DNA of 64,000 bases from Fidelibacterota bacterium. GTDB taxonomy: Bacteria; Marinisomatota; Marinisomatia; Marinisomatales; S15-B10. The translations under genes were made by a program, and so were the position numbers. This document shows, one piece after another, positions 1 to 64,000 of the stretch (position 1 is its first letter; each line of letters begins with the position of its first letter). Location: assembly GCA_002715465.1 (NCBI GenBank), contig PAYY01000013.1:71441-135440 (forward strand), in the 5' to 3' direction. The notes below the pieces were generated by a model. The model made no database searches, was not told the DNA's origin, and was given only the letters and a program-made list of their open reading frames with translations.

Positions 1-2
1 TT

Positions 3-947
3 TTCAAGTTTGTTTTAGATGGAAATACTATAAATGAATCTCTTGATCTTGAGTATAGTAGAGAACAAATGGGTCTTCTTGAGCATGCTTTTTCATTTGC
101 AGTTCCTAGTGAAAATTTTTCATGGGGAATATCCTTAAAATTTCTTCAAGGTTTATATTATATGGGAACGGATCCTGACTCTAGCTATACTTTTTTAACA
201 ACTGATACTACAGCTTTTTATTTAGATGCCCGATATTTCATGCGTCATGGAGTTGGCGGGTATGGTACAGCAATGGATATTGGTCTTTCTTCAAAAGAAA
301 TTAATGGTTGGAGATTAGGAGTTTCTTTAATTAATGCCTTTGGTTCTATCGAATGGAACCAACCTTCTGCATTAACTGACCTTCTAGGGGTATCAGATAC
401 AACTGGATATTTCAAATGGGGAGGGGAAGAAGTGCCCAGAGGTTATGCTATGGTTCATGAGATAAAAGCTGATTCACTAACACTAGATAAGCTTAGCACG
501 ACTGAATGGAGCAAACTTTTTGTTGAGAGGAAAAGAATTGTTAAAGATATTGAAAATAATGGAAACCCTCGTAAGTTTAAAATTCGTTATCCTGGTTTAT
601 TACGAATGGGTTTTTCCAAACAGCTTGATCCAGATTTATTAATTGCTGGTGATCTTGTTGCGGGTTTTTCAGATCGTTTGGGTGTTCATCAACAATGGAA
701 AATTTCAACTGGGTTACAATTTACTCGATTTAAGAGTATACCAATGAGAATAGGATATATGTATGCAGGAAAATACCTCAAAGAATTAGGTTTTGGTGCC
801 GGTATCCATGCGGGACCCATTATTTATGATTTTGGTTTTTCATTTAGAAATGGGATTTGGATTCATGATATGAAAGGATTGTCAGTTTCGTTTGGTATTG
901 CATTAACAAGTTTTAAAAGCAGGAAAAATAATAAACCCGATAATTAA
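3..947 (+). CDS. Outer-membrane beta-barrel protein, C-terminal part (5' end outside window)
   Basis: The reading frame is open from the first complete codon at position 3, so the N-terminus lies before the window and the methionine at 69 is probably internal. The visible part alternates aromatic, glycine-rich and hydrophobic stretches (for example GVGGYG, WRLGVSLINAFG, FGFGAGIHAG), the pattern of amphipathic outer-membrane strands. It resembles DUF5723-type barrel proteins of FCB bacteria, where a W-R-x-G-x-S-L-x-N segment recurs; this family call is from memory and tentative. The protein ends in a short basic and polar tail. It converges on the LptF/LptG-like gene with only 12 bases between stop codons. 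Function is unknown; a structural or transport role in the outer membrane is likely. Confidence 0.6.
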   Translation, partial: FKFVLDGNTINESLDLEYSREQMGLLEHAFSFAVPSENFSWGISLKFLQGLYYMGTDPDSSYTFLTTDTTAFYLDARYFMRHGVGGYGTAMDIGLSSKEINGWRLGVSLINAFGSIEWNQPSALTDLLGVSDTTGYFKWGGEEVPRGYAMVHEIKADSLTLDKLSTTEWSKLFVERKRIVKDIENNGNPRKFKIRYPGLLRMGFSKQLDPDLLIAGDLVAGFSDRLGVHQQWKISTGLQFTRFKSIPMRIGYMYAGKYLKELGFGAGIHAGPIIYDFGFSFRNGIWIHDMKGLSVSFGIALTSFKSRKNNKPDN

Positions 948-959
948 ATTCTGAGAACA

Positions 960-2051
960 TTATTTTCTTGCTGTTATAAGTAAAAGAATTCCCCCTAAAC
1001 AAAATATAATATTACCAATCCATGCCGATAATAATGGTTCTAATATGCCTTTATATCCTAATGTTTGGCCAAAACGGATAAATGCATAGTAACCAAATAT
1101 AACAAATACACTCATTCCAGCCCCAAATGCTAAACCTGTTTTTGGTTTAAATGCTACAAGAGGAAATGCAAAGAGGACGACAATAACATTGGTAAAGGCA
1201 AAAGATATTTTACCATATAAATTTACTTCCCATCTAGTAGTATCAACACCATTATTATTTAGGTCAGCAATAAATGATTTAAGTTCAAGATAGTTTTTTT
1301 CTTGAGGGGATATAGCTTGACGGCTTAGATCGTCAGGATTAAAGTTAATTGACAGGGTTGTGTCTTTTCGAGAGAAATGTACAGCTGTTTCGAATCCATC
1401 TTGATGAAAATCCCTAATTGCAAAGGTATTAAATCTCCATTTTTTTTCTTTTTTTAACCAGGCCATTGTACTTGCATCTATTCTTTTAACTAACTTTCCA
1501 TCATTCATAAAATGTATTACGACACCAGCAGCCTTCTTCGTCCTTGGAGTATAGCGATCAATTGCAATATGAAAATCATCTGATTTCCTCAAAAAGATAT
1601 CTTGCTTTTTTGTTGAATAGCTTTTATTTCGTGATTTTATAAAGTATTCCTTCTCAATGGAGCGACGTTTTTGATTACCAATAGTGACTATTTGATCTTC
1701 AAAAAAGAATGAAATACCACTTATTAATATTGAACATAAGATCATTGGCATGGCAATTCTATAAAGTGATACCCCAGAAGCTTTCATTGCTGTTAATTCA
1801 TTCCTTTTTGAAAAAAATCCAACAGTAAAAATAGTAGAAACAAGTACTGACATAGGAAGACCAATACTAATAAACCATGGAAGAGAATGAAAATAATAAG
1901 ATAGGATTATATTTTTTGGGACTTCCGCATCAATAAATTTGTCCATATTCTCAACAGCATCAACTACAAGAAAAATAACTATGAAACCAAGCAATGAGGT
2001 TCCAAGCAAATAAATAAACTGTTGAACAACATATATATCTATTTTCTTCAT
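960..2051 (-). CDS. LptF/LptG-family permease (YjgP/YjgQ)
   Basis: The 363-residue protein has the family layout: about three membrane segments in the first 120 residues (starting near Y12-V30), a periplasmic domain from about 125 to 270 with beta-jellyroll character (segments such as DIFLRKSDDFHIAID and KKWRFNTFAIRDF), then three membrane segments to the end. In known systems LptF and LptG form the membrane part of the LptB2FG transporter, which extracts lipopolysaccharide from the inner membrane. Only one such gene is here, so the partner must be elsewhere and F cannot be told from G. The ATG start at 2051 gives a normal length. It is divergent from the NhaC gene and convergent with the barrel gene. 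Confidence 0.88.
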   Translation of the reverse strand: MKKIDIYVVQQFIYLLGTSLLGFIVIFLVVDAVENMDKFIDAEVPKNIILSYYFHSLPWFISIGLPMSVLVSTIFTVGFFSKRNELTAMKASGVSLYRIAMPMILCSILISGISFFFEDQIVTIGNQKRRSIEKEYFIKSRNKSYSTKKQDIFLRKSDDFHIAIDRYTPRTKKAAGVVIHFMNDGKLVKRIDASTMAWLKKEKKWRFNTFAIRDFHQDGFETAVHFSRKDTTLSINFNPDDLSRQAISPQEKNYLELKSFIADLNNNGVDTTRWEVNLYGKISFAFTNVIVVLFAFPLVAFKPKTGLAFGAGMSVFVIFGYYAFIRFGQTLGYKGILEPLLSAWIGNIIFCLGGILLLITARK

Positions 2052-2137
2052 AAGATAGTTAACTTAATTCAAGTAATAATAATTCAGTAGAAAAATATCT
2101 TTTTTCACTTTTAACCACCAATTATATTAATTCCTTC
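2052..2137. promoter_or_regulatory. Divergent intergenic region, lptFG-like / nhaC-like
   Basis: An 86-base, very AT-rich gap separates the divergent starts at 2051 (minus) and 2138 (plus). It must hold both promoters or their 5' leaders. I could not single out a convincing -35/-10 pair or operator. Confidence 0.35.
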
Positions 2138-3793
2138 GTGAACAGACAACCTCGAATACTTTTGATTAGCATTCTACTCACTTCCCTTGTTGTGTGGGAT
2201 TTTATTTTGCCTCCGTTAGAGGTTTTAGAATTTGAACCTTCTCTTAAATCAATTGCGCCACCTTTATTGGCAATTATTATGGCACTATTTACTCGCCAAA
2301 TTATTTTTTCCTTATTCATTGGTATTTGGATTGGCTCTACTTTGGTTTTGGGTAATAATCCTATTGATGGGTTATTATATACTATTGATACACGAATTAT
2401 AAATACAATAATTAATAATGATCAAGCTAGGATATTAATATTTACTATTGGTTTTGGAGGAGTTATAGGTGTTGTTAGTGCCAATGGAGGAATGAAAGGG
2501 TTTGTAAAAACTGCTTCGAAATATGCTCGCACGAAAAAGAATGGCCAATTAGCAACAATGCTAACGGGTATATTTATTTTTTTTGATGATTATGCTAATA
2601 CCTTGTTTGTTGGAAATATGATGCGACCATTTACTGATAAATTAAAAGTTTCGAGGGAAAAACTTGCCTACATTGTCGATTCTACGGCCGCGCCTGTTGC
2701 CTCGCTTGCTATCATTAGCACATGGTCAGTTTTTCAAATGTCTCTTTTGGAAGCTCCTTATAAATCTTTTGGTATAACTCAAAATCCGTATGTAACATTT
2801 ATAAATTCAATTCCATATTCATTTTATTGTATTTTTACTCTTTTCTTTATGGCCTATCTAATTGTTTCTGGTCGGGAATATAGTTATATGCTTGCAGCTG
2901 AGAAGAGAATTATAGAAAAAGGAAAAGTATCTTCTAAAGGGGTTGAACCTCTTTCGAAAAAAGAAAAAAATAAAGCCAAAGAACTTTTAGCAAAGTCGTC
3001 TCATTGGTCTAATGCAATATTGCCAATAGGTTTTCTAATTATAATAACATTAATTGGATTATATACTTCTGGAATAGATAATTTATCTAAAGAAAATCAT
3101 TCTATTAGGGCCATCATTGGTGCCTCAGATCCATATAAAGCTCTGATTTGGGGTTCGTTACTTGGGGGATTCTTTACTATTATTTTGTCAAGCGTTATGA
3201 ATGTTCTTACCTTTAAAGAAAGTATTGAAGCTTGGGTTGAGGGTGCTAAATCAATGCTAATGGCATGTATGATTTTGGTTCTAGCTTGGACAATGGGTGA
3301 TATCTGTAGTGAGGTGAAAACTGCAGATTATATTATTAGTTTAACTAATGGTATACTCACTCCCAATTTATTGCCCATAGTAACCTTTGTTACTGCAGCT
3401 ATTGTAAGTTTCTGTACTGGATCGTCTTGGGGAACAATGCCAATACTCGTTCCTATAGCTGTGCCTCTGGCATTTAATTTACTTGGGGGTGAAGATCCCA
3501 ATGCTATACTTTCACATCCAGTTTATCTAGCTACTTTTGCAAGTATTTTGTCAGGATGTGTATTTGGAGATCATTGTTCCCCTCTTTCAGATACAACTAT
3601 ACTCTCATCTATTGCTTCTGGCTCAGACCATATAGATCATGTGAGAACTCAACTGCCTTATGCTGTAACAACCGGTATAATTAGCCTATTCTTAGGCTAT
3701 GCTTTAGTTGGATTTATTCCTGTATTTCTACTAATTATTTTTGGAGCAATTGCTGTTATTTTTATAGTAAATAAATTGGGTGCAAAACCCTAA
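2138..3793 (+). CDS. NhaC-family Na+/H+ antiporter
   Basis: A 551-residue protein with about 11-13 predicted membrane segments and the features of the NhaC superfamily: the FIFFDDYANTLFVGN segment near residue 150 with its paired aspartates, the SWGTMPILVP motif near residue 430, and the FGDHCSPLSDTTILSS motif near residue 480. Members exchange Na+ or organic counter-ions for protons or Na+ across the inner membrane. The GTG start at 2138 fits the first hydrophobic segment; no earlier in-frame ATG was seen. Its TAA stop interlocks with the stop of the convergent CNNM gene (three shared bases). A substrate other than Na+ cannot be excluded, because this superfamily includes malate/lactate and amino-acid exchangers. 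Confidence 0.85.
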   Translation: MNRQPRILLISILLTSLVVWDFILPPLEVLEFEPSLKSIAPPLLAIIMALFTRQIIFSLFIGIWIGSTLVLGNNPIDGLLYTIDTRIINTIINNDQARILIFTIGFGGVIGVVSANGGMKGFVKTASKYARTKKNGQLATMLTGIFIFFDDYANTLFVGNMMRPFTDKLKVSREKLAYIVDSTAAPVASLAIISTWSVFQMSLLEAPYKSFGITQNPYVTFINSIPYSFYCIFTLFFMAYLIVSGREYSYMLAAEKRIIEKGKVSSKGVEPLSKKEKNKAKELLAKSSHWSNAILPIGFLIIITLIGLYTSGIDNLSKENHSIRAIIGASDPYKALIWGSLLGGFFTIILSSVMNVLTFKESIEAWVEGAKSMLMACMILVLAWTMGDICSEVKTADYIISLTNGILTPNLLPIVTFVTAAIVSFCTGSSWGTMPILVPIAVPLAFNLLGGEDPNAILSHPVYLATFASILSGCVFGDHCSPLSDTTILSSIASGSDHIDHVRTQLPYAVTTGIISLFLGYALVGFIPVFLLIIFGAIAVIFIVNKLGAKP

Positions 3794-5004
3794 TCAATTG
3801 GATTTTCTGTCTTGATATAAATTCTCTCTATTTGACTCGGTGTTGATTTAAGAATCCTGAATTTAATGCCAGCAGTTTCAAATTTTTCTCCTGGAGAAGG
3901 AATTTTTCCAAGATAATCTATAATTAACCCACCTATTGTTTCATAATCTCCCTTTGGAAGAATAACACCGTATTCTAATCTCAAGTCATGTAATTTCATC
4001 ATGCCATCTAGGATTAAGCTATTCTTAGATATTTTAGAAGCTTGGTTAATTTTAATATCAAAAACATCTTCAAACTCACCAAATAATTCTTCAATCAAAT
4101 CTTCTACAGTTACAAGTCCAGAAGATTTTCCATTCTGATCGACAACTATTGCTATTGTTGATTGATATCTTCTTAACTCTCGCAAGGCTTCATTTGAGGT
4201 CATTGTTTCGCTAATAAAAAGAGGTCGACGAGCTACATTGTTCAATGTGCCTTTAATTGATATCAAATCATGGAGAAATAAAACCCCTGATATTTTGTCC
4301 ATGGAATTTTTATATAGGACAAGTTTTGATAAACCAGTTGATGCCATTAGTTTAATAGCATCAGTGATAGAGGCACTTTCTTCAATTCCAATTATGTCCA
4401 CTCTAGCTTTCATAGCGGTTTGAACCGATCTAGATCCGAATTCAAAAATTTTAGATATTACCTTTTTTTCTTCAGTTTGAAAATTATCGCTCTTTTTAGC
4501 CTCATGAAATAGAATCTTTAGTTCATCTCTACTAAGTAGACTTGTCTTTTTTTCTTTTTTGACATTTGGAAAAAGAAATAAATAACTACGTGTGACCCAA
4601 ATAAGAGGGAATAAAATAAATTCTGATATTTTTAAAATTGTTGTTGAAGATATAGCAATTGAACTTGGCCATTCTCTTGCTATGCTTTTTGGTATAACCT
4701 CACCAAATAATAGTATTATCGATCCAACTATTACAATTATTGAAAGTTCTGAAAGTTGAAGGTTTTTTAAAGCTATAGTTGCATAGGAAGAGGTCAAAAC
4801 ATTCGCAAGATTCGTTCCAACTAATACTGTAGTCAGATATTTTTCAGGATCAGCTAAATAATGTTCAGTTTGAAGCACATTTTTATTTCCTGCTTCTTTC
4901 CATACTGATAATTGAATTGGGTTAGCTCTAAGAAATGCGATTTCCGTTCCTGAAAAGAAAGCTGATAGAGTCAGACCAAATATAGCAAGAGAAACTTCAA
5001 TCAT
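3790..5004 (-). CDS. CNNM/CBS-domain membrane protein (HlyC/CorC-like)
   Basis: The 404-residue protein has three parts: an N-terminal CNNM (DUF21) transmembrane domain (residues 1-140; S18-G19-T20-E21-I22-A23 is typical of the family), a CBS pair (about 195-310, including LVTVEDLIEELFGEFED), and a C-terminal CorC_HlyC transporter-associated domain (about 330-400; GDYETIGGLIIDYLGKIP). Such proteins are linked to Mg2+ or Co2+ efflux; the CBS pair senses nucleotides. The old hemolysin name is historical and haemolytic activity should not be assumed. The ATG at 5004 begins directly with the first membrane helix. The stop codon overlaps that of the convergent nhaC-like gene. Confidence 0.87.
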   Translation of the reverse strand: MIEVSLAIFGLTLSAFFSGTEIAFLRANPIQLSVWKEAGNKNVLQTEHYLADPEKYLTTVLVGTNLANVLTSSYATIALKNLQLSELSIIVIVGSIILLFGEVIPKSIAREWPSSIAISSTTILKISEFILFPLIWVTRSYLFLFPNVKKEKKTSLLSRDELKILFHEAKKSDNFQTEEKKVISKIFEFGSRSVQTAMKARVDIIGIEESASITDAIKLMASTGLSKLVLYKNSMDKISGVLFLHDLISIKGTLNNVARRPLFISETMTSNEALRELRRYQSTIAIVVDQNGKSSGLVTVEDLIEELFGEFEDVFDIKINQASKISKNSLILDGMMKLHDLRLEYGVILPKGDYETIGGLIIDYLGKIPSPGEKFETAGIKFRILKSTPSQIERIYIKTENPID

Positions 5005-5118
5005 TATTAAAAAATAAATTCATTCTTTGAATAATTAGTTTATATAAGTTTTATAATACGTTTATCATAATAAAAGACTTTGTTAATTTAAGTTTTGATT
5101 TAGAAAGAATTTAGATGA
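5005..5118. promoter_or_regulatory. Divergent intergenic region upstream of the murQ operon
   Basis: This 114-base AT-rich gap lies between the CNNM gene (minus) and murQ (plus). It should hold the promoter of the five-gene sugar-recycling operon. No clear consensus promoter, operator or strong Shine-Dalgarno sequence before the murQ ATG was seen. Confidence 0.35.
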
Positions 5119-6021
5119 ATGGATAAAATAATTAATATGTCAAAGTTGTCAACGGAACAACAAAATATTAAATCAAAAGATCTAGATACCAAATCGGTTT
5201 CGAATATATTAAAAATTATAAATAGCGAAGACAATACTGTTGCTTCTTCTGTTTATAAAGTTCTTCCCGAAATAGAAAAAACCATTGATATAGCTATTAA
5301 TTCTATAAGAAAAGGTAATCATGTAATATATATCGGCGCTGGAACAAGTGGTCGACTTGGAGTATTAGATGCCTCAGAATGTCCACCAACCTTTTCTTGC
5401 CCTCCTAAGTTTTTTAAAGCGGTAATAGCTGGTGGTGACAAGGCTTTAAGAAATTCAGTTGAAGGTGCTGAGGATAAATCTGAAAATGCTATAATTGATC
5501 TAGATATGGCAGAATTAATTTCTGGGGATTTAGTTATTGGAATAGCGAGTAGCGGAAGGACCCCTTACGTAATAAAAGGTCTGAATTATGCAAGAGAACA
5601 AGGTTGTTATACTGTATTGTTGACATGTAATAAGTATCCTATTCCAACAAAAGTAGATATTATTATTGCGGTAGATGTTGGACAAGAGATTCTTGCTGGA
5701 TCTACAAGAATGAAGTCTGGAACTGCAACCAAAATGATTTTGAATATGATTTCAACTGTAACTATGATAAAGCTTGGAAAAATTTACGATAATCTCATGG
5801 TTGATCTAAAAGCTGTAAATAATAAATTGTTGGATAGAGGTATTCGAATTATTACTCAAATAACTAATTTAGATTATTTGTCGGCAAGAGACCTTCTTGA
5901 AAGTGCAGAGAAAGAAGTGAAAACAGCAATTGTTATGCATAAAAAACAGTGTAATATAGTTGCAGCTAGAAAACTTTTGTCAAAGCATGATGGTTTTTTA
6001 CGGGAAGTGATAGTTAATTGA
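5119..6021 (+). CDS. murQ: N-acetylmuramic acid 6-phosphate etherase
   Basis: MurQ cleaves the lactyl ether of MurNAc-6-phosphate to give GlcNAc-6-phosphate and D-lactate during cell-wall recycling. The 300 residues match the family length (about 300). Diagnostic segments are the SIS-domain phosphate loop GAGTSGRLG (near residue 74), the catalytic-glutamate segment LDASECPPT just after it, GIASSGRTPYVIKGL (about 150-164) and STRMKSGTATKMILNM (about 194-209), all close to the E. coli enzyme. The C-terminus is the usual small helical UBA-like region. An alternative ATG at 5137 would remove six residues. It is the first gene of the operon and overlaps anmK by four bases (TTGA). Confidence 0.96.
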   Translation: MDKIINMSKLSTEQQNIKSKDLDTKSVSNILKIINSEDNTVASSVYKVLPEIEKTIDIAINSIRKGNHVIYIGAGTSGRLGVLDASECPPTFSCPPKFFKAVIAGGDKALRNSVEGAEDKSENAIIDLDMAELISGDLVIGIASSGRTPYVIKGLNYAREQGCYTVLLTCNKYPIPTKVDIIIAVDVGQEILAGSTRMKSGTATKMILNMISTVTMIKLGKIYDNLMVDLKAVNNKLLDRGIRIITQITNLDYLSARDLLESAEKEVKTAIVMHKKQCNIVAARKLLSKHDGFLREVIVN

Positions 6022-7148
6022 TTTTCCATTCCTTAAAAGATAAAGAACAACTAATTATGGTTGGTATGATGTCCGGGACATCAATGGATGGTCTTGACAT
6101 ATGTGTTGCTGAAATTGGGTTTGCATCTATGTCAGTTGATGTGAACTTGCTTGCATCAGATTCAATTCCATATTCAGAAGAGTTAAGAGAAAAAGTGTCA
6201 AATTGTCAAAAAGGAAACGCAGAGCTTATATCTCAGACACATTTTAACTTAGGAAGGTTTATGGCTAATGAAACAAAAAATTTCTTAAAAAAAAATAAAA
6301 TATCAATAGTTGATGCTATTGCTATGCATGGACAGACAATTTTTCATTCCAATCGTGAGTCAAGTTTTCAGATAGGTGAACCATCATTTATATCCCAAGA
6401 ATTAGATGTTCCTGTAATTTCAAATTTTCGTGCTGCAGATATTTCTGTTGGAGGTACTGGTGCTCCATTGATTCCAATAATTGATAAATGGCTTTTCCAA
6501 GAAGAGGATATTGGAATTATATGTTTAAATTTAGGAGGTATTGCAAATGTTTCATTTATTCCTGCTTCTAAATTAGATAAGCCGATTTTAGGTTTTGATA
6601 CTGGTCCAGGTATGGCATTGATGGATGAGGTTATGTTAAGGCTCAGAGGTGAATATTTTGATAGAGATGGAGCTCGATGTTTAATAGGAAAATCTGATGA
6701 TAGAGATGTTGAAAAATGGATGGAACATTATTTTATTAATGCTTTACCTCCTAAATCTACAGGGCGAGATATATTTGGTCCTTCTTGGATTGAGGAAAAT
6801 ATTCCAAATTTAGATTTAATAAACCTTAACGATCTAATGGCTACTTTATCTCTTTTTTCAGCAAAAAGCATAGCTTATAATTGCAAACGATTCCTACCAA
6901 TGGATCTAATTAATAGAGTTATAATTTCAGGTGGTGGCATATATAATAAAGGATTAATCAATAATATCGAAAAAGAATTTTCACCAATTTCTGTAATATC
7001 TTCAGATTATTATGGATTTGATCCCTTTATGAAAGAAGCCTTAGGTTTTGCTATATTAGGTGTAGCAAACTTGAAAGGTATTCCTGCTAATGTTCCAACA
7101 GTAACAGGGGCTAAAAAATCTGTAATATTGGGAAAAATAACTATATAA
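6018..7148 (+). CDS. anmK: Anhydro-N-acetylmuramic acid kinase
   Basis: AnmK hydrolyses and phosphorylates 1,6-anhydro-MurNAc to MurNAc-6-phosphate, the direct substrate of the MurQ encoded immediately upstream, so the two genes form a two-step recycling pathway. Visible motifs are the N-terminal ATPase loop MMSGTSMDGLD, MHGQTIFH, the FDTGPGMALMDE segment carrying the catalytic aspartate, and a C-terminal SGGGIYNKGL nucleotide-binding segment. The TTG at 6018 shares four bases with the murQ stop and gives 376 residues, normal for the family. A start at the ATG at 6058 would leave almost nothing before the phosphate loop, so the TTG is preferred. Confidence 0.95.
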   Translation: MIFHSLKDKEQLIMVGMMSGTSMDGLDICVAEIGFASMSVDVNLLASDSIPYSEELREKVSNCQKGNAELISQTHFNLGRFMANETKNFLKKNKISIVDAIAMHGQTIFHSNRESSFQIGEPSFISQELDVPVISNFRAADISVGGTGAPLIPIIDKWLFQEEDIGIICLNLGGIANVSFIPASKLDKPILGFDTGPGMALMDEVMLRLRGEYFDRDGARCLIGKSDDRDVEKWMEHYFINALPPKSTGRDIFGPSWIEENIPNLDLINLNDLMATLSLFSAKSIAYNCKRFLPMDLINRVIISGGGIYNKGLINNIEKEFSPISVISSDYYGFDPFMKEALGFAILGVANLKGIPANVPTVTGAKKSVILGKITI

Positions 7149-7151
7149 ACT

Positions 7152-8522
7152 ATGAAAGTAAATCCATTCGTTTTTAGAGAATATGATATTAGAGGAGTTG
7201 TTAAGGATGACTTTCCTTCAGAATTTATTAATTCACTTGGAAAAGCATTTGGAACATATGTAAAAAGGTTAGGAGCAAAAGAGATTTCTCTCAGTGGTGA
7301 TGTTCGTCTTACTACGCCAAAATTAAAAAAAGAATTTAAAGAAGGTGTCCTCGATACAGGTATAGATGTTATTGATATTGGAATTTTACCAACTCCAGTT
7401 AACTATTATAGCATGTGGAAACTTGGTGTAGGAGCTGCAGTACAAATTACAGGTAGTCATAATCCAGCGGAGATGAATGGATTTAAAATGTCAATAAATA
7501 AAAGTGCTGTTTATGGAGAACAAATACAGAAATTAAAAACTTTAATTGAAAGAGAAGATTTTGAAAGTGGGACTGGTACAGAAGTTAGGTACAAATTGAT
7601 TGATGAATATATTGAGATGATTCAAAAAAAAATTAGACTAGAAAGATCAATGAACCTTGTTATTGATTGTGGAAATGCTGCTGCTTGTTTGGCGGCACCT
7701 CAGATTTTTGATGGCTTAGGTGCAGATGTCACTGGATTATTTTGCGATATTGATGGAAGTTTTCCTAATCATCATCCAGATCCTACTGTAATTGAAAACA
7801 TCTCTAAGCTTATTTCAACTATGAAACAAGGTGGATTCGAAGCAGGTATTGCTTATGATGGAGATGCAGATCGTTTGGGTTTAGTTGATGAAAAAGGAAG
7901 AATTATATTTGCAGATCAAATTATGGCTTTAATGTTGCCTGAGATAGTTAAGAAAGATGAAGAAATACTTTTTGATATAAAATGTTCACAAGGACTTGAA
8001 GAAGAAATAGTTCGATTAGGTGGGAAACCAATTATTTGGAAAACTGGACATTCTTTAATCAAGGAGAAGATGAAAGAGCTTTCTTGTAAATTTGGAGGAG
8101 AGATGAGCGGTCATATTTTTTTTGCTGATGATTATTTTGGTTTTGATGATGCTATTTACGCCTCAGCAAGATTAATTCAGATGCTCTCTCGTCAAGACAA
8201 AAAACTCTCTGATTTAGTTTCTGAACTTCCTCAGTATTATTCTACTCCTGAAATTAGATTGAACTGTTCCGATGATCAGGAAAAATTTAGAATCAATGAA
8301 AAAGCGAAAATTTATTTTAAAGAGAACTATGATTGTCTTGATATTGATGGGGTGAGAGTGAAATTTTCGGATGGATGGGGATTAGTAAGGGCGTCTAATA
8401 CCCAACCTGTTATTGTCTGCCGTTTTGAATCAAAAACTGAAGAGCGTACTAAAGAAATACAAGAATTGATATTGAATAAGATAAAAGATTTTGGTGAGGT
8501 TGATGTTTCTGATGTCTCCTGA
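7152..8522 (+). CDS. Phosphomannomutase/phosphoglucomutase (AlgC/ManB type)
   Basis: This alpha-D-phosphohexomutase interconverts hexose-6-phosphates and hexose-1-phosphates for nucleotide-sugar synthesis. All four active-site loops are visible in the 456 residues: the phosphoserine loop TGSHNPAEMNGFK, the metal loop AYDGDADRLG, the sugar loop GEMSGHIFF and the phosphate loop VRASNTQPVIV. The FREYDIRG start is typical of the bifunctional PMM/PGM group. It starts three bases after anmK and is followed in the same operon by an isomerase using both glucose and mannose phosphates. Together these connect fructose-6-P with Glc-1-P and Man-1-P. Whether the mutase prefers glucose or mannose cannot be read from sequence. 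Confidence 0.93.
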   Translation: MKVNPFVFREYDIRGVVKDDFPSEFINSLGKAFGTYVKRLGAKEISLSGDVRLTTPKLKKEFKEGVLDTGIDVIDIGILPTPVNYYSMWKLGVGAAVQITGSHNPAEMNGFKMSINKSAVYGEQIQKLKTLIEREDFESGTGTEVRYKLIDEYIEMIQKKIRLERSMNLVIDCGNAAACLAAPQIFDGLGADVTGLFCDIDGSFPNHHPDPTVIENISKLISTMKQGGFEAGIAYDGDADRLGLVDEKGRIIFADQIMALMLPEIVKKDEEILFDIKCSQGLEEEIVRLGGKPIIWKTGHSLIKEKMKELSCKFGGEMSGHIFFADDYFGFDDAIYASARLIQMLSRQDKKLSDLVSELPQYYSTPEIRLNCSDDQEKFRINEKAKIYFKENYDCLDIDGVRVKFSDGWGLVRASNTQPVIVCRFESKTEERTKEIQELILNKIKDFGEVDVSDVS

Positions 8523-9486
8523 AATTTTTAGCAGACGCTTAAATGCATATCAAGAATTGATTAATCTTTCTTTATTGGAAATTGTTAAAGGATTAGAACC
8601 AAACTATCTTTATAATCCAATTCGTTATGTTCTCTCTGGCCAAGGTAAGCGACTTAGACCAGCATTAGTATTTGTTACTGCTGATGGTTTTGGAGTAGAT
8701 GAAAATCGTACTCTTCCTGCAGCTATGGCTGTTGAGATTCTTCATAATTTTTCTCTTGTACATGATGATATTATGGATAATGATGATTTTAGACACGGTA
8801 AGCAAACAGTGCACCAACGTTGGGATATTTCAACAGCTATACTAGCTGGTGATGGAATTTTTTGCTTAGCCTATGATCAATTAAATCGTCTTGATGGGCT
8901 AACATCTTCATATTTGAAAATATTTTCTAATTCAACTATTCGACTTTGTGAGGGACAGGCTTTAGATAAGGATTTTGAATCCCGTCAAAAAGTTAGTTTA
9001 GATGAATATTTAGAAATGGTTTCTCTTAAAACGGGAACTCTTTTATCACTATGTTGCAAATTAGGTGGAATACTAGGAGGTGCCTCCGATCATCAAATTA
9101 ATTCTCTTGGGGAATTTGGACTACAACTTGGAAAAGCTTTTCAAATACAAGATGATATTCTTGAAATATATTCAAATGTGAAAGATATGGGAAAAAGTTT
9201 AGGAAGTGATATTCTAACTGATAAAAAAACATTTTTAACTATTAAAGCAGCTGAAATGAATCCATCAGAGTGGTATAGTTTTAAAAAAGGTCTTAAAGAT
9301 TATTCTTTGATAGAAAGTAGATTGAAAATGAGAAATTATTTTGAAATTCAAAAAATTTTAGAAGATGCGAGGTTAGCATTACGTTCTCTTTCTGATGATT
9401 CCCTTCTAATTTTAAATGAATTACCAAAAAAAGTTCAACATAATCTTACTTCTTTTCTTGAATTTTTGATGCAGAGAAAAAATTGA
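8503..9486 (+). CDS. Polyprenyl diphosphate synthase (farnesyl/geranylgeranyl type)
   Basis: A trans-isoprenyl diphosphate synthase with both aspartate-rich motifs: first DDIMDND after LVHDD, second QDDILE in FQIQDDILEIYSN. GQGKRLRPALV binds the allyl diphosphate. It condenses isopentenyl diphosphate units for quinone side chains or carotenoids; chain length cannot be assigned safely. The start is uncertain. A TTG at 8491, ATGs at 8503 and 8512 are in frame inside the end of the mutase gene. GGTGAGG at 8493-8499 is the only SD-like sequence, and neither ATG is ideally spaced from it. The gene overlaps the mutase gene and is translationally coupled to the isomerase by a TTGA overlap. Confidence 0.9.
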   Translation: MFLMSPEIFSRRLNAYQELINLSLLEIVKGLEPNYLYNPIRYVLSGQGKRLRPALVFVTADGFGVDENRTLPAAMAVEILHNFSLVHDDIMDNDDFRHGKQTVHQRWDISTAILAGDGIFCLAYDQLNRLDGLTSSYLKIFSNSTIRLCEGQALDKDFESRQKVSLDEYLEMVSLKTGTLLSLCCKLGGILGGASDHQINSLGEFGLQLGKAFQIQDDILEIYSNVKDMGKSLGSDILTDKKTFLTIKAAEMNPSEWYSFKKGLKDYSLIESRLKMRNYFEIQKILEDARLALRSLSDDSLLILNELPKKVQHNLTSFLEFLMQRKN

Positions 9487-10535
9487 CTTTTGATTTAAAA
9501 AAGATAGATCCAAAAAATATGTACACCCAAATTTTCAGTTTTCCTGATCAGTTAAAAAATGCCTTAAATATTGGAATTAATCATCACCCCAAAATAAGGG
9601 ATGTCAATATAACAAGCGTAGTAATAGCTGGCATGGGTGGTTCTGGTATTGGAGGAGAATTAATCAAGGCATTAACTGCTGATTCAGTGACTATCCCAAT
9701 TGAAATAGTGAAGGATTACAATATTCCTTTTTGGGTTAGTTCCTCTACACTTGTAATATGCATCAGCTATTCTGGTAATACTGAAGAAACTCTATCATGT
9801 TACAACCAAGCTTTAGTGAGGGGCGCAAAAGTTTTAGGCATTACTAGTGGGGGTGAGCTATTGTCTAAATTAAAAAAGGATAGATGTGACTTTATCAATA
9901 TTGGAGATGGAAATCCTCCCAGAGCTTCTCTTGGTTATCTTGCAATTCCAGCCTTAATCTATTTATGTGATTTAGGACTATGTGCTGAAAGAATTAAAGA
10001 TGAAATTTCCCATTCCGTTTTATTTCTTTTAGAAATAAGAGAATCTTTTTCTAAGCAATCAAAATCTAATCCTGCAATGAATCTTGCGATGAAAATATAT
10101 GATTCAATTCCAATTATTTATGGTGATGCTCGATATACAGAATTCGTTGCTTTAAGGTTAAGAGGTCAGTTGGAAGAAAATGCTAAAATGCTAGGTTTTC
10201 ATCATACTCTTCCAGAAATGAACCATAATGAAATTGTTGGTTACTATAATAATCCAATGCTTTTAAAGAAAATTGGAATTATTTGGTTAATAGATAAGAG
10301 TCAACATTCAGGCTCTAGCTTAAGGCAATCACTAACCAAGGATCTTATTAGAGATACTGTAAAATATCAGGAAGAAATTATTAGTATAGGAAATTCTATT
10401 ACTGAAAGGTTATTATACCTCCTTAATTTTTGTGATTGGGTAAGTTATTGGTGTGCTATTTTACATGATACCGATCCAACACCAGTAAAGCTTATTGAAG
10501 AGTTAAAACAAAAACTCTATGAAAATAGAGATTAG
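9483..10535 (+). CDS. Bifunctional phosphoglucose/phosphomannose isomerase
   Basis: The 350-residue protein has an N-terminal SIS domain (GMGGSGIGGELI near residue 50; CISYSGNTEETLS near residue 95) and the C-terminal bact-PGI domain characteristic of the short bifunctional isomerases. The C-terminal part carries ENAKMLGFHHTLPEMNHNEIVG, where the conserved glutamate and histidines lie. The enzyme interconverts glucose-6-P or mannose-6-P with fructose-6-P. The TTG start at 9483 sits in a TTGA overlap with the upstream gene; no later methionine would keep the N-terminal region. It ends the sugar operon and supplies the substrates of the mutase encoded two genes upstream. Confidence 0.91.
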   Translation: MTFDLKKIDPKNMYTQIFSFPDQLKNALNIGINHHPKIRDVNITSVVIAGMGGSGIGGELIKALTADSVTIPIEIVKDYNIPFWVSSSTLVICISYSGNTEETLSCYNQALVRGAKVLGITSGGELLSKLKKDRCDFINIGDGNPPRASLGYLAIPALIYLCDLGLCAERIKDEISHSVLFLLEIRESFSKQSKSNPAMNLAMKIYDSIPIIYGDARYTEFVALRLRGQLEENAKMLGFHHTLPEMNHNEIVGYYNNPMLLKKIGIIWLIDKSQHSGSSLRQSLTKDLIRDTVKYQEEIISIGNSITERLLYLLNFCDWVSYWCAILHDTDPTPVKLIEELKQKLYENRD

Positions 10536-10602
10536 TTTTTCTTAAGATAGTTGTTTTCAGATTTATGTTCAATTAAATTAAAGTATAATTCAATCATACT
10601 AT

Positions 10603-11151
10603 ATGATACCTGTAGAAGTAACAAAAATTTCATTCTATCCGCCAAGTAAAGGCTATGCGGTATTCCTACAAGAAATAGCTGGGGAGAATCGAAAACTTCC
10701 TGTTATTGTTGGGTCATTTGAAGCTCAATCAATAGCTCTTGCTATGGAAAAAGTTGACACGCCTAGACCAATGACCCACGATCTTTTAACTTCTATTCTT
10801 GAAGAAATGGAAATTCATGTTAAAGCTGTAATTATCACAGATTTATCGGAAGGTACTTTTTATGCTGGTATTCGTATAGATCTTAATGGAGAAGATGAAA
10901 CAGAAGTTGATTCTCGTCCATCTGATGCTATTGCAGTTGCATTGAGGCTCGGTATACCGATTTTTGTTGAAGATATAGTAATGAAAGAAGCTAGTGTAAA
11001 TGGAGAAGATTACTCTGGTGGTAGTTTTGAGGAATTAGTTCATGGCCATGACAATAATAAACAAAAAATTCTTGAGGAAAAACTAAAAAAAGCTATAGAT
11101 GATGAAGAATATGAAAAAGCTGCTGAAATTAGAGATCAACTTGCCAAATAA
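10603..11151 (+). CDS. Bifunctional nuclease (DUF151) domain protein with C-terminal UVR motif
   Basis: Residues 1-135 form a DUF151/BFN domain (KLPVIVGSFEAQSIALAME; SRPSDAIAVALRLGIPIFV). Residues about 150-182 form a UvrB/UvrC-type helix pair (KKAIDDEEYEKAAEIRDQLA). This two-part architecture of about 180 residues is widespread in bacteria. A plant homologue has RNase and DNase activity, but the bacterial role is poorly defined. Catalysis is therefore inferred from family only. It lies 67 bases after the sugar operon and converges on rnc with 19 bases between them. Confidence 0.87.
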   Translation: MIPVEVTKISFYPPSKGYAVFLQEIAGENRKLPVIVGSFEAQSIALAMEKVDTPRPMTHDLLTSILEEMEIHVKAVIITDLSEGTFYAGIRIDLNGEDETEVDSRPSDAIAVALRLGIPIFVEDIVMKEASVNGEDYSGGSFEELVHGHDNNKQKILEEKLKKAIDDEEYEKAAEIRDQLAK

Positions 11152-11170
11152 AGAAAAGTACAACAAGTAT

Positions 11171-11902
11171 TTAGTTGGTTTTTATTTTTATTAAAGTTTT
11201 TTCGGCAGCTATTTGCTCTGCTGCCTTTTTTGTGGGTGCTGAAGCTGAACTGAAAGTAGATGAACCTAAATGTACTTCTACTTTAAATACTTTTTCGTGA
11301 TCAGGTCCTTCAGTATCAGCAACAATGAAACGTGGTGTTTTTAAAGAATTAGCTTGACAGTATTCTATCAATTTTCCTTTAAAATTAATTGTTTTCCATG
11401 CCTCATGACGATTTTTCCACACAGTTTTTTTAACTAAATCAATACAAGGATTTATACCACCGTCTAATTTTATAGCGCCTATTAATGCTTCAAAAACATT
11501 ACATAGTTGTTTTTCATAATTTTTTTTTATTTTTAGATTAAGTGATGATCCCGAGATAATATATTTTAGTAAATCAAGTTGATGTCCCATTTTAGAAAGA
11601 AAAGATTTCTGTACTAAACTAGCTCTTTTTTCAGTTAAGAATCCTTCACCAGCTTGAGGAAATTCTATAAAAAGCATCTCAGAAATAATATGATCAAGAA
11701 TTGCATCTCCTAAAAATTCTAATTGTTCATAATTCTTTGAAGCTTTTGTTTCTTTAGACTTATGAGTTAATGCCGCATTCAAAAGTGAAGGGTTTTGAAA
11801 AAAATACCCCAAACTATTTTGAAGTTGATAAAGAGATTTGTCTTTACGTAAAAATCGCCAGGATATTAATCTATGGATATAAATAATTTGGTTTAAACCC
11901 AT
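11171..11902 (-). CDS. rnc: Ribonuclease III
   Basis: This is a double-strand-specific endoribonuclease for rRNA and mRNA processing. The catalytic domain carries the signature EQLEFLGDAILDHIISE, with the metal-binding Glu and Asp, near residue 60, and a second acidic site at NVFEALIGAI. A double-stranded-RNA-binding domain occupies residues about 170-243 (KGKLIEYCQANSLKTPRF; KKAAEQIAAEKTL). At 243 residues it is normal length. It is last in the fab operon and overlaps fabF by ten bases; fab-rnc linkage is seen in many bacteria. The first 25 residues before the helical domain are a slightly long, basic leader. Confidence 0.95.
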   Translation of the reverse strand: MGLNQIIYIHRLISWRFLRKDKSLYQLQNSLGYFFQNPSLLNAALTHKSKETKASKNYEQLEFLGDAILDHIISEMLFIEFPQAGEGFLTEKRASLVQKSFLSKMGHQLDLLKYIISGSSLNLKIKKNYEKQLCNVFEALIGAIKLDGGINPCIDLVKKTVWKNRHEAWKTINFKGKLIEYCQANSLKTPRFIVADTEGPDHEKVFKVEVHLGSSTFSSASAPTKKAAEQIAAEKTLIKIKTN

Positions 11903-13131
11903 TGCTTTAAAATAATAACTGCATTATGACCTCCAAACCCAAATGAATTCGACATAGCTACTTCAACTTTTCTTTCCACTGAAAAATTAGGTGTATAATT
12001 TAGATCACATTCTGGATCAGGTATTTCGTAATTGATAGTAGGTGGTATTTTATTTTCAAGAATTGAGAGCGTACTTATAATTGCTTCAATACCACCACTT
12101 GCTCCTAAAAGATGACCGGTCATTGACTTTGTTGAACTAACACTAATTTTTTTTGCATGAGCTCCAAAAACTTTTCGAATCGCTTTAGTCTCATTTTTAT
12201 CATTAAATGGTGTAGAGGTGCCATGTGCATTAATATAATCCACATCCTTTTCATTTATTTTTGAATCTATTATTGCTCTTTTCATAGCTCTTACAGCGCC
12301 TTCTCCACCTGGCGGAGGTGCTGTAATATGATAAGCATCTCCAGTAGCTCCATACCCAGCAACTTCTCCAAATATTTTTGCGTTACGTGCTATTGCATGA
12401 TTAGCTTCTTCAAGTATCAGAACACCAGATCCTTCTCCCATAACAAAACCATCTCGATTTTTATCAAAAGGTTTAGATGCTTTTTCTGGATTATCATTGT
12501 TTAGGGAAAGAGCTTTCATGTTTGTAAATCCAGCATATGCAATTGGAGTAATAGCTGCTTCTGAGCCACCTGTGAGAATTATATCAGCATCATTACTTTG
12601 AATTAATCTGTAAGCATCTCCTATTGCATTAGTCGCACTAGCACATGCTGAAACAACACTATAATTAGGTCCCTTCATACCCCAACGAATAGAAATATGA
12701 CCTGGTGCAATATCTGGAATAAACATAGGTATAAAAAAAGGTGAGACAGCTCTTGGTCCACGGGCTAACATTTTTCTATTTTGTTGTTCCATAGTTGTTA
12801 AACCACCTACACCCGAACCTAAAATTACGCCGAATCTGTCCATATTTGGGATGCCAGCCTCTAATTCAGCGTTGACCAAAGCTTCTTGAGCTGCTAGTAT
12901 TGCATAAATTGCAAAATCATCAAGTTTAGTTAGTTCTTTTCTATCAAAGAAACTCTCTAGATCAAGATCTTTTATTTCACCACCAATTTTTACAGCAAAA
13001 CTAGTAGTATCAAACTTACTTATTTTGGATATTCCACTTTTTCCAGCTAGTATGGACTCCCATAAGTGACGAACTCCTAAACCGAATGGAGAAACAGCCC
13101 CCATTCCTGTTACAACGACACGACGGGACAC
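11893..13131 (-). CDS. fabF: 3-oxoacyl-[acyl-carrier-protein] synthase II (KAS II)
   Basis: FabF elongates acyl-ACP with malonyl-ACP. The Cys-His-His triad is visible: cysteine in SACASATNAIG, histidine in NAHGTSTPFND and histidine in MTGHLLGASGG. A C-terminal SNSFGFGGHNA glycine loop is also present. The 412 residues match the family. It lies five bases downstream of acpP, the carrier protein for its substrates, and overlaps rnc at its 3' end. Confidence 0.97.
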   Translation of the reverse strand: MSRRVVVTGMGAVSPFGLGVRHLWESILAGKSGISKISKFDTTSFAVKIGGEIKDLDLESFFDRKELTKLDDFAIYAILAAQEALVNAELEAGIPNMDRFGVILGSGVGGLTTMEQQNRKMLARGPRAVSPFFIPMFIPDIAPGHISIRWGMKGPNYSVVSACASATNAIGDAYRLIQSNDADIILTGGSEAAITPIAYAGFTNMKALSLNNDNPEKASKPFDKNRDGFVMGEGSGVLILEEANHAIARNAKIFGEVAGYGATGDAYHITAPPPGGEGAVRAMKRAIIDSKINEKDVDYINAHGTSTPFNDKNETKAIRKVFGAHAKKISVSSTKSMTGHLLGASGGIEAIISTLSILENKIPPTINYEIPDPECDLNYTPNFSVERKVEVAMSNSFGFGGHNAVIILKQWV

Positions 13132-13136
13132 AGAAT

Positions 13137-13370
13137 CTAGCTAGAATGGGAATCTATATAATCTACTGCTGAACCTACTGTAGTAAGTTTTTCAGCTTCC
13201 TCATCAGGAATTTCCATACCGAATTCTTCTTCTAACTGCATAATTAATTCTACAGTATCTAAGGAATCGGCACCAAGATCATCAACAAAGGAAGCTTCAG
13301 TGGTGATTTTTTCTTCATCAGCACCTAGCTTGTCCATGATCACTTCTTTTACTTTGTCAAAACTGGACAT
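13137..13370 (-). CDS. acpP: Acyl carrier protein
   Basis: A 77-residue acidic four-helix carrier protein with the phosphopantetheine attachment serine in [13 protein letters not shown]. It carries growing acyl chains as thioesters. A strong Shine-Dalgarno AAGGAGG (13387 to 13381 on the minus strand, ten bases before the ATG) overlaps the fabG stop codon. That fits the high expression expected of ACP within the operon. It lies between fabG and fabF. Confidence 0.98.
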
Positions 13371-13385
13371 GAATATAATCCCTCC

Positions 13386-14123
13386 TTACATGTGTAAACC
13401 GCCATTTACAGCGATTGTTTGACCCGTAATGTAACCTGCCTCATTCGAACTGAGAAATAGTGCGGTTTCAGCAATTTCGGAAACCTTTCCAATTCTTCTC
13501 AGCGGTATATTTTTTATTATATCCTCTTTTAACGTTTCATTTAAAGAGGATACCATATCAGTATCAATATAACCTGGCGCTATTGCATTAACAGTAATAT
13601 TTCTAGATGCAAATTCTCTAGCGGCAGTTTTAGTTAATCCAATAATTCCAGCTTTAGATGCTGAATAATTAGATTGGCCTGCGTTGCCCATTATTCCAGA
13701 CACTGAACTAATATTAATTATTCTTCCAAAACGCTTTTTCATCATAGAAGGTATAACAGCTTTAATGCCATTAAAACAACCCTTTAAATTAATACTTATT
13801 ACTGAATCCCAATCTTTTTCTTTCATTCTAAGCATAAGATTATCTTTAACAATACCAGCATTATTTACAAGGATGTCAATTTCACCATATTTTTCAGTTG
13901 TCTTTTTAACAGCGTCAGCAAAATCAATTGTGTTAGAAACATCTAATCTAATTGCTTGGGCTTTACCTCCTTCTTTTTTTATTTCTGAAACGATATTTTC
14001 TAAATCTTCAATTGTCCGGCTTGCACAAGTAACTCTAATATTATTTTTTGCAAAAAGTTTAGCAATTGCAAGACCAATTCCTTTTGATGCTCCTGAGATA
14101 AAAGCATTTTTCTGCTCAGACAA
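13386..14123 (-). CDS. fabG: 3-oxoacyl-[acyl-carrier-protein] reductase
   Basis: A 245-residue short-chain dehydrogenase that reduces beta-ketoacyl-ACP with NADPH. Visible motifs are the nucleotide loop GASKGIGLA, the NNAG segment in VNNAGIVKDNL, the catalytic Ser in NISSVSG and the YSASKAG Tyr-Lys pair, with the Arg/Lys-rich CASRT segment typical of NADPH use. It overlaps fabD by eight bases and precedes acpP by 15 bases. The gene context makes the FabG assignment secure among the many similar dehydrogenases. Confidence 0.96.
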   Translation of the reverse strand: MSEQKNAFISGASKGIGLAIAKLFAKNNIRVTCASRTIEDLENIVSEIKKEGGKAQAIRLDVSNTIDFADAVKKTTEKYGEIDILVNNAGIVKDNLMLRMKEKDWDSVISINLKGCFNGIKAVIPSMMKKRFGRIINISSVSGIMGNAGQSNYSASKAGIIGLTKTAAREFASRNITVNAIAPGYIDTDMVSSLNETLKEDIIKNIPLRRIGKVSEIAETALFLSSNEAGYITGQTIAVNGGLHM

Positions 14124-15042
14124 TTTTTAATTCCTTAATTTGTTCATATTTTTCTACGCCTCTTGTTTTTAGGGATCGATCAATTCGGCGATTTAAACCC
14201 TGTAAAACACGGCCAGGACCAACTTCAATATAATCATCTACACCACTTTTCCTGAGGTTAAAAATAGTTTCAGACCAGTAAACAGGATTGTCTATTTGAC
14301 TAATTAGATTTTTTAGAATTAATTTAGGTTTAGTCACTTGTTGTGCTACTACATTCATTACAATAGGAAAATTTGCTTTCTTTAAGGTTATTTCATATAG
14401 GGCGTTTTTTAGAGTTGATTTTGCTGCGGACATATAGGGGGAGTGAAATGCTCCACTAACATTTAATTTAATGGCTTTTTTTGCTCCCTTAGCATCAGCT
14501 AATTCAATAACACGATTTATAGCACCAATATGGCCAGAGACTACGATTTGATCTTGGCAATTAAGATTAGCAGGTACGACAACTTGCTTATTTGTTGAAG
14601 CAGTTTCGCATATCTTTGATACTTTTGAGGCATCTAATCCCACAATTGCCGCCATACTCCCTATATTATTATGACTTAACATACTCATAGCTTTTCCTCG
14701 GATTTTAACTAATCTAAGCCCATCTTCAAAATTAAAAACACCAGCAATAGTTAAGGCTGAATACTCTCCAAGACTATGACCAGCTACAAATGAGGGTTTA
14801 ACATCATTTTTTATTAATAGCTCGGCTATAATCATACTTAATACAAAAATTGCAGGTTGAGTAAATTCTGTTTGTCTAAGTTTTTCATCAGGGCCATAAA
14901 AAGAAAGGTTTGCAAGATCCATGCCCATAATATCATTTGCCTTTTCATAACGTTCTTTTGCGTGTTTTGAAGCATTAAATAAATCTTTTCCCATGCCTAC
15001 TTTTTGTGACCCTTGTCCAGGGAACAAAAATGCTCTACTCAT
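14116..15042 (-). CDS. fabD: Malonyl-CoA:ACP transacylase
   Basis: FabD loads malonate onto ACP. The nucleophile elbow GHSLGEYSAL, the catalytic histidine in GAFHSPYMS and the N-terminal FLFPGQGSQ loop are all present. A longer in-frame reading to 15078 exists, but the ATG at 15042 forms an ATGA overlap with the fabH stop and starts one residue before the conserved sequence. An alternative ATG at 15048 adds two residues. The resulting 308 residues are the usual size. The fabH-fabD-fabG order is the common one. Confidence 0.95.
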   Translation of the reverse strand: MSRAFLFPGQGSQKVGMGKDLFNASKHAKERYEKANDIMGMDLANLSFYGPDEKLRQTEFTQPAIFVLSMIIAELLIKNDVKPSFVAGHSLGEYSALTIAGVFNFEDGLRLVKIRGKAMSMLSHNNIGSMAAIVGLDASKVSKICETASTNKQVVVPANLNCQDQIVVSGHIGAINRVIELADAKGAKKAIKLNVSGAFHSPYMSAAKSTLKNALYEITLKKANFPIVMNVVAQQVTKPKLILKNLISQIDNPVYWSETIFNLRKSGVDDYIEVGPGRVLQGLNRRIDRSLKTRGVEKYEQIKELKIV

Positions 15043-16034
15043 ATACATTTTCCCCAACGAATTAGCATTGCACCCCAAGTAAATCCAGCGCCAAAAGCTG
15101 ATAAGAGTAATAAATCTCCTTTTTCCAATCTTTTATTTAATACAGCTTCACTTAAACCGATAGGTATTGTTCCAGCTGTAGTATTAGCAACTTTTTCTAT
15201 ATTTACTAGGACTTGGTCTTTATTTAACCCAAGACGTTTGGCGCTTGCTTCAATTATTCGTTTATTAGCTTGATGTGGTATAAATAATTTTAAATCTTTT
15301 GCTGAAAGGCCATTTTTCTTTAGAATTATTTCTGAAGCATCTACCATTCCTCGTACAGCTGATTTATATACCTCGCGACCATCCTGTTTAACATAATGAA
15401 GACGTTGATCAACTGTTTTTTTGCTAGTAGGTTGGTGACTTCCACCTCCTGGTATATATAGTTTATTTGCTCCGCTCCCATCTGTGTAGAGTATAGAATC
15501 CATTATGCCATACTCACCATTAGTAGCTTGAACAAGACTAGCTCCAGCTCCATCTCCAAATAGAACACATGTTGATCTATCTTCGTAATCTATTACTGAT
15601 GACATAGTATCTGCACCAATAACTAAAATTTTTTGGTGTTTACCAGAAGCTATAAGCCCAGCTGCTGTTTCAAGAGAAAAAATATAACCTGAACATGCTG
15701 CACTGAGATCAAAGGCCCAAGCATTTTTTGCATCAATTGCATTTTGAACTAGAGCAGCTGTTGATGGAAAAAACATATCTGGAGTAACAGTTGCAACAAT
15801 TATTACATCAATTTCTTTTGGATTAAGTTTTGTTTTATTAAGAATTTCTTGAGCTGAATTAATACACATGTCAGAAGTTGCTTCATTATCACCAACTATA
15901 TGTCGTTCAACAATGCCTGTTCTGCTTTTTATCCATTCATGAGAAGTATCTAATGTTTTTTCTAATTCATAATTAGATAGAATTCTTTTAGGAAGATAGT
16001 GACCAACTGCTGTAATACTTGCTTTTTTTGTCAT
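15039..16034 (-). CDS. fabH: 3-oxoacyl-[acyl-carrier-protein] synthase III
   Basis: KAS III starts fatty-acid synthesis by condensing an acyl-CoA primer with malonyl-ACP. The Cys-His-Asn triad is visible: cysteine in DLSAACSGYIF, histidine in IPHQANKRII and asparagine in KVANTTAGTIP. The 331 residues match the family length. Both ends are in ATGA overlaps, with plsX upstream and fabD downstream, indicating translational coupling. Confidence 0.97.
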   Translation of the reverse strand: MTKKASITAVGHYLPKRILSNYELEKTLDTSHEWIKSRTGIVERHIVGDNEATSDMCINSAQEILNKTKLNPKEIDVIIVATVTPDMFFPSTAALVQNAIDAKNAWAFDLSAACSGYIFSLETAAGLIASGKHQKILVIGADTMSSVIDYEDRSTCVLFGDGAGASLVQATNGEYGIMDSILYTDGSGANKLYIPGGGSHQPTSKKTVDQRLHYVKQDGREVYKSAVRGMVDASEIILKKNGLSAKDLKLFIPHQANKRIIEASAKRLGLNKDQVLVNIEKVANTTAGTIPIGLSEAVLNKRLEKGDLLLLSAFGAGFTWGAMLIRWGKCI

Positions 16035-17041
16035 GCTTTTCTTCCAATTAATGAGACTGTAGAAGAAATATCATCTCTTATGGAACCTATAAGGTCTGTA
16101 TCAGCTGATTTCTTTGCGGCGAAAACGGCATTTTTTATTGCTCTTGCTGGAGAACTGCCATGACATATAATTACATTGCCATTGACTCCTAATAAAGGTA
16201 CACCTCCGTATTCTTCATATTCGAATTGTTGCATTACGCTAGAAAAAATGGATCTAAATTCATTTTTCTTTTCATGGGACTCTACTCTTTCTTCAATTTG
16301 TTTTGAGACATCACGATTAACATGACCTATCCATCCCTCAGCAAATTTCACTAGATTATTACCTAGGAATCCGTCACATACAATTACATCTACTTGATCT
16401 TGAAATATATATCTGCTCTCAACATTACCTATAAATGCTGGAAGGTATTTTTTCATCAAAGAATGAGCTTCAAGGTAAAGATCATTTCCTTTTGTTTCTT
16501 CAACCCCAACATTTAGGAGTCCTACCTTGGGATTCTCAATACCCCTTATATGCGATATATACTCAGATGCCATAATTGCAAATTGCATTAGATGAACAGG
16601 TTTAGCATCTAGGCTAGCACCAGCATCACACAAAACTATCCCATTTTTTCCTGAGGGTAAAAAAACTCCAATTGCTGGACGTTTAACTCCTTCTATTCTT
16701 CCAAGAAGAAAGAGCGAGGTAGCTAAAATTGCACCTGTACTTCCAGCGCTAACAAAAGCCCTTGCCTTACCTTTTTTAATCATTTTAATTCCTGCGACGA
16801 GAGAGGAGTTTGGTTTTAGTTTTATAACATTTGAGGGCTTATCTGTCATCTCAACAGTTTGTTCTGTATGGTGAATAGTAATCGGTAGATTGGATGATTG
16901 TGGAAGATTGTCTTTTATCTGATTCTCATCGCCAATTAAAATCAGTTCTATATTAGGGTCATTTTTGACAGCCTCAAATGCACCTTTAACAACCTCTGAT
17001 GGTGCAAAATCTCCACCCATGGCATCAACTACAATTTTCAT
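16031..17041 (-). CDS. plsX: Phosphate acyltransferase
   Basis: PlsX makes acyl-phosphate from acyl-ACP for phospholipid synthesis. Diagnostic segments are the N-terminal DAMGGDFAP, SAGSTGAIL near residue 100, LCDAGASLDAKP near 135, NVGVEETKGND near 175 and CDGFLGNN near 220. The 336-residue length is normal. The gene starts six bases after rpmF, and its stop is fused to the fabH start (ATGA). The rpmF-plsX-fabH order is a classic conserved arrangement. Confidence 0.97.
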   Translation of the reverse strand: MKIVVDAMGGDFAPSEVVKGAFEAVKNDPNIELILIGDENQIKDNLPQSSNLPITIHHTEQTVEMTDKPSNVIKLKPNSSLVAGIKMIKKGKARAFVSAGSTGAILATSLFLLGRIEGVKRPAIGVFLPSGKNGIVLCDAGASLDAKPVHLMQFAIMASEYISHIRGIENPKVGLLNVGVEETKGNDLYLEAHSLMKKYLPAFIGNVESRYIFQDQVDVIVCDGFLGNNLVKFAEGWIGHVNRDVSKQIEERVESHEKKNEFRSIFSSVMQQFEYEEYGGVPLLGVNGNVIICHGSSPARAIKNAVFAAKKSADTDLIGSIRDDISSTVSLIGRKA

Positions 17042-17047
17042 AAAAAC

Positions 17048-17230
17048 TTATTTGCTCGTGGGCGAATTCACGGGTCTTCCTCTGTAATAACCGCAATTTG
17101 GACAAGCTCTATGAGGAATCTTTTCTTGATTGCATTGTCCACAAATTGAGATGCTAGGTGTTTTTGTTTTCCAATGAGTTCGTCTTTTTCTTCCACGAGC
17201 TTTAGATTGTTTTCTTTTTGGCAGTGCCAT
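17048..17230 (-). CDS. rpmF: 50S ribosomal protein L32
   Basis: A 60-residue basic protein starting MALPKRKQSKARGRKRR and containing a four-cysteine zinc site (C-x2-C ... C-x2-C in CGQCNQEK and ACPNCGYYRGR). This is therefore the zinc-binding form of L32. Its start lies 29 bases inside the 3' end of the DUF177 gene. DUF177-rpmF-plsX is a widely conserved neighbourhood. Confidence 0.97.
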   Translation of the reverse strand: MALPKRKQSKARGRKRRTHWKTKTPSISICGQCNQEKIPHRACPNCGYYRGRPVNSPTSK

Positions 17231-17747
17231 AATTATTCTCCACTTTTGATAATTTTAAGTTTTTTAACGGTTCCCAGCGTTCGTCAAATTCATTATTTTC
17301 ACATTTACAATCTGAGAAATTTAGATCTGTCCCACACCCTGAGCATAACCCTTTACAATCTTGAAAACAAACTTCTTTCATAGATTTTTCAAGAAAAATG
17401 GATTCTCGGATAATAGATGAGATATCTATTGAATCTTTTCCTAAAGTGAGAACATTAATGCTTGAATTATTTGATTTTTGTTCACTATGTCTGTCATCAC
17501 ATACAATTAATTCAAAAGTACCTTGAATTTTTTTTTTAAAATTTTTTAGACATCTATCACATTGTTCATTAATTCCAGCTAATACTTCTCCAACTAATTT
17601 AGCTGCTGAATCATTTTTTGATATATTAAGGATTATCACTACTTTGTCAGGAATTAAAGGAATATCATGAAAAGCTGGTTCAGAAGCTTTAGCTGAAATA
17701 GTTATTGTACCTTGGGTTTCAAAAAGTTCTTTTCTAGATAAGATCAT
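17202..17747 (-). CDS. YceD/DUF177 family protein
   Basis: A 181-residue protein of the DUF177 family, whose E. coli member YceD is linked to 23S rRNA accumulation. The central region holds GINEQCDRCLKNFKKKI, and the C-terminal part has a cysteine cluster (VCFQDCKGLCSGCGTDLNFSDCKC), consistent with the family's metal-binding-like motif. It is the first gene of the lipid operon and overlaps rpmF by 29 bases in another frame. The molecular function is not established. Confidence 0.85.
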   Translation of the reverse strand: MILSRKELFETQGTITISAKASEPAFHDIPLIPDKVVIILNISKNDSAAKLVGEVLAGINEQCDRCLKNFKKKIQGTFELIVCDDRHSEQKSNNSSINVLTLGKDSIDISSIIRESIFLEKSMKEVCFQDCKGLCSGCGTDLNFSDCKCENNEFDERWEPLKNLKLSKVENNYGTAKKKTI

Positions 17748-17893
17748 ATTTACTTTACGAAATTAGCGTTTATACGAACTGCAAGTCAAGAACTCTACTA
17801 GTTCCAAAATAAACTTTTAAATATAAGAGTAAAGGGTTTAAACCCGTTCGTAAAAAAATTAAATACTCAGATAGGTTTCAGTATCTTAATATT
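17748..17893 (-). promoter_or_regulatory. Leader/promoter region of the yceD-rpmF-plsX-fab operon, with a 12-base palindrome
   Basis: This 146-base gap precedes yceD. It holds a perfect palindrome GGGTTTAAACCC at 17834-17845. Read on the minus strand there is also a TTGACT element, followed after 18 bases by TAATTT close to the start codon, a possible but weak promoter. If that promoter is used the leader would be very short. No match to a named fatty-acid operator (FapR, FabR, FadR) was recognised. Confidence 0.4.
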
Positions 17894-19063
17894 TTATTCA
17901 ATAATTTCAGTCTCTTCATTCTTAATATTATTATCAGAGTCGAATGACCAATCATCTTCATTTTCTAGTTCAAGTTCTTCTTCATCTTTTCTTTCAAGGA
18001 GATTATCTTTTTCAGTTTTCATTCTAAAGATTATTATAGTTATTGTTTGACCTACAATAGCTACACTGAGACTATAAGAAAAAATTATTATTGTTATTAT
18101 AAAAAGAGATAAAGAAATAAACGTAGAACCTATGTGTTCCATAGTACCCATTAGGTTTGAGGTATCAGGCAGATAGTAAGAATTTAATAATCCTTCAAAC
18201 GGTGCTAAAGGAGAAAAAAGAGCTATTAATGGATCAAAGACAATATTGTTAGACCATTGCATCATTCTTCCAAGTTTTGATCCCATTAGCATATCATGAC
18301 CAAAAACAATATTTATTAGTTGAAAGGCAATATCTGATAGATAAGCTAATAAACATGTAGAGAAATAGACTAGACTAAAAATAATTGGCAAATACAAAAT
18401 TATTCGCCACGGTTGAGACCATGTAATGGAATAATTATGAAAAACTGATCCCATTGTATCTTCTTCCATTGTAGCAACAATTGAATTAGTAAAAAAAATA
18501 GAAACAAATAAAACTATAGAAGTGTAAGCGACGAAAATTGATCCAACAAACCAAATCAGATATGGAATCCCAACGAATAGTTCTCCAACGAATGGGATTT
18601 TACCAACAAGAGCGAATAAAATTGCCATGAAAACAAAGATAAACAAAATAATTAAAATAGAAATAGGAGTAAAAACTGGTGCATGCCAATGTTTTTTTAC
18701 ATAATTAAATGCATCTGATGAAGAATAGAATCCATCACCCTTCAATTGCTTATAGGTAACTCTTGCTACAGCCGTCATACCTAAAGAAATAGAAATAGTC
18801 CAAGAAATAGATCCAATAATCCATAATATTAATGAAAAAACACTAAATTCAGCTGTAAGTAGATAAGGATAGAGTCCAAATTGATCCCAAATTTCTTTTA
18901 AATTCCATCCATTAAATAAGAGGGATAGATACGTCAATATAAAATAAATTAAATATCCAATAAGATTGACTTGTAAAAGTATCCAAATTTTCTTTCCACC
19001 GAGACCTAAACGAGGTGCTTTGAACAGATCTCTTATATCAAAATGAAGATTCATTGGTTGCAT
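17894..19063 (-). CDS. Multi-pass membrane protein of unknown function
   Basis: A 389-residue protein with roughly seven hydrophobic segments: about 28-50, 68-100, 135-205 (two to three helices), 222-250 and 312-345. It ends in a strongly acidic 35-residue cytoplasmic-type tail rich in E and D (near LLERKDEEELELENEDDW). The first 25 residues are basic and soluble. I do not recognise the family; the layout is reminiscent of DUF4013-like or YihY-like integral membrane proteins, but no diagnostic motif was seen. It lies 23 bases downstream of the SPOR-domain lipoprotein gene and is probably co-transcribed with it. Confidence 0.7.
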   Translation of the reverse strand: MQPMNLHFDIRDLFKAPRLGLGGKKIWILLQVNLIGYLIYFILTYLSLLFNGWNLKEIWDQFGLYPYLLTAEFSVFSLILWIIGSISWTISISLGMTAVARVTYKQLKGDGFYSSSDAFNYVKKHWHAPVFTPISILIILFIFVFMAILFALVGKIPFVGELFVGIPYLIWFVGSIFVAYTSIVLFVSIFFTNSIVATMEEDTMGSVFHNYSITWSQPWRIILYLPIIFSLVYFSTCLLAYLSDIAFQLINIVFGHDMLMGSKLGRMMQWSNNIVFDPLIALFSPLAPFEGLLNSYYLPDTSNLMGTMEHIGSTFISLSLFIITIIIFSYSLSVAIVGQTITIIIFRMKTEKDNLLERKDEEELELENEDDWSFDSDNNIKNEETEIIE

Positions 19064-19086
19064 TAATTATTACCTTTCCACAATAA

Positions 19087-19908
19087 TTATTGGTCAATAC
19101 GGACTTTATCAACCCAGGATTCTAAGCCAGATAGTCTTTTTATCTCAATAGCAGCTTTTTTTGCCTCTTCCTTTGAATTAAAAGTTCCAACTCGGACTCT
19201 ATACCATAATTCATCTTTATCTTGGAAGTAAGCTTTTTGAATATAAGCATCAAAACCCAACTTAATTAATTCATCCAAACGATGTTTTGACTGAGCAAGA
19301 GATGATTCAGAATAGAATTGAATAGTAAACCGATCTCCTAATGAAGGAATTGAATCTGCTCTTGGGGCAATTTTAACTTTTGCAGGAACTTTATTTTTCA
19401 GTTTTGGCTCTTTTTTCGATAAATTTTCATTAGATTGTTTATTTAATTCTATATTACTAATATTTTTAGGTATTCTATTCTTATTTAAATCTTTTTTAAA
19501 AGTTTTATCCTTCTCATTTGTATTTGTTTTAATTTTAGGTTGTGGCTCAATTGAAATAGAAGCTGTTGCTGATTTGGATATTAAAAAATCATATTTGTTA
19601 GAGACTATTGATAAACCTTCTTCATTAAAAATAATTAGTTCAAAACTATAATTTCCTGGTACGTCTGGCTGAAAAGACATCTCTTTACCACCTCTGCGAA
19701 TAAAAAGGTCTGTATAGATTAAATTACTTTCAGATGGAAATGATAATATACTCCAAGCATATGAAGGAAGAACAATCCCAATAGGTTCCTGGATTTGGAC
19801 ACTATAGAAATTACCAACAGTGCCGAAATTGGAAGTTGGCTTATCACAGGATGAGGTTAATAAACAAAACCCGATAAGTTTGAATAAGTATTTTTGGGAA
19901 GAATGCAT
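19087..19908 (-). CDS. SPOR-domain lipoprotein
   Basis: The N-terminus has a signal peptide ending in a cysteine (LLTSSC, about residue 20), consistent with a lipoprotein. Residues 30-115 resemble an immunoglobulin-like domain (GNYSFELIIFNEEGLS). Residues 115-185 form a lysine- and asparagine-rich low-complexity linker. The last 80 residues form a SPOR fold (FTIQFYSESSLAQSKHRL; WYRVRVGTFNSKEEAKKAA). SPOR domains bind denuded peptidoglycan glycans, so the protein is probably periplasmic and cell-wall or septum associated. It lies between ndk and the membrane-protein gene. Confidence 0.8.
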   Translation of the reverse strand: MHSSQKYLFKLIGFCLLTSSCDKPTSNFGTVGNFYSVQIQEPIGIVLPSYAWSILSFPSESNLIYTDLFIRRGGKEMSFQPDVPGNYSFELIIFNEEGLSIVSNKYDFLISKSATASISIEPQPKIKTNTNEKDKTFKKDLNKNRIPKNISNIELNKQSNENLSKKEPKLKNKVPAKVKIAPRADSIPSLGDRFTIQFYSESSLAQSKHRLDELIKLGFDAYIQKAYFQDKDELWYRVRVGTFNSKEEAKKAAIEIKRLSGLESWVDKVRIDQ

Positions 19909-19934
19909 CTTTATTGACTTATTGTATAGTCATT

Positions 19935-20348
19935 TTAAATTTCGAAGGTAGGAAAGAAAAAAGCAATTTCTTTTATGGCATTTTCATCTGAATCTGAACC
20001 GTGTACAGCATTATTTTGAACATTTTCCGCAAAATCTTTCCTAATTGTTCCAAAATCTGCTTCTTCGGGGTTAGTAGATCCAATTAGATTCCTAAAGGAT
20101 AAAACTGCGTTGTTTTTCTTTAGAACAATTGGAACGCAAGGTCCGGAAGTCATAAATGAAACTAAATCTTCAAAAAAAGGACGCTCTTTATGTATTTTGT
20201 AGAATGTTTTAGCATCATTATTGGATAATTCCCTTTGCTCCATTGCAGCAATAATAAACTCAGCTGAAAGAATTCTATCTATAATTTTCCCTGTATTATT
20301 TTTTATTACCGAATCTGGCTTTATTATTGCAAGTGTTTTATTATTCAA
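19935..20348 (-). CDS. ndk: Nucleoside diphosphate kinase
   Basis: Ndk transfers the gamma phosphate from ATP to other nucleoside diphosphates. The catalytic phosphohistidine motif NAVHGSDS is present, with the N-terminal [10 protein letters not shown] and the [15 protein letters not shown] helix region. The 137 residues match the short bacterial form. The start is TTG at 20348, in a TTGA overlap with the sucD stop. Coupling of ndk to succinyl-CoA synthetase is biochemically sensible, since the latter makes GTP or ATP. Confidence 0.97.
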
Positions 20349-21226
20349 GATATACTCTCCAGTTCTTTTTTCATCATAGTACCGATATCTGCAGGACTAA
20401 TAACAACAGTCACGCCAGCTTTTTTTAAACATTGCATTTTTTCTAGTGCTGTACCTTTTCCTCCAGCAATGATTGCACCAGCATGCCCCATTCTTCGACC
20501 GGGTGGTGCCGTTTGACCGGCAATAAAAGACACAATGGGTTTTCCAAATTTCGAATCATGGATCCATTCTGCAACTTCTTCTTCAGCTGAGCCACCAATT
20601 TCCCCTATAAGAACCACTCCCTTAGTTTCTTCATCTTTATTGAACTTCGATAGGAGATCAATAAATGTGCTACCAATTATTGGATCACCTCCTATTCCAA
20701 TACATGAAGATTGACCAATACCCAATTGTGTTAACTGATAAACAGCCTCATAAGTTAAAGTTCCACTTCTAGAAATAACTCCTACAGTTCCTTGCTTATG
20801 AATAGATCCTGGCATAATACCAATTTTTGCTTTACCAGGAGAAATTATCCCCGGACAATTTGGACCAATTAGAGTACAATTTAATTTTCTTATAAAATTC
20901 TTAACACTAATCATATCACTCGCAGGAATTCCTTCAGTGATACAAACTATAAGTTCTAAGCCAGCATCTGCGGCTTCTAATATTGCGTCTGGACCAAATG
21001 AGGGGGGTACAAAAATAACAGAGGCAGTAGCCTTAGTTTCTTTAACAGCTTCAATTACAGTGTTGAAAACTGGCAAACCATGATGAGTGATTCCACCTTT
21101 ACCAGGAGTTATACCCCCTACAAGATTTGTACCATATTCAATCATTTGTTTAGAATGAAAAGAGCCTTCCTTCCCAGTAATACCTTGTACAAGTATTTTA
21201 GTCTGATTATCTAAAAGAATACTCAT
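20345..21226 (-). CDS. sucD: Succinyl-CoA synthetase, alpha subunit
   Basis: SucD carries the CoA-binding domain and the active-site phosphohistidine. [10 protein letters not shown] (near residue 15), [12 protein letters not shown] (near 120) and [14 protein letters not shown], which holds the catalytic histidine, are all present. The 293 residues are typical. It is fused by an ATGA overlap to sucC upstream and by TTGA to ndk downstream. Confidence 0.97.
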
Positions 21227-22389
21227 GTCTTTACTGCTTCCTCTACAGCTTTTTTAGCTGCATCTTTGAGATTGTTACCCAAAATAAAATTAAGATTAGA
21301 GTCTTTAAGAAGAATGGTTGCTTCTTTAGCATTGGTACCTTCAAGACGGACTACAACTGGAACATCAAGTTGCAGATTAGTTAGTGCATCGATAACACCT
21401 TCGGCTACTCGATCACATCGAACAATTCCTCCAAATATATTTATTAGTATTGATCTAACATTTGGATCAGAAAGTATTAGTTTAAACCCTCTTGATACTG
21501 TTTCTGAACTTGCCACTCCTCCAACATCAAGAAAATTGGCTGGCTCTCCGCCACATAATTTAATTATATCCATAGTTGCCATAGCCAATCCAGCACCATT
21601 TACCATACATCCAACATTTCCATCAAGTTTGATATAGTTTAGTTGATAACTAGAAGCCTGTATTTCACTAGGTAATTCTTCTGATAAATCACGCATTTGT
21701 TCAATATTTTCATGACGATCAATGGAATTATCATCAAAATTCATTTTAGCATCTAAAGCAATTAGTTTCTCATTTTTCGTAATCACTAGAGGATTAATTT
21801 CCGCAATAGAACAGTCATTTGTGTAAAAAGCTTTCCATAATGATTTAAACATTCTTATACCATTTTTAATTTGATTTCCTTCAAGATTAAGGGAAAAAGC
21901 TAACTGTCTGGCTTGAAATGTAGTTAATCCAAATTCTGGCTCAATCCATACTTTTATTATTTTTTCAGGATTTTGTTCAGCTACTTTTTCTATTTCGATT
22001 CCGCCTTCAGTGGAAACCATAAAAACAAATTTTTCTTTTGATCTATCGAGAACTATTCCAGCATATAGCTCTCGAGCAATATCTATACCTTCTTCAATCA
22101 ATAGACGTTTAACCTCTTGACCTTCAGGACCTGTTTGGTGGGTAATTAACTTCATACCTAGAATTTCTTCAGCAAATAGTTTAACCTCTTCTATGCTAGT
22201 TGCTATCTTTACGCCACCACCTTTCCCGCGTCCTCCAGCATGAATTTGGGCTTTTACCACCCATAATTTCCCATCTATTTTTTTTGCAACTGAAATTGCT
22301 TCATCAATAGAGAAAGCTGGAAAACCAACAGGTATTTCAACTCCATTATTTTTTAAAATTTCTTTTGATTGGTATTCGTGAATTTTCAT
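21223..22389 (-). CDS. sucC: Succinyl-CoA synthetase, beta subunit
   Basis: An ATP-grasp protein of 388 residues. The N-terminal [12 protein letters not shown] and [14 protein letters not shown] nucleotide-binding region and the C-terminal [18 protein letters not shown] and [10 protein letters not shown] segments are diagnostic. With SucD it makes succinate and a nucleoside triphosphate from succinyl-CoA in the TCA cycle. It follows the P5C dehydrogenase gene by three bases and overlaps sucD by four. ATP versus GTP preference cannot be decided. Confidence 0.97.
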
Positions 22390-22392
22390 ATT

Positions 22393-24030
22393 TTATTTAG
22401 TTAACTTTTCTTCCATGTAAGGATAACGATAATTTTTTGGAGGTGCAGAATTTTCTTTAATTGTTCGCTGGGATACCCACCTAATTAGGTTAAATATTGA
22501 ACCAGCTTTGTCATTTGTGCCAGATGCTCTTCCTCCTCCAAAAGGTTGTTGACCTACTACAGCGCCAGTAGGTTTGTCATTAATGTAAAAGTTTCCTGCT
22601 GAATGTCGCAATGCAATTTTAGCTTCTTCTATTGCTTTTTCATCTTTTGAAAATACACATCCCGTAAGAGCGTATGGTGACGTATTATCTATAAGTTTGA
22701 GTGTCTGTTCCCAATCAGCAGGTTCATATATATATATAGTTAATACCGGACCAAATATTTCTTCTTGCATAGTTTTGAAAAAGGGGTCTTTAGTTTTTAT
22801 TATTGTAGGTTCAATAAAATAGCCCACTGAATCATCACACTTTCCACCAACTAGTATTTCTGCATCAGATGAATTTTTTGCTAGATCTATATATCTTTTT
22901 ATTGAATTGAAAGCTGTCTGATCAATGACAGCGGTTATGAAATTATTGAAATCCTCAGGATCTCCCATTTTTAATGTAGAAACTTCTTTAATTAATCTAT
23001 TTTTTATTTTCTTCCATATATTAGATGGTATATACGCACGAGACATTGCTGAACATTTTTGACCTTGAAATTCGAATGCACCTCTGATCATTCCTGTTAT
23101 TAAAGATTCAATTTCAGCTGTTTCATGTGCAATGCAGAAATCTTTTCCTCCAGTTTCACCTACTAAACGAGGGTAACTCTTATATTTTGATATATTTTCT
23201 CCTATGGTTTCCCACATTTTTTGAAAAACAGATGTGGAGCCAGTAAAGTGGACTCCAGAAAGATCTGGGTGTTTCATAATAAATGGCCCTATTTGGGACC
23301 CATTTCCTGGGATAAAGTTGATTACACCATCTGGTAGGCCAGCTTCTTTAAAAAGTTGCATTAGAAACCAAGCTGGATATACAGCACTCGACGCTGGTTT
23401 CCAAATAACAACATTTCCCATTAAAGAAGGGGCTGTTGGCAGGTTAGCGGCTATACTGGTAAAATTAAAAGGGGTTACAGCAAAAATGAATCCTTCAAGT
23501 GAACGATATTCTATCGTGTTGTTAGTTGGTGGCGGTGAATATAATGGTTGATTCTTTTCTAATTCTTGAGCGAAAAATGTATTAAAATTAAAAAAATCTA
23601 CTGATTCACATGCTGCATCTATTTCAGCTTGGAAAACTGTTTTGCTCATATTTAAAATTGTTGAAGCATTCAAAATTTGTCGCCATTTCCCTGAAGTAAG
23701 TTCAGCCATTTTAATATATATTTTGGATCGTTCTTTGAGAGTTGTTTTTGACCAGAATTTCCAAGCTTTAGCAGCAGAGTCAATTGCGAGAATTAATTCT
23801 TTTTCTCCAGCTTTATGAAAACGACCTAAAATATGAGAATGTTTATGAGGGATTAGACAATTTCCTAAATTACCAGTCCTAACTTCTTTACCTCCAATAA
23901 TTAAAGGAATTTCGATTACTTGATTTTTTAGCTCATTAATTTGGGTAATCAGTTTTTTTCTTTCTGCTGATTCAGAATAATATGATCTTATAGGGTCATT
24001 TTTTGGAATTGGTATATTGTACTCACTCAT
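22393..24030 (-). CDS. pruA: L-glutamate gamma-semialdehyde dehydrogenase (P5C dehydrogenase)
   Basis: A 545-residue aldehyde dehydrogenase of the stand-alone, eukaryote/Bacteroidota-like P5CDH group. It oxidises glutamate semialdehyde, from proline, to glutamate with NAD+. The catalytic cysteine lies in FQGQKCSAMSRAYIP and the general-base glutamate in LVGETGGKDF. The cofactor loop is FTGSTSVF, and the FAVTPFNFTSIAANLP segment is typical of P5CDH. The C-terminal RASGTNDKAGS helps specificity. It leads the operon with sucCD and ndk, linking amino-acid oxidation to the TCA cycle. No proline dehydrogenase lies in the window. Confidence 0.92.
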   Translation of the reverse strand: MSEYNIPIPKNDPIRSYYSESAERKKLITQINELKNQVIEIPLIIGGKEVRTGNLGNCLIPHKHSHILGRFHKAGEKELILAIDSAAKAWKFWSKTTLKERSKIYIKMAELTSGKWRQILNASTILNMSKTVFQAEIDAACESVDFFNFNTFFAQELEKNQPLYSPPPTNNTIEYRSLEGFIFAVTPFNFTSIAANLPTAPSLMGNVVIWKPASSAVYPAWFLMQLFKEAGLPDGVINFIPGNGSQIGPFIMKHPDLSGVHFTGSTSVFQKMWETIGENISKYKSYPRLVGETGGKDFCIAHETAEIESLITGMIRGAFEFQGQKCSAMSRAYIPSNIWKKIKNRLIKEVSTLKMGDPEDFNNFITAVIDQTAFNSIKRYIDLAKNSSDAEILVGGKCDDSVGYFIEPTIIKTKDPFFKTMQEEIFGPVLTIYIYEPADWEQTLKLIDNTSPYALTGCVFSKDEKAIEEAKIALRHSAGNFYINDKPTGAVVGQQPFGGGRASGTNDKAGSIFNLIRWVSQRTIKENSAPPKNYRYPYMEEKLTK

Positions 24031-24120
24031 TATGATTGAACCTTTTTATTACTAGTAAAGTTAGGTGACCTTAGTTTGCTAATGTAGTTATTTGCGTTTT
24101 TATTAAAGAAAGAAATTAAA

Positions 24121-24891
24121 TCAGATTATTCCTATAGCCAATGCAATCGATAATAAAATAAGACCAATCCCAACAATTTTTTGAATTTCTTCCATTGTTA
24201 CAGTTTTTAAGAAATGTTTTCCCATAAATACTCCCAATAGAGCTGATATGCAGGAAGCTGTCATTAATGGAATATGCTCTTTTCCAATTGATGAAATATG
24301 TAAGCCATAAACTGTTATCCTGGCCATATCAACAAGACACGCTATTGTAACGCCGGTCCCAATAAAAGAATCCTTAGTAAGTCCAGCATTTGCTAGAAAA
24401 GCACTTCGCATTGCTCCTTGATGTCCTGATAATCCTCCTAAAAATCCGCTAACCAATCCACCTATAGGTAAAAAATTCTTTCCAAATTTTAAATTTTGTT
24501 TAACTGAGTATAGATCATAAATAGCAAAAATGAGAATTAGTAAAGAAATTATAAAGGTTAAAGGAAGTATTTTTTTTTCATAACCTAGTAATTCATAGTT
24601 TAAAATTGGTGGTAAATTTGCAAGTGTTACAAGGAGTTTCGCCCCAACGAAAGAAGCTAAAATAGCTGTGATACCAAACTTAATTAAAACATCCTTTTTA
24701 CAGCTTTTTCCAAAAATCATAAATTTAAAGATATTATTTAGGAAATGAACTATAGCCGTAGCTATTACTGCTTCTTGACTGGGAAGTATAATTAACATGG
24801 CTGGTAGCAATAATGTTCCTAATCCAAATCCAGAAAAAAGTGTAAGGAATGAAGCTATAATTGAGATAATGACAATGAAAAAAAAATCCAT
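24121..24891 (-). CDS. TauE/SafE-family permease
   Basis: A 256-residue membrane protein with about eight hydrophobic segments and two repeats typical of TauE/SafE (DUF81). The first has FSGFGLGTLLLPAM near residue 20 and the second has GGLVSGFLGGLSGHQGAMRSAFL near residue 145. Members are implicated in export of sulfite, sulfoacetate or other organosulfur anions, but many have unknown substrates. It starts two bases after the ArsC-like gene, so the two are almost certainly co-transcribed. That raises the possibility of a sulfur, selenium or arsenic oxyanion substrate. This link is inference. Confidence 0.82.
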   Translation of the reverse strand: MDFFFIVIISIIASFLTLFSGFGLGTLLLPAMLIILPSQEAVIATAIVHFLNNIFKFMIFGKSCKKDVLIKFGITAILASFVGAKLLVTLANLPPILNYELLGYEKKILPLTFIISLLILIFAIYDLYSVKQNLKFGKNFLPIGGLVSGFLGGLSGHQGAMRSAFLANAGLTKDSFIGTGVTIACLVDMARITVYGLHISSIGKEHIPLMTASCISALLGVFMGKHFLKTVTMEEIQKIVGIGLILLSIALAIGII

Positions 24892-24893
24892 AA

Positions 24894-25250
24894 TTAAATC
24901 AAAAGTTCCAAAACTTTTTCAGGAGGACGTCCTATAATTGCTTTATTGTCAACTACTACAATAGGTCTTTCAATAAGTTTTGGATACTTTGCCATTGCTT
25001 TTAATAAAACATTGTCATTCTCTAAATTATCTTTTAATGCTAATTCTTTAAAAATAGGCTCAGATCTTCGGATAAACTTTTTTGGTTTAAGGGACATTTT
25101 TTTACTTAAAGAAAGCAATTTTTTTTCATTAAGAGGATAATTTATATATTCAATTATATTTAGTTTAATTCCCTTGTTACTTAGAAGCAGCACGGCTTCT
25201 CTACTTTTACGTCAACGAGGATTATGGTAAATAGTAATATTTGTTTTCAT
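24894..25250 (-). CDS. ArsC/Spx-family thioredoxin-fold reductase with in-frame TGA (probable selenocysteine) at the catalytic position
   Basis: Reading starts at ATG 25250 and runs to 24894, 119 codons, the normal ArsC/YfgD length. The N-terminus gives ITIYHNPR, then TGA at 25214-25212, then RKSREAVLLL. Ordinary family members read HNPRCSKSRE here, so the TGA replaces exactly the catalytic cysteine of the CxxS motif (residue 13). The rest is intact and strongly family-like: FIRRSEPIFKELAL near residue 70 and KYPKLIERPIVVVDNKAIIGRPPEKVLE at the C-terminus. A hairpin with SECIS-like geometry follows the TGA. Selenocysteine insertion is the best explanation. A nonsense mutation or base error is the alternative. 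The family reduces arsenate or acts as a redox adaptor; the substrate here is unknown. Confidence 0.8.
25183..25200 (-). promoter_or_regulatory. Candidate bacterial SECIS hairpin
   Basis: On the minus strand, 11 bases after the TGA at 25214-25212, a perfect 6-bp stem (AGAAGC / GCTTCT) encloses the six-base loop CGTGCT. The loop lies 18-23 bases after the TGA and has G as its second base. Known bacterial SECIS elements lie immediately downstream of UGA, with an apical loop about 16-37 bases away and a conserved G among its first bases. The lower stem is weak, and a 6-bp stem could arise by chance. Confidence 0.6.
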
Positions 25251-25386
25251 TGTTTTATCTAATTTTTAAACAAAAATTTACCTAATTCATACTATCATTG
25301 CGATATGTATATATGATTGATTTAGAATCAACTTTGAAGTAACTTTCTTTCTCTGCATTAATCCGAGGAGACTTTAAAAAAAATTT
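25251..25386. promoter_or_regulatory. Divergent promoter region, ArsC-like gene / mre operon
   Basis: This 136-base gap separates the ArsC-like gene (minus) from mreB (plus). It contains a short inverted repeat, TTGATT-TAG-AATCAA at 25317-25331. GAGGAG at 25365-25370 is 16 bases before the TTG and 28 before the ATG of mreB, too far to be a normal Shine-Dalgarno for either. No confident promoter boxes were identified. Confidence 0.35.
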
Positions 25387-26427
25387 TTGCAAACAAATAT
25401 GAATATAATTAAGAATGGTATTAGTTCTGCGGGCTGGGTTTCAGGCGACATTGCTATTGATCTTGGTACAGCAAATACTTTGATTTGGGTTAGGACTAAG
25501 GGAATAATAATTAATGAGCCATCAATTATTGCACGTGATATAAATAACGGCTCAGTTCTTGCTGTAGGTAAGGAAGCTAGTGCAATGGTTGGGAAGACTC
25601 ATAAAGGTATAGAAACAATAAGGCCATTACGTGATGGGGTTATTGCTGATTTTGAAGCAACAGATGGTATGTTATTAGGTTTTGTAAAAAAAATAAATTT
25701 TAGTCCTATTGCGAGGTTTAAAATGGTTATTTGCGTCCCTAGTGGGGTTACAGCTGTAGAACGAAAAGCTGTACGTGATTCAGCGGAGCGTGCAAATGGT
25801 CGAGAAGTCTATCTTGTTGAAGAGCCAGTTGCTGCTGCAATTGGTATTGGAATTGATATATCTAAACCTGTGGGAAATATGATAGTAGATATAGGGGGAG
25901 GGACATCTGAAATTGCTGTTATTGCTTTAAACGGTGTAGTTACTAAAGAGACAATAAAAGTAGCCGGAAGAGAAATGGATGGTGCTATTGTTCAATGGTT
26001 TAGGAATGAACATAAATTAGATGTGGGTGAGCCAACAGCTGAAAAAATAAAGAAAGAAGTAGGTACAGCAATGCGAATGGATCAAATTCCTATCCGTGTA
26101 AAAGGTCGCGACCTTGTATCAGGTATTCCAAAAACAGTTGAAGTTTCATCTGATGAAATAAGACAAGCACTGAAGGATTCTGTAACCCAGATTGTTGATG
26201 CAATTAAACGTGCCTTAGAAAAAACTCCTCCAGAATTAGCAGTAGATATATTGGATAGAGGTATAATTTTGACAGGAGGAGGTTCACAACTAAAGGGTCT
26301 TGATCAAAATATTCGTGAAAGGACAAATTTGCCAGCAAATGTATCTGAAAGGCCCCTTACTGATGTAGTTAGGGGAACAGGAATGGTTCTTTCAGAAATT
26401 AAAAGATATACTGATGTTCTTATGTAG
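25387..26427 (+). CDS. mreB: Rod-shape-determining actin homologue MreB
   Basis: An actin-like ATPase that forms membrane-associated filaments directing lateral wall synthesis. Phosphate loop IDLGTANTLIW, connect region GVTAVERKAVRDSAERA, EEPVAAAIGIG, second phosphate loop VDIGGGTSEIAV and the C-terminal LTGGGSQLKGLD are all present. The start is either TTG at 25387 (346 residues) or ATG at 25399 (342 residues, with an amphipathic-like start MNIIKNGIS); the ATG is plausible. It is followed four to seven bases later by mreC. The five-gene order mreB-mreC-mreD-mrdA-rodA is complete. Confidence 0.97.
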   Translation: MQTNMNIIKNGISSAGWVSGDIAIDLGTANTLIWVRTKGIIINEPSIIARDINNGSVLAVGKEASAMVGKTHKGIETIRPLRDGVIADFEATDGMLLGFVKKINFSPIARFKMVICVPSGVTAVERKAVRDSAERANGREVYLVEEPVAAAIGIGIDISKPVGNMIVDIGGGTSEIAVIALNGVVTKETIKVAGREMDGAIVQWFRNEHKLDVGEPTAEKIKKEVGTAMRMDQIPIRVKGRDLVSGIPKTVEVSSDEIRQALKDSVTQIVDAIKRALEKTPPELAVDILDRGIILTGGGSQLKGLDQNIRERTNLPANVSERPLTDVVRGTGMVLSEIKRYTDVLM

Positions 26428-26433
26428 CAGTTG

Positions 26434-27225
26434 ATGAGAAAAATTATTGGATTCATATTCGATAATCGCGATTGGTTTTCACTGCTATGCGCTATATTTT
26501 TTTCTTTAATTATTCTTAATAATAACAATTCCCATAATATTCAATTAATTAGAGGGAAAACAAATTCAGTTTTTTCAGTTTTTTTTATTCCTGGGAATTG
26601 GTTAAAAGATTTAGGGACACTTAAATCTGAGAATGATAATCTAAAAAATAAAATTCTTCAACTTTCTCTTTTTAACTCGGAGTTATTGCGTTATAAAAAT
26701 GAAAATGAAGAACTTCGTGAAATGTTAGATTATAAGAATAACACAGAGCTTTCAATTATCCCTGGTAAAGTAACTAGCAGGGGTCTTTCTCCTTTATTAA
26801 CAGCAATTACAATTGATGTTGGCCCTGGGTATAATTTAATGCCAAATATGCCTATTGTGAATGTTGAAGGAATTGTAGGAAAAACAATTTCAGTTACCTC
26901 TCAAACAGCTCTTGTTCAGTTGTTAACAGATTATAGTTTTCGTTTAAGTGTAAAACTTCAAGAAACTGAAACTATTGGGATTTTACGTTGGCGGAAAGGT
27001 GATATTTTTGAAGTATGGGAAATACCACGTGCTTCTAATGTTAACATAGGTGACAGGATAGTTACTTCTGGTTACAGTGATATATTTCCCTCTGATCTTC
27101 CTGTTGGAAAAGTAATTAAAATTATTGACCGTCCTGAGATGCTTCATAAAATAGCTATTGGATCAGCTTATGTTGATTTCAATAGTTTGGGACATGTTTT
27201 TGTTATAAAGGATTATAATGAATAA
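26434..27225 (+). CDS. mreC: Rod-shape-determining protein MreC
   Basis: A bitopic periplasmic scaffold of the elongasome. One membrane helix lies at about residues 15-30. A coiled-coil follows at about 60-100 (LKSENDNLKNKILQL ... LRYKNENEELREML). The beta-rich MreC domain contains GPGYNLMPNMPIVN, VEGIVGKT and SGYSDIFPSDLPVGKV. In-frame starts are TTG 26431 and ATG 26434; the ATG is chosen. It overlaps mreD by eight bases. Confidence 0.94.
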   Translation: MRKIIGFIFDNRDWFSLLCAIFFSLIILNNNNSHNIQLIRGKTNSVFSVFFIPGNWLKDLGTLKSENDNLKNKILQLSLFNSELLRYKNENEELREMLDYKNNTELSIIPGKVTSRGLSPLLTAITIDVGPGYNLMPNMPIVNVEGIVGKTISVTSQTALVQLLTDYSFRLSVKLQETETIGILRWRKGDIFEVWEIPRASNVNIGDRIVTSGYSDIFPSDLPVGKVIKIIDRPEMLHKIAIGSAYVDFNSLGHVFVIKDYNE

Positions 27226-27703
27226 GATAGTTACTATTTGTCTTATTGGTATTGCAACATTATTAATTCAGATTTTACTAAGTGATTTTCTATTAATCAA
27301 AGGTGTTCGTCCTGATTTTATGCTTATTTTAATCATATATATATCTTTTCAATTTGGCAGTCTTCATGGTGTGATTATTGGTTTCAGTTTAGGTTTTGTT
27401 GAGGACCTGATAAGTGCTGGGTCATTATTGGGCTTATCGCCACTAACTAAATCAATTTCAGGATTCTTGATTGGTAAACTACAAGGAAAATATCATATAA
27501 TGAGTCCTATCACTTTTCACTGCTCTTGGCTTATTATATTATTGCTTCATTTTTTCATTTATATATTCTTTAATTATCAACATCTGTTAGAATCAAATTC
27601 TTTGGCTTTTTGGCTGACCTATTTATATACAACAATTTATACTCTTGTATTTTTCCTGATTATTCAATCAATCAAACCTATTACTTCTTTAAGTTCTAAT
27701 TAA
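27218..27703 (+). CDS. mreD: Rod-shape-determining protein MreD
   Basis: A 161-residue integral membrane protein with about five hydrophobic segments. The family-typical N-terminal region GVRPDFMLILIIYISFQFG is followed by GFSLGFVEDLISAGSLLGLSPLTK. It links MreC, PBP2 and RodA at the inner membrane. It starts eight bases inside mreC and ends 13 bases before mrdA. The assignment rests on position plus these motifs, as MreD proteins diverge strongly. Confidence 0.9.
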   Translation: MNKIVTICLIGIATLLIQILLSDFLLIKGVRPDFMLILIIYISFQFGSLHGVIIGFSLGFVEDLISAGSLLGLSPLTKSISGFLIGKLQGKYHIMSPITFHCSWLIILLLHFFIYIFFNYQHLLESNSLAFWLTYLYTTIYTLVFFLIIQSIKPITSLSSN

Positions 27704-27716
27704 GATTTAAAAGTTT

Positions 27717-29474
27717 ATGTTAAAAACGGAAATATATATCCCTGTAAGAAGAAGAGATATTGCATTTGGGGTGGTATTATCTCTTTTTATAATCCTAATC
27801 GTACGATTTTATTATCTGCAAATTTATAAATACGAACAATATTCTGCTGTTGCTGAAGCAAACAGGATTAGAATGATATCAAGTCCAGCTCCTAGAGGGA
27901 ATATTGTTGATCGAAATGGTAAAATTATTGCTGCTAATACATCTATCTATGCAGTATCTGTAATACGGGATGAATTAATTGATGAAGATGTTCAATTAAA
28001 TATGATTGCCAAGTATCTTAATCGAGGTGAGGAAACTCTTAAGAACAATTTAGATAAATATTTTCAAGGCCGATTTCTTCCAGCATTAATAGCTCGCAAT
28101 GTTTCTATAAGTGAAATTAGTTTGATTGAAGAGCATAACAATGAATTGCCAGGAGTCATATCAACAAAACTCCCAATACGTTTTTATCCTAATAAAAAAA
28201 TAAGAGCATCGCACATTCTAGGGTATCTAAGAGAAATAAATTCTATTGATATTATTAATACTAGAGGTAGAAACTATTCCTTGGGTGATTACCATGGATA
28301 TCAAGGAATAGAAAAATATTATGAAGAATATCTTAAAGGAGTTAAGGGAGTTGAATATCGACAAGTTGATGCTCTTGGAAGGGAAGTAGGAGAGATTGTA
28401 AGCAAACAACCAATTCTTGCAAAGCCAGGGAACAAATTGATTTTGACAATTGACTCTTCACTTCAAGAATTGATTGAATCATTGCTAAATGAACATAAGG
28501 GTGCTGCAGTAATAATGAATGCTAATTCAGGAGAAATATTAGCAATTGCAAGCAAACCAGATTTTGATTTAACTGACTTCACTGCTGGAATGGGTTCAAA
28601 AAAATGGAAATCTTATTCAATGGATCCAGATAGACCACTATTTAATAGATCTGTACTAGGCCTTTATCCTCCAGGATCTTCAATGAAATTAGTAACAGCA
28701 ATAGCGGTTCTACAAAGAGGTAGGGCAGAAAAAAATTTGGTTGCTGATTGCAATGGAAATTATGAATTTGGCGACAGAACTTTTGGTTGTTGGAAAGAGG
28801 ATGGTCATGGCAGGGTTAATCTATCGCGAGCTATTATTGAATCTTGCAACATTTACTTTTATCAAGTTGTTCAAAAGTTAGATATTGATACACTAGCTAA
28901 ATTTGCTAAACTATTTGGTTTTGGAAAATTTACTGGAATAGATCTACCAGAAGAAAACTCTGGCCTTTTTGCTGATCGTAACTATATGAACAAAAAATAT
29001 GGTAGATGGGGATGGGCTAAAGGATCTCTCCTTCATCTTTCAATTGGTCAAGGTGATGTTTTAGTTACCCCACTTCAGATGGCAAGTTTTATATCAACAA
29101 TTGCAACCAAAGGTAATGTAGTTATACCAAGATTAAGAATGGGGATTGAAAAAGTAAATTCGATGAATGTTCAACTAAACTCTAGTACTTGGGATAAAAT
29201 ACATGATATGATGTATGATGTTGTAAATGATGTTAAAGGGACAGCGTATGATTCTCATCTAGCTAGATCTAAAATAAAAGTTTATGGCAAAACAGGTACA
29301 GCTGAAAATCCACATGGTGATCCTCATGCATGGTTTGTTGGGTTTGCGAAAGATAATAATGAGATAATATCTATATCAATTGTTATAGAAAATGGAGGCA
29401 CTGGAGGTTCTACTGCCGCTCCAATCGCTTCTAAAATTATTAAGAATTACTTTGATCTAAAACCACTAAACTAA
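27717..29474 (+). CDS. mrdA: Penicillin-binding protein 2 (elongasome transpeptidase)
   Basis: A 585-residue class B PBP that cross-links peptidoglycan during elongation. It has one N-terminal membrane helix (about 17-35), a pedestal or dimerisation domain beginning RGNIVDRNGKIIAAN, and a transpeptidase domain with all three motifs: SxxK in YPPGSSMKLV, SxN in ESCNIYFYQ and KTG in YGKTGTAENPHG. It is paired directly with rodA, its glycosyltransferase partner, seven bases downstream. Confidence 0.96.
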   Translation: MLKTEIYIPVRRRDIAFGVVLSLFIILIVRFYYLQIYKYEQYSAVAEANRIRMISSPAPRGNIVDRNGKIIAANTSIYAVSVIRDELIDEDVQLNMIAKYLNRGEETLKNNLDKYFQGRFLPALIARNVSISEISLIEEHNNELPGVISTKLPIRFYPNKKIRASHILGYLREINSIDIINTRGRNYSLGDYHGYQGIEKYYEEYLKGVKGVEYRQVDALGREVGEIVSKQPILAKPGNKLILTIDSSLQELIESLLNEHKGAAVIMNANSGEILAIASKPDFDLTDFTAGMGSKKWKSYSMDPDRPLFNRSVLGLYPPGSSMKLVTAIAVLQRGRAEKNLVADCNGNYEFGDRTFGCWKEDGHGRVNLSRAIIESCNIYFYQVVQKLDIDTLAKFAKLFGFGKFTGIDLPEENSGLFADRNYMNKKYGRWGWAKGSLLHLSIGQGDVLVTPLQMASFISTIATKGNVVIPRLRMGIEKVNSMNVQLNSSTWDKIHDMMYDVVNDVKGTAYDSHLARSKIKVYGKTGTAENPHGDPHAWFVGFAKDNNEIISISIVIENGGTGGSTAAPIASKIIKNYFDLKPLN

Positions 29475-29480
29475 AGGCCC

Positions 29481-30701
29481 ATGAACTTTTTTAATAAACT
29501 TAGAGAAGCCCCTATACATTGGCTTATTGTTTCTATAATTTTAAATATATTTGGACTTATTGCTCTTTTCAGCATATCGAGCGGTGCTGACCAATTATCT
29601 TATTCATCAAGATTTTTCAAATTCTTATTTTGGTTTGGGCCAGCCCTTGGAGGTTTTTTGTTGTTTTTTATTATACCTAAACGGTTTATTCATGAGTATG
29701 CATATGTTGCTTTAGCTATTTCGATAATAGCTCTTTTTCTCCCTTATTTGGCTAAACCAATTGCCGGGACATATCGCTGGATATCTTTTGGTGGGATAAG
29801 TTTTCAACCCGCTGAAATCCTAAAATGGGTAATGGTAATTACATTGGCAAGATACCTTTCAGATAATCGACTTCAATTGAAAAAGTTTTTCTCATTATTT
29901 CCTCCAATATTACTTGTTCTTTTTCCAGCAATTTTTATTGCAAAACAGCCAGATTTAGGGTCGGCTGTTATTTTAGTCACTCCTGTAATTCCTTTATTAT
30001 ACTGGGTCGGTGCAAGGCCTCTTCACATATTATTATTAACAGCACCAATAATTAGTATAATTACCGCCTTCAATTATTATTCTTTCACATGTTGGATTTT
30101 ATTTATTGGAGTTATTTTATATCTTTCAAAGAGTAGCCTTCGTGTTATTGTTTTGAACTTTTTTGGAAATATTTCACTTGGTCTATTTACTCCTATTCTT
30201 TGGAATAGTCTTCATAATTACCAGAAAGAAAGGATTCTTGTTTTGCTTGATGTTTCTAGAGATCCACTTGGGGCAGCATATCAAGTCATTCAATCTCAGA
30301 CAGCTATTGGTTCTGGTGGGCTATGGGGAAAGGGTTTTGGTAGAGGTACTCAAACGCACTTAAAGTTTTTGCCAGAGCAAGAAACGGATTTCATTTTTTC
30401 AGTTATTGGAGAAGAATTTGGGTTTTTTATGGTAATTACAATTCTTTCTCTTTTTGCAATTTTAGTTCTTGATATGATTCATCGTTCTTACAAACTATCA
30501 GAACGTTTTCCTAGTTTAGTACTTTTTGGAATTGCTATTATTTTTATTTCACATATTTTTGTAAATGTTGGAATGACTGTTAATCTACTTCCTGTTAAGG
30601 GATTACCTTTACCATTCCTTAGCTATGGAGGTACTTTTTTGGTGTCTTGTTATGCAATGCTCGGCCTTGCTATGAATATGAGTGTTGAATCAGAACCTTA
30701 G
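29481..30701 (+). CDS. rodA: Peptidoglycan glycosyltransferase RodA (SEDS family)
   Basis: A 406-residue SEDS protein with about ten membrane segments that polymerises lipid II together with PBP2. Diagnostic segments are WISFGGISFQPAEILK (near residue 105), AKQPDLGSAVIL (near 155), QTAIGSGGLWGKGFG (near 275), FIFSVIGEEFGF (near 305) and GLPLPFLSYGGTFLVS near the C-terminus. It ends the mre operon. Confidence 0.96.
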   Translation: MNFFNKLREAPIHWLIVSIILNIFGLIALFSISSGADQLSYSSRFFKFLFWFGPALGGFLLFFIIPKRFIHEYAYVALAISIIALFLPYLAKPIAGTYRWISFGGISFQPAEILKWVMVITLARYLSDNRLQLKKFFSLFPPILLVLFPAIFIAKQPDLGSAVILVTPVIPLLYWVGARPLHILLLTAPIISIITAFNYYSFTCWILFIGVILYLSKSSLRVIVLNFFGNISLGLFTPILWNSLHNYQKERILVLLDVSRDPLGAAYQVIQSQTAIGSGGLWGKGFGRGTQTHLKFLPEQETDFIFSVIGEEFGFFMVITILSLFAILVLDMIHRSYKLSERFPSLVLFGIAIIFISHIFVNVGMTVNLLPVKGLPLPFLSYGGTFLVSCYAMLGLAMNMSVESEP

Positions 30702-30740
30702 AGAATAGTTTAGCAGTTATAATTCTTAATTTTGTAATAG

Positions 30741-30756
30741 TAAACAAGATTGTTTA
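30741..30756. repeat. 16-base inverted repeat upstream of the CpoB/YbgF-like gene
   Basis: TAAACAA and TTGTTTA arms with a two-base centre form a perfect inverted repeat in the 130-base gap between rodA and the next gene. It is AT-rich, so chance is possible. It could be an operator for the gene starting 76 bases downstream. Confidence 0.3.
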
Positions 30757-30831
30757 AATAGGACATTAAGCTTAAATTACGACTATTATTAGGTTGATTC
30801 CTTAAAGATCACCTTTATAAAATCCGAGGTA

Positions 30832-31635
30832 ATGAACCGTAAATTTAATTTTGCCGCTCTTTTCATTAATGTTGCTTGTGCAGTATTAATATCTTTTTTT
30901 TCTTTTTTGAATGGTCAGTCTGCAACAAATAAAAATATAAATGAAAAAATTGAGATCCTTGAAACTCAAGTAAATCAGATATTAGGTATTGTAATTCCTG
31001 ATGTTGAAAACGCAATGAAGAGTATGGTTCGTGCAAAGTCCCAATCAGATAGCACTACTCTCCTTATAATAAATAGAATAAATACTTTACAAAACACTAT
31101 AAGAACTTTAGAAACAAAGGCTGCTTATACTGACAGTATTAATTTTCAATTATTGCAACAGCTTATGATGATAGAGAATAAAATAGTAACATTGACTCGA
31201 AGTTTTAATGAACTCTATGATTTAAAAACAGGTGCAATTGATACTAGTCCAATGAAGATGAGCGGTGACAATTTCAAGAAAAGTTACATTAATGCTTTAA
31301 GTACTTATAATGATGGAAATTATGAGTTGGCTATTAAGTTTTTTGGAGAACTTGTTTCTGGGGATCAAAACCATAAGCTAGCGGATAACTGTCAATATTG
31401 GCTTGGAGAATCTTTTTATGCTTTAAAAAACTACAAGCGTGCAATTTTAGAATTCGAAAAAGTTTTTCAGTTTAAAGAACAAGATAAATGGGATGATGCC
31501 CAGTTAAAGCTAGGTATCTGTTTCCAAAAAATAGGAAATTTTGATAAAGCAAGATCTGAGTTTCAAAAATTGGTTGATCACTATCCAGGAAGCGAATATT
31601 ACCAACGTGCTCAACAATATCTGCGTCAATTGTAA
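30832..31635 (+). CDS. Periplasmic coiled-coil/TPR protein (CpoB/YbgF-like)
   Basis: A 267-residue protein with an N-terminal hydrophobic signal segment (about 8-28), a predicted coiled coil over about 35-125, and C-terminal TPR repeats over about 145-267 (SYINALSTYNDGNYELAIKFF, CQYWLGESFYALKNYKRAILEF, AQLKLGICFQKIGNFDKARSEF). The order coiled coil then TPR is that of CpoB/YbgF, which coordinates outer-membrane constriction with wall synthesis through Tol-Pal. No tol or pal gene is adjacent, so the specific role is not assured. The ATG follows CCGAGG at about a five-base spacing. Confidence 0.75.
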   Translation: MNRKFNFAALFINVACAVLISFFSFLNGQSATNKNINEKIEILETQVNQILGIVIPDVENAMKSMVRAKSQSDSTTLLIINRINTLQNTIRTLETKAAYTDSINFQLLQQLMMIENKIVTLTRSFNELYDLKTGAIDTSPMKMSGDNFKKSYINALSTYNDGNYELAIKFFGELVSGDQNHKLADNCQYWLGESFYALKNYKRAILEFEKVFQFKEQDKWDDAQLKLGICFQKIGNFDKARSEFQKLVDHYPGSEYYQRAQQYLRQL

Positions 31636-31676
31636 CTAATTAATTTTCTAATTACTTCCTTTTGGAGATTCACTAG

Positions 31677-32516
31677 ATGAAAATATATTTTTTAGCATCC
31701 GAGATTACACCCTTTTCACAAATATCATTTCTCGCAAATTTTTGTCGTATGGTTCCAATTAAACTGCAACAATATGACCATGATATTAGATTAACTTCTC
31801 CAAAATATGGTTATATTAGTGAGAGAAAATATACTCTTAGAGAAGTTATTCGCCTAAGAGAAATACCCTCAGAAATTGGAGGTAAAACAGAGATTGCCTC
31901 AGCAAAGTCAGCTTTTATACCTAAGACTAGAGTGCAAGTCTATTTTATGGAACATATTGATTGGTTTCAGCCTTTAACTACTCTCTTATATAAAGCAAAA
32001 AATGGAAGACCTCTACCAGATAACGATGACCGTTTTGCTTTTTATAGTAAAATTTCTTTAGAAATGCTTATTAATCTTTTCTGGTCGCCAGATGTGATAA
32101 TTTGTAATGATTGGCAATCATCTTATGTACCTTTATTGTATAAAGAATTATTTGCAAGTAAGGATTTTTATAAAGATATAAAGACTGTTCAATTGATTCA
32201 CTCTATAGATGATTATGCAAAAGTTTCTTTTGATTCTTATAAAAAAGTAGGTGTTAATCCTCCTAAAGAATTTAAGGATAAAGAACTTAATTCACTTGCC
32301 ATTGCATCAAAAACTGCTGATCTTGTTATTACAGTCGATAGTCCTAATTCAAAGCCATCAAAGGAAATTTTGACTAATTCAGATTTTAAACCTCATATTG
32401 GAGTAATAAAGAAAAAACTTGAAAAGGTAACTCTTAAAAGTGAAGATAATGATTCTTGTTATGATGTGGCTGATGATATCAATAAGGTGCTTCTCGATTA
32501 TTTTGGCTCATCTTGA
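31677..32516 (+). CDS. Short glycogen-synthase-like (GT5 N-domain only) protein
   Basis: The 279 residues cover only the N-terminal GT5 domain of glycogen synthase (IYFLASEITPF, VQVYFMEHIDWFQ, LPDNDDRFAFYSKISLEML, SPDVIICNDWQSSYVPLL). The C-terminal GT1 half, which completes the ADP-glucose site, is absent. The K-x-G-G-L loop that binds ADP-glucose in GlgA is replaced by Q-I-S-F-L. A short GT5-like family with the same ISERKYTLREVIRL-type segment is common in Bacteroidota, often annotated glycogen/starch synthase. Catalysis is doubtful and the real function is unknown. It is followed 30 bases later by a DUF4270-like lipoprotein gene, as I recall from Bacteroidota. Confidence 0.75.
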   Translation: MKIYFLASEITPFSQISFLANFCRMVPIKLQQYDHDIRLTSPKYGYISERKYTLREVIRLREIPSEIGGKTEIASAKSAFIPKTRVQVYFMEHIDWFQPLTTLLYKAKNGRPLPDNDDRFAFYSKISLEMLINLFWSPDVIICNDWQSSYVPLLYKELFASKDFYKDIKTVQLIHSIDDYAKVSFDSYKKVGVNPPKEFKDKELNSLAIASKTADLVITVDSPNSKPSKEILTNSDFKPHIGVIKKKLEKVTLKSEDNDSCYDVADDINKVLLDYFGSS

Positions 32517-32546
32517 GTCATTTTCATTTCTTTTACTTTATTAGTT

Positions 32547-33776
32547 ATGCACCGCTCTATCAACACGATTATATTGTTGACTTTCCTTCTTCTTTTTTCT
32601 TGCGAAAGTGACACATTTATTGCCAATCTTGAAAGTACTAAAATACAAACTCAAGAATCTACTTCTACAAAATTTAGTTTTAAAACCTATCAAACTCCTC
32701 CGAATGTTGGAAGCCTTCCATTTATTTATACTGGCAATCAAGATGGATATGAAGCTTCTAAGACTTTAATAGAATTTGAATCTCATGAAATTCTTCGTTG
32801 GGCTAGTTTTGAAGTAGATAGTGGCCATTTCCAATTTACTTTAGATACTAATTTTATTATAGATAGTGATATAGAAAATTCATTTACTTTGGGATATTTT
32901 AGAAGGGACTCAAATTATTCTGAATCTGGATCAAATTATTCTAATGTTGGATGGATTAATTCTGATTATCCAAAGCTGACTTCTAGGTTAGTTACTGACA
33001 CTACTGGATTGAGGAATCTTTTGTTTCTTGCTGACTCTATGACTGTACAGACTCTAGCTGACACAACAGATGGTAATTGGTTATATATTCTTGAGTCATC
33101 TCAAAATGCAAAAAGCATGTTGAAAATTTATTCATCTAATAGTCCAGTTAATAAACCAATTTTCCGAACTTTTATGCATTCAGATACATCAAGTTCAGAT
33201 ACATCAAGTTCGTTGGATTCAACCCGAATATTTGAAAGTCTTTCAGATGTAACTCTTTTTGTCCCTCCAAAACTGTCTTCTGATGCATTTGATTCAAGTT
33301 TTAGTTATGTGGGTATTGCATCAGGGTTTGTGACTATTTTAAAACCAGACTTATCTATGCTTGACATTCCTAAAGAAGCTTCTATTGCTAGAGCTAAATT
33401 AATATTACAAATTGATTCCGAGCGAAGTAATCAATCAAGTCTTGATTCTCTTTTTTTCCAAGCTTATGCCATGGAAGATACTATTTTAGATTGGAACTGG
33501 GGTGAAATTCTTGATGAAGATTCATATGCGCATCACACTGGAACTATAGCACGTTCATTATCTTCATCACCAAAAGGATTAACACTTAAACTTGATGTAA
33601 CAGAAATATTGCAATCGATAATTAGTGCGAGGGAGACGGATGAAAAACTTATTTCTGATTTAGGTCTAAAGTTAAAGATTTTAAGTTCAAAGTCAATTTT
33701 TGATTTTATTGCTATAAAACAGGATAGTGTCGGTTTTGATCAGCCAAAATTGGAGGTTTTATTTGAAATTCCGTAA
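32547..33776 (+). CDS. DUF4270-like surface or periplasmic lipoprotein
   Basis: A 409-residue protein with a lipoprotein signal (LLLFSC, cysteine near residue 19). The remainder is beta-rich and serine- and aspartate-rich. There is a short low-complexity tract SDTSSSDTSSS near residue 215 from a direct DNA repeat. The C-terminal half has ARAKLILQIDSERS and LKLDVTEILQSI, a pattern seen in DUF4270/DNRLRE-type lipoproteins that begin with ordered beta strands. Function is unknown. Position directly after the GT5-like gene supports the DUF4270-like assignment. Its 3' end overlaps the next gene. Confidence 0.6.
   Translation: MHRSINTIILLTFLLLFSCESDTFIANLESTKIQTQESTSTKFSFKTYQTPPNVGSLPFIYTGNQDGYEASKTLIEFESHEILRWASFEVDSGHFQFTLDTNFIIDSDIENSFTLGYFRRDSNYSESGSNYSNVGWINSDYPKLTSRLVTDTTGLRNLLFLADSMTVQTLADTTDGNWLYILESSQNAKSMLKIYSSNSPVNKPIFRTFMHSDTSSSDTSSSLDSTRIFESLSDVTLFVPPKLSSDAFDSSFSYVGIASGFVTILKPDLSMLDIPKEASIARAKLILQIDSERSNQSSLDSLFFQAYAMEDTILDWNWGEILDEDSYAHHTGTIARSLSSSPKGLTLKLDVTEILQSIISARETDEKLISDLGLKLKILSSKSIFDFIAIKQDSVGFDQPKLEVLFEIP
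33752..33756 (+). promoter_or_regulatory. Shine-Dalgarno GGAGG deciding a TTG start
   Basis: GGAGG lies six bases before the TTG at 33763, inside the end of the upstream lipoprotein gene. It makes that TTG the likely start of the outer-membrane protein, rather than the upstream codon at 33727, whose extension would precede the signal peptide. Confidence 0.7.
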
Positions 33777-34956
33777 CTCTGTTTTGCTTGTATTGATTAC
33801 TATCGCAAAATCTCAATCTCCTTATAATGCTATTGGTCATGGCATAATAATGGATGTACCTGATGCAGCTAGTGTTGGTATTTCAAGTAGTGGTTTGCTG
33901 CCATCGCTTAATAATAGTTTTTCACCATCTAATCCTACGACATGGACTGATCTTTCATTTACTTATTTAACAGGCCATTATAATAACCAAAATATTGCAA
34001 CGGATGCTTATAAATCAATTTTTGGAACATTGTCTAATGCTACATTTATACTCCCGATAAGAGGAAAATACGCATTTGGCATGGGTATTACACCGATATC
34101 TAGGAAGACCTTTAATATAGCTGGAGATACTACTAGCATAGTTTTTTCAGGTGATACTTTGAATGTTTCAAAACAATTAAATGGTACTGGTGGAATAAGT
34201 AGTATGTTTTTTAGTGGTGCGAGTAATTTTGTAAATAACCATACAATTGGTATGAGAATGGATTTTTTATTTGGCATTTATGATGAGCTAAATGTTAGCA
34301 ATATTGATTTCAGATCATCTAATTATGCGCGTAGATTTCGCTATAAGGGGACGTATTTTTCTGCATATTATCGCTTTTTAAGTGATCCAAAAAATCATCA
34401 TTTCTCTTTATTTTCTAGTTTGCAATTTCCAGTAGGATATCATTACATAACTAGAACTGATTTTTTTGAATTTTTAGACCCTATTTCACGTCCAAAAACA
34501 GATTTTCTTCTTCCAATTAATATAAGTTTTGGAGGTAATTATAAATTACTTTCATCTTTATATGCATCAGCAGAGATTCTTATGCGTTCATTTAACTCTA
34601 AATTCAATAATGATATTAATTCTATCTATGGTGAAATTGGTAAAGCTAACCGGATTAGTTTAGGGTTAACAAAAGAAAAAGTTATTGGATCAAGAGAATT
34701 TTTCGATTTATTCCACTACCGGGTTGGTTTTTTCAGAAGATCACATTACATTCGCGGACTCCAGAGCGATCTGACAGAGTTGGGGTTTTCTTTAGGCTTA
34801 GGTATACCCTTTGGCTTAACACAAAATCAATTAGATTTTGGACTTAGGATTTCAAAAAGAGAAGGTTTTCTATCGAAATCAACTGAAACAATTACCCACA
34901 TTTCCGTTGGTTTGACTGTTGGTGATTTGTGGCTGATAAAAGGAAAGAGGAGATAA
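33763..34956 (+). CDS. Outer-membrane beta-barrel protein of unknown function
   Basis: With the TTG start the 397-residue protein begins with a clean signal peptide (MKFRNSVLLVLITIAKSQS). The mature part opens with IGHGIIMDVPDAASVGISSSG, resembling the N-terminus of PorV/UPF0164-type barrels, and then alternates short strands and loops (for example KYAFGMGITPIS, NHTIGMRMDFLFGI). The last residues are FGLRISKRE and HISVGLTVGDLWLIKG. The gene overlaps the DUF4270-like gene by 14 bases and precedes the TPR lipoprotein gene by one base, so the three are probably co-expressed. No substrate can be proposed. Confidence 0.68.
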   Translation: MKFRNSVLLVLITIAKSQSPYNAIGHGIIMDVPDAASVGISSSGLLPSLNNSFSPSNPTTWTDLSFTYLTGHYNNQNIATDAYKSIFGTLSNATFILPIRGKYAFGMGITPISRKTFNIAGDTTSIVFSGDTLNVSKQLNGTGGISSMFFSGASNFVNNHTIGMRMDFLFGIYDELNVSNIDFRSSNYARRFRYKGTYFSAYYRFLSDPKNHHFSLFSSLQFPVGYHYITRTDFFEFLDPISRPKTDFLLPINISFGGNYKLLSSLYASAEILMRSFNSKFNNDINSIYGEIGKANRISLGLTKEKVIGSREFFDLFHYRVGFFRRSHYIRGLQSDLTELGFSLGLGIPFGLTQNQLDFGLRISKREGFLSKSTETITHISVGLTVGDLWLIKGKRR

Positions 34957-34957
34957 A

Positions 34958-36247
34958 ATGAGTTTTGATGAAGAAAAGTTTAAATTTGATAAAAAACTAA
35001 TTAAATTTTTTTTAATTATAACGTTAGTTTTTCAAGGTTGTTCGCCACCACCAGCGATTGAAGAAGAAACTGCTCCAGAGCCAGTGAGTGAACGACAATG
35101 TCTTAGGCTCCTTAGTAGCGCAGCTGAATACTATAAAAATAAAGATTGGTCTTCAACTTCTAGGGTTTACGGTGATTTAGTTGATTTAGGTTGTGATAAA
35201 GGCAGTGAAGAAGAAGTCTTCCAATATTGGGCTATAGCTTTTGAATTTATGGGGAAATTTGATAGTTCTGAGTATGTGCTTCTCCAAGGACTTAAGCGAC
35301 TTCCAGATAACATAAACCTCAGTAAACGACTAGCTTATGCATATAAGCGACTAGGGAATACCGAAAAAGAAATTTTTGAATATGAGAAGCTTACTGATCT
35401 TATTCCCGATGATATAGAACCTTTAAACAGATTAAATGAACTTTATAGCGAAGTTGGTCGCTATGATGATCAAATTTTTATTTTGCAGAAGGTTCTTGAA
35501 ATTGACCCTAACAATAAAAATGCTCAAGGAGATCTTGCTCAAGCATATGAAGCTACGGGACGTGACCCTATAGATATTTATCGTCGAAGATTTCAAGATA
35601 ACCCTTCTAATTATTCATTTGGCATAGACTTGTCAGATCAATTAATGATTGCTGGAGCAGAAGAAGAAGCTATTGATGTACTTGATCGTTTACGTAGCAG
35701 TATTCAAGGAGGTAGCTCGGTTTCTAATAAACTAATACTAAAAAAATTAGCTCTAGCTTATTCAGAAGTTGATAATCTAAAAGCTGCTTCTGATGCATAT
35801 GAGGAACTTTTTAATCTTGACCGCCGTGATTTCAAGACTGCTTTGGAGATTGTTAAGGTAAATATTTCACTATCAGATTATGCCAAAGCAATGAAATGGG
35901 CTCAAGAAGCTAACAGGACTGCTCCTGAAAATGGAGAAACTTCAGGTGCAAAGGGAAACGTCTACTATGCGGCTTTTCAAGATTGCAGAAATAATTTTCC
36001 TACAAATGATGATAAAATAATTGCTGCTCTTGCATACAAATACTTTAAAGAAGCTGAAAATAAAGGTTTTAATCGACATAAACGTGATAGGATTTACTTA
36101 GAAAATAATCGCGATGACCTAGTATTTGGTAAAACAGATTGGTTTATGTTGGATGAAGATGTAAAGCGCCGAGGCTCTATCTCTCCAAAAGGTAATTGCT
36201 ATAAATGGGCCACAGAATCAATAAAGAAAGATCCTAGTTGGCGTTAA
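34958..36247 (+). CDS. TPR-repeat lipoprotein
   Basis: A 429-residue protein with a long basic n-region, then LIITLVFQGC giving a lipobox cysteine near residue 28. Tetratricopeptide-type helices follow over about 45-330 (EVFQYWAIAFEFMGKFDSSEYVL, KRLAYAYKRLGNTEKEIFEYE, NAQGDLAQAYEATG, ALAYSEVDNLKAASDAYEELF). The C-terminus is a basic and acidic mixed region with GNCYKWATESI. It probably scaffolds envelope proteins. It follows the barrel gene by one base. Confidence 0.75.
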   Translation: MSFDEEKFKFDKKLIKFFLIITLVFQGCSPPPAIEEETAPEPVSERQCLRLLSSAAEYYKNKDWSSTSRVYGDLVDLGCDKGSEEEVFQYWAIAFEFMGKFDSSEYVLLQGLKRLPDNINLSKRLAYAYKRLGNTEKEIFEYEKLTDLIPDDIEPLNRLNELYSEVGRYDDQIFILQKVLEIDPNNKNAQGDLAQAYEATGRDPIDIYRRRFQDNPSNYSFGIDLSDQLMIAGAEEEAIDVLDRLRSSIQGGSSVSNKLILKKLALAYSEVDNLKAASDAYEELFNLDRRDFKTALEIVKVNISLSDYAKAMKWAQEANRTAPENGETSGAKGNVYYAAFQDCRNNFPTNDDKIIAALAYKYFKEAENKGFNRHKRDRIYLENNRDDLVFGKTDWFMLDEDVKRRGSISPKGNCYKWATESIKKDPSWR

Positions 36248-36355
36248 ACAATATTTGGATATATATATAATACCTAGTGTTAATTTTATAGGTTGCCGTT
36301 GAATTTGGTTGCTTAAAATTTTTGTACTTCAATTAAATTGAGAGAGAATTTTTCT

Positions 36356-37687
36356 ATGAAAATTAAATCAATGTTTAGTAATAATTTGCAGAATTTAGAC
36401 CCTCAAGTTTTTTCAACTTTAAATAATGAATTATACCGACAAATTGATACTCTAGAACTTATTGCATCAGAGAACTTTGTTAGTGAATCTGTTCTAGAAG
36501 TAACTGGTGGTGTTATGACAAATAAATATGCTGAGGGTTATCCAGGGAAACGGTATTATGGTGGGTGTGAATGGGTAGATGAAGCAGAAAATATTGCTAG
36601 AGATCGTGCAAAGTCACTTTTTTTAGCAGATTACGTTAATGTCCAACCTCATTCGGGTTCACAAGCAAACATGGCGGTATTTTTTACTTTCCTTAAACCA
36701 GGAGATACCATTATGGGTTTGGATCTTGCTCATGGAGGTCATTTAACTCACGGAAGTGCAGTTAATTTTTCAGGAAAATTATTTAATATTATATCCTATC
36801 AAGTAGAAAGAGATACTGGACGTGTTGATTTTAATAAAATTTCAGATTTGGCCATTAAAAAAAAACCTAAACTTATAATATGTGGTGGTAGTGCATTGCC
36901 AAGGTTTATAGAATTTGAGTCTTATAGGACTATTGCTGATAAAGTAGGTGCTTTTCTTTTAGCCGACATTGCCCATCCTTCTGGCCTGGTTGCTTCTGGT
37001 ATTCATCCCACTCCATGGCCACACTGTCATATTGTTACGTCAACTACCCATAAAACTCTTAGAGGACCTAGAGGTGGATTAATATTGATGGGTGAAGATT
37101 TTGAAAATCCTTGGGGAGTTACAGCTCCGAAAACAGGTAGAACAAAAAATCTTTCAGAACTAATTGATTCAAATCTAATGCCTGGTATTCAAGGCGGACC
37201 TTTAATGCATATTATTGCGGCAAAAGCCGTTGCTTTTGGTGAAGCACTTAAACCTGAGTTTAAAACTTATTGTGAACAAGTTGTCCTCAATGCAAAAACT
37301 ATGGCGGACTTGTTCATTCAAAAAGATTATAATCTAATTTCTCATGGTACTGATACTCATGTATTATTAATTGATCTAACCAATAAAGGCATATCAGGAA
37401 AAAAGGCTGAAAATATACTTGAAATCGCTGGAATTGCTGTAAATAAAAATATGGTTCCATATGATGAACGAAGTCCTATGATAACTAGTGGTATTCGGAT
37501 TGGAACTCCCGCAATTACAACAAGAGGTATGGGAAAGGAAGAGATGTATAATATTGTTGAGAATATTGATAGAGTAATTCAATCTCCTGATGATAAATCA
37601 ATTGCATCAAGTGTTCGCGAAGAAATAAAAGAAATGTGTAAAAGGTTTCCCGTTTATCCTGGGTTAGTTGATGAAAAAGACAATTAA
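36356..37687 (+). CDS. glyA: Serine hydroxymethyltransferase
   Basis: A PLP enzyme interconverting serine and glycine with one-carbon transfer to tetrahydrofolate. Diagnostic segments are [53 protein letters not shown] and the PLP lysine in [13 protein letters not shown]. The ATG at 36356, nine bases after an AGAGAGA element, gives 443 residues; an upstream TTG at 36338 would add six. Its C-terminal 17 bases overlap the start of the TatT-like gene. Confidence 0.97.
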
Positions 37688-38582
37688 TTTTCTACCTTTA
37701 ATTTTTTGTTCGGTGTTTTTTTCAAGCTGTTCTTTGGACAAGTTAATTATGGGTAATATGCTTAGTTCAGCTGGTGATGGTATTTCTAGTATTTATTTGT
37801 CAGAAGATGACCCTGAACTTGTCCGAGAGTCTCTTCCAACTAATATGAAACTTATTGAACTTCTAATTAATCAGTCTCCAAATAATCAGCAACTTTTAAC
37901 AGCAGCATGTCAAGTTTTTACAGTTTATGCTTATTCATTTCTTCTCCGAGATGCAGAAATTGCTATGGATGAAGATTTTTCAACAGCAAGAAAATTATAT
38001 TCAAGAAGTAGGAATCTTCTAAAACGTGCAAGAGATTATGGTTTAAAAGCTTTAGAAGTCTCTCATCCTGGATTTAAAGAATCTTATAATGATAATCCTA
38101 AAAACACTCTAATGAAAACTAATGATAAGGACATTCCAAGTTTGTACTGGACAGCAGCAGCTTGGGGACTCTATATTTCAGTTTCTAAAGATAATCCTTC
38201 CGCAATAATTGAACTCCCTAACATTGGATTCTTCCTAGAAAGAGCTCTTGAATTAGATGAGGATTATGAAAGAGGTGCTATTCATGATTTGATGTTTACT
38301 TATACACTAAGTCGTCCAGATGGAGGAAGTTCGGCTATAGTAGTAGCAAAAGAACATTATAATCGTGCTATTGATTTGTCAGAGGGTAGTCGTGCATCTC
38401 TTTATGTATCTTATGCTGAGTCAATTTCAATACCGAATCAGAATAAACAAGAATTTTTGCATTTACTGGATCAAGCTATTGGGGTGGATATTAATAAATT
38501 TCCAGATCAGAGGTTGGCTAATATTCTTGCTCAAGAACGAGCAAATTGGCTCAAAACTCGATTAGATGAATTGTTTTTCTAG
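37671..38582 (+). CDS. TatT-like lipoprotein (TRAP transporter-associated TPR component)
   Basis: A 303-residue lipoprotein (FFSSC, cysteine near residue 20) matching the TatT family first described from Treponema pallidum Tp0956. The helical TPR-like body contains LMGNMLSS-like [43 protein letters not shown] and [19 protein letters not shown]. TatT trimers partner a TRAP substrate-binding protein. The next gene is a fused TRAP permease, which supports the assignment, but no DctP/TatP binding-protein gene lies in this window. The ATG at 37671 overlaps the glyA end. Confidence 0.82.
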
Positions 38583-38642
38583 TACATTTATTTTGATTTT
38601 ATGAGAATTTTTGTTTATTAGCTTACTTACAATAGATCTAAA

Positions 38643-40460
38643 GTGAATATTATTCAAAAACTAATACATATTGGGAATAAATTAATTGTTCGCTCAGAAA
38701 ATGGTATAGCTATTTTAGTTCTTCTTAGCATGGCATCATTCCCACTATTTGAAGCCATAGGACGAATTTTTAATTTTCAAGGAATTCCTGGTTCTTCTGT
38801 AATTGTTCAGCACTTAACGTTATGGATTGGTTTCTTAGGTGCAATTATCGCAGCAAGAGAGAACCGTCTTCTATCCTTAACTCAACCCGTTGAGATACAA
38901 ATTAATAAAACAAAGGATTCCAAATTCTGGTTTGCACAATCTATGGCATTTATTATTTGTATGATTCTTGCTTATGCAAGTTTCCTTTTAGTAAAAACTG
39001 AATCTGAATATCCAAGAGATTTAATTCCTGGAATTTCTGTGTGGCTTGTCCAAGTTATAATGCCTATCGGCTTCTTTTTTATTGGTCTGGAAATATTTAG
39101 AAAAAATTGGCGTGAACGAATTTTTCAAATCATTTTATTATTATTATTTGTTTTAATTATGACTTTTGGTTTCAGTGAAAATTTTCAAGTCCCCATAATT
39201 TTATGGATAGGGATAATTGCCTTAGTACTAGCTTTAATATTAGGTGCCCCTATTTTTATTGGTCTTGGAGGTCTTGCTGTACTTCTTTTTTGGTATGATC
39301 AAGTTCCTATCGCAGCGGTTCCAGCAGAAATGTATAGAATTGTAGTATCACCTACATTACCAACAATTCCTCTGTTCACGCTAGCGGGTTATATACTTGC
39401 CCAAGGAGGTGCTTCAAAAAGATTAATTCTAGTGTTTCAAAATTGGTTTGGGTGGATTCCAGGTGGTACACCAGTTATGGTAACATTGCTTTGTGGATTT
39501 TTCACGACTTTAACAGGTGGTTCTGGTGTTACTATTCTTGCTCTTGGTGGTTTGTTGTTACCGATGCTATTATCCGAAAAATATCCCACACAGTTTTCTA
39601 TTGGACTTATTACTGTTTCGGGCTCTCTTGGTCTACTTTTCCCTCCAAGTCTTCCAGCGATTATTTACGGTGTAACAGCCGGTGTTCCAATTAATAAGAT
39701 ATTTTTAGCTGGTATTATTCCAGGACTTTTAATTGTAATTATGGTTGCTGGCTGGGGGGTTCGCCAGGGATATATTTCCAAGGTTGCTCGTCGAAGTTTT
39801 CTACCTAAGGAAGCTATAGATTCTTTTCTAAAAGCAAAATGGGAGGTTTTTTTACCAGCTTTTATACTTATTGGTATTTTTGGTGGATTTACTACACTTG
39901 TTGAGGTTGCTTCTTTCACAGTAATATATGTTTTAATTGTTGAAATTTTTGTATACAAGGATTTAAAATTAAAAGAAATTCCAAAAGTAATAATTGATTG
40001 TGCCTCTCTTGTAGGTGGTGTTTTAATTATTCTTGGGGTAGCTATGGGATTTACTAGTTATTTAGTAGATGCTCAGATACCTCTTCATGCTTTAGACTGG
40101 GTCAGAGAAAATATAGAGAGTAAATATGTTTTTCTATTTGCTCTAAATATTCTTTTGTTGATTGTAGGCTGTTTAATGGATATTTTTTCAGCGATAATTG
40201 TTATAGTCCCACTTATTAAACCAATGGGTGCTCATTTTGGTATAGATCCTGTTCATTTAGCCGTAATATTTATAGCTAATTTGGAACTTGGTTATCTAAC
40301 ACCACCAGTTGGCATGAATCTTTTTCTATCTGCATATCGATTTAATAAATCAATGCCACAAGTTTACAAAGCTACCTTACCTTTTTTTATAATATTGTTA
40401 ATTGCTGTATTAATAATTACCTATGTTCCAGCTTTTTCACTTATTTTATTTAATAATTAG
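38643..40460 (+). CDS. TRAP transporter permease, fused small (DctQ) and large (DctM) subunits
   Basis: A 605-residue integral membrane protein. Residues 1-165 form a DctQ-like four-helix domain with W-I-G-F-L-G-A-I-I-A-A-R-E-N (near 62). Residues about 175-605 are the DctM transporter domain (TLPTIPLFTLAGYILAQGG, TLTGGSGVTILALGG, LFPPSLPAIIYGVTAGV, LELGYLTPPVGMNLFLSAY). QM fusions are known. The transporter imports organic anions with Na+, but needs a periplasmic binding protein, which is not present here. The start is GTG at 38643. A TatT-like gene lies 60 bases upstream. Confidence 0.92.
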   Translation: MNIIQKLIHIGNKLIVRSENGIAILVLLSMASFPLFEAIGRIFNFQGIPGSSVIVQHLTLWIGFLGAIIAARENRLLSLTQPVEIQINKTKDSKFWFAQSMAFIICMILAYASFLLVKTESEYPRDLIPGISVWLVQVIMPIGFFFIGLEIFRKNWRERIFQIILLLLFVLIMTFGFSENFQVPIILWIGIIALVLALILGAPIFIGLGGLAVLLFWYDQVPIAAVPAEMYRIVVSPTLPTIPLFTLAGYILAQGGASKRLILVFQNWFGWIPGGTPVMVTLLCGFFTTLTGGSGVTILALGGLLLPMLLSEKYPTQFSIGLITVSGSLGLLFPPSLPAIIYGVTAGVPINKIFLAGIIPGLLIVIMVAGWGVRQGYISKVARRSFLPKEAIDSFLKAKWEVFLPAFILIGIFGGFTTLVEVASFTVIYVLIVEIFVYKDLKLKEIPKVIIDCASLVGGVLIILGVAMGFTSYLVDAQIPLHALDWVRENIESKYVFLFALNILLLIVGCLMDIFSAIIVIVPLIKPMGAHFGIDPVHLAVIFIANLELGYLTPPVGMNLFLSAYRFNKSMPQVYKATLPFFIILLIAVLIITYVPAFSLILFNN

Positions 40461-40559
40461 AGCATTTTGAGAAATATGTATACTTCAGGTATATTCAAGG
40501 ATGAACCTATTAGTAAAATTGATGGAACAGATTGAGCAAAAGAAAGTAAAAGAGATATT

Positions 40560-41906
40560 TTGAACTCGTTTATTAATTTTTTAAAATCAAGAATTATCTA
40601 TATTAGTATAGTTTTCCTTTCAATATTTATTTCTCCAGCTATTGCTGGGAGTGAAGCAGGTGCACTATTTTTACTTATTTCTCCAGGTGCTAGGGCAGGA
40701 GGCATGGGTGAGGCGCAAGTAGCTGTTGCAAATGATGCTTATGCTAGTTATTGGAACCCAGCAGGGTTAGCTTTTCTTGAGGGGTCAGAAGCAGCTTTAA
40801 TGCATGTAAATTGGCTTCCAAACCTTGTATCTGATATGTATTATGAATTTATTGCTTTTCGACATCATGTCCCTACTTTTGGAACTCTTGGCGGACATAT
40901 AATATTTTTAAATCTAGGTGAACAGCAAAGAACGGATGAACAAGGTGAAAATCTTGGTACTTTCAGTAGTTTTATGTTCGCAGCTACTGGTTCATATGGT
41001 GCCTTTATTTCCCGTACAGCAGCGATAGGTTTAAATATTAAGATATTGCACCAAAAACTGGCGGAAATAGGTGCAGGTGCAGAAAAAGGAAAAGGAGTAA
41101 CAACTGATTTCGCTTTTGATATTGGCTATCTTCAAAAAGGTTTTTTATCCAATAGATTAGATATAGGAATGACTATTACTAATATAGGTCCTAAAATTGC
41201 ATTTATAGATGAAGCACAAGCAGATCCTATGCCAACAAATTTTACCTTAGGTTTGAACTTTAGAGTTATTGATTCAGAACATAATAAGTTTAATATAGTT
41301 ATGGATTTTGATAAAATGCTTGTTGCTTCTTACCCTGATATGGATTGGGATGAAGATGGACTTGTCGGAATGCATGACAAAAAAGGTAAGTATATAGGTC
41401 CTAGCGGTAGTTATAATTCTGAAGGGAATTTGGAAAAAGCGCACACAGATCCTATATATATTGGTATTTTTTCTTCATGGTTTGATGATTGGATTCTTGG
41501 TGGTGATATTGATCGTCCAGGTAAAAGCGGAGTCTCTGACGGAAAAATTGGAGGCTATACAAAAAATGAATCTGGTAAATTTGTACCAACAGAATCAGAA
41601 TGGGGAAATCCTAATTATGGAAAATATAATGATGCCGGACAACTTGAACTTGGAACAGGTAAGAACCGTTCTATACAAAATGAATTGGATGAACTTGTTT
41701 TAAATCTTGGTGCTGAATACTGGTATTCTCGTTATTTTGCTCTTCGATTAGGGTATTATTATGATAAAATGGGTAAAATTCAGAACCCTACTTTTGGTGT
41801 AGGATTAAGATTTGCTGGATATGGTTTTGATGCTGGCTTTACTCTTGGAGAACCAGGTCACCCATTAACCAATACAATGCGGTTTTCACTCAACATTGAA
41901 TTTTGA
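40560..41906 (+). CDS. PorV/PorQ-family outer-membrane protein
   Basis: A 448-residue barrel protein with signal peptide (cleavage near ISPAIAG). The conserved PorV opening is present: SPGARAGGMGEAQVAVANDAYASYWNPAG. The barrel continues to a C-terminal strand NTMRFSLNIEF. In Bacteroidota PorV accepts type IX secretion cargo at the outer membrane. Between strands, residues about 260-370 hold a long, probably extracellular insert with a calcium-loop-like DMDWDEDG segment. The start is TTG at 40560. The two downstream genes encode surface-type proteins, one with a sorting domain, so a secretion role is plausible. Confidence 0.85.
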   Translation: MNSFINFLKSRIIYISIVFLSIFISPAIAGSEAGALFLLISPGARAGGMGEAQVAVANDAYASYWNPAGLAFLEGSEAALMHVNWLPNLVSDMYYEFIAFRHHVPTFGTLGGHIIFLNLGEQQRTDEQGENLGTFSSFMFAATGSYGAFISRTAAIGLNIKILHQKLAEIGAGAEKGKGVTTDFAFDIGYLQKGFLSNRLDIGMTITNIGPKIAFIDEAQADPMPTNFTLGLNFRVIDSEHNKFNIVMDFDKMLVASYPDMDWDEDGLVGMHDKKGKYIGPSGSYNSEGNLEKAHTDPIYIGIFSSWFDDWILGGDIDRPGKSGVSDGKIGGYTKNESGKFVPTESEWGNPNYGKYNDAGQLELGTGKNRSIQNELDELVLNLGAEYWYSRYFALRLGYYYDKMGKIQNPTFGVGLRFAGYGFDAGFTLGEPGHPLTNTMRFSLNIEF

Positions 41907-41925
41907 TTTTATAGGAATTTAATTT

Positions 41926-41954
41926 GAGATTCTCCGCCTTATAAAGGCATTCTC
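41926..41954. promoter_or_regulatory. Hairpin between porV-like and M6-like genes
   Basis: GCCTT-ATA-AAGGC (41936-41948) forms a tight 5-bp stem, flanked by a second pair GAGA/TCTC (41926-41929 and 41951-41954) around an internal loop. It lies eight bases before the downstream ATG. It has no T-tract on either strand close enough for a standard terminator, so attenuation, mRNA stabilisation or masking of the ribosome site are possible. Confidence 0.35.
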
Positions 41955-41961
41955 TTAAATA

Positions 41962-44784
41962 ATGATCAGACGGTTTTTAATCGCTTTTCTTTTGATTCCT
42001 CAAATTCAGGGTCAGTTAGTTCTTGATAAAAAAGAAATTTCAATTCTTGGAATTCGAGCAAGTTTTTTAAATGATGATCTTATTTCTTCTACGGGAGATG
42101 GATCTTTTTTAATGGCGCCTGAAGAAGATCAATGTCTAGATCATCTTATTGACCCTCCTCCACATAACCGGTCTTATTTTGAGGCTCATTTTAAAGCAAT
42201 CGACAACTATTTTCGTTCTGTTTCAAAAGGAAGGTTTGGTATTGATTTAAAAAACTCTCTCATTTTACCTTTTGAAATGGATTCTAGTTATGAACTTACT
42301 GGAACTATTGGAAGTTATTATCCTTATAACGACTCTCTTTCTCAAGCTTTAGGCATGGCGGAGCTTTTTAAAGAATCTATTGAATTAGCACATTCTTTAG
42401 ATCAGCCTAAGTTTAATGATTTTGATGTCATTGTCATTTTTCATGCTGGAATAGGTCAAGATTTTGATTTACCATTCATTGATCCGACTCAAACGGATAT
42501 TCCATCCATGTATATAGACTCTGAATTTTTAATGGATCAAATAAATTTTCCAGGAGTTAAACTTTCTGACTCATTAATTGTTAGATCAGGAATTATTTTA
42601 CCTGAAACCCAAAATCATTTACTTTATTCTATTTCATCGGAAATTTTTGCCGGCGTTAGTAATCCATGTGATTATCAATTTGGTTTGACTGGAACCTTTG
42701 CTTTATTAATGGGGAGTGCCATTGGTTTGCCCTCTTTATGGAATACTGAAACAGGTGAAAGTGGGGCGGGTATTTTTGCTTTAATGGATCAAGGTTCAAA
42801 TAACGGTAGAGGAGTTATTCCATCACCTCCAAATCCATGGACTCGAATTTGGGCTGGTTGGGAGAAGAGTAAAGATTTTAGCTCTGGTGATACAGTAAAA
42901 TTAGAGTCACGTGATTTATCCATAGATCAGACAGCCAAAATAGTTATTTCATCAAATGAATATTTTCTTGTTGAAAATAGAAATAACTGGATAAGGCCTT
43001 CGGTTGATATTGATTCAATTAAATGGACTATTAATGGAAGCAGTTATATTGAAGCAATGTTTGATTCTAGCGGTCTTATAATAGATAACAATACCGGCGT
43101 TGTAATTGGTGCATCAAATTACGATCTTGGTCTCCCAGGTTCAGGAATGCTTATATGGCATATTGATGAAGATAGAATTTCAGAAGGTTTAATTAATCAA
43201 AATTTGAATTTTAATAAAAATATAAAAGCTATTGATATTGAAGAAGCTGATGGTGCCCAAGATATTGGGTATCCATCAGCTTTTTTGTTTACGAACCCTT
43301 CCTCTGGACTTTGGTCAGATATGTGGTTTCATGGAAATGAGCAATTTTTTATTGCAAATTCTGCTTTTGAAAATAGACAGATTTCTTTTGGTCCTGATAC
43401 CTATCCAAATTCTAATTCTAATGGTGGTGGAAAAACATTTATTGAGTTTAATAATTTTACTCCCGCTGGAAAAACAATGAGTTTTTATATCTCGAATTCA
43501 TTTGTGGCAAATGGATTTCCAAAACCTTCACTTAATATGGAATTCTTATTTGATTTTAATGCTGATAAATTTGATGAAATTATTGGATTTTCTGATTCAC
43601 TTTGGTGGTCTTCTTCTCAAAATTTTTCTCCATCAGAAATTTCCTCTCATATTGATGGAGAGTATCTTTTAGGAATTACTAATGCTGAACTTACACCCCA
43701 ACTTGTATTTATTGTAAATGAAGAGGATAAGATTAAAGTCACACTTTTTTCATTTAATACTGATAAAGAAAGTTTTCAGACAGTTTGGAGATCTGAATAT
43801 TTTGATTCTTTACCAACTCGAATAATTGGCTTTGCAAATGAATCAAAAATTGCTCTTGACTATCCAAGTAAAAAAGTATTTATTACTGCTGATTCTTTAT
43901 GGGAAGAAAAAGGATCGAATATAATTTCTGCTAATTGGCAACATGTGTCATCTGAGAATCTTTCTGGTTCTGTATCTCATTTTCGTGATGAAGGTTTATA
44001 TGTCTCAACTTTGCAAGGAGAATCCTTTTCTGGTTTTCAAGGTGTAAATTTTCAATCTCTCATTGCAGTTGAATTAGATGGAGACAATGGTATTGAAATC
44101 CTAGCTTCTGATGAAAAAGGAGTTTTATATGCTATGAATGAGAATTTGACTCTTCTTAGTGGTTTTCCAATAGATATCGGTGCAGAGGGACCTATCTTAG
44201 TTGGACAGCTTTATGATACACCAAGTCCTGAAATTGTAACAAAAACAAATTCTGGAGCTATTTACATCATAGACTCTGAAGGCTATATTAAATATAAACT
44301 TGCTAGTAGTAAAAATGATGAAGTAAAAATGATTTCTGTATACAATGGGAAGAATGCTTTATTAACATCATCATCATTATGGCTTTTTGAAGAAAATAAT
44401 GATCAGATTCAAGATTATTGGCCAACAGCACATGGTGATATTATGAATCGTCGTATTTTCCATAAATCTGATGATTTAACCATTCCAAATGAAAAGAATT
44501 TAATTTTATTTGCAAAAACATATAATTACCCTAATCCTGTTGAAAAAGGCATGACTACTTTTCGTGTTACAGTCGGCAATGTAAATAAGATCACAATCAA
44601 TATATATGATACAGCGGGTTTTTTCATTGATAGGCTCGATATACCGCAAGTTCAAATCAATGGAGTGAATGAACTAATTTGGGATGTTCGAGATCTAGAA
44701 AGTGGATTATATCTTGCTAATATAGAAGCTTCTTTTGAATCAAAAACTGAAAATAAAATTATAAAAATTGCAATAATAAATTAA
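41962..44784 (+). CDS. Degenerate M6 peptidase-like surface protein with C-terminal sorting domain
   Basis: A 940-residue secreted protein: signal peptide (1-17), an M6-peptidase-like region (about 25-500), a beta-propeller-like or Ig-like middle (about 500-850) and a C-terminal sorting domain (about 850-940) with NYPNPVEKGMTTFRV and the LIWDVRDLESGLYLANIEA end. The M6 fold is recognised from spacing and flanks (FDVIVIFHAG, IGLPSLWNTETGESGAGIFALMDQG, WTRIWAGWE, GMLIWHIDE). Active M6 enzymes have HExGH just before the GLP-x-L segment; here these positions are L248-L249-M-G-S252, so the zinc ligands and catalytic glutamate are gone. It is probably a binding or structural surface protein exported through the PorV-linked system. 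It is not an active peptidase of the usual type. Confidence 0.72.
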   Translation: MIRRFLIAFLLIPQIQGQLVLDKKEISILGIRASFLNDDLISSTGDGSFLMAPEEDQCLDHLIDPPPHNRSYFEAHFKAIDNYFRSVSKGRFGIDLKNSLILPFEMDSSYELTGTIGSYYPYNDSLSQALGMAELFKESIELAHSLDQPKFNDFDVIVIFHAGIGQDFDLPFIDPTQTDIPSMYIDSEFLMDQINFPGVKLSDSLIVRSGIILPETQNHLLYSISSEIFAGVSNPCDYQFGLTGTFALLMGSAIGLPSLWNTETGESGAGIFALMDQGSNNGRGVIPSPPNPWTRIWAGWEKSKDFSSGDTVKLESRDLSIDQTAKIVISSNEYFLVENRNNWIRPSVDIDSIKWTINGSSYIEAMFDSSGLIIDNNTGVVIGASNYDLGLPGSGMLIWHIDEDRISEGLINQNLNFNKNIKAIDIEEADGAQDIGYPSAFLFTNPSSGLWSDMWFHGNEQFFIANSAFENRQISFGPDTYPNSNSNGGGKTFIEFNNFTPAGKTMSFYISNSFVANGFPKPSLNMEFLFDFNADKFDEIIGFSDSLWWSSSQNFSPSEISSHIDGEYLLGITNAELTPQLVFIVNEEDKIKVTLFSFNTDKESFQTVWRSEYFDSLPTRIIGFANESKIALDYPSKKVFITADSLWEEKGSNIISANWQHVSSENLSGSVSHFRDEGLYVSTLQGESFSGFQGVNFQSLIAVELDGDNGIEILASDEKGVLYAMNENLTLLSGFPIDIGAEGPILVGQLYDTPSPEIVTKTNSGAIYIIDSEGYIKYKLASSKNDEVKMISVYNGKNALLTSSSLWLFEENNDQIQDYWPTAHGDIMNRRIFHKSDDLTIPNEKNLILFAKTYNYPNPVEKGMTTFRVTVGNVNKITINIYDTAGFFIDRLDIPQVQINGVNELIWDVRDLESGLYLANIEASFESKTENKIIKIAIIN

Positions 44785-44796
44785 TCACATTAACAG

Positions 44797-47739
44797 TTGA
44801 AAAAATATTATTTAATTTGGTTCCTATCTATTTTTAAGATCTCAGCTCAAATGAATTATAATCATTCTGAATTAGAATGGAAAACATTTGAAACAGAGAA
44901 TTTTATTTACCACTTTCACAATGGAACTGAGCGAACTGCGAAGGAAGGCGCCTTAGTTGCTGAATCAATTTATCATAATATCACTAAGCTTTATCAATTT
45001 AAACCACTTGAAAAAACTCAAATTATATTTATAGATACCGATGATTATTCAAATGGTGCTGCTTACTATTATGATAACAAGATTGAAATATGGGCATCTC
45101 CACTTGATAGTGAATTGAGAGGGAGCCATAGATGGTTACAGAATGTAATTACTCACGAGTTTACTCATATTGTATCAATGGGTTCCGCAATGAAGTATGG
45201 TAATCGAATACCTGGTGGATATTTTCAATTAATTCAATATGAACCAGAGAAACGGCAAGATGTACTTTATGGATACCCAAATATTCTAATTTCCTATCCA
45301 ATTGCTGGAGCTGCTGTTCCACCATGGTTTGCCGAGGGCATAGCTCAGTTTATGTATGAGGGAGCCACTTTTGATTTTTGGGATACTCATAGAGATATGA
45401 TTCTTAGAGATAGAACTTTAAAGGGTAAATCGATTAGTCTTAATGAAATGAATACTTTTGGAAAAGCTGGTATCGGCAATGAATCTATATATAACATGGG
45501 TTTTGCTTTCACTCGCTATCTAGTTTATAAATTTGGAGAAAATATATTACCAGATATTTCAAACAGTTTGTCTGGTAAGGTAAAGTCATCTATTGAACAT
45601 GTATTAGAGGATGTTACGGGTGTTCATTCAGACACTTTAATTATTAATTTTCAACAAAACTTAAATAAACGTTATGACTTGCTAACAAAATCGATTAAGT
45701 CTAATGAATTTAAAGGAAGGATTATTCGAGAAAATGGCACAGCAAATTTCCATCCACAATGGTCACCTGATGGAAAAAAATTTGCTTACCTTTCAAATGC
45801 TGGTAAGGATTTTTTAAGTCAAACTGATCTTCATATTTATACAATGGAGGGAGGTAATAATGATATAATTGCAGAAAATGTTTTTTCTTCACCTTCATGG
45901 TCTTGTTCAGGAGAAAAAATTTATTACACAAAAAAGTCCAAGGTAGATGATAAAGGATCCCGTTGGTTTGATTTATATACTTACTCTTTTTTAGATAAAA
46001 AAGAGGATCGTATAACAAAAGGTGCTCGTGCTTTTTCTCCAATTATGCTACCAGGAGATTCATTGTTAGCTTATTTAGCAACAAATGATGGAACTCAAAA
46101 CTTATTTTTACTTAATCTCAACTCCTTGGAATTTCACCAAATTACTAGTTTCGAAGATGGCCGTCAAATAATGAATCTTACTTTTGATCCAAAAGATAAT
46201 CTTATAATGTTTGACAATGTTGAAAATCATTTTAGAAATATTTCTGCAATTAGCCTTCAGGACACTTCCTTTGTTAACCTAATGGCTATATCAGAATGGG
46301 ATGAACGTGATATTACTTCAACAGCTAATGGTGGACTTATTTATTCTGTTGATAGATCAGGAGTTTATAATCTTTATTATGTAAATACTAGTGATGGAAA
46401 TCAAGGTTATATCACTAATGTTTTAGGTGGAGCATTTATGCCAAGTGTAAGTAAAGATGGAAAAATAATTTACTCACTATATGAAGATGGTGGCTATAAA
46501 ATTGCAATAATCGACTCCGCAAGAATTCTCGATGAAGAATCTATAGGTTATAGTCCTGACTATTTTACAAGATTCAAAGCTCTTCCAGAACCAATTGTAG
46601 GTAATAAATTAAAAGAATCAGATTTCAGCGTAAAAAAATATGAAGACTCTTTTTCTAAAACATTATTCTTCCCACGTATACAGATTGATTATGGAATCAT
46701 AAAGCCCGGTATATATTTATTAGCCAATGAGATGATAAATAGACTGAATCTTTTTGGGGGTGTGGCTGTAAATCGATTGTCGGACATTGATCTTTTTTTA
46801 CTTTTCGAATTACGCACTATGTATCCTACACTTTATGCTGATATTTTTTATATGACGAGACATATTAATCAGCAATCAACATTATGGGATGTTATAAATA
46901 TTGACACTGATGTTTCATATAGACTTTTTCAAATGGAAGGAGGTGCAAAGTTTCCGATTAAAGGTCGGCATACTTTTTCTATATTTAGTTCTTACCAGAA
47001 TTATCGCTCCAATGCATTGTGGTGGGTCCCTGGAGAGAATCTTTTTGGTAAATCAGGAATTGATTACTATTCTGGTTTTCATACAGGTATAAAATGGGAT
47101 ACTCATGCATTTCGTAATACAGTTGATTATAATATTATACCAAATAATGGATTCAAAATAAATTTAGATCTTAGACAAGAGTCAAACCTTTTTTATAGTC
47201 CAGAAAAATCACTTTTTGAAATTAAATATGACAATTTCAAATTTCTTCGATTAGAAGGAAAGGGTGAAACTCATTTTCAACTTCCTTTTACAGATAGATG
47301 GACGTTTTCTACTGAAGCATCTATTGGTTGGATGTCAGTTACTGAGGTTGATTCATTTTTCAATTTTTTTGCTGGTGGAATGCCTGGAATTAAAGGTTAT
47401 CCATTTTATTCTATTGAAGGTACCCGGATGATCACTTCAACTGGAAACTTAAAAATTCCTATAATGAGACAGAAAAATATACCACTTGGTCCCTTTATTC
47501 TTCAAAATATTGTTATTGGTGTTATTGGTCAAATTGGTGATGCCTGGACTGGGAAAGCACAAAATATTTCCTTAAAGAGATCAATTGGAGGTCAACTTAG
47601 GTTAGGTGGCTTTTCTTTCTACAATTATCCTACGGGAATTGGTGTGGAATTACATAGAGGTTTAGATAAATTCAAAGCATTAAATCATGAGTATGGTAAC
47701 GACTCAAGATTATACTTTACCCTATTATTTGGATTCTAA
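44797..47739 (+). CDS. Gluzincin peptidase / beta-propeller / Omp85-like barrel fusion protein
   Basis: A 980-residue protein. A signal peptide ends near SAQ (residue 18). Residues about 30-300 form a gluzincin peptidase domain with the zinc motif H120-E-F-T-H124 and a downstream glutamate E180 in WFAEGIAQF. Residues about 310-620 contain TolB/WD40-like propeller repeats (HPQWSPDGKKFAYLS). Residues about 650-980 are a predicted outer-membrane barrel, with a GMPGIKGYPFYSIEG segment recalling the Omp85 barrel motif. It may act as an anchored peptidase at the outer membrane; the substrate is unknown. The start is TTG at 44797. It is followed without any gap by the DUF5683-like gene and then bamD. 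Confidence 0.75.
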   Translation: MKKYYLIWFLSIFKISAQMNYNHSELEWKTFETENFIYHFHNGTERTAKEGALVAESIYHNITKLYQFKPLEKTQIIFIDTDDYSNGAAYYYDNKIEIWASPLDSELRGSHRWLQNVITHEFTHIVSMGSAMKYGNRIPGGYFQLIQYEPEKRQDVLYGYPNILISYPIAGAAVPPWFAEGIAQFMYEGATFDFWDTHRDMILRDRTLKGKSISLNEMNTFGKAGIGNESIYNMGFAFTRYLVYKFGENILPDISNSLSGKVKSSIEHVLEDVTGVHSDTLIINFQQNLNKRYDLLTKSIKSNEFKGRIIRENGTANFHPQWSPDGKKFAYLSNAGKDFLSQTDLHIYTMEGGNNDIIAENVFSSPSWSCSGEKIYYTKKSKVDDKGSRWFDLYTYSFLDKKEDRITKGARAFSPIMLPGDSLLAYLATNDGTQNLFLLNLNSLEFHQITSFEDGRQIMNLTFDPKDNLIMFDNVENHFRNISAISLQDTSFVNLMAISEWDERDITSTANGGLIYSVDRSGVYNLYYVNTSDGNQGYITNVLGGAFMPSVSKDGKIIYSLYEDGGYKIAIIDSARILDEESIGYSPDYFTRFKALPEPIVGNKLKESDFSVKKYEDSFSKTLFFPRIQIDYGIIKPGIYLLANEMINRLNLFGGVAVNRLSDIDLFLLFELRTMYPTLYADIFYMTRHINQQSTLWDVINIDTDVSYRLFQMEGGAKFPIKGRHTFSIFSSYQNYRSNALWWVPGENLFGKSGIDYYSGFHTGIKWDTHAFRNTVDYNIIPNNGFKINLDLRQESNLFYSPEKSLFEIKYDNFKFLRLEGKGETHFQLPFTDRWTFSTEASIGWMSVTEVDSFFNFFAGGMPGIKGYPFYSIEGTRMITSTGNLKIPIMRQKNIPLGPFILQNIVIGVIGQIGDAWTGKAQNISLKRSIGGQLRLGGFSFYNYPTGIGVELHRGLDKFKALNHEYGNDSRLYFTLLFGF

Positions 47740-48627
47740 ATGATTAATGTAAAATTTGTAATAAGTTTATTTTTATTAAGTATTTCTTTTTTGCAAGGGA
47801 ATACAGGTCTTCTACAATATAATTCTAAATTACATGGACCTTTCCCTTTTGTAATTAATCAATCACATATTGATTCAATATCGACATCTAAAGAAAGTTC
47901 TATTTACCCTGCAAGAGGACTTGCTTTATCTTTAGTTATTCCTGGAATGGGGCAATGGTATGCAGGAGCAAAAGCTAAAGCATTCTTTTTCTTTGGTCTT
48001 GAAGTTGCTGGATGGATGAGCTTTAGATCTTTTTCTAATAAAGGAGTAAAAATTGAAAGGGAATATGAAAAGTTTGCTGATGAAAATTGGGATTTGTATG
48101 AATGGTGGCTAAGAACACCTTGGCTGACATCATCTTATGGTGATGTCGTTTGCAAAGGTACTCATCATCTTAATCTTTTCCTGCCGGGGCAGACAACGAC
48201 AATTAGTTCTGATTCTCTTTGTGGAGAATGGATAGAAGGGGTTGAAGTAGTAAAAGACCATGAATTCTATGAAAATGTCGGAAAATATGATCAATTTGTA
48301 GCTGGCTGGTCCGATCTTTTTTTGATAGAAGGGGAAAATGGATGGTGGGAAAAGGAAAAGTCAGTTGGAGATAGTACAGAAATAATTGTTATGACAGACC
48401 TTAAACGTGATTACATTAATCAACGTGCCAAGGCCAATAATGCTTTTCGAATGGGAACTTTTACAGTTACAGCTTTAATGTTTAATCATCTAATTAGTGC
48501 TTTTGATGCATTTATTGAAACTCGTCGAAGAAAAATTTCTTCTGAATCACAAACTAATATAGGATTATTATTTTCTCCTTATGCTCGTTTGGGTATAGGA
48601 GGGTTTTCATTGAGTGTTCGATGGTAA
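47740..48627 (+). CDS. DUF5683-like membrane protein
   Basis: A 295-residue protein with an N-terminal signal or anchor (about 5-20) and a glycine-rich turn LSLVIPGMGQWYAGAKAKAFFFFG (near residue 63). This is the P-G-x-G-Q-x-Y-x-G signature of DUF5683-like proteins. A tryptophan- and acid-rich loop over about 115-215 follows, then a second hydrophobic segment TALMFNHLISAFDAFIETRRR. Function is unknown. The ATG directly abuts the stop of the peptidase gene, and its own end overlaps bamD, so it belongs to an envelope operon. Confidence 0.65.
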   Translation: MINVKFVISLFLLSISFLQGNTGLLQYNSKLHGPFPFVINQSHIDSISTSKESSIYPARGLALSLVIPGMGQWYAGAKAKAFFFFGLEVAGWMSFRSFSNKGVKIEREYEKFADENWDLYEWWLRTPWLTSSYGDVVCKGTHHLNLFLPGQTTTISSDSLCGEWIEGVEVVKDHEFYENVGKYDQFVAGWSDLFLIEGENGWWEKEKSVGDSTEIIVMTDLKRDYINQRAKANNAFRMGTFTVTALMFNHLISAFDAFIETRRRKISSESQTNIGLLFSPYARLGIGGFSLSVRW

Positions 48628-49385
48628 TTGTTAGAAACAAAAAATTTCTTATGATTGTTTTGATCCTTAGTATTTTGGGCTGTGCTAAGGATGATATTGA
48701 CCTGTCAAGAGATGATATTAATGAAAGATATAATAAAGGTCTAGAATTGTTGAAGAAAAGAAAGTATTATAGGTCTCAAGAACATTTTCAGTATGTATTA
48801 TTAAGAGGTCGACATACAGATATTGGTGATGATGCTCAATTTCATTTGGCTGAAGCTTATTATTTTAATGAGGAGTATGATATAGCTATAAGTGAGTTTG
48901 ATAAACTAATTCGTCAAATGTCTTTCAGCCCTCATGTTCGATTATCAAGATATCGGATCTGCCAGAGTTATGAAAAAAGTTCGCCTAAATTCTATTTCGA
49001 TCAAGATGCAACCCAAAGGGCCATTCAGAAATATCAAGAGTTTATTGAAGATTTTCCCGATTCGAAATATAGAAATGAAGCAACTAATACTATTCAAGAG
49101 TTAAGGAATAAATTATCGCAGAAAATGTTTGAGTCTGCTGTATTATATGTAAAAATGGAAGAGTATGATGCCGCAATCAGTTATTTAAAAGATTTATTAG
49201 AGCTTTATTTTGATACGGGTTATGCAGATCAAGCAAGATTAATGATGGTTGAAACATTCATTACAGCAAATAAGTTTAAAGAGGCTGAATCTTTTTTTGA
49301 GGAAAATTCTCTTCAATTCATTGATAGAGCAATAAAGGATGAAGCTTCATTGTTACTAGAAAAAAAAAGGACTAAAGAACTTTAA
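48621..49385 (+). CDS. bamD: Outer-membrane assembly lipoprotein BamD
   Basis: A 254-residue TPR lipoprotein with lipobox LSILGC (cysteine near residue 21). BamD-type repeats include YNKGLELLKKRKYYRSQEHFQYVL, DAQFHLAEAYYFNEEYDIAISEFDKLI and AIQKYQEFIEDFPDSKYRNEA. BamD is the essential partner of BamA in outer-membrane protein insertion. It overlaps the DUF5683-like gene by seven bases (ATGGTAA) and is followed by nadD. No bamA gene is in the window, although the upstream peptidase fusion has an Omp85-like barrel. Confidence 0.85.
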   Translation: MVIVRNKKFLMIVLILSILGCAKDDIDLSRDDINERYNKGLELLKKRKYYRSQEHFQYVLLRGRHTDIGDDAQFHLAEAYYFNEEYDIAISEFDKLIRQMSFSPHVRLSRYRICQSYEKSSPKFYFDQDATQRAIQKYQEFIEDFPDSKYRNEATNTIQELRNKLSQKMFESAVLYVKMEEYDAAISYLKDLLELYFDTGYADQARLMMVETFITANKFKEAESFFEENSLQFIDRAIKDEASLLLEKKRTKEL

Positions 49386-49390
49386 TAATT

Positions 49391-49972
49391 ATGAAGTTAT
49401 GCTTATTTGGTGGGACTTTTGACCCACCTCATTTGGGCCATTTAGTTATTGCTGAATTTGTTCGAGAATCGGAGGGTTTTGATATTATTCTTTTTGTTCC
49501 TGCTCCTAACCCTCCCCATAAAGAAAAAAACATCTCATCAATTAAGGATCGACAGGAAATGCTCCGTTTAGCACTTGTAGATAACGAAAATTTTCATATA
49601 TCGGATTTTGAAATAAAACGAGGTGGAACATCTTATACTATTGAAACAATTCTTGAAGCTAAACAAAAATTTAATTTAAGTTCAAAAGACATCTATTTTC
49701 TAATTGGAAGTGATTCATTGTTAACTTTCCACGAATGGAAAAATTATAAAAGTATTCTTAAAGAATGTAAAGTTATAGTTGCTATGCGTCCTGGTTTTCT
49801 TGTAAGTAGGATTGAAGAAAATATTTTATCCCAAATTCGATTTTCAATAATTCCTCAAATAGAAATATCTTCTTCTCAGATTAGGAACAAAATAAAAAAA
49901 GGATCCAGTGTTCGCTACATGCTATCTAGTCAAGTGATAGATTATATTAAGAAATCAGCCCTTTATATTTGA
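49391..49972 (+). CDS. nadD: Nicotinate-nucleotide adenylyltransferase
   Basis: NadD adenylates nicotinate mononucleotide in NAD synthesis. The 193 residues contain the HxGH loop GGTFDPPHLGHL, the GSDSLLTFHEWKNY segment and the C-terminal ISSSQIRNKIKKG (ISSTxIR motif). It lies in the envelope operon between bamD and the Ca2+/Na+ antiporter, with its stop overlapping the next start by one base (TGATG). Confidence 0.95.
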   Translation: MKLCLFGGTFDPPHLGHLVIAEFVRESEGFDIILFVPAPNPPHKEKNISSIKDRQEMLRLALVDNENFHISDFEIKRGGTSYTIETILEAKQKFNLSSKDIYFLIGSDSLLTFHEWKNYKSILKECKVIVAMRPGFLVSRIEENILSQIRFSIIPQIEISSSQIRNKIKKGSSVRYMLSSQVIDYIKKSALYI

Positions 49973-50898
49973 TGACAAGTTTTAGTATTACTATTTATCT
50001 TCTAACAGGTACAACCCTTCTATATTTTGGCGGAGAGTTTTTGGTAAAAGGTGCAAAAAATATAGCTCGCATTTTCGGGGTTTCACCAATAGTAGTTGGT
50101 TTAACTATTGTTGCATTTGGTACTTCTTTACCTGAACTTGTTGTAAGTCTTGTTGCAGCTATTTCAGGAAAAGAAGCTATTGCAATAGGTAATGTTATTG
50201 GTTCGAATATTGCGAATGTTGGTCTTATTGTCGGCTTAACTTGTTCATTGTTCTATGTTGCTATAGAAGGTAAAGATTTTTTAAGAGACTTAAACATTAT
50301 GATTGGAGTTTCTATTGCATTTTTATTTATACTTTTTGATGGTCAAGTTTCAAGAACAGAAGGTTTTATCTTATTTTTAGGAATAGTTACTTACACATTT
50401 TACACATTTTTTTCTAACAAAAAGACTACAGAAGAAATTGAAGAGTCTGGATCTACTTTTCAAAATATAGGTCTATTAATTATTGGTATGCTAGGTCTCT
50501 ATTTTGGTTCAAATCTTTTTGTTGAAGGAGCTATTAATCTTGCTAAAATTTTAGGTATTACAGATATAATAATAGGTATGACAATTGTTGCGTATGGTAC
50601 ATCATTGCCTGAATTGGCTACATCTATTGTAGCAGCCTTAAAAAAAGAAGGAGATATCTCAATTGGTAACATAATAGGTTCCAATCTATTTAATATGATG
50701 GGAGTGGTTGGGCCTGTGGCAATAATTTCTCCATTAAAAGCTGAATCAAGTATCTTTTTATTTGAGTTACCTATTATGCTTGCTTTTTCTTTAGCACTTT
50801 ATCCAATAATTTTAAAATCAAATATAATTTCTCGTAAATATGCTTCCATATTGCTCCTAGGCTATATTAGTTTTATTGCTTCACTTTTTATTTTATGA
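49972..50898 (+). CDS. Calcium/sodium antiporter (CaCA family, YrbG-like)
   Basis: A 308-residue exchanger with two repeats of the CaCA alpha motif: VAFGTSLPELVVSLVAA (near residue 45) and VAYGTSLPELATSIVAA (near residue 203). Each is followed by G-N-V/I-I-G-S-N segments. About ten membrane segments are predicted. It exports Ca2+ against Na+ or H+. TTG 49969 and ATG 49972 are both possible; the ATG is chosen. It ends in an ATGA overlap with ftsE, so it sits inside the nadD-ftsEX transcript. Confidence 0.9.
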   Translation: MTSFSITIYLLTGTTLLYFGGEFLVKGAKNIARIFGVSPIVVGLTIVAFGTSLPELVVSLVAAISGKEAIAIGNVIGSNIANVGLIVGLTCSLFYVAIEGKDFLRDLNIMIGVSIAFLFILFDGQVSRTEGFILFLGIVTYTFYTFFSNKKTTEEIEESGSTFQNIGLLIIGMLGLYFGSNLFVEGAINLAKILGITDIIIGMTIVAYGTSLPELATSIVAALKKEGDISIGNIIGSNLFNMMGVVGPVAIISPLKAESSIFLFELPIMLAFSLALYPIILKSNIISRKYASILLLGYISFIASLFIL

Positions 50899-51545
50899 TT
50901 TCATTCAAGGGAGTTTCAAGTAAGTTTGACAGTGGTGCCGGAATTGAGAATGCCACCTTTAATATAGATAGAGGTGAATTCCTATGTATTATTGGTCCCA
51001 CTGGAGCTGGAAAGACTACCCTACTAAAGCTTATTTATATGGATATTTTCCCAGATAAGGGAATTGTTAATATCGATAAATTCAGTTCTGATAAAATAAA
51101 ACGCCGAAATATTCCCATGCTAAGACGGAAGATTGGAATGGTTTTTCAAAAATTCGAACTATTAAATGACAGGACTGTTTTTGATAATGTAGCAATTCCA
51201 TTACATGTTCAGGGAATTGGAATTAAAGCTGTCAAAGAAGAAGTGGAAAATGTCCTGGATAATCTAGGTATTGCTGATAAACGAAATCATTTACCAACAG
51301 AGCTTTCTGGTGGCGAGCAGCAAATTGTTTCATTGGCTAGAGCATTAGTGAAGAATCCTCTTATAATTCTTGCTGATGAACCAACTGGAAATCTGGATCC
51401 CGCAGCTTCTCTTAGAGTAATTAAACTTTTAGAAGAAATAAATGATAATGGCACAGCAATACTAATGGCAACTCATAACTATTCAATGGTTAAAGACAGA
51501 GGCCATAGGTTTTTACAGATTGTTGAAGGAGAAGTAAGAGGTTGA
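50895..51545 (+). CDS. ftsE: Cell-division ABC ATPase FtsE
   Basis: A 216-residue ATPase with Walker A GPTGAGKTTL, Q-loop MVFQKFELLNDRTVFDNV, signature LSGGEQQ and Walker B LIILADEPTGNLDP. With FtsX it forms a non-transporting complex that activates periplasmic peptidoglycan hydrolases at the septum. It overlaps the Ca2+/Na+ antiporter gene by four bases and ftsX by four, which fixes the identity against similar LolD or MacB ATPases. Confidence 0.93.
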   Translation: MISFKGVSSKFDSGAGIENATFNIDRGEFLCIIGPTGAGKTTLLKLIYMDIFPDKGIVNIDKFSSDKIKRRNIPMLRRKIGMVFQKFELLNDRTVFDNVAIPLHVQGIGIKAVKEEVENVLDNLGIADKRNHLPTELSGGEQQIVSLARALVKNPLIILADEPTGNLDPAASLRVIKLLEEINDNGTAILMATHNYSMVKDRGHRFLQIVEGEVRG

Positions 51546-52408
51546 TTGATAGATTCCTATATCTAGTTTCAGAAGGTTTTAGAAGTCTATGGAGAACTAA
51601 AACAACAGCTCTTGCTACTATTTCAGCAATTGGTATAGCTGCTAGCTTTGTTGTTTTCACAGCCTTATTAGGTGAAAATCTTTCAAGTATAGTTAAGTTG
51701 GCTCGAAGTCAGTATGAATTTCAAATTTTTTTTAATGATGATATAGATAATAATCAAGCAATACAAATCAATAATAAAATCTCAAATTTAGAAGGAATCC
51801 AGTCTGTTAATCTAATAAGTAAAGAGGATGCAGCTGATATTTTCAAGCATGAATTTGGTGAAGACATTTTTGATTTACTAAATTATAATCCTTTACCAAC
51901 TGGTTGTGTTGTTAATCTTAAACAACCTACTGAGGGACGTCTTTATGTTGATCCAATTATTAATAAAATAAAGAAAATAAAAGGTGTTTCTGAGGTCCGA
52001 TATCAAGGTAGACTTATATCAGTAATTGAAAGATATTATGAAGGTTTCTTTGTTGCAATTACTGCCTTAGCAGCAGCTATCCTTTTTGGAACAGTAATTC
52101 TTATTTCTAATACAATACGTCTTAGTATTTATGCGAGGAGGGATTTAATCAGGATATTAAAACTTGTCGGAGCTACTGATAGATTCGTTCGTTTCCCTTT
52201 TATGATTGAAGGTTTGTTAGAAGGATTTTTTGGATCATTTTTTGCCGCTATAGTATCCTATGGTTTTGTTGAAGGGGGTAACTATTTCCTATCTCTATTC
52301 ACTCATTATCGCATAAGATGGGATTTTGATATTGTGATAATCTTAACAATCGTTATTATGATGTTTTCTTTTATTGGAAGTATCCGTGCTGTTAGAAAGT
52401 TTCTTTAA
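51542..52408 (+). CDS. ftsX: Cell-division protein FtsX
   Basis: A 288-residue protein with four membrane helices. The first is near residue 22 (TTALATISAIGIAASFVVF). A large periplasmic loop follows over about 45-165 (IQSVNLISKEDAADIFKHEFG; LPTGCVVNLKQP). Three C-terminal helices include RLSIYARRDLIRILKLVGATDRFVRFPF, the FtsX-type segment. The start is TTG at 51542 in a TTGA overlap with ftsE. Confidence 0.92.
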   Translation: MIDRFLYLVSEGFRSLWRTKTTALATISAIGIAASFVVFTALLGENLSSIVKLARSQYEFQIFFNDDIDNNQAIQINNKISNLEGIQSVNLISKEDAADIFKHEFGEDIFDLLNYNPLPTGCVVNLKQPTEGRLYVDPIINKIKKIKGVSEVRYQGRLISVIERYYEGFFVAITALAAAILFGTVILISNTIRLSIYARRDLIRILKLVGATDRFVRFPFMIEGLLEGFFGSFFAAIVSYGFVEGGNYFLSLFTHYRIRWDFDIVIILTIVIMMFSFIGSIRAVRKFL

Positions 52409-52474
52409 GTATAATTTTATTAGGATCAGAGTCTTGGTAAAGGTTTCTCAGAGCCTTAATTTATTAGCCTTATT

Positions 52475-53524
52475 ATGTTTAATCGAATGAAAGATTGTAA
52501 GAACCAAACATCTAACCGAGATCGTATTATTTTCAAAATTGTTGTAGAGGATTTTGTTAGGACAGCCCATCCTGTAGCTTCAAAACGTTTGAAAGATAAA
52601 TATAAAATTGATCTTAGTTCTTCTTCTATCCGAAATACACTTCATAGTCTTGAAGCAGTTGGTTTATTGAATCATATTCATACATCTTCTGGCAGAGTTC
52701 CAACAGATATTGGTTACCGATATTATGTTGATGAACTTTTAGAATTAGTTGAACCAACACAATCAATGAAAAAAGTTGCTATGGATGAATTACTTTCAGC
52801 TTCTTCAAATATTGATAGATTGCTCCAGATCACTGCAAATTCAGTAGCGCAAGTAAGTCACTTATTTGGCTTTGCCCTTCTTTCAGCGGAAATTAAAAGT
52901 GAATTAACTGACCTAAATCTTGTAAAACTTAGTTCAGGTCAGATTCTTATGGTAGTTGGTTTTAAATCTGATAAGGTTAGGACAATTGTTCTTAATCTTT
53001 CTATGGAGATTAAAGATTCTCTAATTGAAACAATAGGTTCAGTTCTTAGGGAAAGATTAGTAGGTCTTAATGTTTCAGAGATTATAGAAACTATAAGTGA
53101 TCGTTTAAAGGACCAAAGTTATTTCGATAATGAAATTATTCAGGTGATTATACAAAATGCTCAAGAGTATTTCACAACATCTGATGATGATCAAATATTT
53201 GTTTCTGGAAAAGACTATTTGTTCCAGCATCCAGAATTCAGTGATCCCTCAGAAATTCAAACAATGATTAGGGTCCTTGACAATTCAGAAACAATCAAAA
53301 TTTCTGCTAAATTGCCTTCGAAGTCAGGACAATCGGTTATTACAATTGGTGCTGAGAATTCCACAGAGTTTATGCAAGATTATTCTGTTGCTACAAGGTC
53401 GATTAATATTGGTGATGATTCTATAAGTTTTGGAGTAATAGGGCCAAAAAGGATGAACTATAGTGAAGTAGTAACAGTTTTGGATCTTTACGCGAATACT
53501 ATTGATGGATTAAATGATGACTAA
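52475..53524 (+). CDS. hrcA: Heat-inducible transcription repressor HrcA
   Basis: HrcA represses class I heat-shock genes by binding CIRCE. Here 349 residues carry an N-terminal winged helix (RDRIIFKIVVEDFVRTAHPVASKRL; SSSSIRNTLHSLEAVGLLNHIHTSSGRVPTDIGYRYY), a middle domain and a C-terminal domain ending VVTVLDLYANTIDGLN. An alternative ATG at 52487 would remove four residues. It overlaps grpE by 11 bases. No CIRCE inverted repeat was found in the 66 bases before it. Confidence 0.94.
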   Translation: MFNRMKDCKNQTSNRDRIIFKIVVEDFVRTAHPVASKRLKDKYKIDLSSSSIRNTLHSLEAVGLLNHIHTSSGRVPTDIGYRYYVDELLELVEPTQSMKKVAMDELLSASSNIDRLLQITANSVAQVSHLFGFALLSAEIKSELTDLNLVKLSSGQILMVVGFKSDKVRTIVLNLSMEIKDSLIETIGSVLRERLVGLNVSEIIETISDRLKDQSYFDNEIIQVIIQNAQEYFTTSDDDQIFVSGKDYLFQHPEFSDPSEIQTMIRVLDNSETIKISAKLPSKSGQSVITIGAENSTEFMQDYSVATRSINIGDDSISFGVIGPKRMNYSEVVTVLDLYANTIDGLNDD

Positions 53525-54107
53525 GAAAAAAACAAAAAAACAGAAAGCTGAAAAAGAAATAGTAGAAGATATAGCTTCTGATGAGATCCTTGATAAAAAA
53601 GATTCTGATAGTTCAGATAATAAAATTGTCGAGGATGAACAGAAAATTTCTGTTGATGAGGAATTAAATAATCTTCGTGATCGTCACCTTCGGTTAAGAG
53701 CTGAATTTGACAATTATAAAAAACGAAGTGAAAGAGAATTTTCAAGGTTACTTAAATACCAGGGTGAAGATGTCATAATTTCATTTTTGGGTATAGCTGA
53801 TGATGTCCAAAGAATGTTGGATTCAGCTGATACAGATGGATCCAAGAATGTAGAATCACTATTAGAAGGAGTAGCATTAATAAGGGATAAGCTTATCCGT
53901 AAATTAAATTCTCTGGAGGTTGAACCTTTTGATTCAGAAGGAATGAAGTTTGACCCGGAAATTCATGATGCGATGATGACTCAATTTTCTGAAAAGGATG
54001 AAGATGGAATCATAATTCAAGAATTCGAAAAAGGTTTCAAATACAAAGATAAAGTAATTAGACACGCTAAAGTTATTGTTAACTCAAAAGAAGCTACTAA
54101 GGAGTAA
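53514..54107 (+). CDS. grpE: Nucleotide exchange factor GrpE
   Basis: A 197-residue protein: a highly charged, lysine- and acid-rich N-terminal tail (about 1-55), a long coiled-coil helix (NLRDRHLRLRAEFDNYKKRSEREF), and the beta domain with DPEIHDAMMTQ and EFEKGFKYKDKVIRHAKVIVN. GrpE releases ADP from DnaK. ATG codons at 53514 and 53517 are both possible. It lies between hrcA (11-base overlap) and dnaJ (three bases). Confidence 0.95.
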   Translation: MMTKKKTKKQKAEKEIVEDIASDEILDKKDSDSSDNKIVEDEQKISVDEELNNLRDRHLRLRAEFDNYKKRSEREFSRLLKYQGEDVIISFLGIADDVQRMLDSADTDGSKNVESLLEGVALIRDKLIRKLNSLEVEPFDSEGMKFDPEIHDAMMTQFSEKDEDGIIIQEFEKGFKYKDKVIRHAKVIVNSKEATKE

Positions 54108-54110
54108 TTC

Positions 54111-55241
54111 GTGAAGCGTGATTATTATGAAATTTTAGGTATTCAAAAAAGTTCTGGTGATGATGAAATAAAAAAAGCATATCGTAAAATGGCAATGAAG
54201 TATCATCCTGATAAAAATCCTGGTAATAAGCAGGCTGAAGAAAAATTCAAGGAAGCCGCTGAAGCATATTCAATCTTATCTGATTCCCAGAAACGAGCAC
54301 AATATGATCAGTTTGGTCATGCTGCAAGTGGAAATCCACAAGGTGGATTTGGTGGAGCAAGTGGATTCAGTGGATTTGCGGATTTTGATTTATCAGATGC
54401 TCTACGAACATTTATGGACGGTTTTGGATCTGGCTCATTTGAAGACTTTTTTGGAGGTAGTAGTGGACGTCGCCGCATTCGTGGCTCAGATATGAAAGTT
54501 ACTATAGATTTGACTCTTGAAGAAATAGCTGATGGAGTAACAAAGACCATTAAAATTAAGAGGATGGATAGCTGTAATGCTTGTAATGGTTCTGGAAGTC
54601 AAAGTGGTGCCATGCCGACTAGGTGTCCCAATTGCGAAGGATCTGGTCAGGTTCGTCAAATTTCTCGTTCGGTTTTTGGTCAGTTTGTTAATGTTGGGGA
54701 ATGTTCTAATTGTGATGGTACTGGAGAAGTTATTTCAAAGCCTTGTCGCTCATGCCGGGGGGATGGACGAAGTAAGAAGTCTTCTGAAATTAAGGTTAAT
54801 GTGCCTTCAGGAGTGGCTTCTGGAAATTATATGACCTTGAGAAATGAGGGGAATGCTGGTCCTAGAGGTTCCGAACGTGGAGATCTAATTGTTTTTTTTG
54901 AAGAGATAGACCATCAGTTTTTTTCTAGGCATGGTGAAAATATAATTACAGCTGTAGAAATTTCATTTTCGCAGGCAGCGCTAGGTCATAAAATTGAAGT
55001 TCCAACTTTATCTGGCTTTGCAAAACTAACTATCCCTCCAGGAATTCAATCAGGGCAAGTTTTACGTATGCGTGATAAGGGACTCTCTGGCCTTCGTAGT
55101 GGGAAGAGGGGTGATCAACTTGTTAAGATTCAAGTTATAACTCCTACAAAATTAAATTCTAAGGAAAAGAAATTTTTTGAGGAATTATCCTCTTTAAATG
55201 GTTCTGAACATAAAATAAAAGTAACAAAAGTTAACCTTTAA
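54111..55241 (+). CDS. dnaJ: Chaperone DnaJ (type I)
   Basis: A 376-residue type I DnaJ: J domain with HPD in YHPDKNPG (about 1-70), Gly/Phe-rich region (about 72-125), four zinc-finger repeats [24 protein letters not shown] and CRSCRGDG (about 155-225), then the C-terminal substrate domains. It delivers clients to DnaK. The GTG start at 54111 has AAGGAG six bases upstream. No dnaK follows; after dnaJ comes a 279-base non-coding stretch. Confidence 0.97.
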
Positions 55242-55409
55242 GAATTTTTTTAATGGCTATGAAGTTTTAGGAGCTTTTTTGTCAATCTACTTTTTTAAGC
55301 CAATTAAAGTTATTTTGACTAAAGGGTCCATAATTAATTGTTAAGAAATTCTTGAAAATATTTCTTCAATTATCAGGTTTGAAAAAGTAAACTTAGGATG
55401 TGGTGCTAG

Positions 55410-55445
55410 GTGCTTGTAATAATTATTTGAATAATTATTGTGCAC
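55410..55445. repeat. Interrupted inverted repeat between dnaJ and the next gene
   Basis: Inner arms AATAATTAT and ATAATTATT are perfect complements around a TTGA loop; outer GTGC and GCAC also pair, separated by a small internal loop. It lies in the 55242-55520 gap, the longest non-coding stretch of the window. The rest of that gap shows no ORF or RNA gene I can recognise. No T-tract follows, so it is not a standard terminator; an operator or leader structure for the gene at 55521 is possible. Confidence 0.4.
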
Positions 55446-55520
55446 TTATTGAATGGTGGTTTTAATAACAACTATTAATTAATAGATTAACTTTGTAATT
55501 CAAAAGAGAAAGATTGATTA

Positions 55521-56282
55521 ATGACTGAGTTCCTAGATTCAAAATATAAATGGTGGATAAGAGATTTACTCGAAGTAGCAATTCTCTTAGCAGTTATTAT
55601 TTTTATGTTGGTGATTTATCTTCCGAGAATGATATGGGATGAAGAAGAAAAGGTAGAATCAAAAAGTCGTTTCTACATGGAACATGTATATGATGTTTTG
55701 AGTTCTTATCAGCAAATTACAGGAGAACGGACTACTGATGGTGAATGGGCTATAAAAGTTGTAAATGCGGCAAGAGATTCCATGACAGCAGATAGTACTT
55801 TCCTTGGGAAACAAGACATTTATTTGGAAGATAGAATAGCGAATGTTGATTTATCAGCAAATTTCATTACAGTTTACGATACCTCTTTTGGCTTCTTAAA
55901 GACAAGGAAGGATACTATTCAGGATACTATTCTAACAATTGTAAGCTTTAATGATGAGGATTCTCGCTATGACACCTCATTTGTTAGGAATGATATGGCA
56001 AAGCCATATATTGAAGACAGTTCTTTTGTGAAAATAAATGACACAACATTTTCAAGTCATGCGGAAGTTATCAGTTATTATGATGGTTTTGTACCTGATA
56101 ACAATATGCTTCTTTGTCCTTTAACAAGGAAGCCATATATTATTGAATTAACTGAAGAGGATTATAAAGTTGCCAGCCCTATAGAGGGTACTTATTCGGA
56201 CCGACGTTATCTTGTTTTTGCATTCAAAGCAAAATCTCATGGTAAGGTCGAAGACGGGGATAAAAGTTGGGCACGCTTCTGA
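55521..56282 (+). CDS. Membrane-anchored periplasmic protein of unknown function, possibly pseudopilin-related
   Basis: A 253-residue protein with a single N-terminal membrane helix (about 15-36, LLEVAILLAVIIFMLVIYLP). A helix-like segment follows (SKSRFYMEHVYDVLSSYQQI), then a beta-rich, aspartate- and threonine-rich periplasmic domain with repeated DT-type segments. The C-terminal CPLTRKPYIIEL resembles the terminal motif of some pseudopilins and secretion-associated proteins. I do not recognise a family. The two downstream genes look like PilM- and PilN-like partners, supporting a pilus or secretion-type role, but no prepilin peptidase site is visible. Confidence 0.55.
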   Translation: MTEFLDSKYKWWIRDLLEVAILLAVIIFMLVIYLPRMIWDEEEKVESKSRFYMEHVYDVLSSYQQITGERTTDGEWAIKVVNAARDSMTADSTFLGKQDIYLEDRIANVDLSANFITVYDTSFGFLKTRKDTIQDTILTIVSFNDEDSRYDTSFVRNDMAKPYIEDSSFVKINDTTFSSHAEVISYYDGFVPDNNMLLCPLTRKPYIIELTEEDYKVASPIEGTYSDRRYLVFAFKAKSHGKVEDGDKSWARF

Positions 56283-56288
56283 TAGTAC

Positions 56289-57188
56289 ATGCTTGCGATT
56301 TCTATCAGGAGTGGTTGGCTTAGATATGCCCAGGCTGACGTAATTGATCAGACGTTAATTCTCAATTCCTTAAAAAACACCAAACTTTCAAAAGAATTTC
56401 AGAATTTAGATATGAGATCTTTGGATCTTAGTGTTCTATTTGGAGTTATTCTTCAAGATGTGTTGAACTCAGTTCCTGATTATGAAAAAGAAATTCATCT
56501 TTCTTTAGATGATAGATGGATTGATTGTCAAATTATTCCTATCGATAAAGGATTAAAAGTTGAAGACCAGCAGGCTTATTTAAACTGGTATATGCAGCAA
56601 AGATTAGGATCTTTATGGTCCTCTTGTTCAATCTTTTTTTCTCAAATAGAATCAACAGCTAGTGATAAAAATTGGATTATTTCATCAATAATAGCAAAAA
56701 ACGCTTTAGAATCAATTACGTCCTCTATAAAGCAGTCAGGTAAGAATCCTGTCTGGCTAGAACCTTCCATTCTATCCATGGCTAGATTAGTTGTAAGTGA
56801 AGGTCCAGGTGTTTCTTTTTTTAAAGATCAAAGGAGTGTAAGAGCTCTTTTCTTTTTTGGCGGGAATCTCCTTGCTTTTGGACAACCGCTGATAAGAAAT
56901 GGTAAAATGTATATAGGTTCAATTTCTGGTGATAAAGGCCTAGCTGATTCAATTATTAAAATGGTGAATGCTTTACAACCGAGATCCAAAAAATCATCCA
57001 TTTCAATAAATACGATAGGAGAATTGCCTGGAAAATGGAATTCTTACATATCTTCAAGAAAACGTCATATCCAAAGAATTAACCCAATAGCAGGAATAAA
57101 AAAAGGAAAACGTATTAAATTAAGAAAAGGAACCGATCTCTCAGATTTTACTGAAGTTTCTGGCTTAATGCAAAAGGCTTTGTCATGA
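56289..57188 (+). CDS. PilM-like actin-fold protein (divergent)
   Basis: A 299-residue soluble protein whose strand and helix pattern resembles the actin-fold PilM/GspL cytoplasmic domain (start MLAISIRSGWLRYAQADV; WIISSIIAKNALESITSSIKQSGKNPVWLEPSILSMARL; SVRALFFFGGNLLAFG). Key ATPase loops are degenerate, so ATP binding is uncertain. The C-terminus is lysine- and arginine-rich. It overlaps the following gene by four bases (ATGA). PilM normally binds the N-terminal INLLP peptide of PilN, and the next protein starts with a similar N-terminus. Confidence 0.5.
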   Translation: MLAISIRSGWLRYAQADVIDQTLILNSLKNTKLSKEFQNLDMRSLDLSVLFGVILQDVLNSVPDYEKEIHLSLDDRWIDCQIIPIDKGLKVEDQQAYLNWYMQQRLGSLWSSCSIFFSQIESTASDKNWIISSIIAKNALESITSSIKQSGKNPVWLEPSILSMARLVVSEGPGVSFFKDQRSVRALFFFGGNLLAFGQPLIRNGKMYIGSISGDKGLADSIIKMVNALQPRSKKSSISINTIGELPGKWNSYISSRKRHIQRINPIAGIKKGKRIKLRKGTDLSDFTEVSGLMQKALS

Positions 57189-57568
57189 AAAATGAAATTA
57201 ATCTTTTTGAAAATCCTGGTTTTCAAAAAATAAAAGAAAACACTATTAATGATGAAGAGGTAAAAAATAAAATCAGCAATTCTACAAATAAAACAGATTC
57301 AATTGAAAAGCCAATAGATGATGTAGAATTGATACAAGGTGCTGGATCAAAACAAAACGTTTTTTTGAACACTAAAAAACCGAAAAAGAGGTTAAAGAAA
57401 AAGTACAAATTCAAATATTCATTTCATGAGTTATTTTCTTTTCTTCTAGCTAGCTCTATTATAGCTCTGGTAATTTGGTTTTTTGTTTTACGAAAAACTG
57501 TTGTATCAACTGTAAGTGAATATATTCCTAACTCATTGAAAACATATCAAGAAAATTCCAATGAGTAG
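57185..57568 (+). CDS. Small bitopic membrane protein with PilN-like N-terminal peptide
   Basis: A 127-residue protein beginning MKNEINLFENPGFQ, which recalls the INLLP motif that PilN inserts into PilM. A charged cytoplasmic linker with a lysine and arginine cluster (KKPKKRLKKKYKFKY) follows, then one membrane helix (about 86-105) and a short periplasmic tail. It is much smaller than PilN, so a direct orthologue is unlikely. Coupling by ATGA to the PilM-like gene suggests the two proteins interact. The end overlaps rsmD by eight bases. Confidence 0.5.
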   Translation: MKNEINLFENPGFQKIKENTINDEEVKNKISNSTNKTDSIEKPIDDVELIQGAGSKQNVFLNTKKPKKRLKKKYKFKYSFHELFSFLLASSIIALVIWFFVLRKTVVSTVSEYIPNSLKTYQENSNE

Positions 57569-58085
57569 TCTTTCAATCCTAGGTGGATTGTATAGGGGTA
57601 GGAAAATAAGGTCAAATTTTAATCGAAACTTAAGACCTACATCTTCAAAGGTTCGAAAATCATTATTTGACATATTAGGAAATCTTTCAGGATATTCTGT
57701 TCTAGACTTATTTGCTGGTACTGGGTTAGTTGGTTTTGAAGCGGCTAGTAGAGGTGCATCTTCTGTGGTTTTTGTGGAAAAGAATAAAAAATTATCTGAT
57801 TCAATTAGTAAAAACTCCATTTTATTTTGTGAAGCATCAATTATTGTGGAAAGACAGAATTCCTATATGTATTTAAATAATTGCAAATCTCAATTTGATA
57901 TAATTTTTGCTGATCCACCGTATAATTCTATCGATTTAAATACATTACTAGAATTATCATACAATAATTTGAGACCAAAGGGTCAAATTATTATAGAATC
58001 TTCTACAAGACAGAATTGGTCTCCAAAAAATGGAAAAATTAGAACATATGGTGATACACAGTTAACTTTTTTTAACAATGAATAG
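57561..58085 (+). CDS. rsmD: 16S rRNA (guanine(966)-N(2))-methyltransferase
   Basis: A 174-residue Rossmann methyltransferase of the RsmD family: GGLYRGRKI at the start, RPTSSKVRKSLFDIL, AdoMet loop VLDLFAGTGLVGFEAASRGA and the catalytic DPPY motif in FADPPYN. It methylates G966 of 16S rRNA. It overlaps both neighbours by eight bases; rsmD-coaD adjacency is common and supports both names. Confidence 0.94.
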   Translation: MSSLSILGGLYRGRKIRSNFNRNLRPTSSKVRKSLFDILGNLSGYSVLDLFAGTGLVGFEAASRGASSVVFVEKNKKLSDSISKNSILFCEASIIVERQNSYMYLNNCKSQFDIIFADPPYNSIDLNTLLELSYNNLRPKGQIIIESSTRQNWSPKNGKIRTYGDTQLTFFNNE

Positions 58086-58566
58086 AATTCTTAGAACAGC
58101 AATTTATCCTGGATCTTTTGATCCTGTTACTCGGGGCCATCTTGATGTTATACAAAGAGCCGTTAAGCTTTTTGATCAAGTAATTGTTACAGTTGCTACT
58201 CACCGTGATAAAAAACCATTATTTACTATGAATGAGCGTATGGATATGCTACAACACTCAACTAAACATTTTGACCAAGTTGAAGTCACTTCTAATGATG
58301 GTTTAATAGTAAAATTTGCTGAAGATAGAGGTGCCGTTGCTTTAATCCGTGGTCTTAGATTTGTTAGTGATATTGAATTTGAATTTCAACTAGCTTGGAT
58401 GAACAGACATTTAAATACTGAAGTCATAACTGTTTTTCTTATGACTGATGTAAAATATACTCATTTAAATTCATCTCTTATTAGAGAGGTAACATTGCTT
58501 GGGGGAAATGTGGATGATTTCCTTACACCTTATGTTTCAGAAAAACTCAAGAATAAGCTAGGTTAA
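58078..58566 (+). CDS. coaD: Phosphopantetheine adenylyltransferase
   Basis: CoaD makes dephospho-CoA. The 162 residues include YPGSFDPVTRGHLDVI with the T/HxGH motif, RGLRFVSDIEFEFQLAWMNRHL and the C-terminal HLNSSLIREVTLLGGNV. Length is normal. It overlaps rsmD by eight bases and is followed by a hairpin at 58568-58599. Confidence 0.97.
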   Translation: MNRILRTAIYPGSFDPVTRGHLDVIQRAVKLFDQVIVTVATHRDKKPLFTMNERMDMLQHSTKHFDQVEVTSNDGLIVKFAEDRGAVALIRGLRFVSDIEFEFQLAWMNRHLNTEVITVFLMTDVKYTHLNSSLIREVTLLGGNVDDFLTPYVSEKLKNKLG

Positions 58567-58567
58567 C

Positions 58568-58599
58568 TAATTAGATTTTTTCCGATATTAATCTAATTA
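58568..58599 (+). terminator. AT-rich hairpin after coaD
   Basis: Perfect 10-bp arms TAATTAGATT and AATCTAATTA enclose a 12-base loop, starting two bases after the coaD stop. The stem has a single G-C pair and no downstream T-tract, so termination strength is doubtful. It may mark the end of the transcript or protect its 3' end. Confidence 0.35.
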
Positions 58600-58682
58600 A
58601 GATAATCGTTCCAGCTCTTACATCCATTAAAGTAAATTCTAGGTCAGGATTTTATTTGAAAAGATTCCTTGAGAGTTAATAT

Positions 58683-59015
58683 ATGCCAACATATGATTAT
58701 AAATGTACAAAATGCGAGCATCGATTTGAAATGCTGCAAACAATGAATGAGCCTCCTCTTAAAAAGTGTCCTGAATGTGGATGTAAAGTTGAACGTTTAA
58801 TAGGAGCTGGTTCGGGATTGATATTTAAAGGCTCAGGGTTTTATATAACAGATTATGTTAAAGGAAAAGATGGTGGCCAAAAAAAATCAGAATCTCAGGG
58901 TAAAACAAACGGTAAGTCAAATGATAATTCAGTAAAAAAATCAGAGAAAAATACTAAATCAAAAAAAAATAATAGTAAGAGTCCATCAACTAAGAAATCG
59001 CAAAATAAGGATTAG
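58683..59015 (+). CDS. FmdB-family zinc-ribbon protein
   Basis: A 110-residue protein. Residues 1-45 form the FmdB/CxxC_CXXC_SSSS zinc ribbon (MPTYDYKCTKCEHRF ... KKCPECGCKVERL), then GSGLIFKGSGFYITDY, the usual family ending of the ordered part. The last 50 residues are a lysine-, serine- and asparagine-rich disordered tail. FmdB proteins are thought to be regulatory, but the molecular role is unsettled. It precedes icd by 11 bases. Confidence 0.88.
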   Translation: MPTYDYKCTKCEHRFEMLQTMNEPPLKKCPECGCKVERLIGAGSGLIFKGSGFYITDYVKGKDGGQKKSESQGKTNGKSNDNSVKKSEKNTKSKKNNSKSPSTKKSQNKD

Positions 59016-59026
59016 ATTAATAGATC

Positions 59027-60247
59027 ATGACTGCAAGTGAAAAAAAAATAATTTTTGAAAATAATACTATTCATGTACCAAACCATCCTGTTATACCATT
59101 TATAGAAGGAGATGGTATTGGTCCTGATATATGGTCTGCCTCTGTACGTGTTTTTGACGCTGCTGTCAAAAATAGTTATGGTGTAGAAAAAAGTATACAA
59201 TGGAAAGAAATTCTAGCTGGTGAGAAATCCTATGAATCTACTGGAGAATGGTTGCCTCAAGAAAGTATAGATGCGATATCTAACCATTTAGTTGCAATAA
59301 AAGGTCCTCTTACTACTCCTGTAGGTGGTGGTATTCGAAGTTTAAATGTTTCTCTTCGTCAAATACTTGATCTTTATGCTTGTGTTAGACCCATAAGTTG
59401 GATCAGGGGTGTTCCAGCTCCAGTCAAGAATCCCGAAAAAGTAAACCTAACCATTTTTCGTGAAAATACAGAAGATGTATATGCTGGAATCGAATGGAAA
59501 GGTGGTAGTGAGGAGGCAGAAAGTGTACGTCAATTTATTAATGAAAACTTTGAAAAAAATATAAGAGAAAATTCTGGTTTAGGGATAAAACCAATTAGTG
59601 CATTTGGTACGAAGCGTCTAGTCAAAAAAGCCATTGAATATGCAATCACTCATGACCGTGGATCATTGACCCTTATGCATAAAGGTAATATAATGAAATT
59701 TACAGAGGGTTCATTTCGTGATTGGGGTTATGAATTGGCTCAAGAAGAGTTTACTAACAGGGTCTTATCAGAGGAAGTTTTATGGGAAAATCATAATGGC
59801 CAAATTCCTGATGGTCAATTAGTTATAAGGGATAGAATAGCTGATAGTATGTTTCAACAGATTCTTCTTAGACCTGATGAATATGAGGTCATCGCTACAC
59901 CAAACTTAAATGGTGATTATATATCAGATGCAGCAGCGGCACAGGTTGGTGGCTTAGGTTTGGCTCCTGGTGCTAATATGGGAGATAAAGTTGCTCTCTT
60001 TGAAGCAACTCATGGGACGGCACCAAAATATGCTGGTCAAGATAAAGTTAATCCTAGCTCAGTAATTCTTTCAGGTGTAATGATGCTTGAACATTTAGGA
60101 TGGAAAGAAGCTGCCAATAGTATAGTTCGAGCAGTGGAAGAAACTATTCAAGAGAAAAAGGTTACCTATGATCTTGCACGTCAAATGAGTAATGCTACAG
60201 AAGTATCCACTTCCGTTTATGCGGACACCATTATATCTAATCTATAG
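59027..60247 (+). CDS. icd: NADP-dependent isocitrate dehydrogenase
   Basis: A 406-residue enzyme of the E. coli Icd type that converts isocitrate to 2-oxoglutarate. Diagnostic segments are [36 protein letters not shown] (with the serine phosphorylated by AceK in E. coli), [27 protein letters not shown] and [23 protein letters not shown]. The HGTAPKYAG segment and nearby residues fit NADP use. It converges on the giant surface-protein gene. Nothing in the window encodes AceK. Confidence 0.96.
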
Positions 60248-60262
60248 TTAGCCAGGAACCTT

Positions 60263-60295
60263 TCCTATTCTCCTTATTTCAATAGGAGCATTTTT
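60263..60295 (+). terminator. Candidate rho-independent terminator of icd
   Basis: TCCTATT (60263-60269) and AATAGGA (60281-60287) form a 7-bp stem with an 11-base loop, followed by GCA and a five-T run. The structure lies 16 bases after the icd stop and reaches into the last codons of the convergent gene. The stem is short, so efficiency is uncertain. Confidence 0.4.
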
Positions 60296-63200
60296 CTTGT
60301 TTGTTGAAATGTTCGGGATTGTAACCTATAAATATAGACTCCACTGCTAACAGAAATACCTCGTTGATCTTTTCCGTTCCAAATTAAACGATGTCTCCCA
60401 GTTGGAAGCCATTTATTGTTTAAGCTTCTTACTTCCTGTCCCATGAGGTTATAAACTTTGAGACTGATATAAGTTGGCTCAGGTACATCAAACTGTATGG
60501 TAGTGGTAGGATTAAATGGGTTCGGATAATTTTGGTGTAGTGCAAAATTGTCCGGTAAAAGAGAGAGTATCTCTTCCGTTTTTGCAATGACATATTCAGG
60601 ATTTCCAGCAATAATTTTTAAAGGATAAACAGAAAGTTTATCCCAGGATTGGTGGAAGGTGAGAGAGGAAGTTTCACTAAGATCATGTATTTGTCTGGTT
60701 AATAGATCAAGAAGGATAATATCATGTTCAATAGGGAATATACCTTCCATTACAATAGACAATGATACAGCCCCAGTTTCTTCTTTTACTCTCAGTTCAA
60801 TATCCCAGACGCCATTTTCTTCATTGAGAGATCTTATATCTGAGGAAAATTGTGAGATATTATCTTTCCATCCTTCTCTGGGCATAGCAAGAGAGACATA
60901 TCCTCCAAGATAGGGAGGTTCAGGATTATCCCTGAAATCATATTGTTCTAAAGAACCTGCTATTCTGCCAATACTGTTGTTTGGATCCACATAAGTTTCA
61001 CCAGACGCTCTTATCTTTAATTCCCAACCATCAAGTTCAGGTTCTATTTCACGAGATAAAGGTGTGGAGATTGCCACTGGTTTCAATAAAACTGTTTCTA
61101 TGGAATCACTTTTATTAAAAACTGCATATCCCCCCCACGGTCGAAGTTCAGTTTCATCAGACCAGCCTTCCAGGCTCCACCCATAGGTCATGGGCCCAGA
61201 GAAAAGACTATCGTTCAGCTCAAATTCGGTAGTAAATGGGTAAGGATTTCCGATCATATTCCAGCCCGGATCAAAATTGAAAGTAAAACCAGATTGATCG
61301 GGCGAAGTTCCCATACCAGTTTTAAAAACGGTGGGAGCATTTACATTGTGAATGAACCAGTATCCCATCCCTTCTACAAAATCCTCAGGTTCAATAAAAG
61401 AAGAACCATCCCAATGTTTTATAACCCAGGTATCAATCTTTTTTTGACCAAGGACAGGCTCAAGTATTGTTTCTACATTTTCTTCTTCTAGAGCTGCGGG
61501 AATTGATATCATCCTCCATTTGTTTCTAGGTAAGCTATCTTCAAGAACGCTACCTTCAATATTAGTGGAAAGATCACCTTCATCAAATTTTACATTTACT
61601 GAAAAAATATCGGATTTTGATTCGTTTCCTAAAGAATCATTAGCCAAGACATAATAGCTGATCCCCTTGTAGGTTATAGCTATAGATGGAATGGTAACTT
61701 GGTATTCTTCATCTTCAAATTGAGCCATAATGAGTTGATCAAATTTTGTTTCTCCTCCTAATGCAAAGTAAGCGAGAGCTTTCTCAACAGCATTATTATC
61801 TGTGATGGAAAACTTTACAGTGAAAGGGTTTCCAGAAACGATCAAATCAGGAGAGGAAAAAAGTTTAACTGTAGGGCCATAAACATCCCTTGCCATATTT
61901 GTAGCGGTTAAATCTGGAATATCCAGTCCGTTATAGTTAGGGTCGGAGGAGAGGGTAGAGTCCAGGATGATGGAATAGGATATATTGGGGTCATTGATAG
62001 AGTCTTCAATTCCTGTAATGGTAACAATTTGGGGCGTTGACCACAATTCAGGGGGGAAAATAAGTGAATCAAGAGACAGGAATGCTTCCGTGGAATCTGA
62101 GGTTGACAACTTCACTTTGACGGTGTCAAAAGGAGGGGACTGAAGTACGACGGTGAATGTGTCCGACTCACCATACTCTGATGTTATAATCTCATCTTCT
62201 TTATTAATAAAAATACCTTCTTCTATATCCGTTAGTTGAATAAAGATTTTTTGGGCGGGAGAGGTGTCAAAATCATCTGACACATTTACAGAGATGGTAT
62301 AGACGGGAGTTTCTTCGAAGTTTAATATGGCATTGGTAGAAAGTATTCCGGTGGTATCATTAAGAATGAAGTGTTCAGTACTGTCACCATCAATGATAGT
62401 CCAATCTTTCAGAAGACTATTATCCGTGTCAACATCAAAGGCTGTTAAAGTATCCAGTTGGGTCCCAACAGGAATATTTTCAGCAATATTAAATGATAGA
62501 GAATCAACCGCAGGAGCATCATTTACTGACAACACATCAATAATGACAGTTCCTTCCGAACTAATGGATTCTCCAGCATAAGCTCGAAAGCTAAAGTTTC
62601 CATATCCCTGTCCGTAGCCGTTTAGCTCAGGCAAATAAATAACTTTCCCGCTATCATTTGTAACGGTTGTTGGAGTAAGTATGGTATCTCCTACTGCAGA
62701 AGTATCGGATGTCTGAAAAAGCCAACCTTTTATTGGAATTGATGAAATGCCATAGGTCAAGTTCCTTCCTTCAGTATCGGTAGCTGAAAGAGTGATGGGC
62801 TGATAGGAATCTTCATTGGCCGTTAGATTTTGAGAGACTACGGCAATATTGTTATCCACCTCTACAATATTTACTGTTACCGTTGCTTCTGTTGATTCCA
62901 GCGTTCCGTCAGATACTACATAACCAAAATTTCCGTGATCTTCGCCACCTTCATTTTCTTCGGAGATATAAAGAACCCTTCCTAGAGCATCTGTGATGTT
63001 GGTCTCTTCTGTTGTGATAGTATTTCCCCTGCTTGAATCTGTATTAGTTTGGAAAAGGGAGCCATTTGCTGGTAAGGTGGTAATCATGAATGAAATGGGG
63101 TCCCCATCAACATCTGAGCCTCTAAGTGTGATTATTTCTTCTAAATTTTCGTCACCACTAATGGTTAGAGGTTCAGCTTTGGGTCGATCGTTAACCGCTT

Positions 63201-64000
63201 CTACATTTAAGTTGATTATGGCCTCTTCGCTTTCAGCATTTCCATCATCTATTTTAAATCCAAAGTTTCCATAACCAGTACCGTTACCGTCCTTTTCTGA
63301 GATGTAAATCACCCTGTGGTTTGTGTCTGTTATATTGGTTGGGACAGTTAGTATGCTGTCTCCCGTGGACTGACCATCGGGTGTTTGAAAGAGTGTTCCT
63401 TTAGCAGGAAGGGTAGAGATTATAAAGGTCAGTGAATCATTTTCCACGTCACTTCCCAAAAGAATAATTAATTCATATTCATCTTCAACAGCACTTTCAA
63501 CCTGTGCCTTGGCAATAGGTGGATCATTCACCGCCGCCACATTAACAGATACAATGGCCTCAGAGCTGATTACACTGCCGGAAAAAGACCTGAACCCAAA
63601 GTTGCCGTAGTTATCCCCGTATTCGTTAATGAATGAGGAAAAAATTACCTGAGCGCTGTCACTAGTTACGTTGGTTGGCGCGGATAGAATAGAATCACCC
63701 CGGATTTTTCCATCAGTGGTCTGGAATAAATATCCATTTAAGGGAAGGGTTGAGATTTTGTATGAAAGGGGTCTTCCTTCAACATCGGAGGCTTTCAGTG
63801 TGATGGTTTTGTCCATATCTTCGGCGGCACTTATAGTCTGGGCTGTGGGAGAAATATCGTCACTTACAGAGACAACATTTACCACAACAATTGCTTCTTC
63901 TGAATTAGACTCACCATCATTGGTTTTAAACCCGAAGTTTCCGTGGCCTTGGCCGTTTCCATCTACGGCGGACCTGTAAATAACCCGATTTTTTGAATCA
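60274..64000 (-). CDS. Giant repeat-rich surface protein with cadherin-like domain and C-terminal sorting domain (N-terminus outside window)
   Basis: The minus-strand frame stays open past 64000, so over 1240 residues are visible and the start is missing. The in-frame GTG at 63885 is internal. Numbering from it: four complete tandem Ig-like repeats of about 112 residues (about 17-460), a cadherin-type domain (about 461-556, with FNIAEN, AFDVDTDN, ILNFEETPVYTISVNVSDD), a Calx-beta-like stretch (about 556-660), further beta domains, and a C-terminal sorting domain (about 1115-1203) with HQNYPNPFNPTTTIQF and a SGVYIYRLQS end, as in type IX or FlgD-like cargo. It is probably secreted and cell-surface attached, perhaps calcium dependent. 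Base composition is much richer in G+C than the neighbours. Confidence 0.85.
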   Translation of the reverse strand, partial: DSKNRVIYRSAVDGNGQGHGNFGFKTNDGESNSEEAIVVVNVVSVSDDISPTAQTISAAEDMDKTITLKASDVEGRPLSYKISTLPLNGYLFQTTDGKIRGDSILSAPTNVTSDSAQVIFSSFINEYGDNYGNFGFRSFSGSVISSEAIVSVNVAAVNDPPIAKAQVESAVEDEYELIILLGSDVENDSLTFIISTLPAKGTLFQTPDGQSTGDSILTVPTNITDTNHRVIYISEKDGNGTGYGNFGFKIDDGNAESEEAIINLNVEAVNDRPKAEPLTISGDENLEEIITLRGSDVDGDPISFMITTLPANGSLFQTNTDSSRGNTITTEETNITDALGRVLYISEENEGGEDHGNFGYVVSDGTLESTEATVTVNIVEVDNNIAVVSQNLTANEDSYQPITLSATDTEGRNLTYGISSIPIKGWLFQTSDTSAVGDTILTPTTVTNDSGKVIYLPELNGYGQGYGNFSFRAYAGESISSEGTVIIDVLSVNDAPAVDSLSFNIAENIPVGTQLDTLTAFDVDTDNSLLKDWTIIDGDSTEHFILNDTTGILSTNAILNFEETPVYTISVNVSDDFDTSPAQKIFIQLTDIEEGIFINKEDEIITSEYGESDTFTVVLQSPPFDTVKVKLSTSDSTEAFLSLDSLIFPPELWSTPQIVTITGIEDSINDPNISYSIILDSTLSSDPNYNGLDIPDLTATNMARDVYGPTVKLFSSPDLIVSGNPFTVKFSITDNNAVEKALAYFALGGETKFDQLIMAQFEDEEYQVTIPSIAITYKGISYYVLANDSLGNESKSDIFSVNVKFDEGDLSTNIEGSVLEDSLPRNKWRMISIPAALEEENVETILEPVLGQKKIDTWVIKHWDGSSFIEPEDFVEGMGYWFIHNVNAPTVFKTGMGTSPDQSGFTFNFDPGWNMIGNPYPFTTEFELNDSLFSGPMTYGWSLEGWSDETELRPWGGYAVFNKSDSIETVLLKPVAISTPLSREIEPELDGWELKIRASGETYVDPNNSIGRIAGSLEQYDFRDNPEPPYLGGYVSLAMPREGWKDNISQFSSDIRSLNEENGVWDIELRVKEETGAVSLSIVMEGIFPIEHDIILLDLLTRQIHDLSETSSLTFHQSWDKLSVYPLKIIAGNPEYVIAKTEEILSLLPDNFALHQNYPNPFNPTTTIQFDVPEPTYISLKVYNLMGQEVRSLNNKWLPTGRHRLIWNGKDQRGISVSSGVYIYRLQSRTFQQTRKMLLLK
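62506..64000 (-). repeat. Tandem coding repeats, about 336-base period
   Basis: Five copies (four complete and one cut by the window end) of an Ig/cadherin-like unit. The conserved G-N-F asparagine recurs at residues -17, 95, 207, 319 and 430 relative to the GTG at 63885, a spacing of 112, 112, 112 and 111 residues. Each unit repeats E-D/E-N, S-D-V-x-G/N, S-T-L-P-x-x-G-x-L-F-Q-T, G-D-S/T-I, V-I-Y and Y-G-N-F-G-F. The copies have diverged, so they are not recent duplications. Confidence 0.85.

Follow-up and report, generated by a model that had tools for sequence, protein, structure and literature searches.

A single reading frame runs along the minus strand of the window (the whole 64-kb stretch of DNA that was analysed) from an ATG at 25250 to a TAA at 24894, interrupted solely by a TGA (25214-25212). 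The frame counts 119 codons, that is, 118 residues including position 13, where the TGA stands, and the stop. In the alignment with homologues the TGA (U) stands at the catalytic cysteine of ArsC within the motif HNPR-U-RKS, and a UxxS motif (U-R-K-S) is present. Gene calling with table 11 yields a single 99-aa ORF here, starting from a GTG at 25193. The original prediction had placed the TGA exactly on the catalytic Cys, with the S of CxxS kept and the rest of the frame intact to 119 codons, and had stated that an ordinary ORF caller would yield 99 residues; the coordinates were confirmed, and both the table-11 ORF and a database protein (P0001, see below) have this short form. The gene is followed on the same strand by genes encoding a TauE/SafE permease and a P5C dehydrogenase and by two genes that were earlier named sucC and sucD. 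The features are collected in Table 1.

Table 1. Features at the arsC-like locus and its surroundings (positions in the window)
Feature	Position	Strand	Remarks
arsC-like selenoprotein gene (predicted), UxxS type	24894..25250	minus	118 residues counting U13; ends in TAA
Predicted Sec codon: in-frame TGA (U13) where the catalytic Cys belongs	25212..25214	minus	sequence, alignments, column-masked tree
99-aa ORF given by table-11 gene calling	24894..25193	minus	P0001 has the same short form
bSECIS-like hairpin	25183..25200	minus	6-bp stem AGAAGC/GCUUCU, 6-nt loop CGUGCU; minimum-energy folds
TauE/SafE family permease gene	24121..24891	minus	starts 2 nt past the arsC stop
L-glutamate gamma-semialdehyde dehydrogenase (P5C dehydrogenase, TIGR01236) gene	22393..24030	minus	used for phylum placement

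For profile scoring of the product, a Cys was put at position 13 in place of the TGA. The protein scored 117.1 bits with the NCBIfam model TIGR00014 (arsC), above the curated equivalog cut-off of 106.05, and 58 bits with PF03960 (cut-off 24), and fell under the cut-offs of the ArsC-like model NF008107/PRK10853 (12.8 bits, cut-off 121), the Spx model (30 bits, cut-off 123) and a further ArsC-like model (44.1 bits, cut-off 75.05). The earlier description of the product as ArsC/YfgD-like thus stood for ArsC (117 bits) and not for the ArsC-like NF008107/PRK10853. The UxxC selenoprotein model NF041106 was absent among the eight NCBIfam families listed for the ArsC product of the window. Two arginines, R95 and R108, were invariant in 56 aligned sequences and a third, R61, was at least 90% conserved; we take R61, R95 and R108 to be the counterparts, in numbering and role, of R60, R94 and R107 of E. 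coli ArsC. The predicted model, again with Cys at position 13, matched solved ArsC structures in Foldseek (the fold-based second look ranks Foldseek's own matches only). The window ArsC homologue would presumably be an arsenate reductase with arsenate as its substrate.

Relatives were collected in two protein searches, the first with a Cys at the site and the second with a W, in which 7998 and 7067 candidates were scored; the best 120 of each gave 139 distinct proteins. The catalytic position was occupied by W in 29 and by C in 109 of the 138 listed homologues covering the site, a W share that is inflated by the W-bearing second query, which drew in W proteins (W in 13 of the 119 proteins listed for the Cys query alone and in 16 of the 19 added by the W query). 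Among the matches listed, the nearest three relatives (75, 75 and 74% identity) all had W. P0001 corresponds to the window gene truncated to 99 aa, with one residue different, and its cluster has seven members on six contigs from three sources, which may include the window's own population and may therefore not be independent. As a tryptophan would make no catalytic sense at this position, we take the W in the relatives to be a TGA translated under genetic code 4. In line with this, P0002 and P0004 carry MWAWIFFSL and MWVWIIFSL past the point where the protein usually ends, tails that fit terminal TGA codons read through.

The distribution of W and C was followed on a tree of 139 rows in which the W/C column was masked (only 116 columns, with a bootstrap that had not quite settled). 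The window protein joined its three nearest relatives (100/96) and then P0121 (100/87) in a W-only group of five; the next W-only group, of 18 proteins, had weak support (86/19). The W/C label needed three changes on this tree, two of them forced by supported branches, against a mean of 27.6 for shuffled labels. P0005, a Cys-bearing protein of Neomarinimicrobiota (61% identity), fell outside the W-only group, and the Cys form is thus present in the same phylum as the window. On this reading, the stop codon appears to have outlasted about 25% protein divergence with the frame kept on both sides; a dead gene would not behave in this way.

Several other collections were searched. Of 147 stretches on genome contigs that matched exact peptide patterns, one was confirmed as a relative, a Cys ArsC of Bacteriovoracia (TGT, 49% identity); no Marinimicrobia locus was among those 147 stretches, which is not evidence of absence. 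No internal stop was seen in the listed rows of ArsC matches from two overlapping sets of 143 genomes (73 matched, E 0.001) and 368 genomes (100 matched, 1e-15), which represent the phylum of a Bacteriovoracia genome and not relatives of the window, and serve as a control only. Searching viral contigs gave three 31%-identity matches of 10 stretches; L003 was examined, and all three were set aside as chance. A tblastn search of plasmids gave 3029 records, all below 60% identity, and of the five rows listed three were annotated as arsC and two were unannotated.

The original prediction had held TGA to be an ordinary stop elsewhere in the window. Indeed, TGA terminates 16 of the 58 non-overlapping ORFs of at least 90 residues, so that there is no wholesale reassignment of the code. 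By script, 84 TGA codons were found in the window with an open frame of 5 or more codons ahead of them and 25 or more behind, of which 78 were dropped because the downstream part overlapped another ORF by at least 30%. The TGA at 25212 was the only one of the remaining six that was found inside a conserved domain. Two of the others were rejected as further selenoproteins, one at the junction of two different genes (32514) and one shortly before the start of a PorV-family gene (40533); the TGA at 57537 lies shortly before the start of the rsmD gene (encoding RsmD), and those at 17878 and 40468 have short continuations with poor coding scores. The match of the ORF at 31677-32516 (279 aa) to glycogen/starch synthase GlgA is confined to the N-terminal part of that enzyme and stays under the cut-offs of the models; in frame beyond the TGA of this ORF lies a separate protein with weak DNRLRE similarity.

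A single substitution turns TGT or TGC into TGA, and Cys homologues are as common as the counts above indicate (109 of 138 listed), so a nonsense mutation or sequencing error in an ordinary Cys ArsC, leaving a recent pseudogene or an assembly artefact, has to be considered. We regard it as improbable, however: W occurs at the same position in relatives of 74-75% identity and in every row of the supported group of five, the truncated P0001 cluster spans several contigs and sources (some of them maybe the window's own population), and no other broken gene was seen among the six testable TGA continuations.

Shortly after the UGA, the mRNA can form a hairpin with its stem starting at +12 and a G of the apical loop at +19. 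Folding of six stretches of 36 to 51 nt gave this hairpin as the minimum-energy structure each time (-6.9 kcal/mol); in a 67-nt stretch, which is no more stable than its shuffles (z -0.43), the hairpin is kept in the minimum-energy structure and lost in the centroid. By the same rule, which used the spacing limits for bacterial SECIS elements, of the 2707 TGA triplets that the window contains, 70 are followed by an equally good hairpin; one as good also arose in 329 of 5000 synonymous recodings. Bacterial SECIS elements have a small apical loop with a guanosine, shortly downstream of the UGA, as described in the available part of PMC1088965. A stem-loop of this kind, with a G in the apical loop and just downstream, is present here, though it is a weak feature alone, given the 70 matching TGA triplets. 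The hairpin is compatible with a bacterial SECIS, moderately better than chance and weak evidence when taken by itself.

Decoding of UGA by a dedicated tRNA-Cys whose anticodon is UCA, a kind of tRNA known from the recoding literature, would likewise place a working nucleophile at position 13 and would make the protein an ordinary Cys ArsC produced by an unusual route. With TGA ending 16 of the 58 ORFs, however, a tRNA freely reading UGA would need context limits, and for the UxxS family it is the Sec reading that has been published (available parts of PMC1088965 and PMC2398784); we consider this route very improbable. Neither tRNA-Cys nor allo-tRNA is mentioned in the part of PMC13188914 that was available. 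Least probable of all is that UGA acts as a plain stop and that the 99-aa protein from GTG 25193 is made without a catalytic loop, which is the product that table-11 gene calling gives and that P0001 has too, since codons 1 to 12 and the HNPR/KSR motif are conserved across the W rows, which a downstream restart would not maintain, and since, judged by the predicted model, that form would be missing the first strand, the loop of the active site and the beginning of the first helix.

The UGA at codon 13 of this glutaredoxin-type ArsC homologue is thus very probably decoded as selenocysteine. Selenocysteine is the best reading because the stop stands at the one functionally special residue, because it appears to be kept (as W) in relatives differing at about 25% of residues, with the window protein in a supported W-only group, because a hairpin follows and because a marine UxxS family has been published; the selenoprotein proposed originally is supported by the same evidence. 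We infer from the sequence that the UGA is read in the normal bacterial way, in which SelB, Sec-tRNA and a SECIS hairpin lying a short way into the coding region would together insert Sec at codon 13. In the catalytic cycle that we propose on the same basis, a selenolate in place of the Cys thiolate would be the nucleophile attacking arsenate, arsenate would be held by the conserved arginines 61, 95 and 108, and the selenolate would be recycled by glutaredoxin or glutathione.

With regard to the selenium machinery, no sel family was found among the NCBIfam matches listed, at differing cut-offs, for 48 of the 66 window ORFs of 90 or more residues and for the read-through arsC; no tRNA was found within the 64-kb window, and Rfam gave no match in it. 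In the available part of a 2016 survey (PMC5029168), SelD of three SAR406 genomes is listed as orphan. We take orphan to mean lacking a known selenium trait, for which incomplete genomes may be the explanation; as far as the survey is available, it points to a selenium gene in the phylum and not to a complete Sec pathway. We found no study of the selenoproteome of SAR406, Marinimicrobia or Neomarinimicrobiota in the literature searched.

The phylum of the window was assessed with the neighbouring dehydrogenase. Among its best 120 relatives listed, four had a source that names the organism (P0147, P0232, P0235 and P0249, 69-70% identity), in each case Candidatus Marinimicrobia or Neomarinimicrobiota, so that the assignment to SAR406, originally a guess, holds. 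The arsC gene and the TauE/SafE permease gene are likely to be co-transcribed, and the permease suggests transport of a small anion beside the reductase. One could go further and suppose that the Sec-ArsC is a long-kept Marinimicrobia trait that forms a unit with a product-exporting TauE/SafE permease and acts on a substrate that is perhaps not arsenate (for instance a sulfur or selenium oxyanion), an extension that we find rather doubtful.

Some other genes in the window deserve mention. The region 40560-44784 encodes a PorV/PorQ-family protein (261 bits, cut-off 90) followed by a protein that fits part of the model for an M6-like metalloprotease of type IX secretion (415 bits, cut-off 600); the pair may be a sign that this lineage has type IX secretion. 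The product of 60274-63885, an ORF of 1203 aa with tandem-95 repeat similarity (65.5 bits, under the cut-off of 90), is perhaps a large surface protein. An FmdB-family zinc-ribbon protein in its four-Cys form is encoded at 58683-59015; for the same family, the published list includes selenoproteins of the UxxU type (available part of PMC13188914).

The window gene is likely a selenoprotein gene of an already described family, predicted from ocean DNA since 2005, and the finding alone leaves knowledge of Sec and arsenic biology unchanged. New here are the phylum, the adjoining permease and the W that some gene calls have seemingly left at the selenocysteine site, and a selenoprotein family predicted from shotgun ocean data is now placed on a long DNA segment from an uncultivated marine phylum. 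The family is misannotated either by truncation to 99 aa (as in P0001) or, as read here, by a false tryptophan in the active site. More generally, hidden selenoprotein genes may be recognisable in metagenome protein catalogues by a W where a catalytic Cys is expected.

The closest known systems are the UxxS arsenate reductases. As far as the sources are available, these were introduced in 2005 as a new family of selenoproteins, with 14 sequences from the Sargasso Sea data (COG1393; PMC1088965), were counted 77 times in the GOS data in 2008 as ArsC 1 (pfam03960, UxxS; PMC2398784) and are found in recent inventories as TIGR00014 (PMC13188914) and as COG1393 (PMC9312934). The window gene and those in the available parts of the 2005 and 2008 reports are alike in the TIGR00014 family, the UxxS motif, the downstream SECIS-like hairpin and the widespread Cys homologues; the published ones, however, come from shotgun ocean sets, whereas the window gene lies on a 64-kb stretch tied to Marinimicrobia and has a TauE/SafE neighbour. 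It would join the family by the sequence criteria described for it rather than by comparison with the published sequences. With the glutaredoxin-type ArsC of E. coli (1i9d, 1jzw) and V. cholerae (3f0i) it shares the fold, the conserved arginines and the active-site loop, but it has a predicted Sec at the equivalent of Cys12. The UxxC arsenate reductase-like selenoprotein (NF041106; Arsenate reductase 2, cd03032), as described in the part available, is also ArsC-like and differs in its motif (UxxC, against UxxS here), and from Spx and other ArsC-like proteins the window product is set apart by scores under their curated cut-offs (30/123, 44.1/75.05 and 12.8/121 bits).
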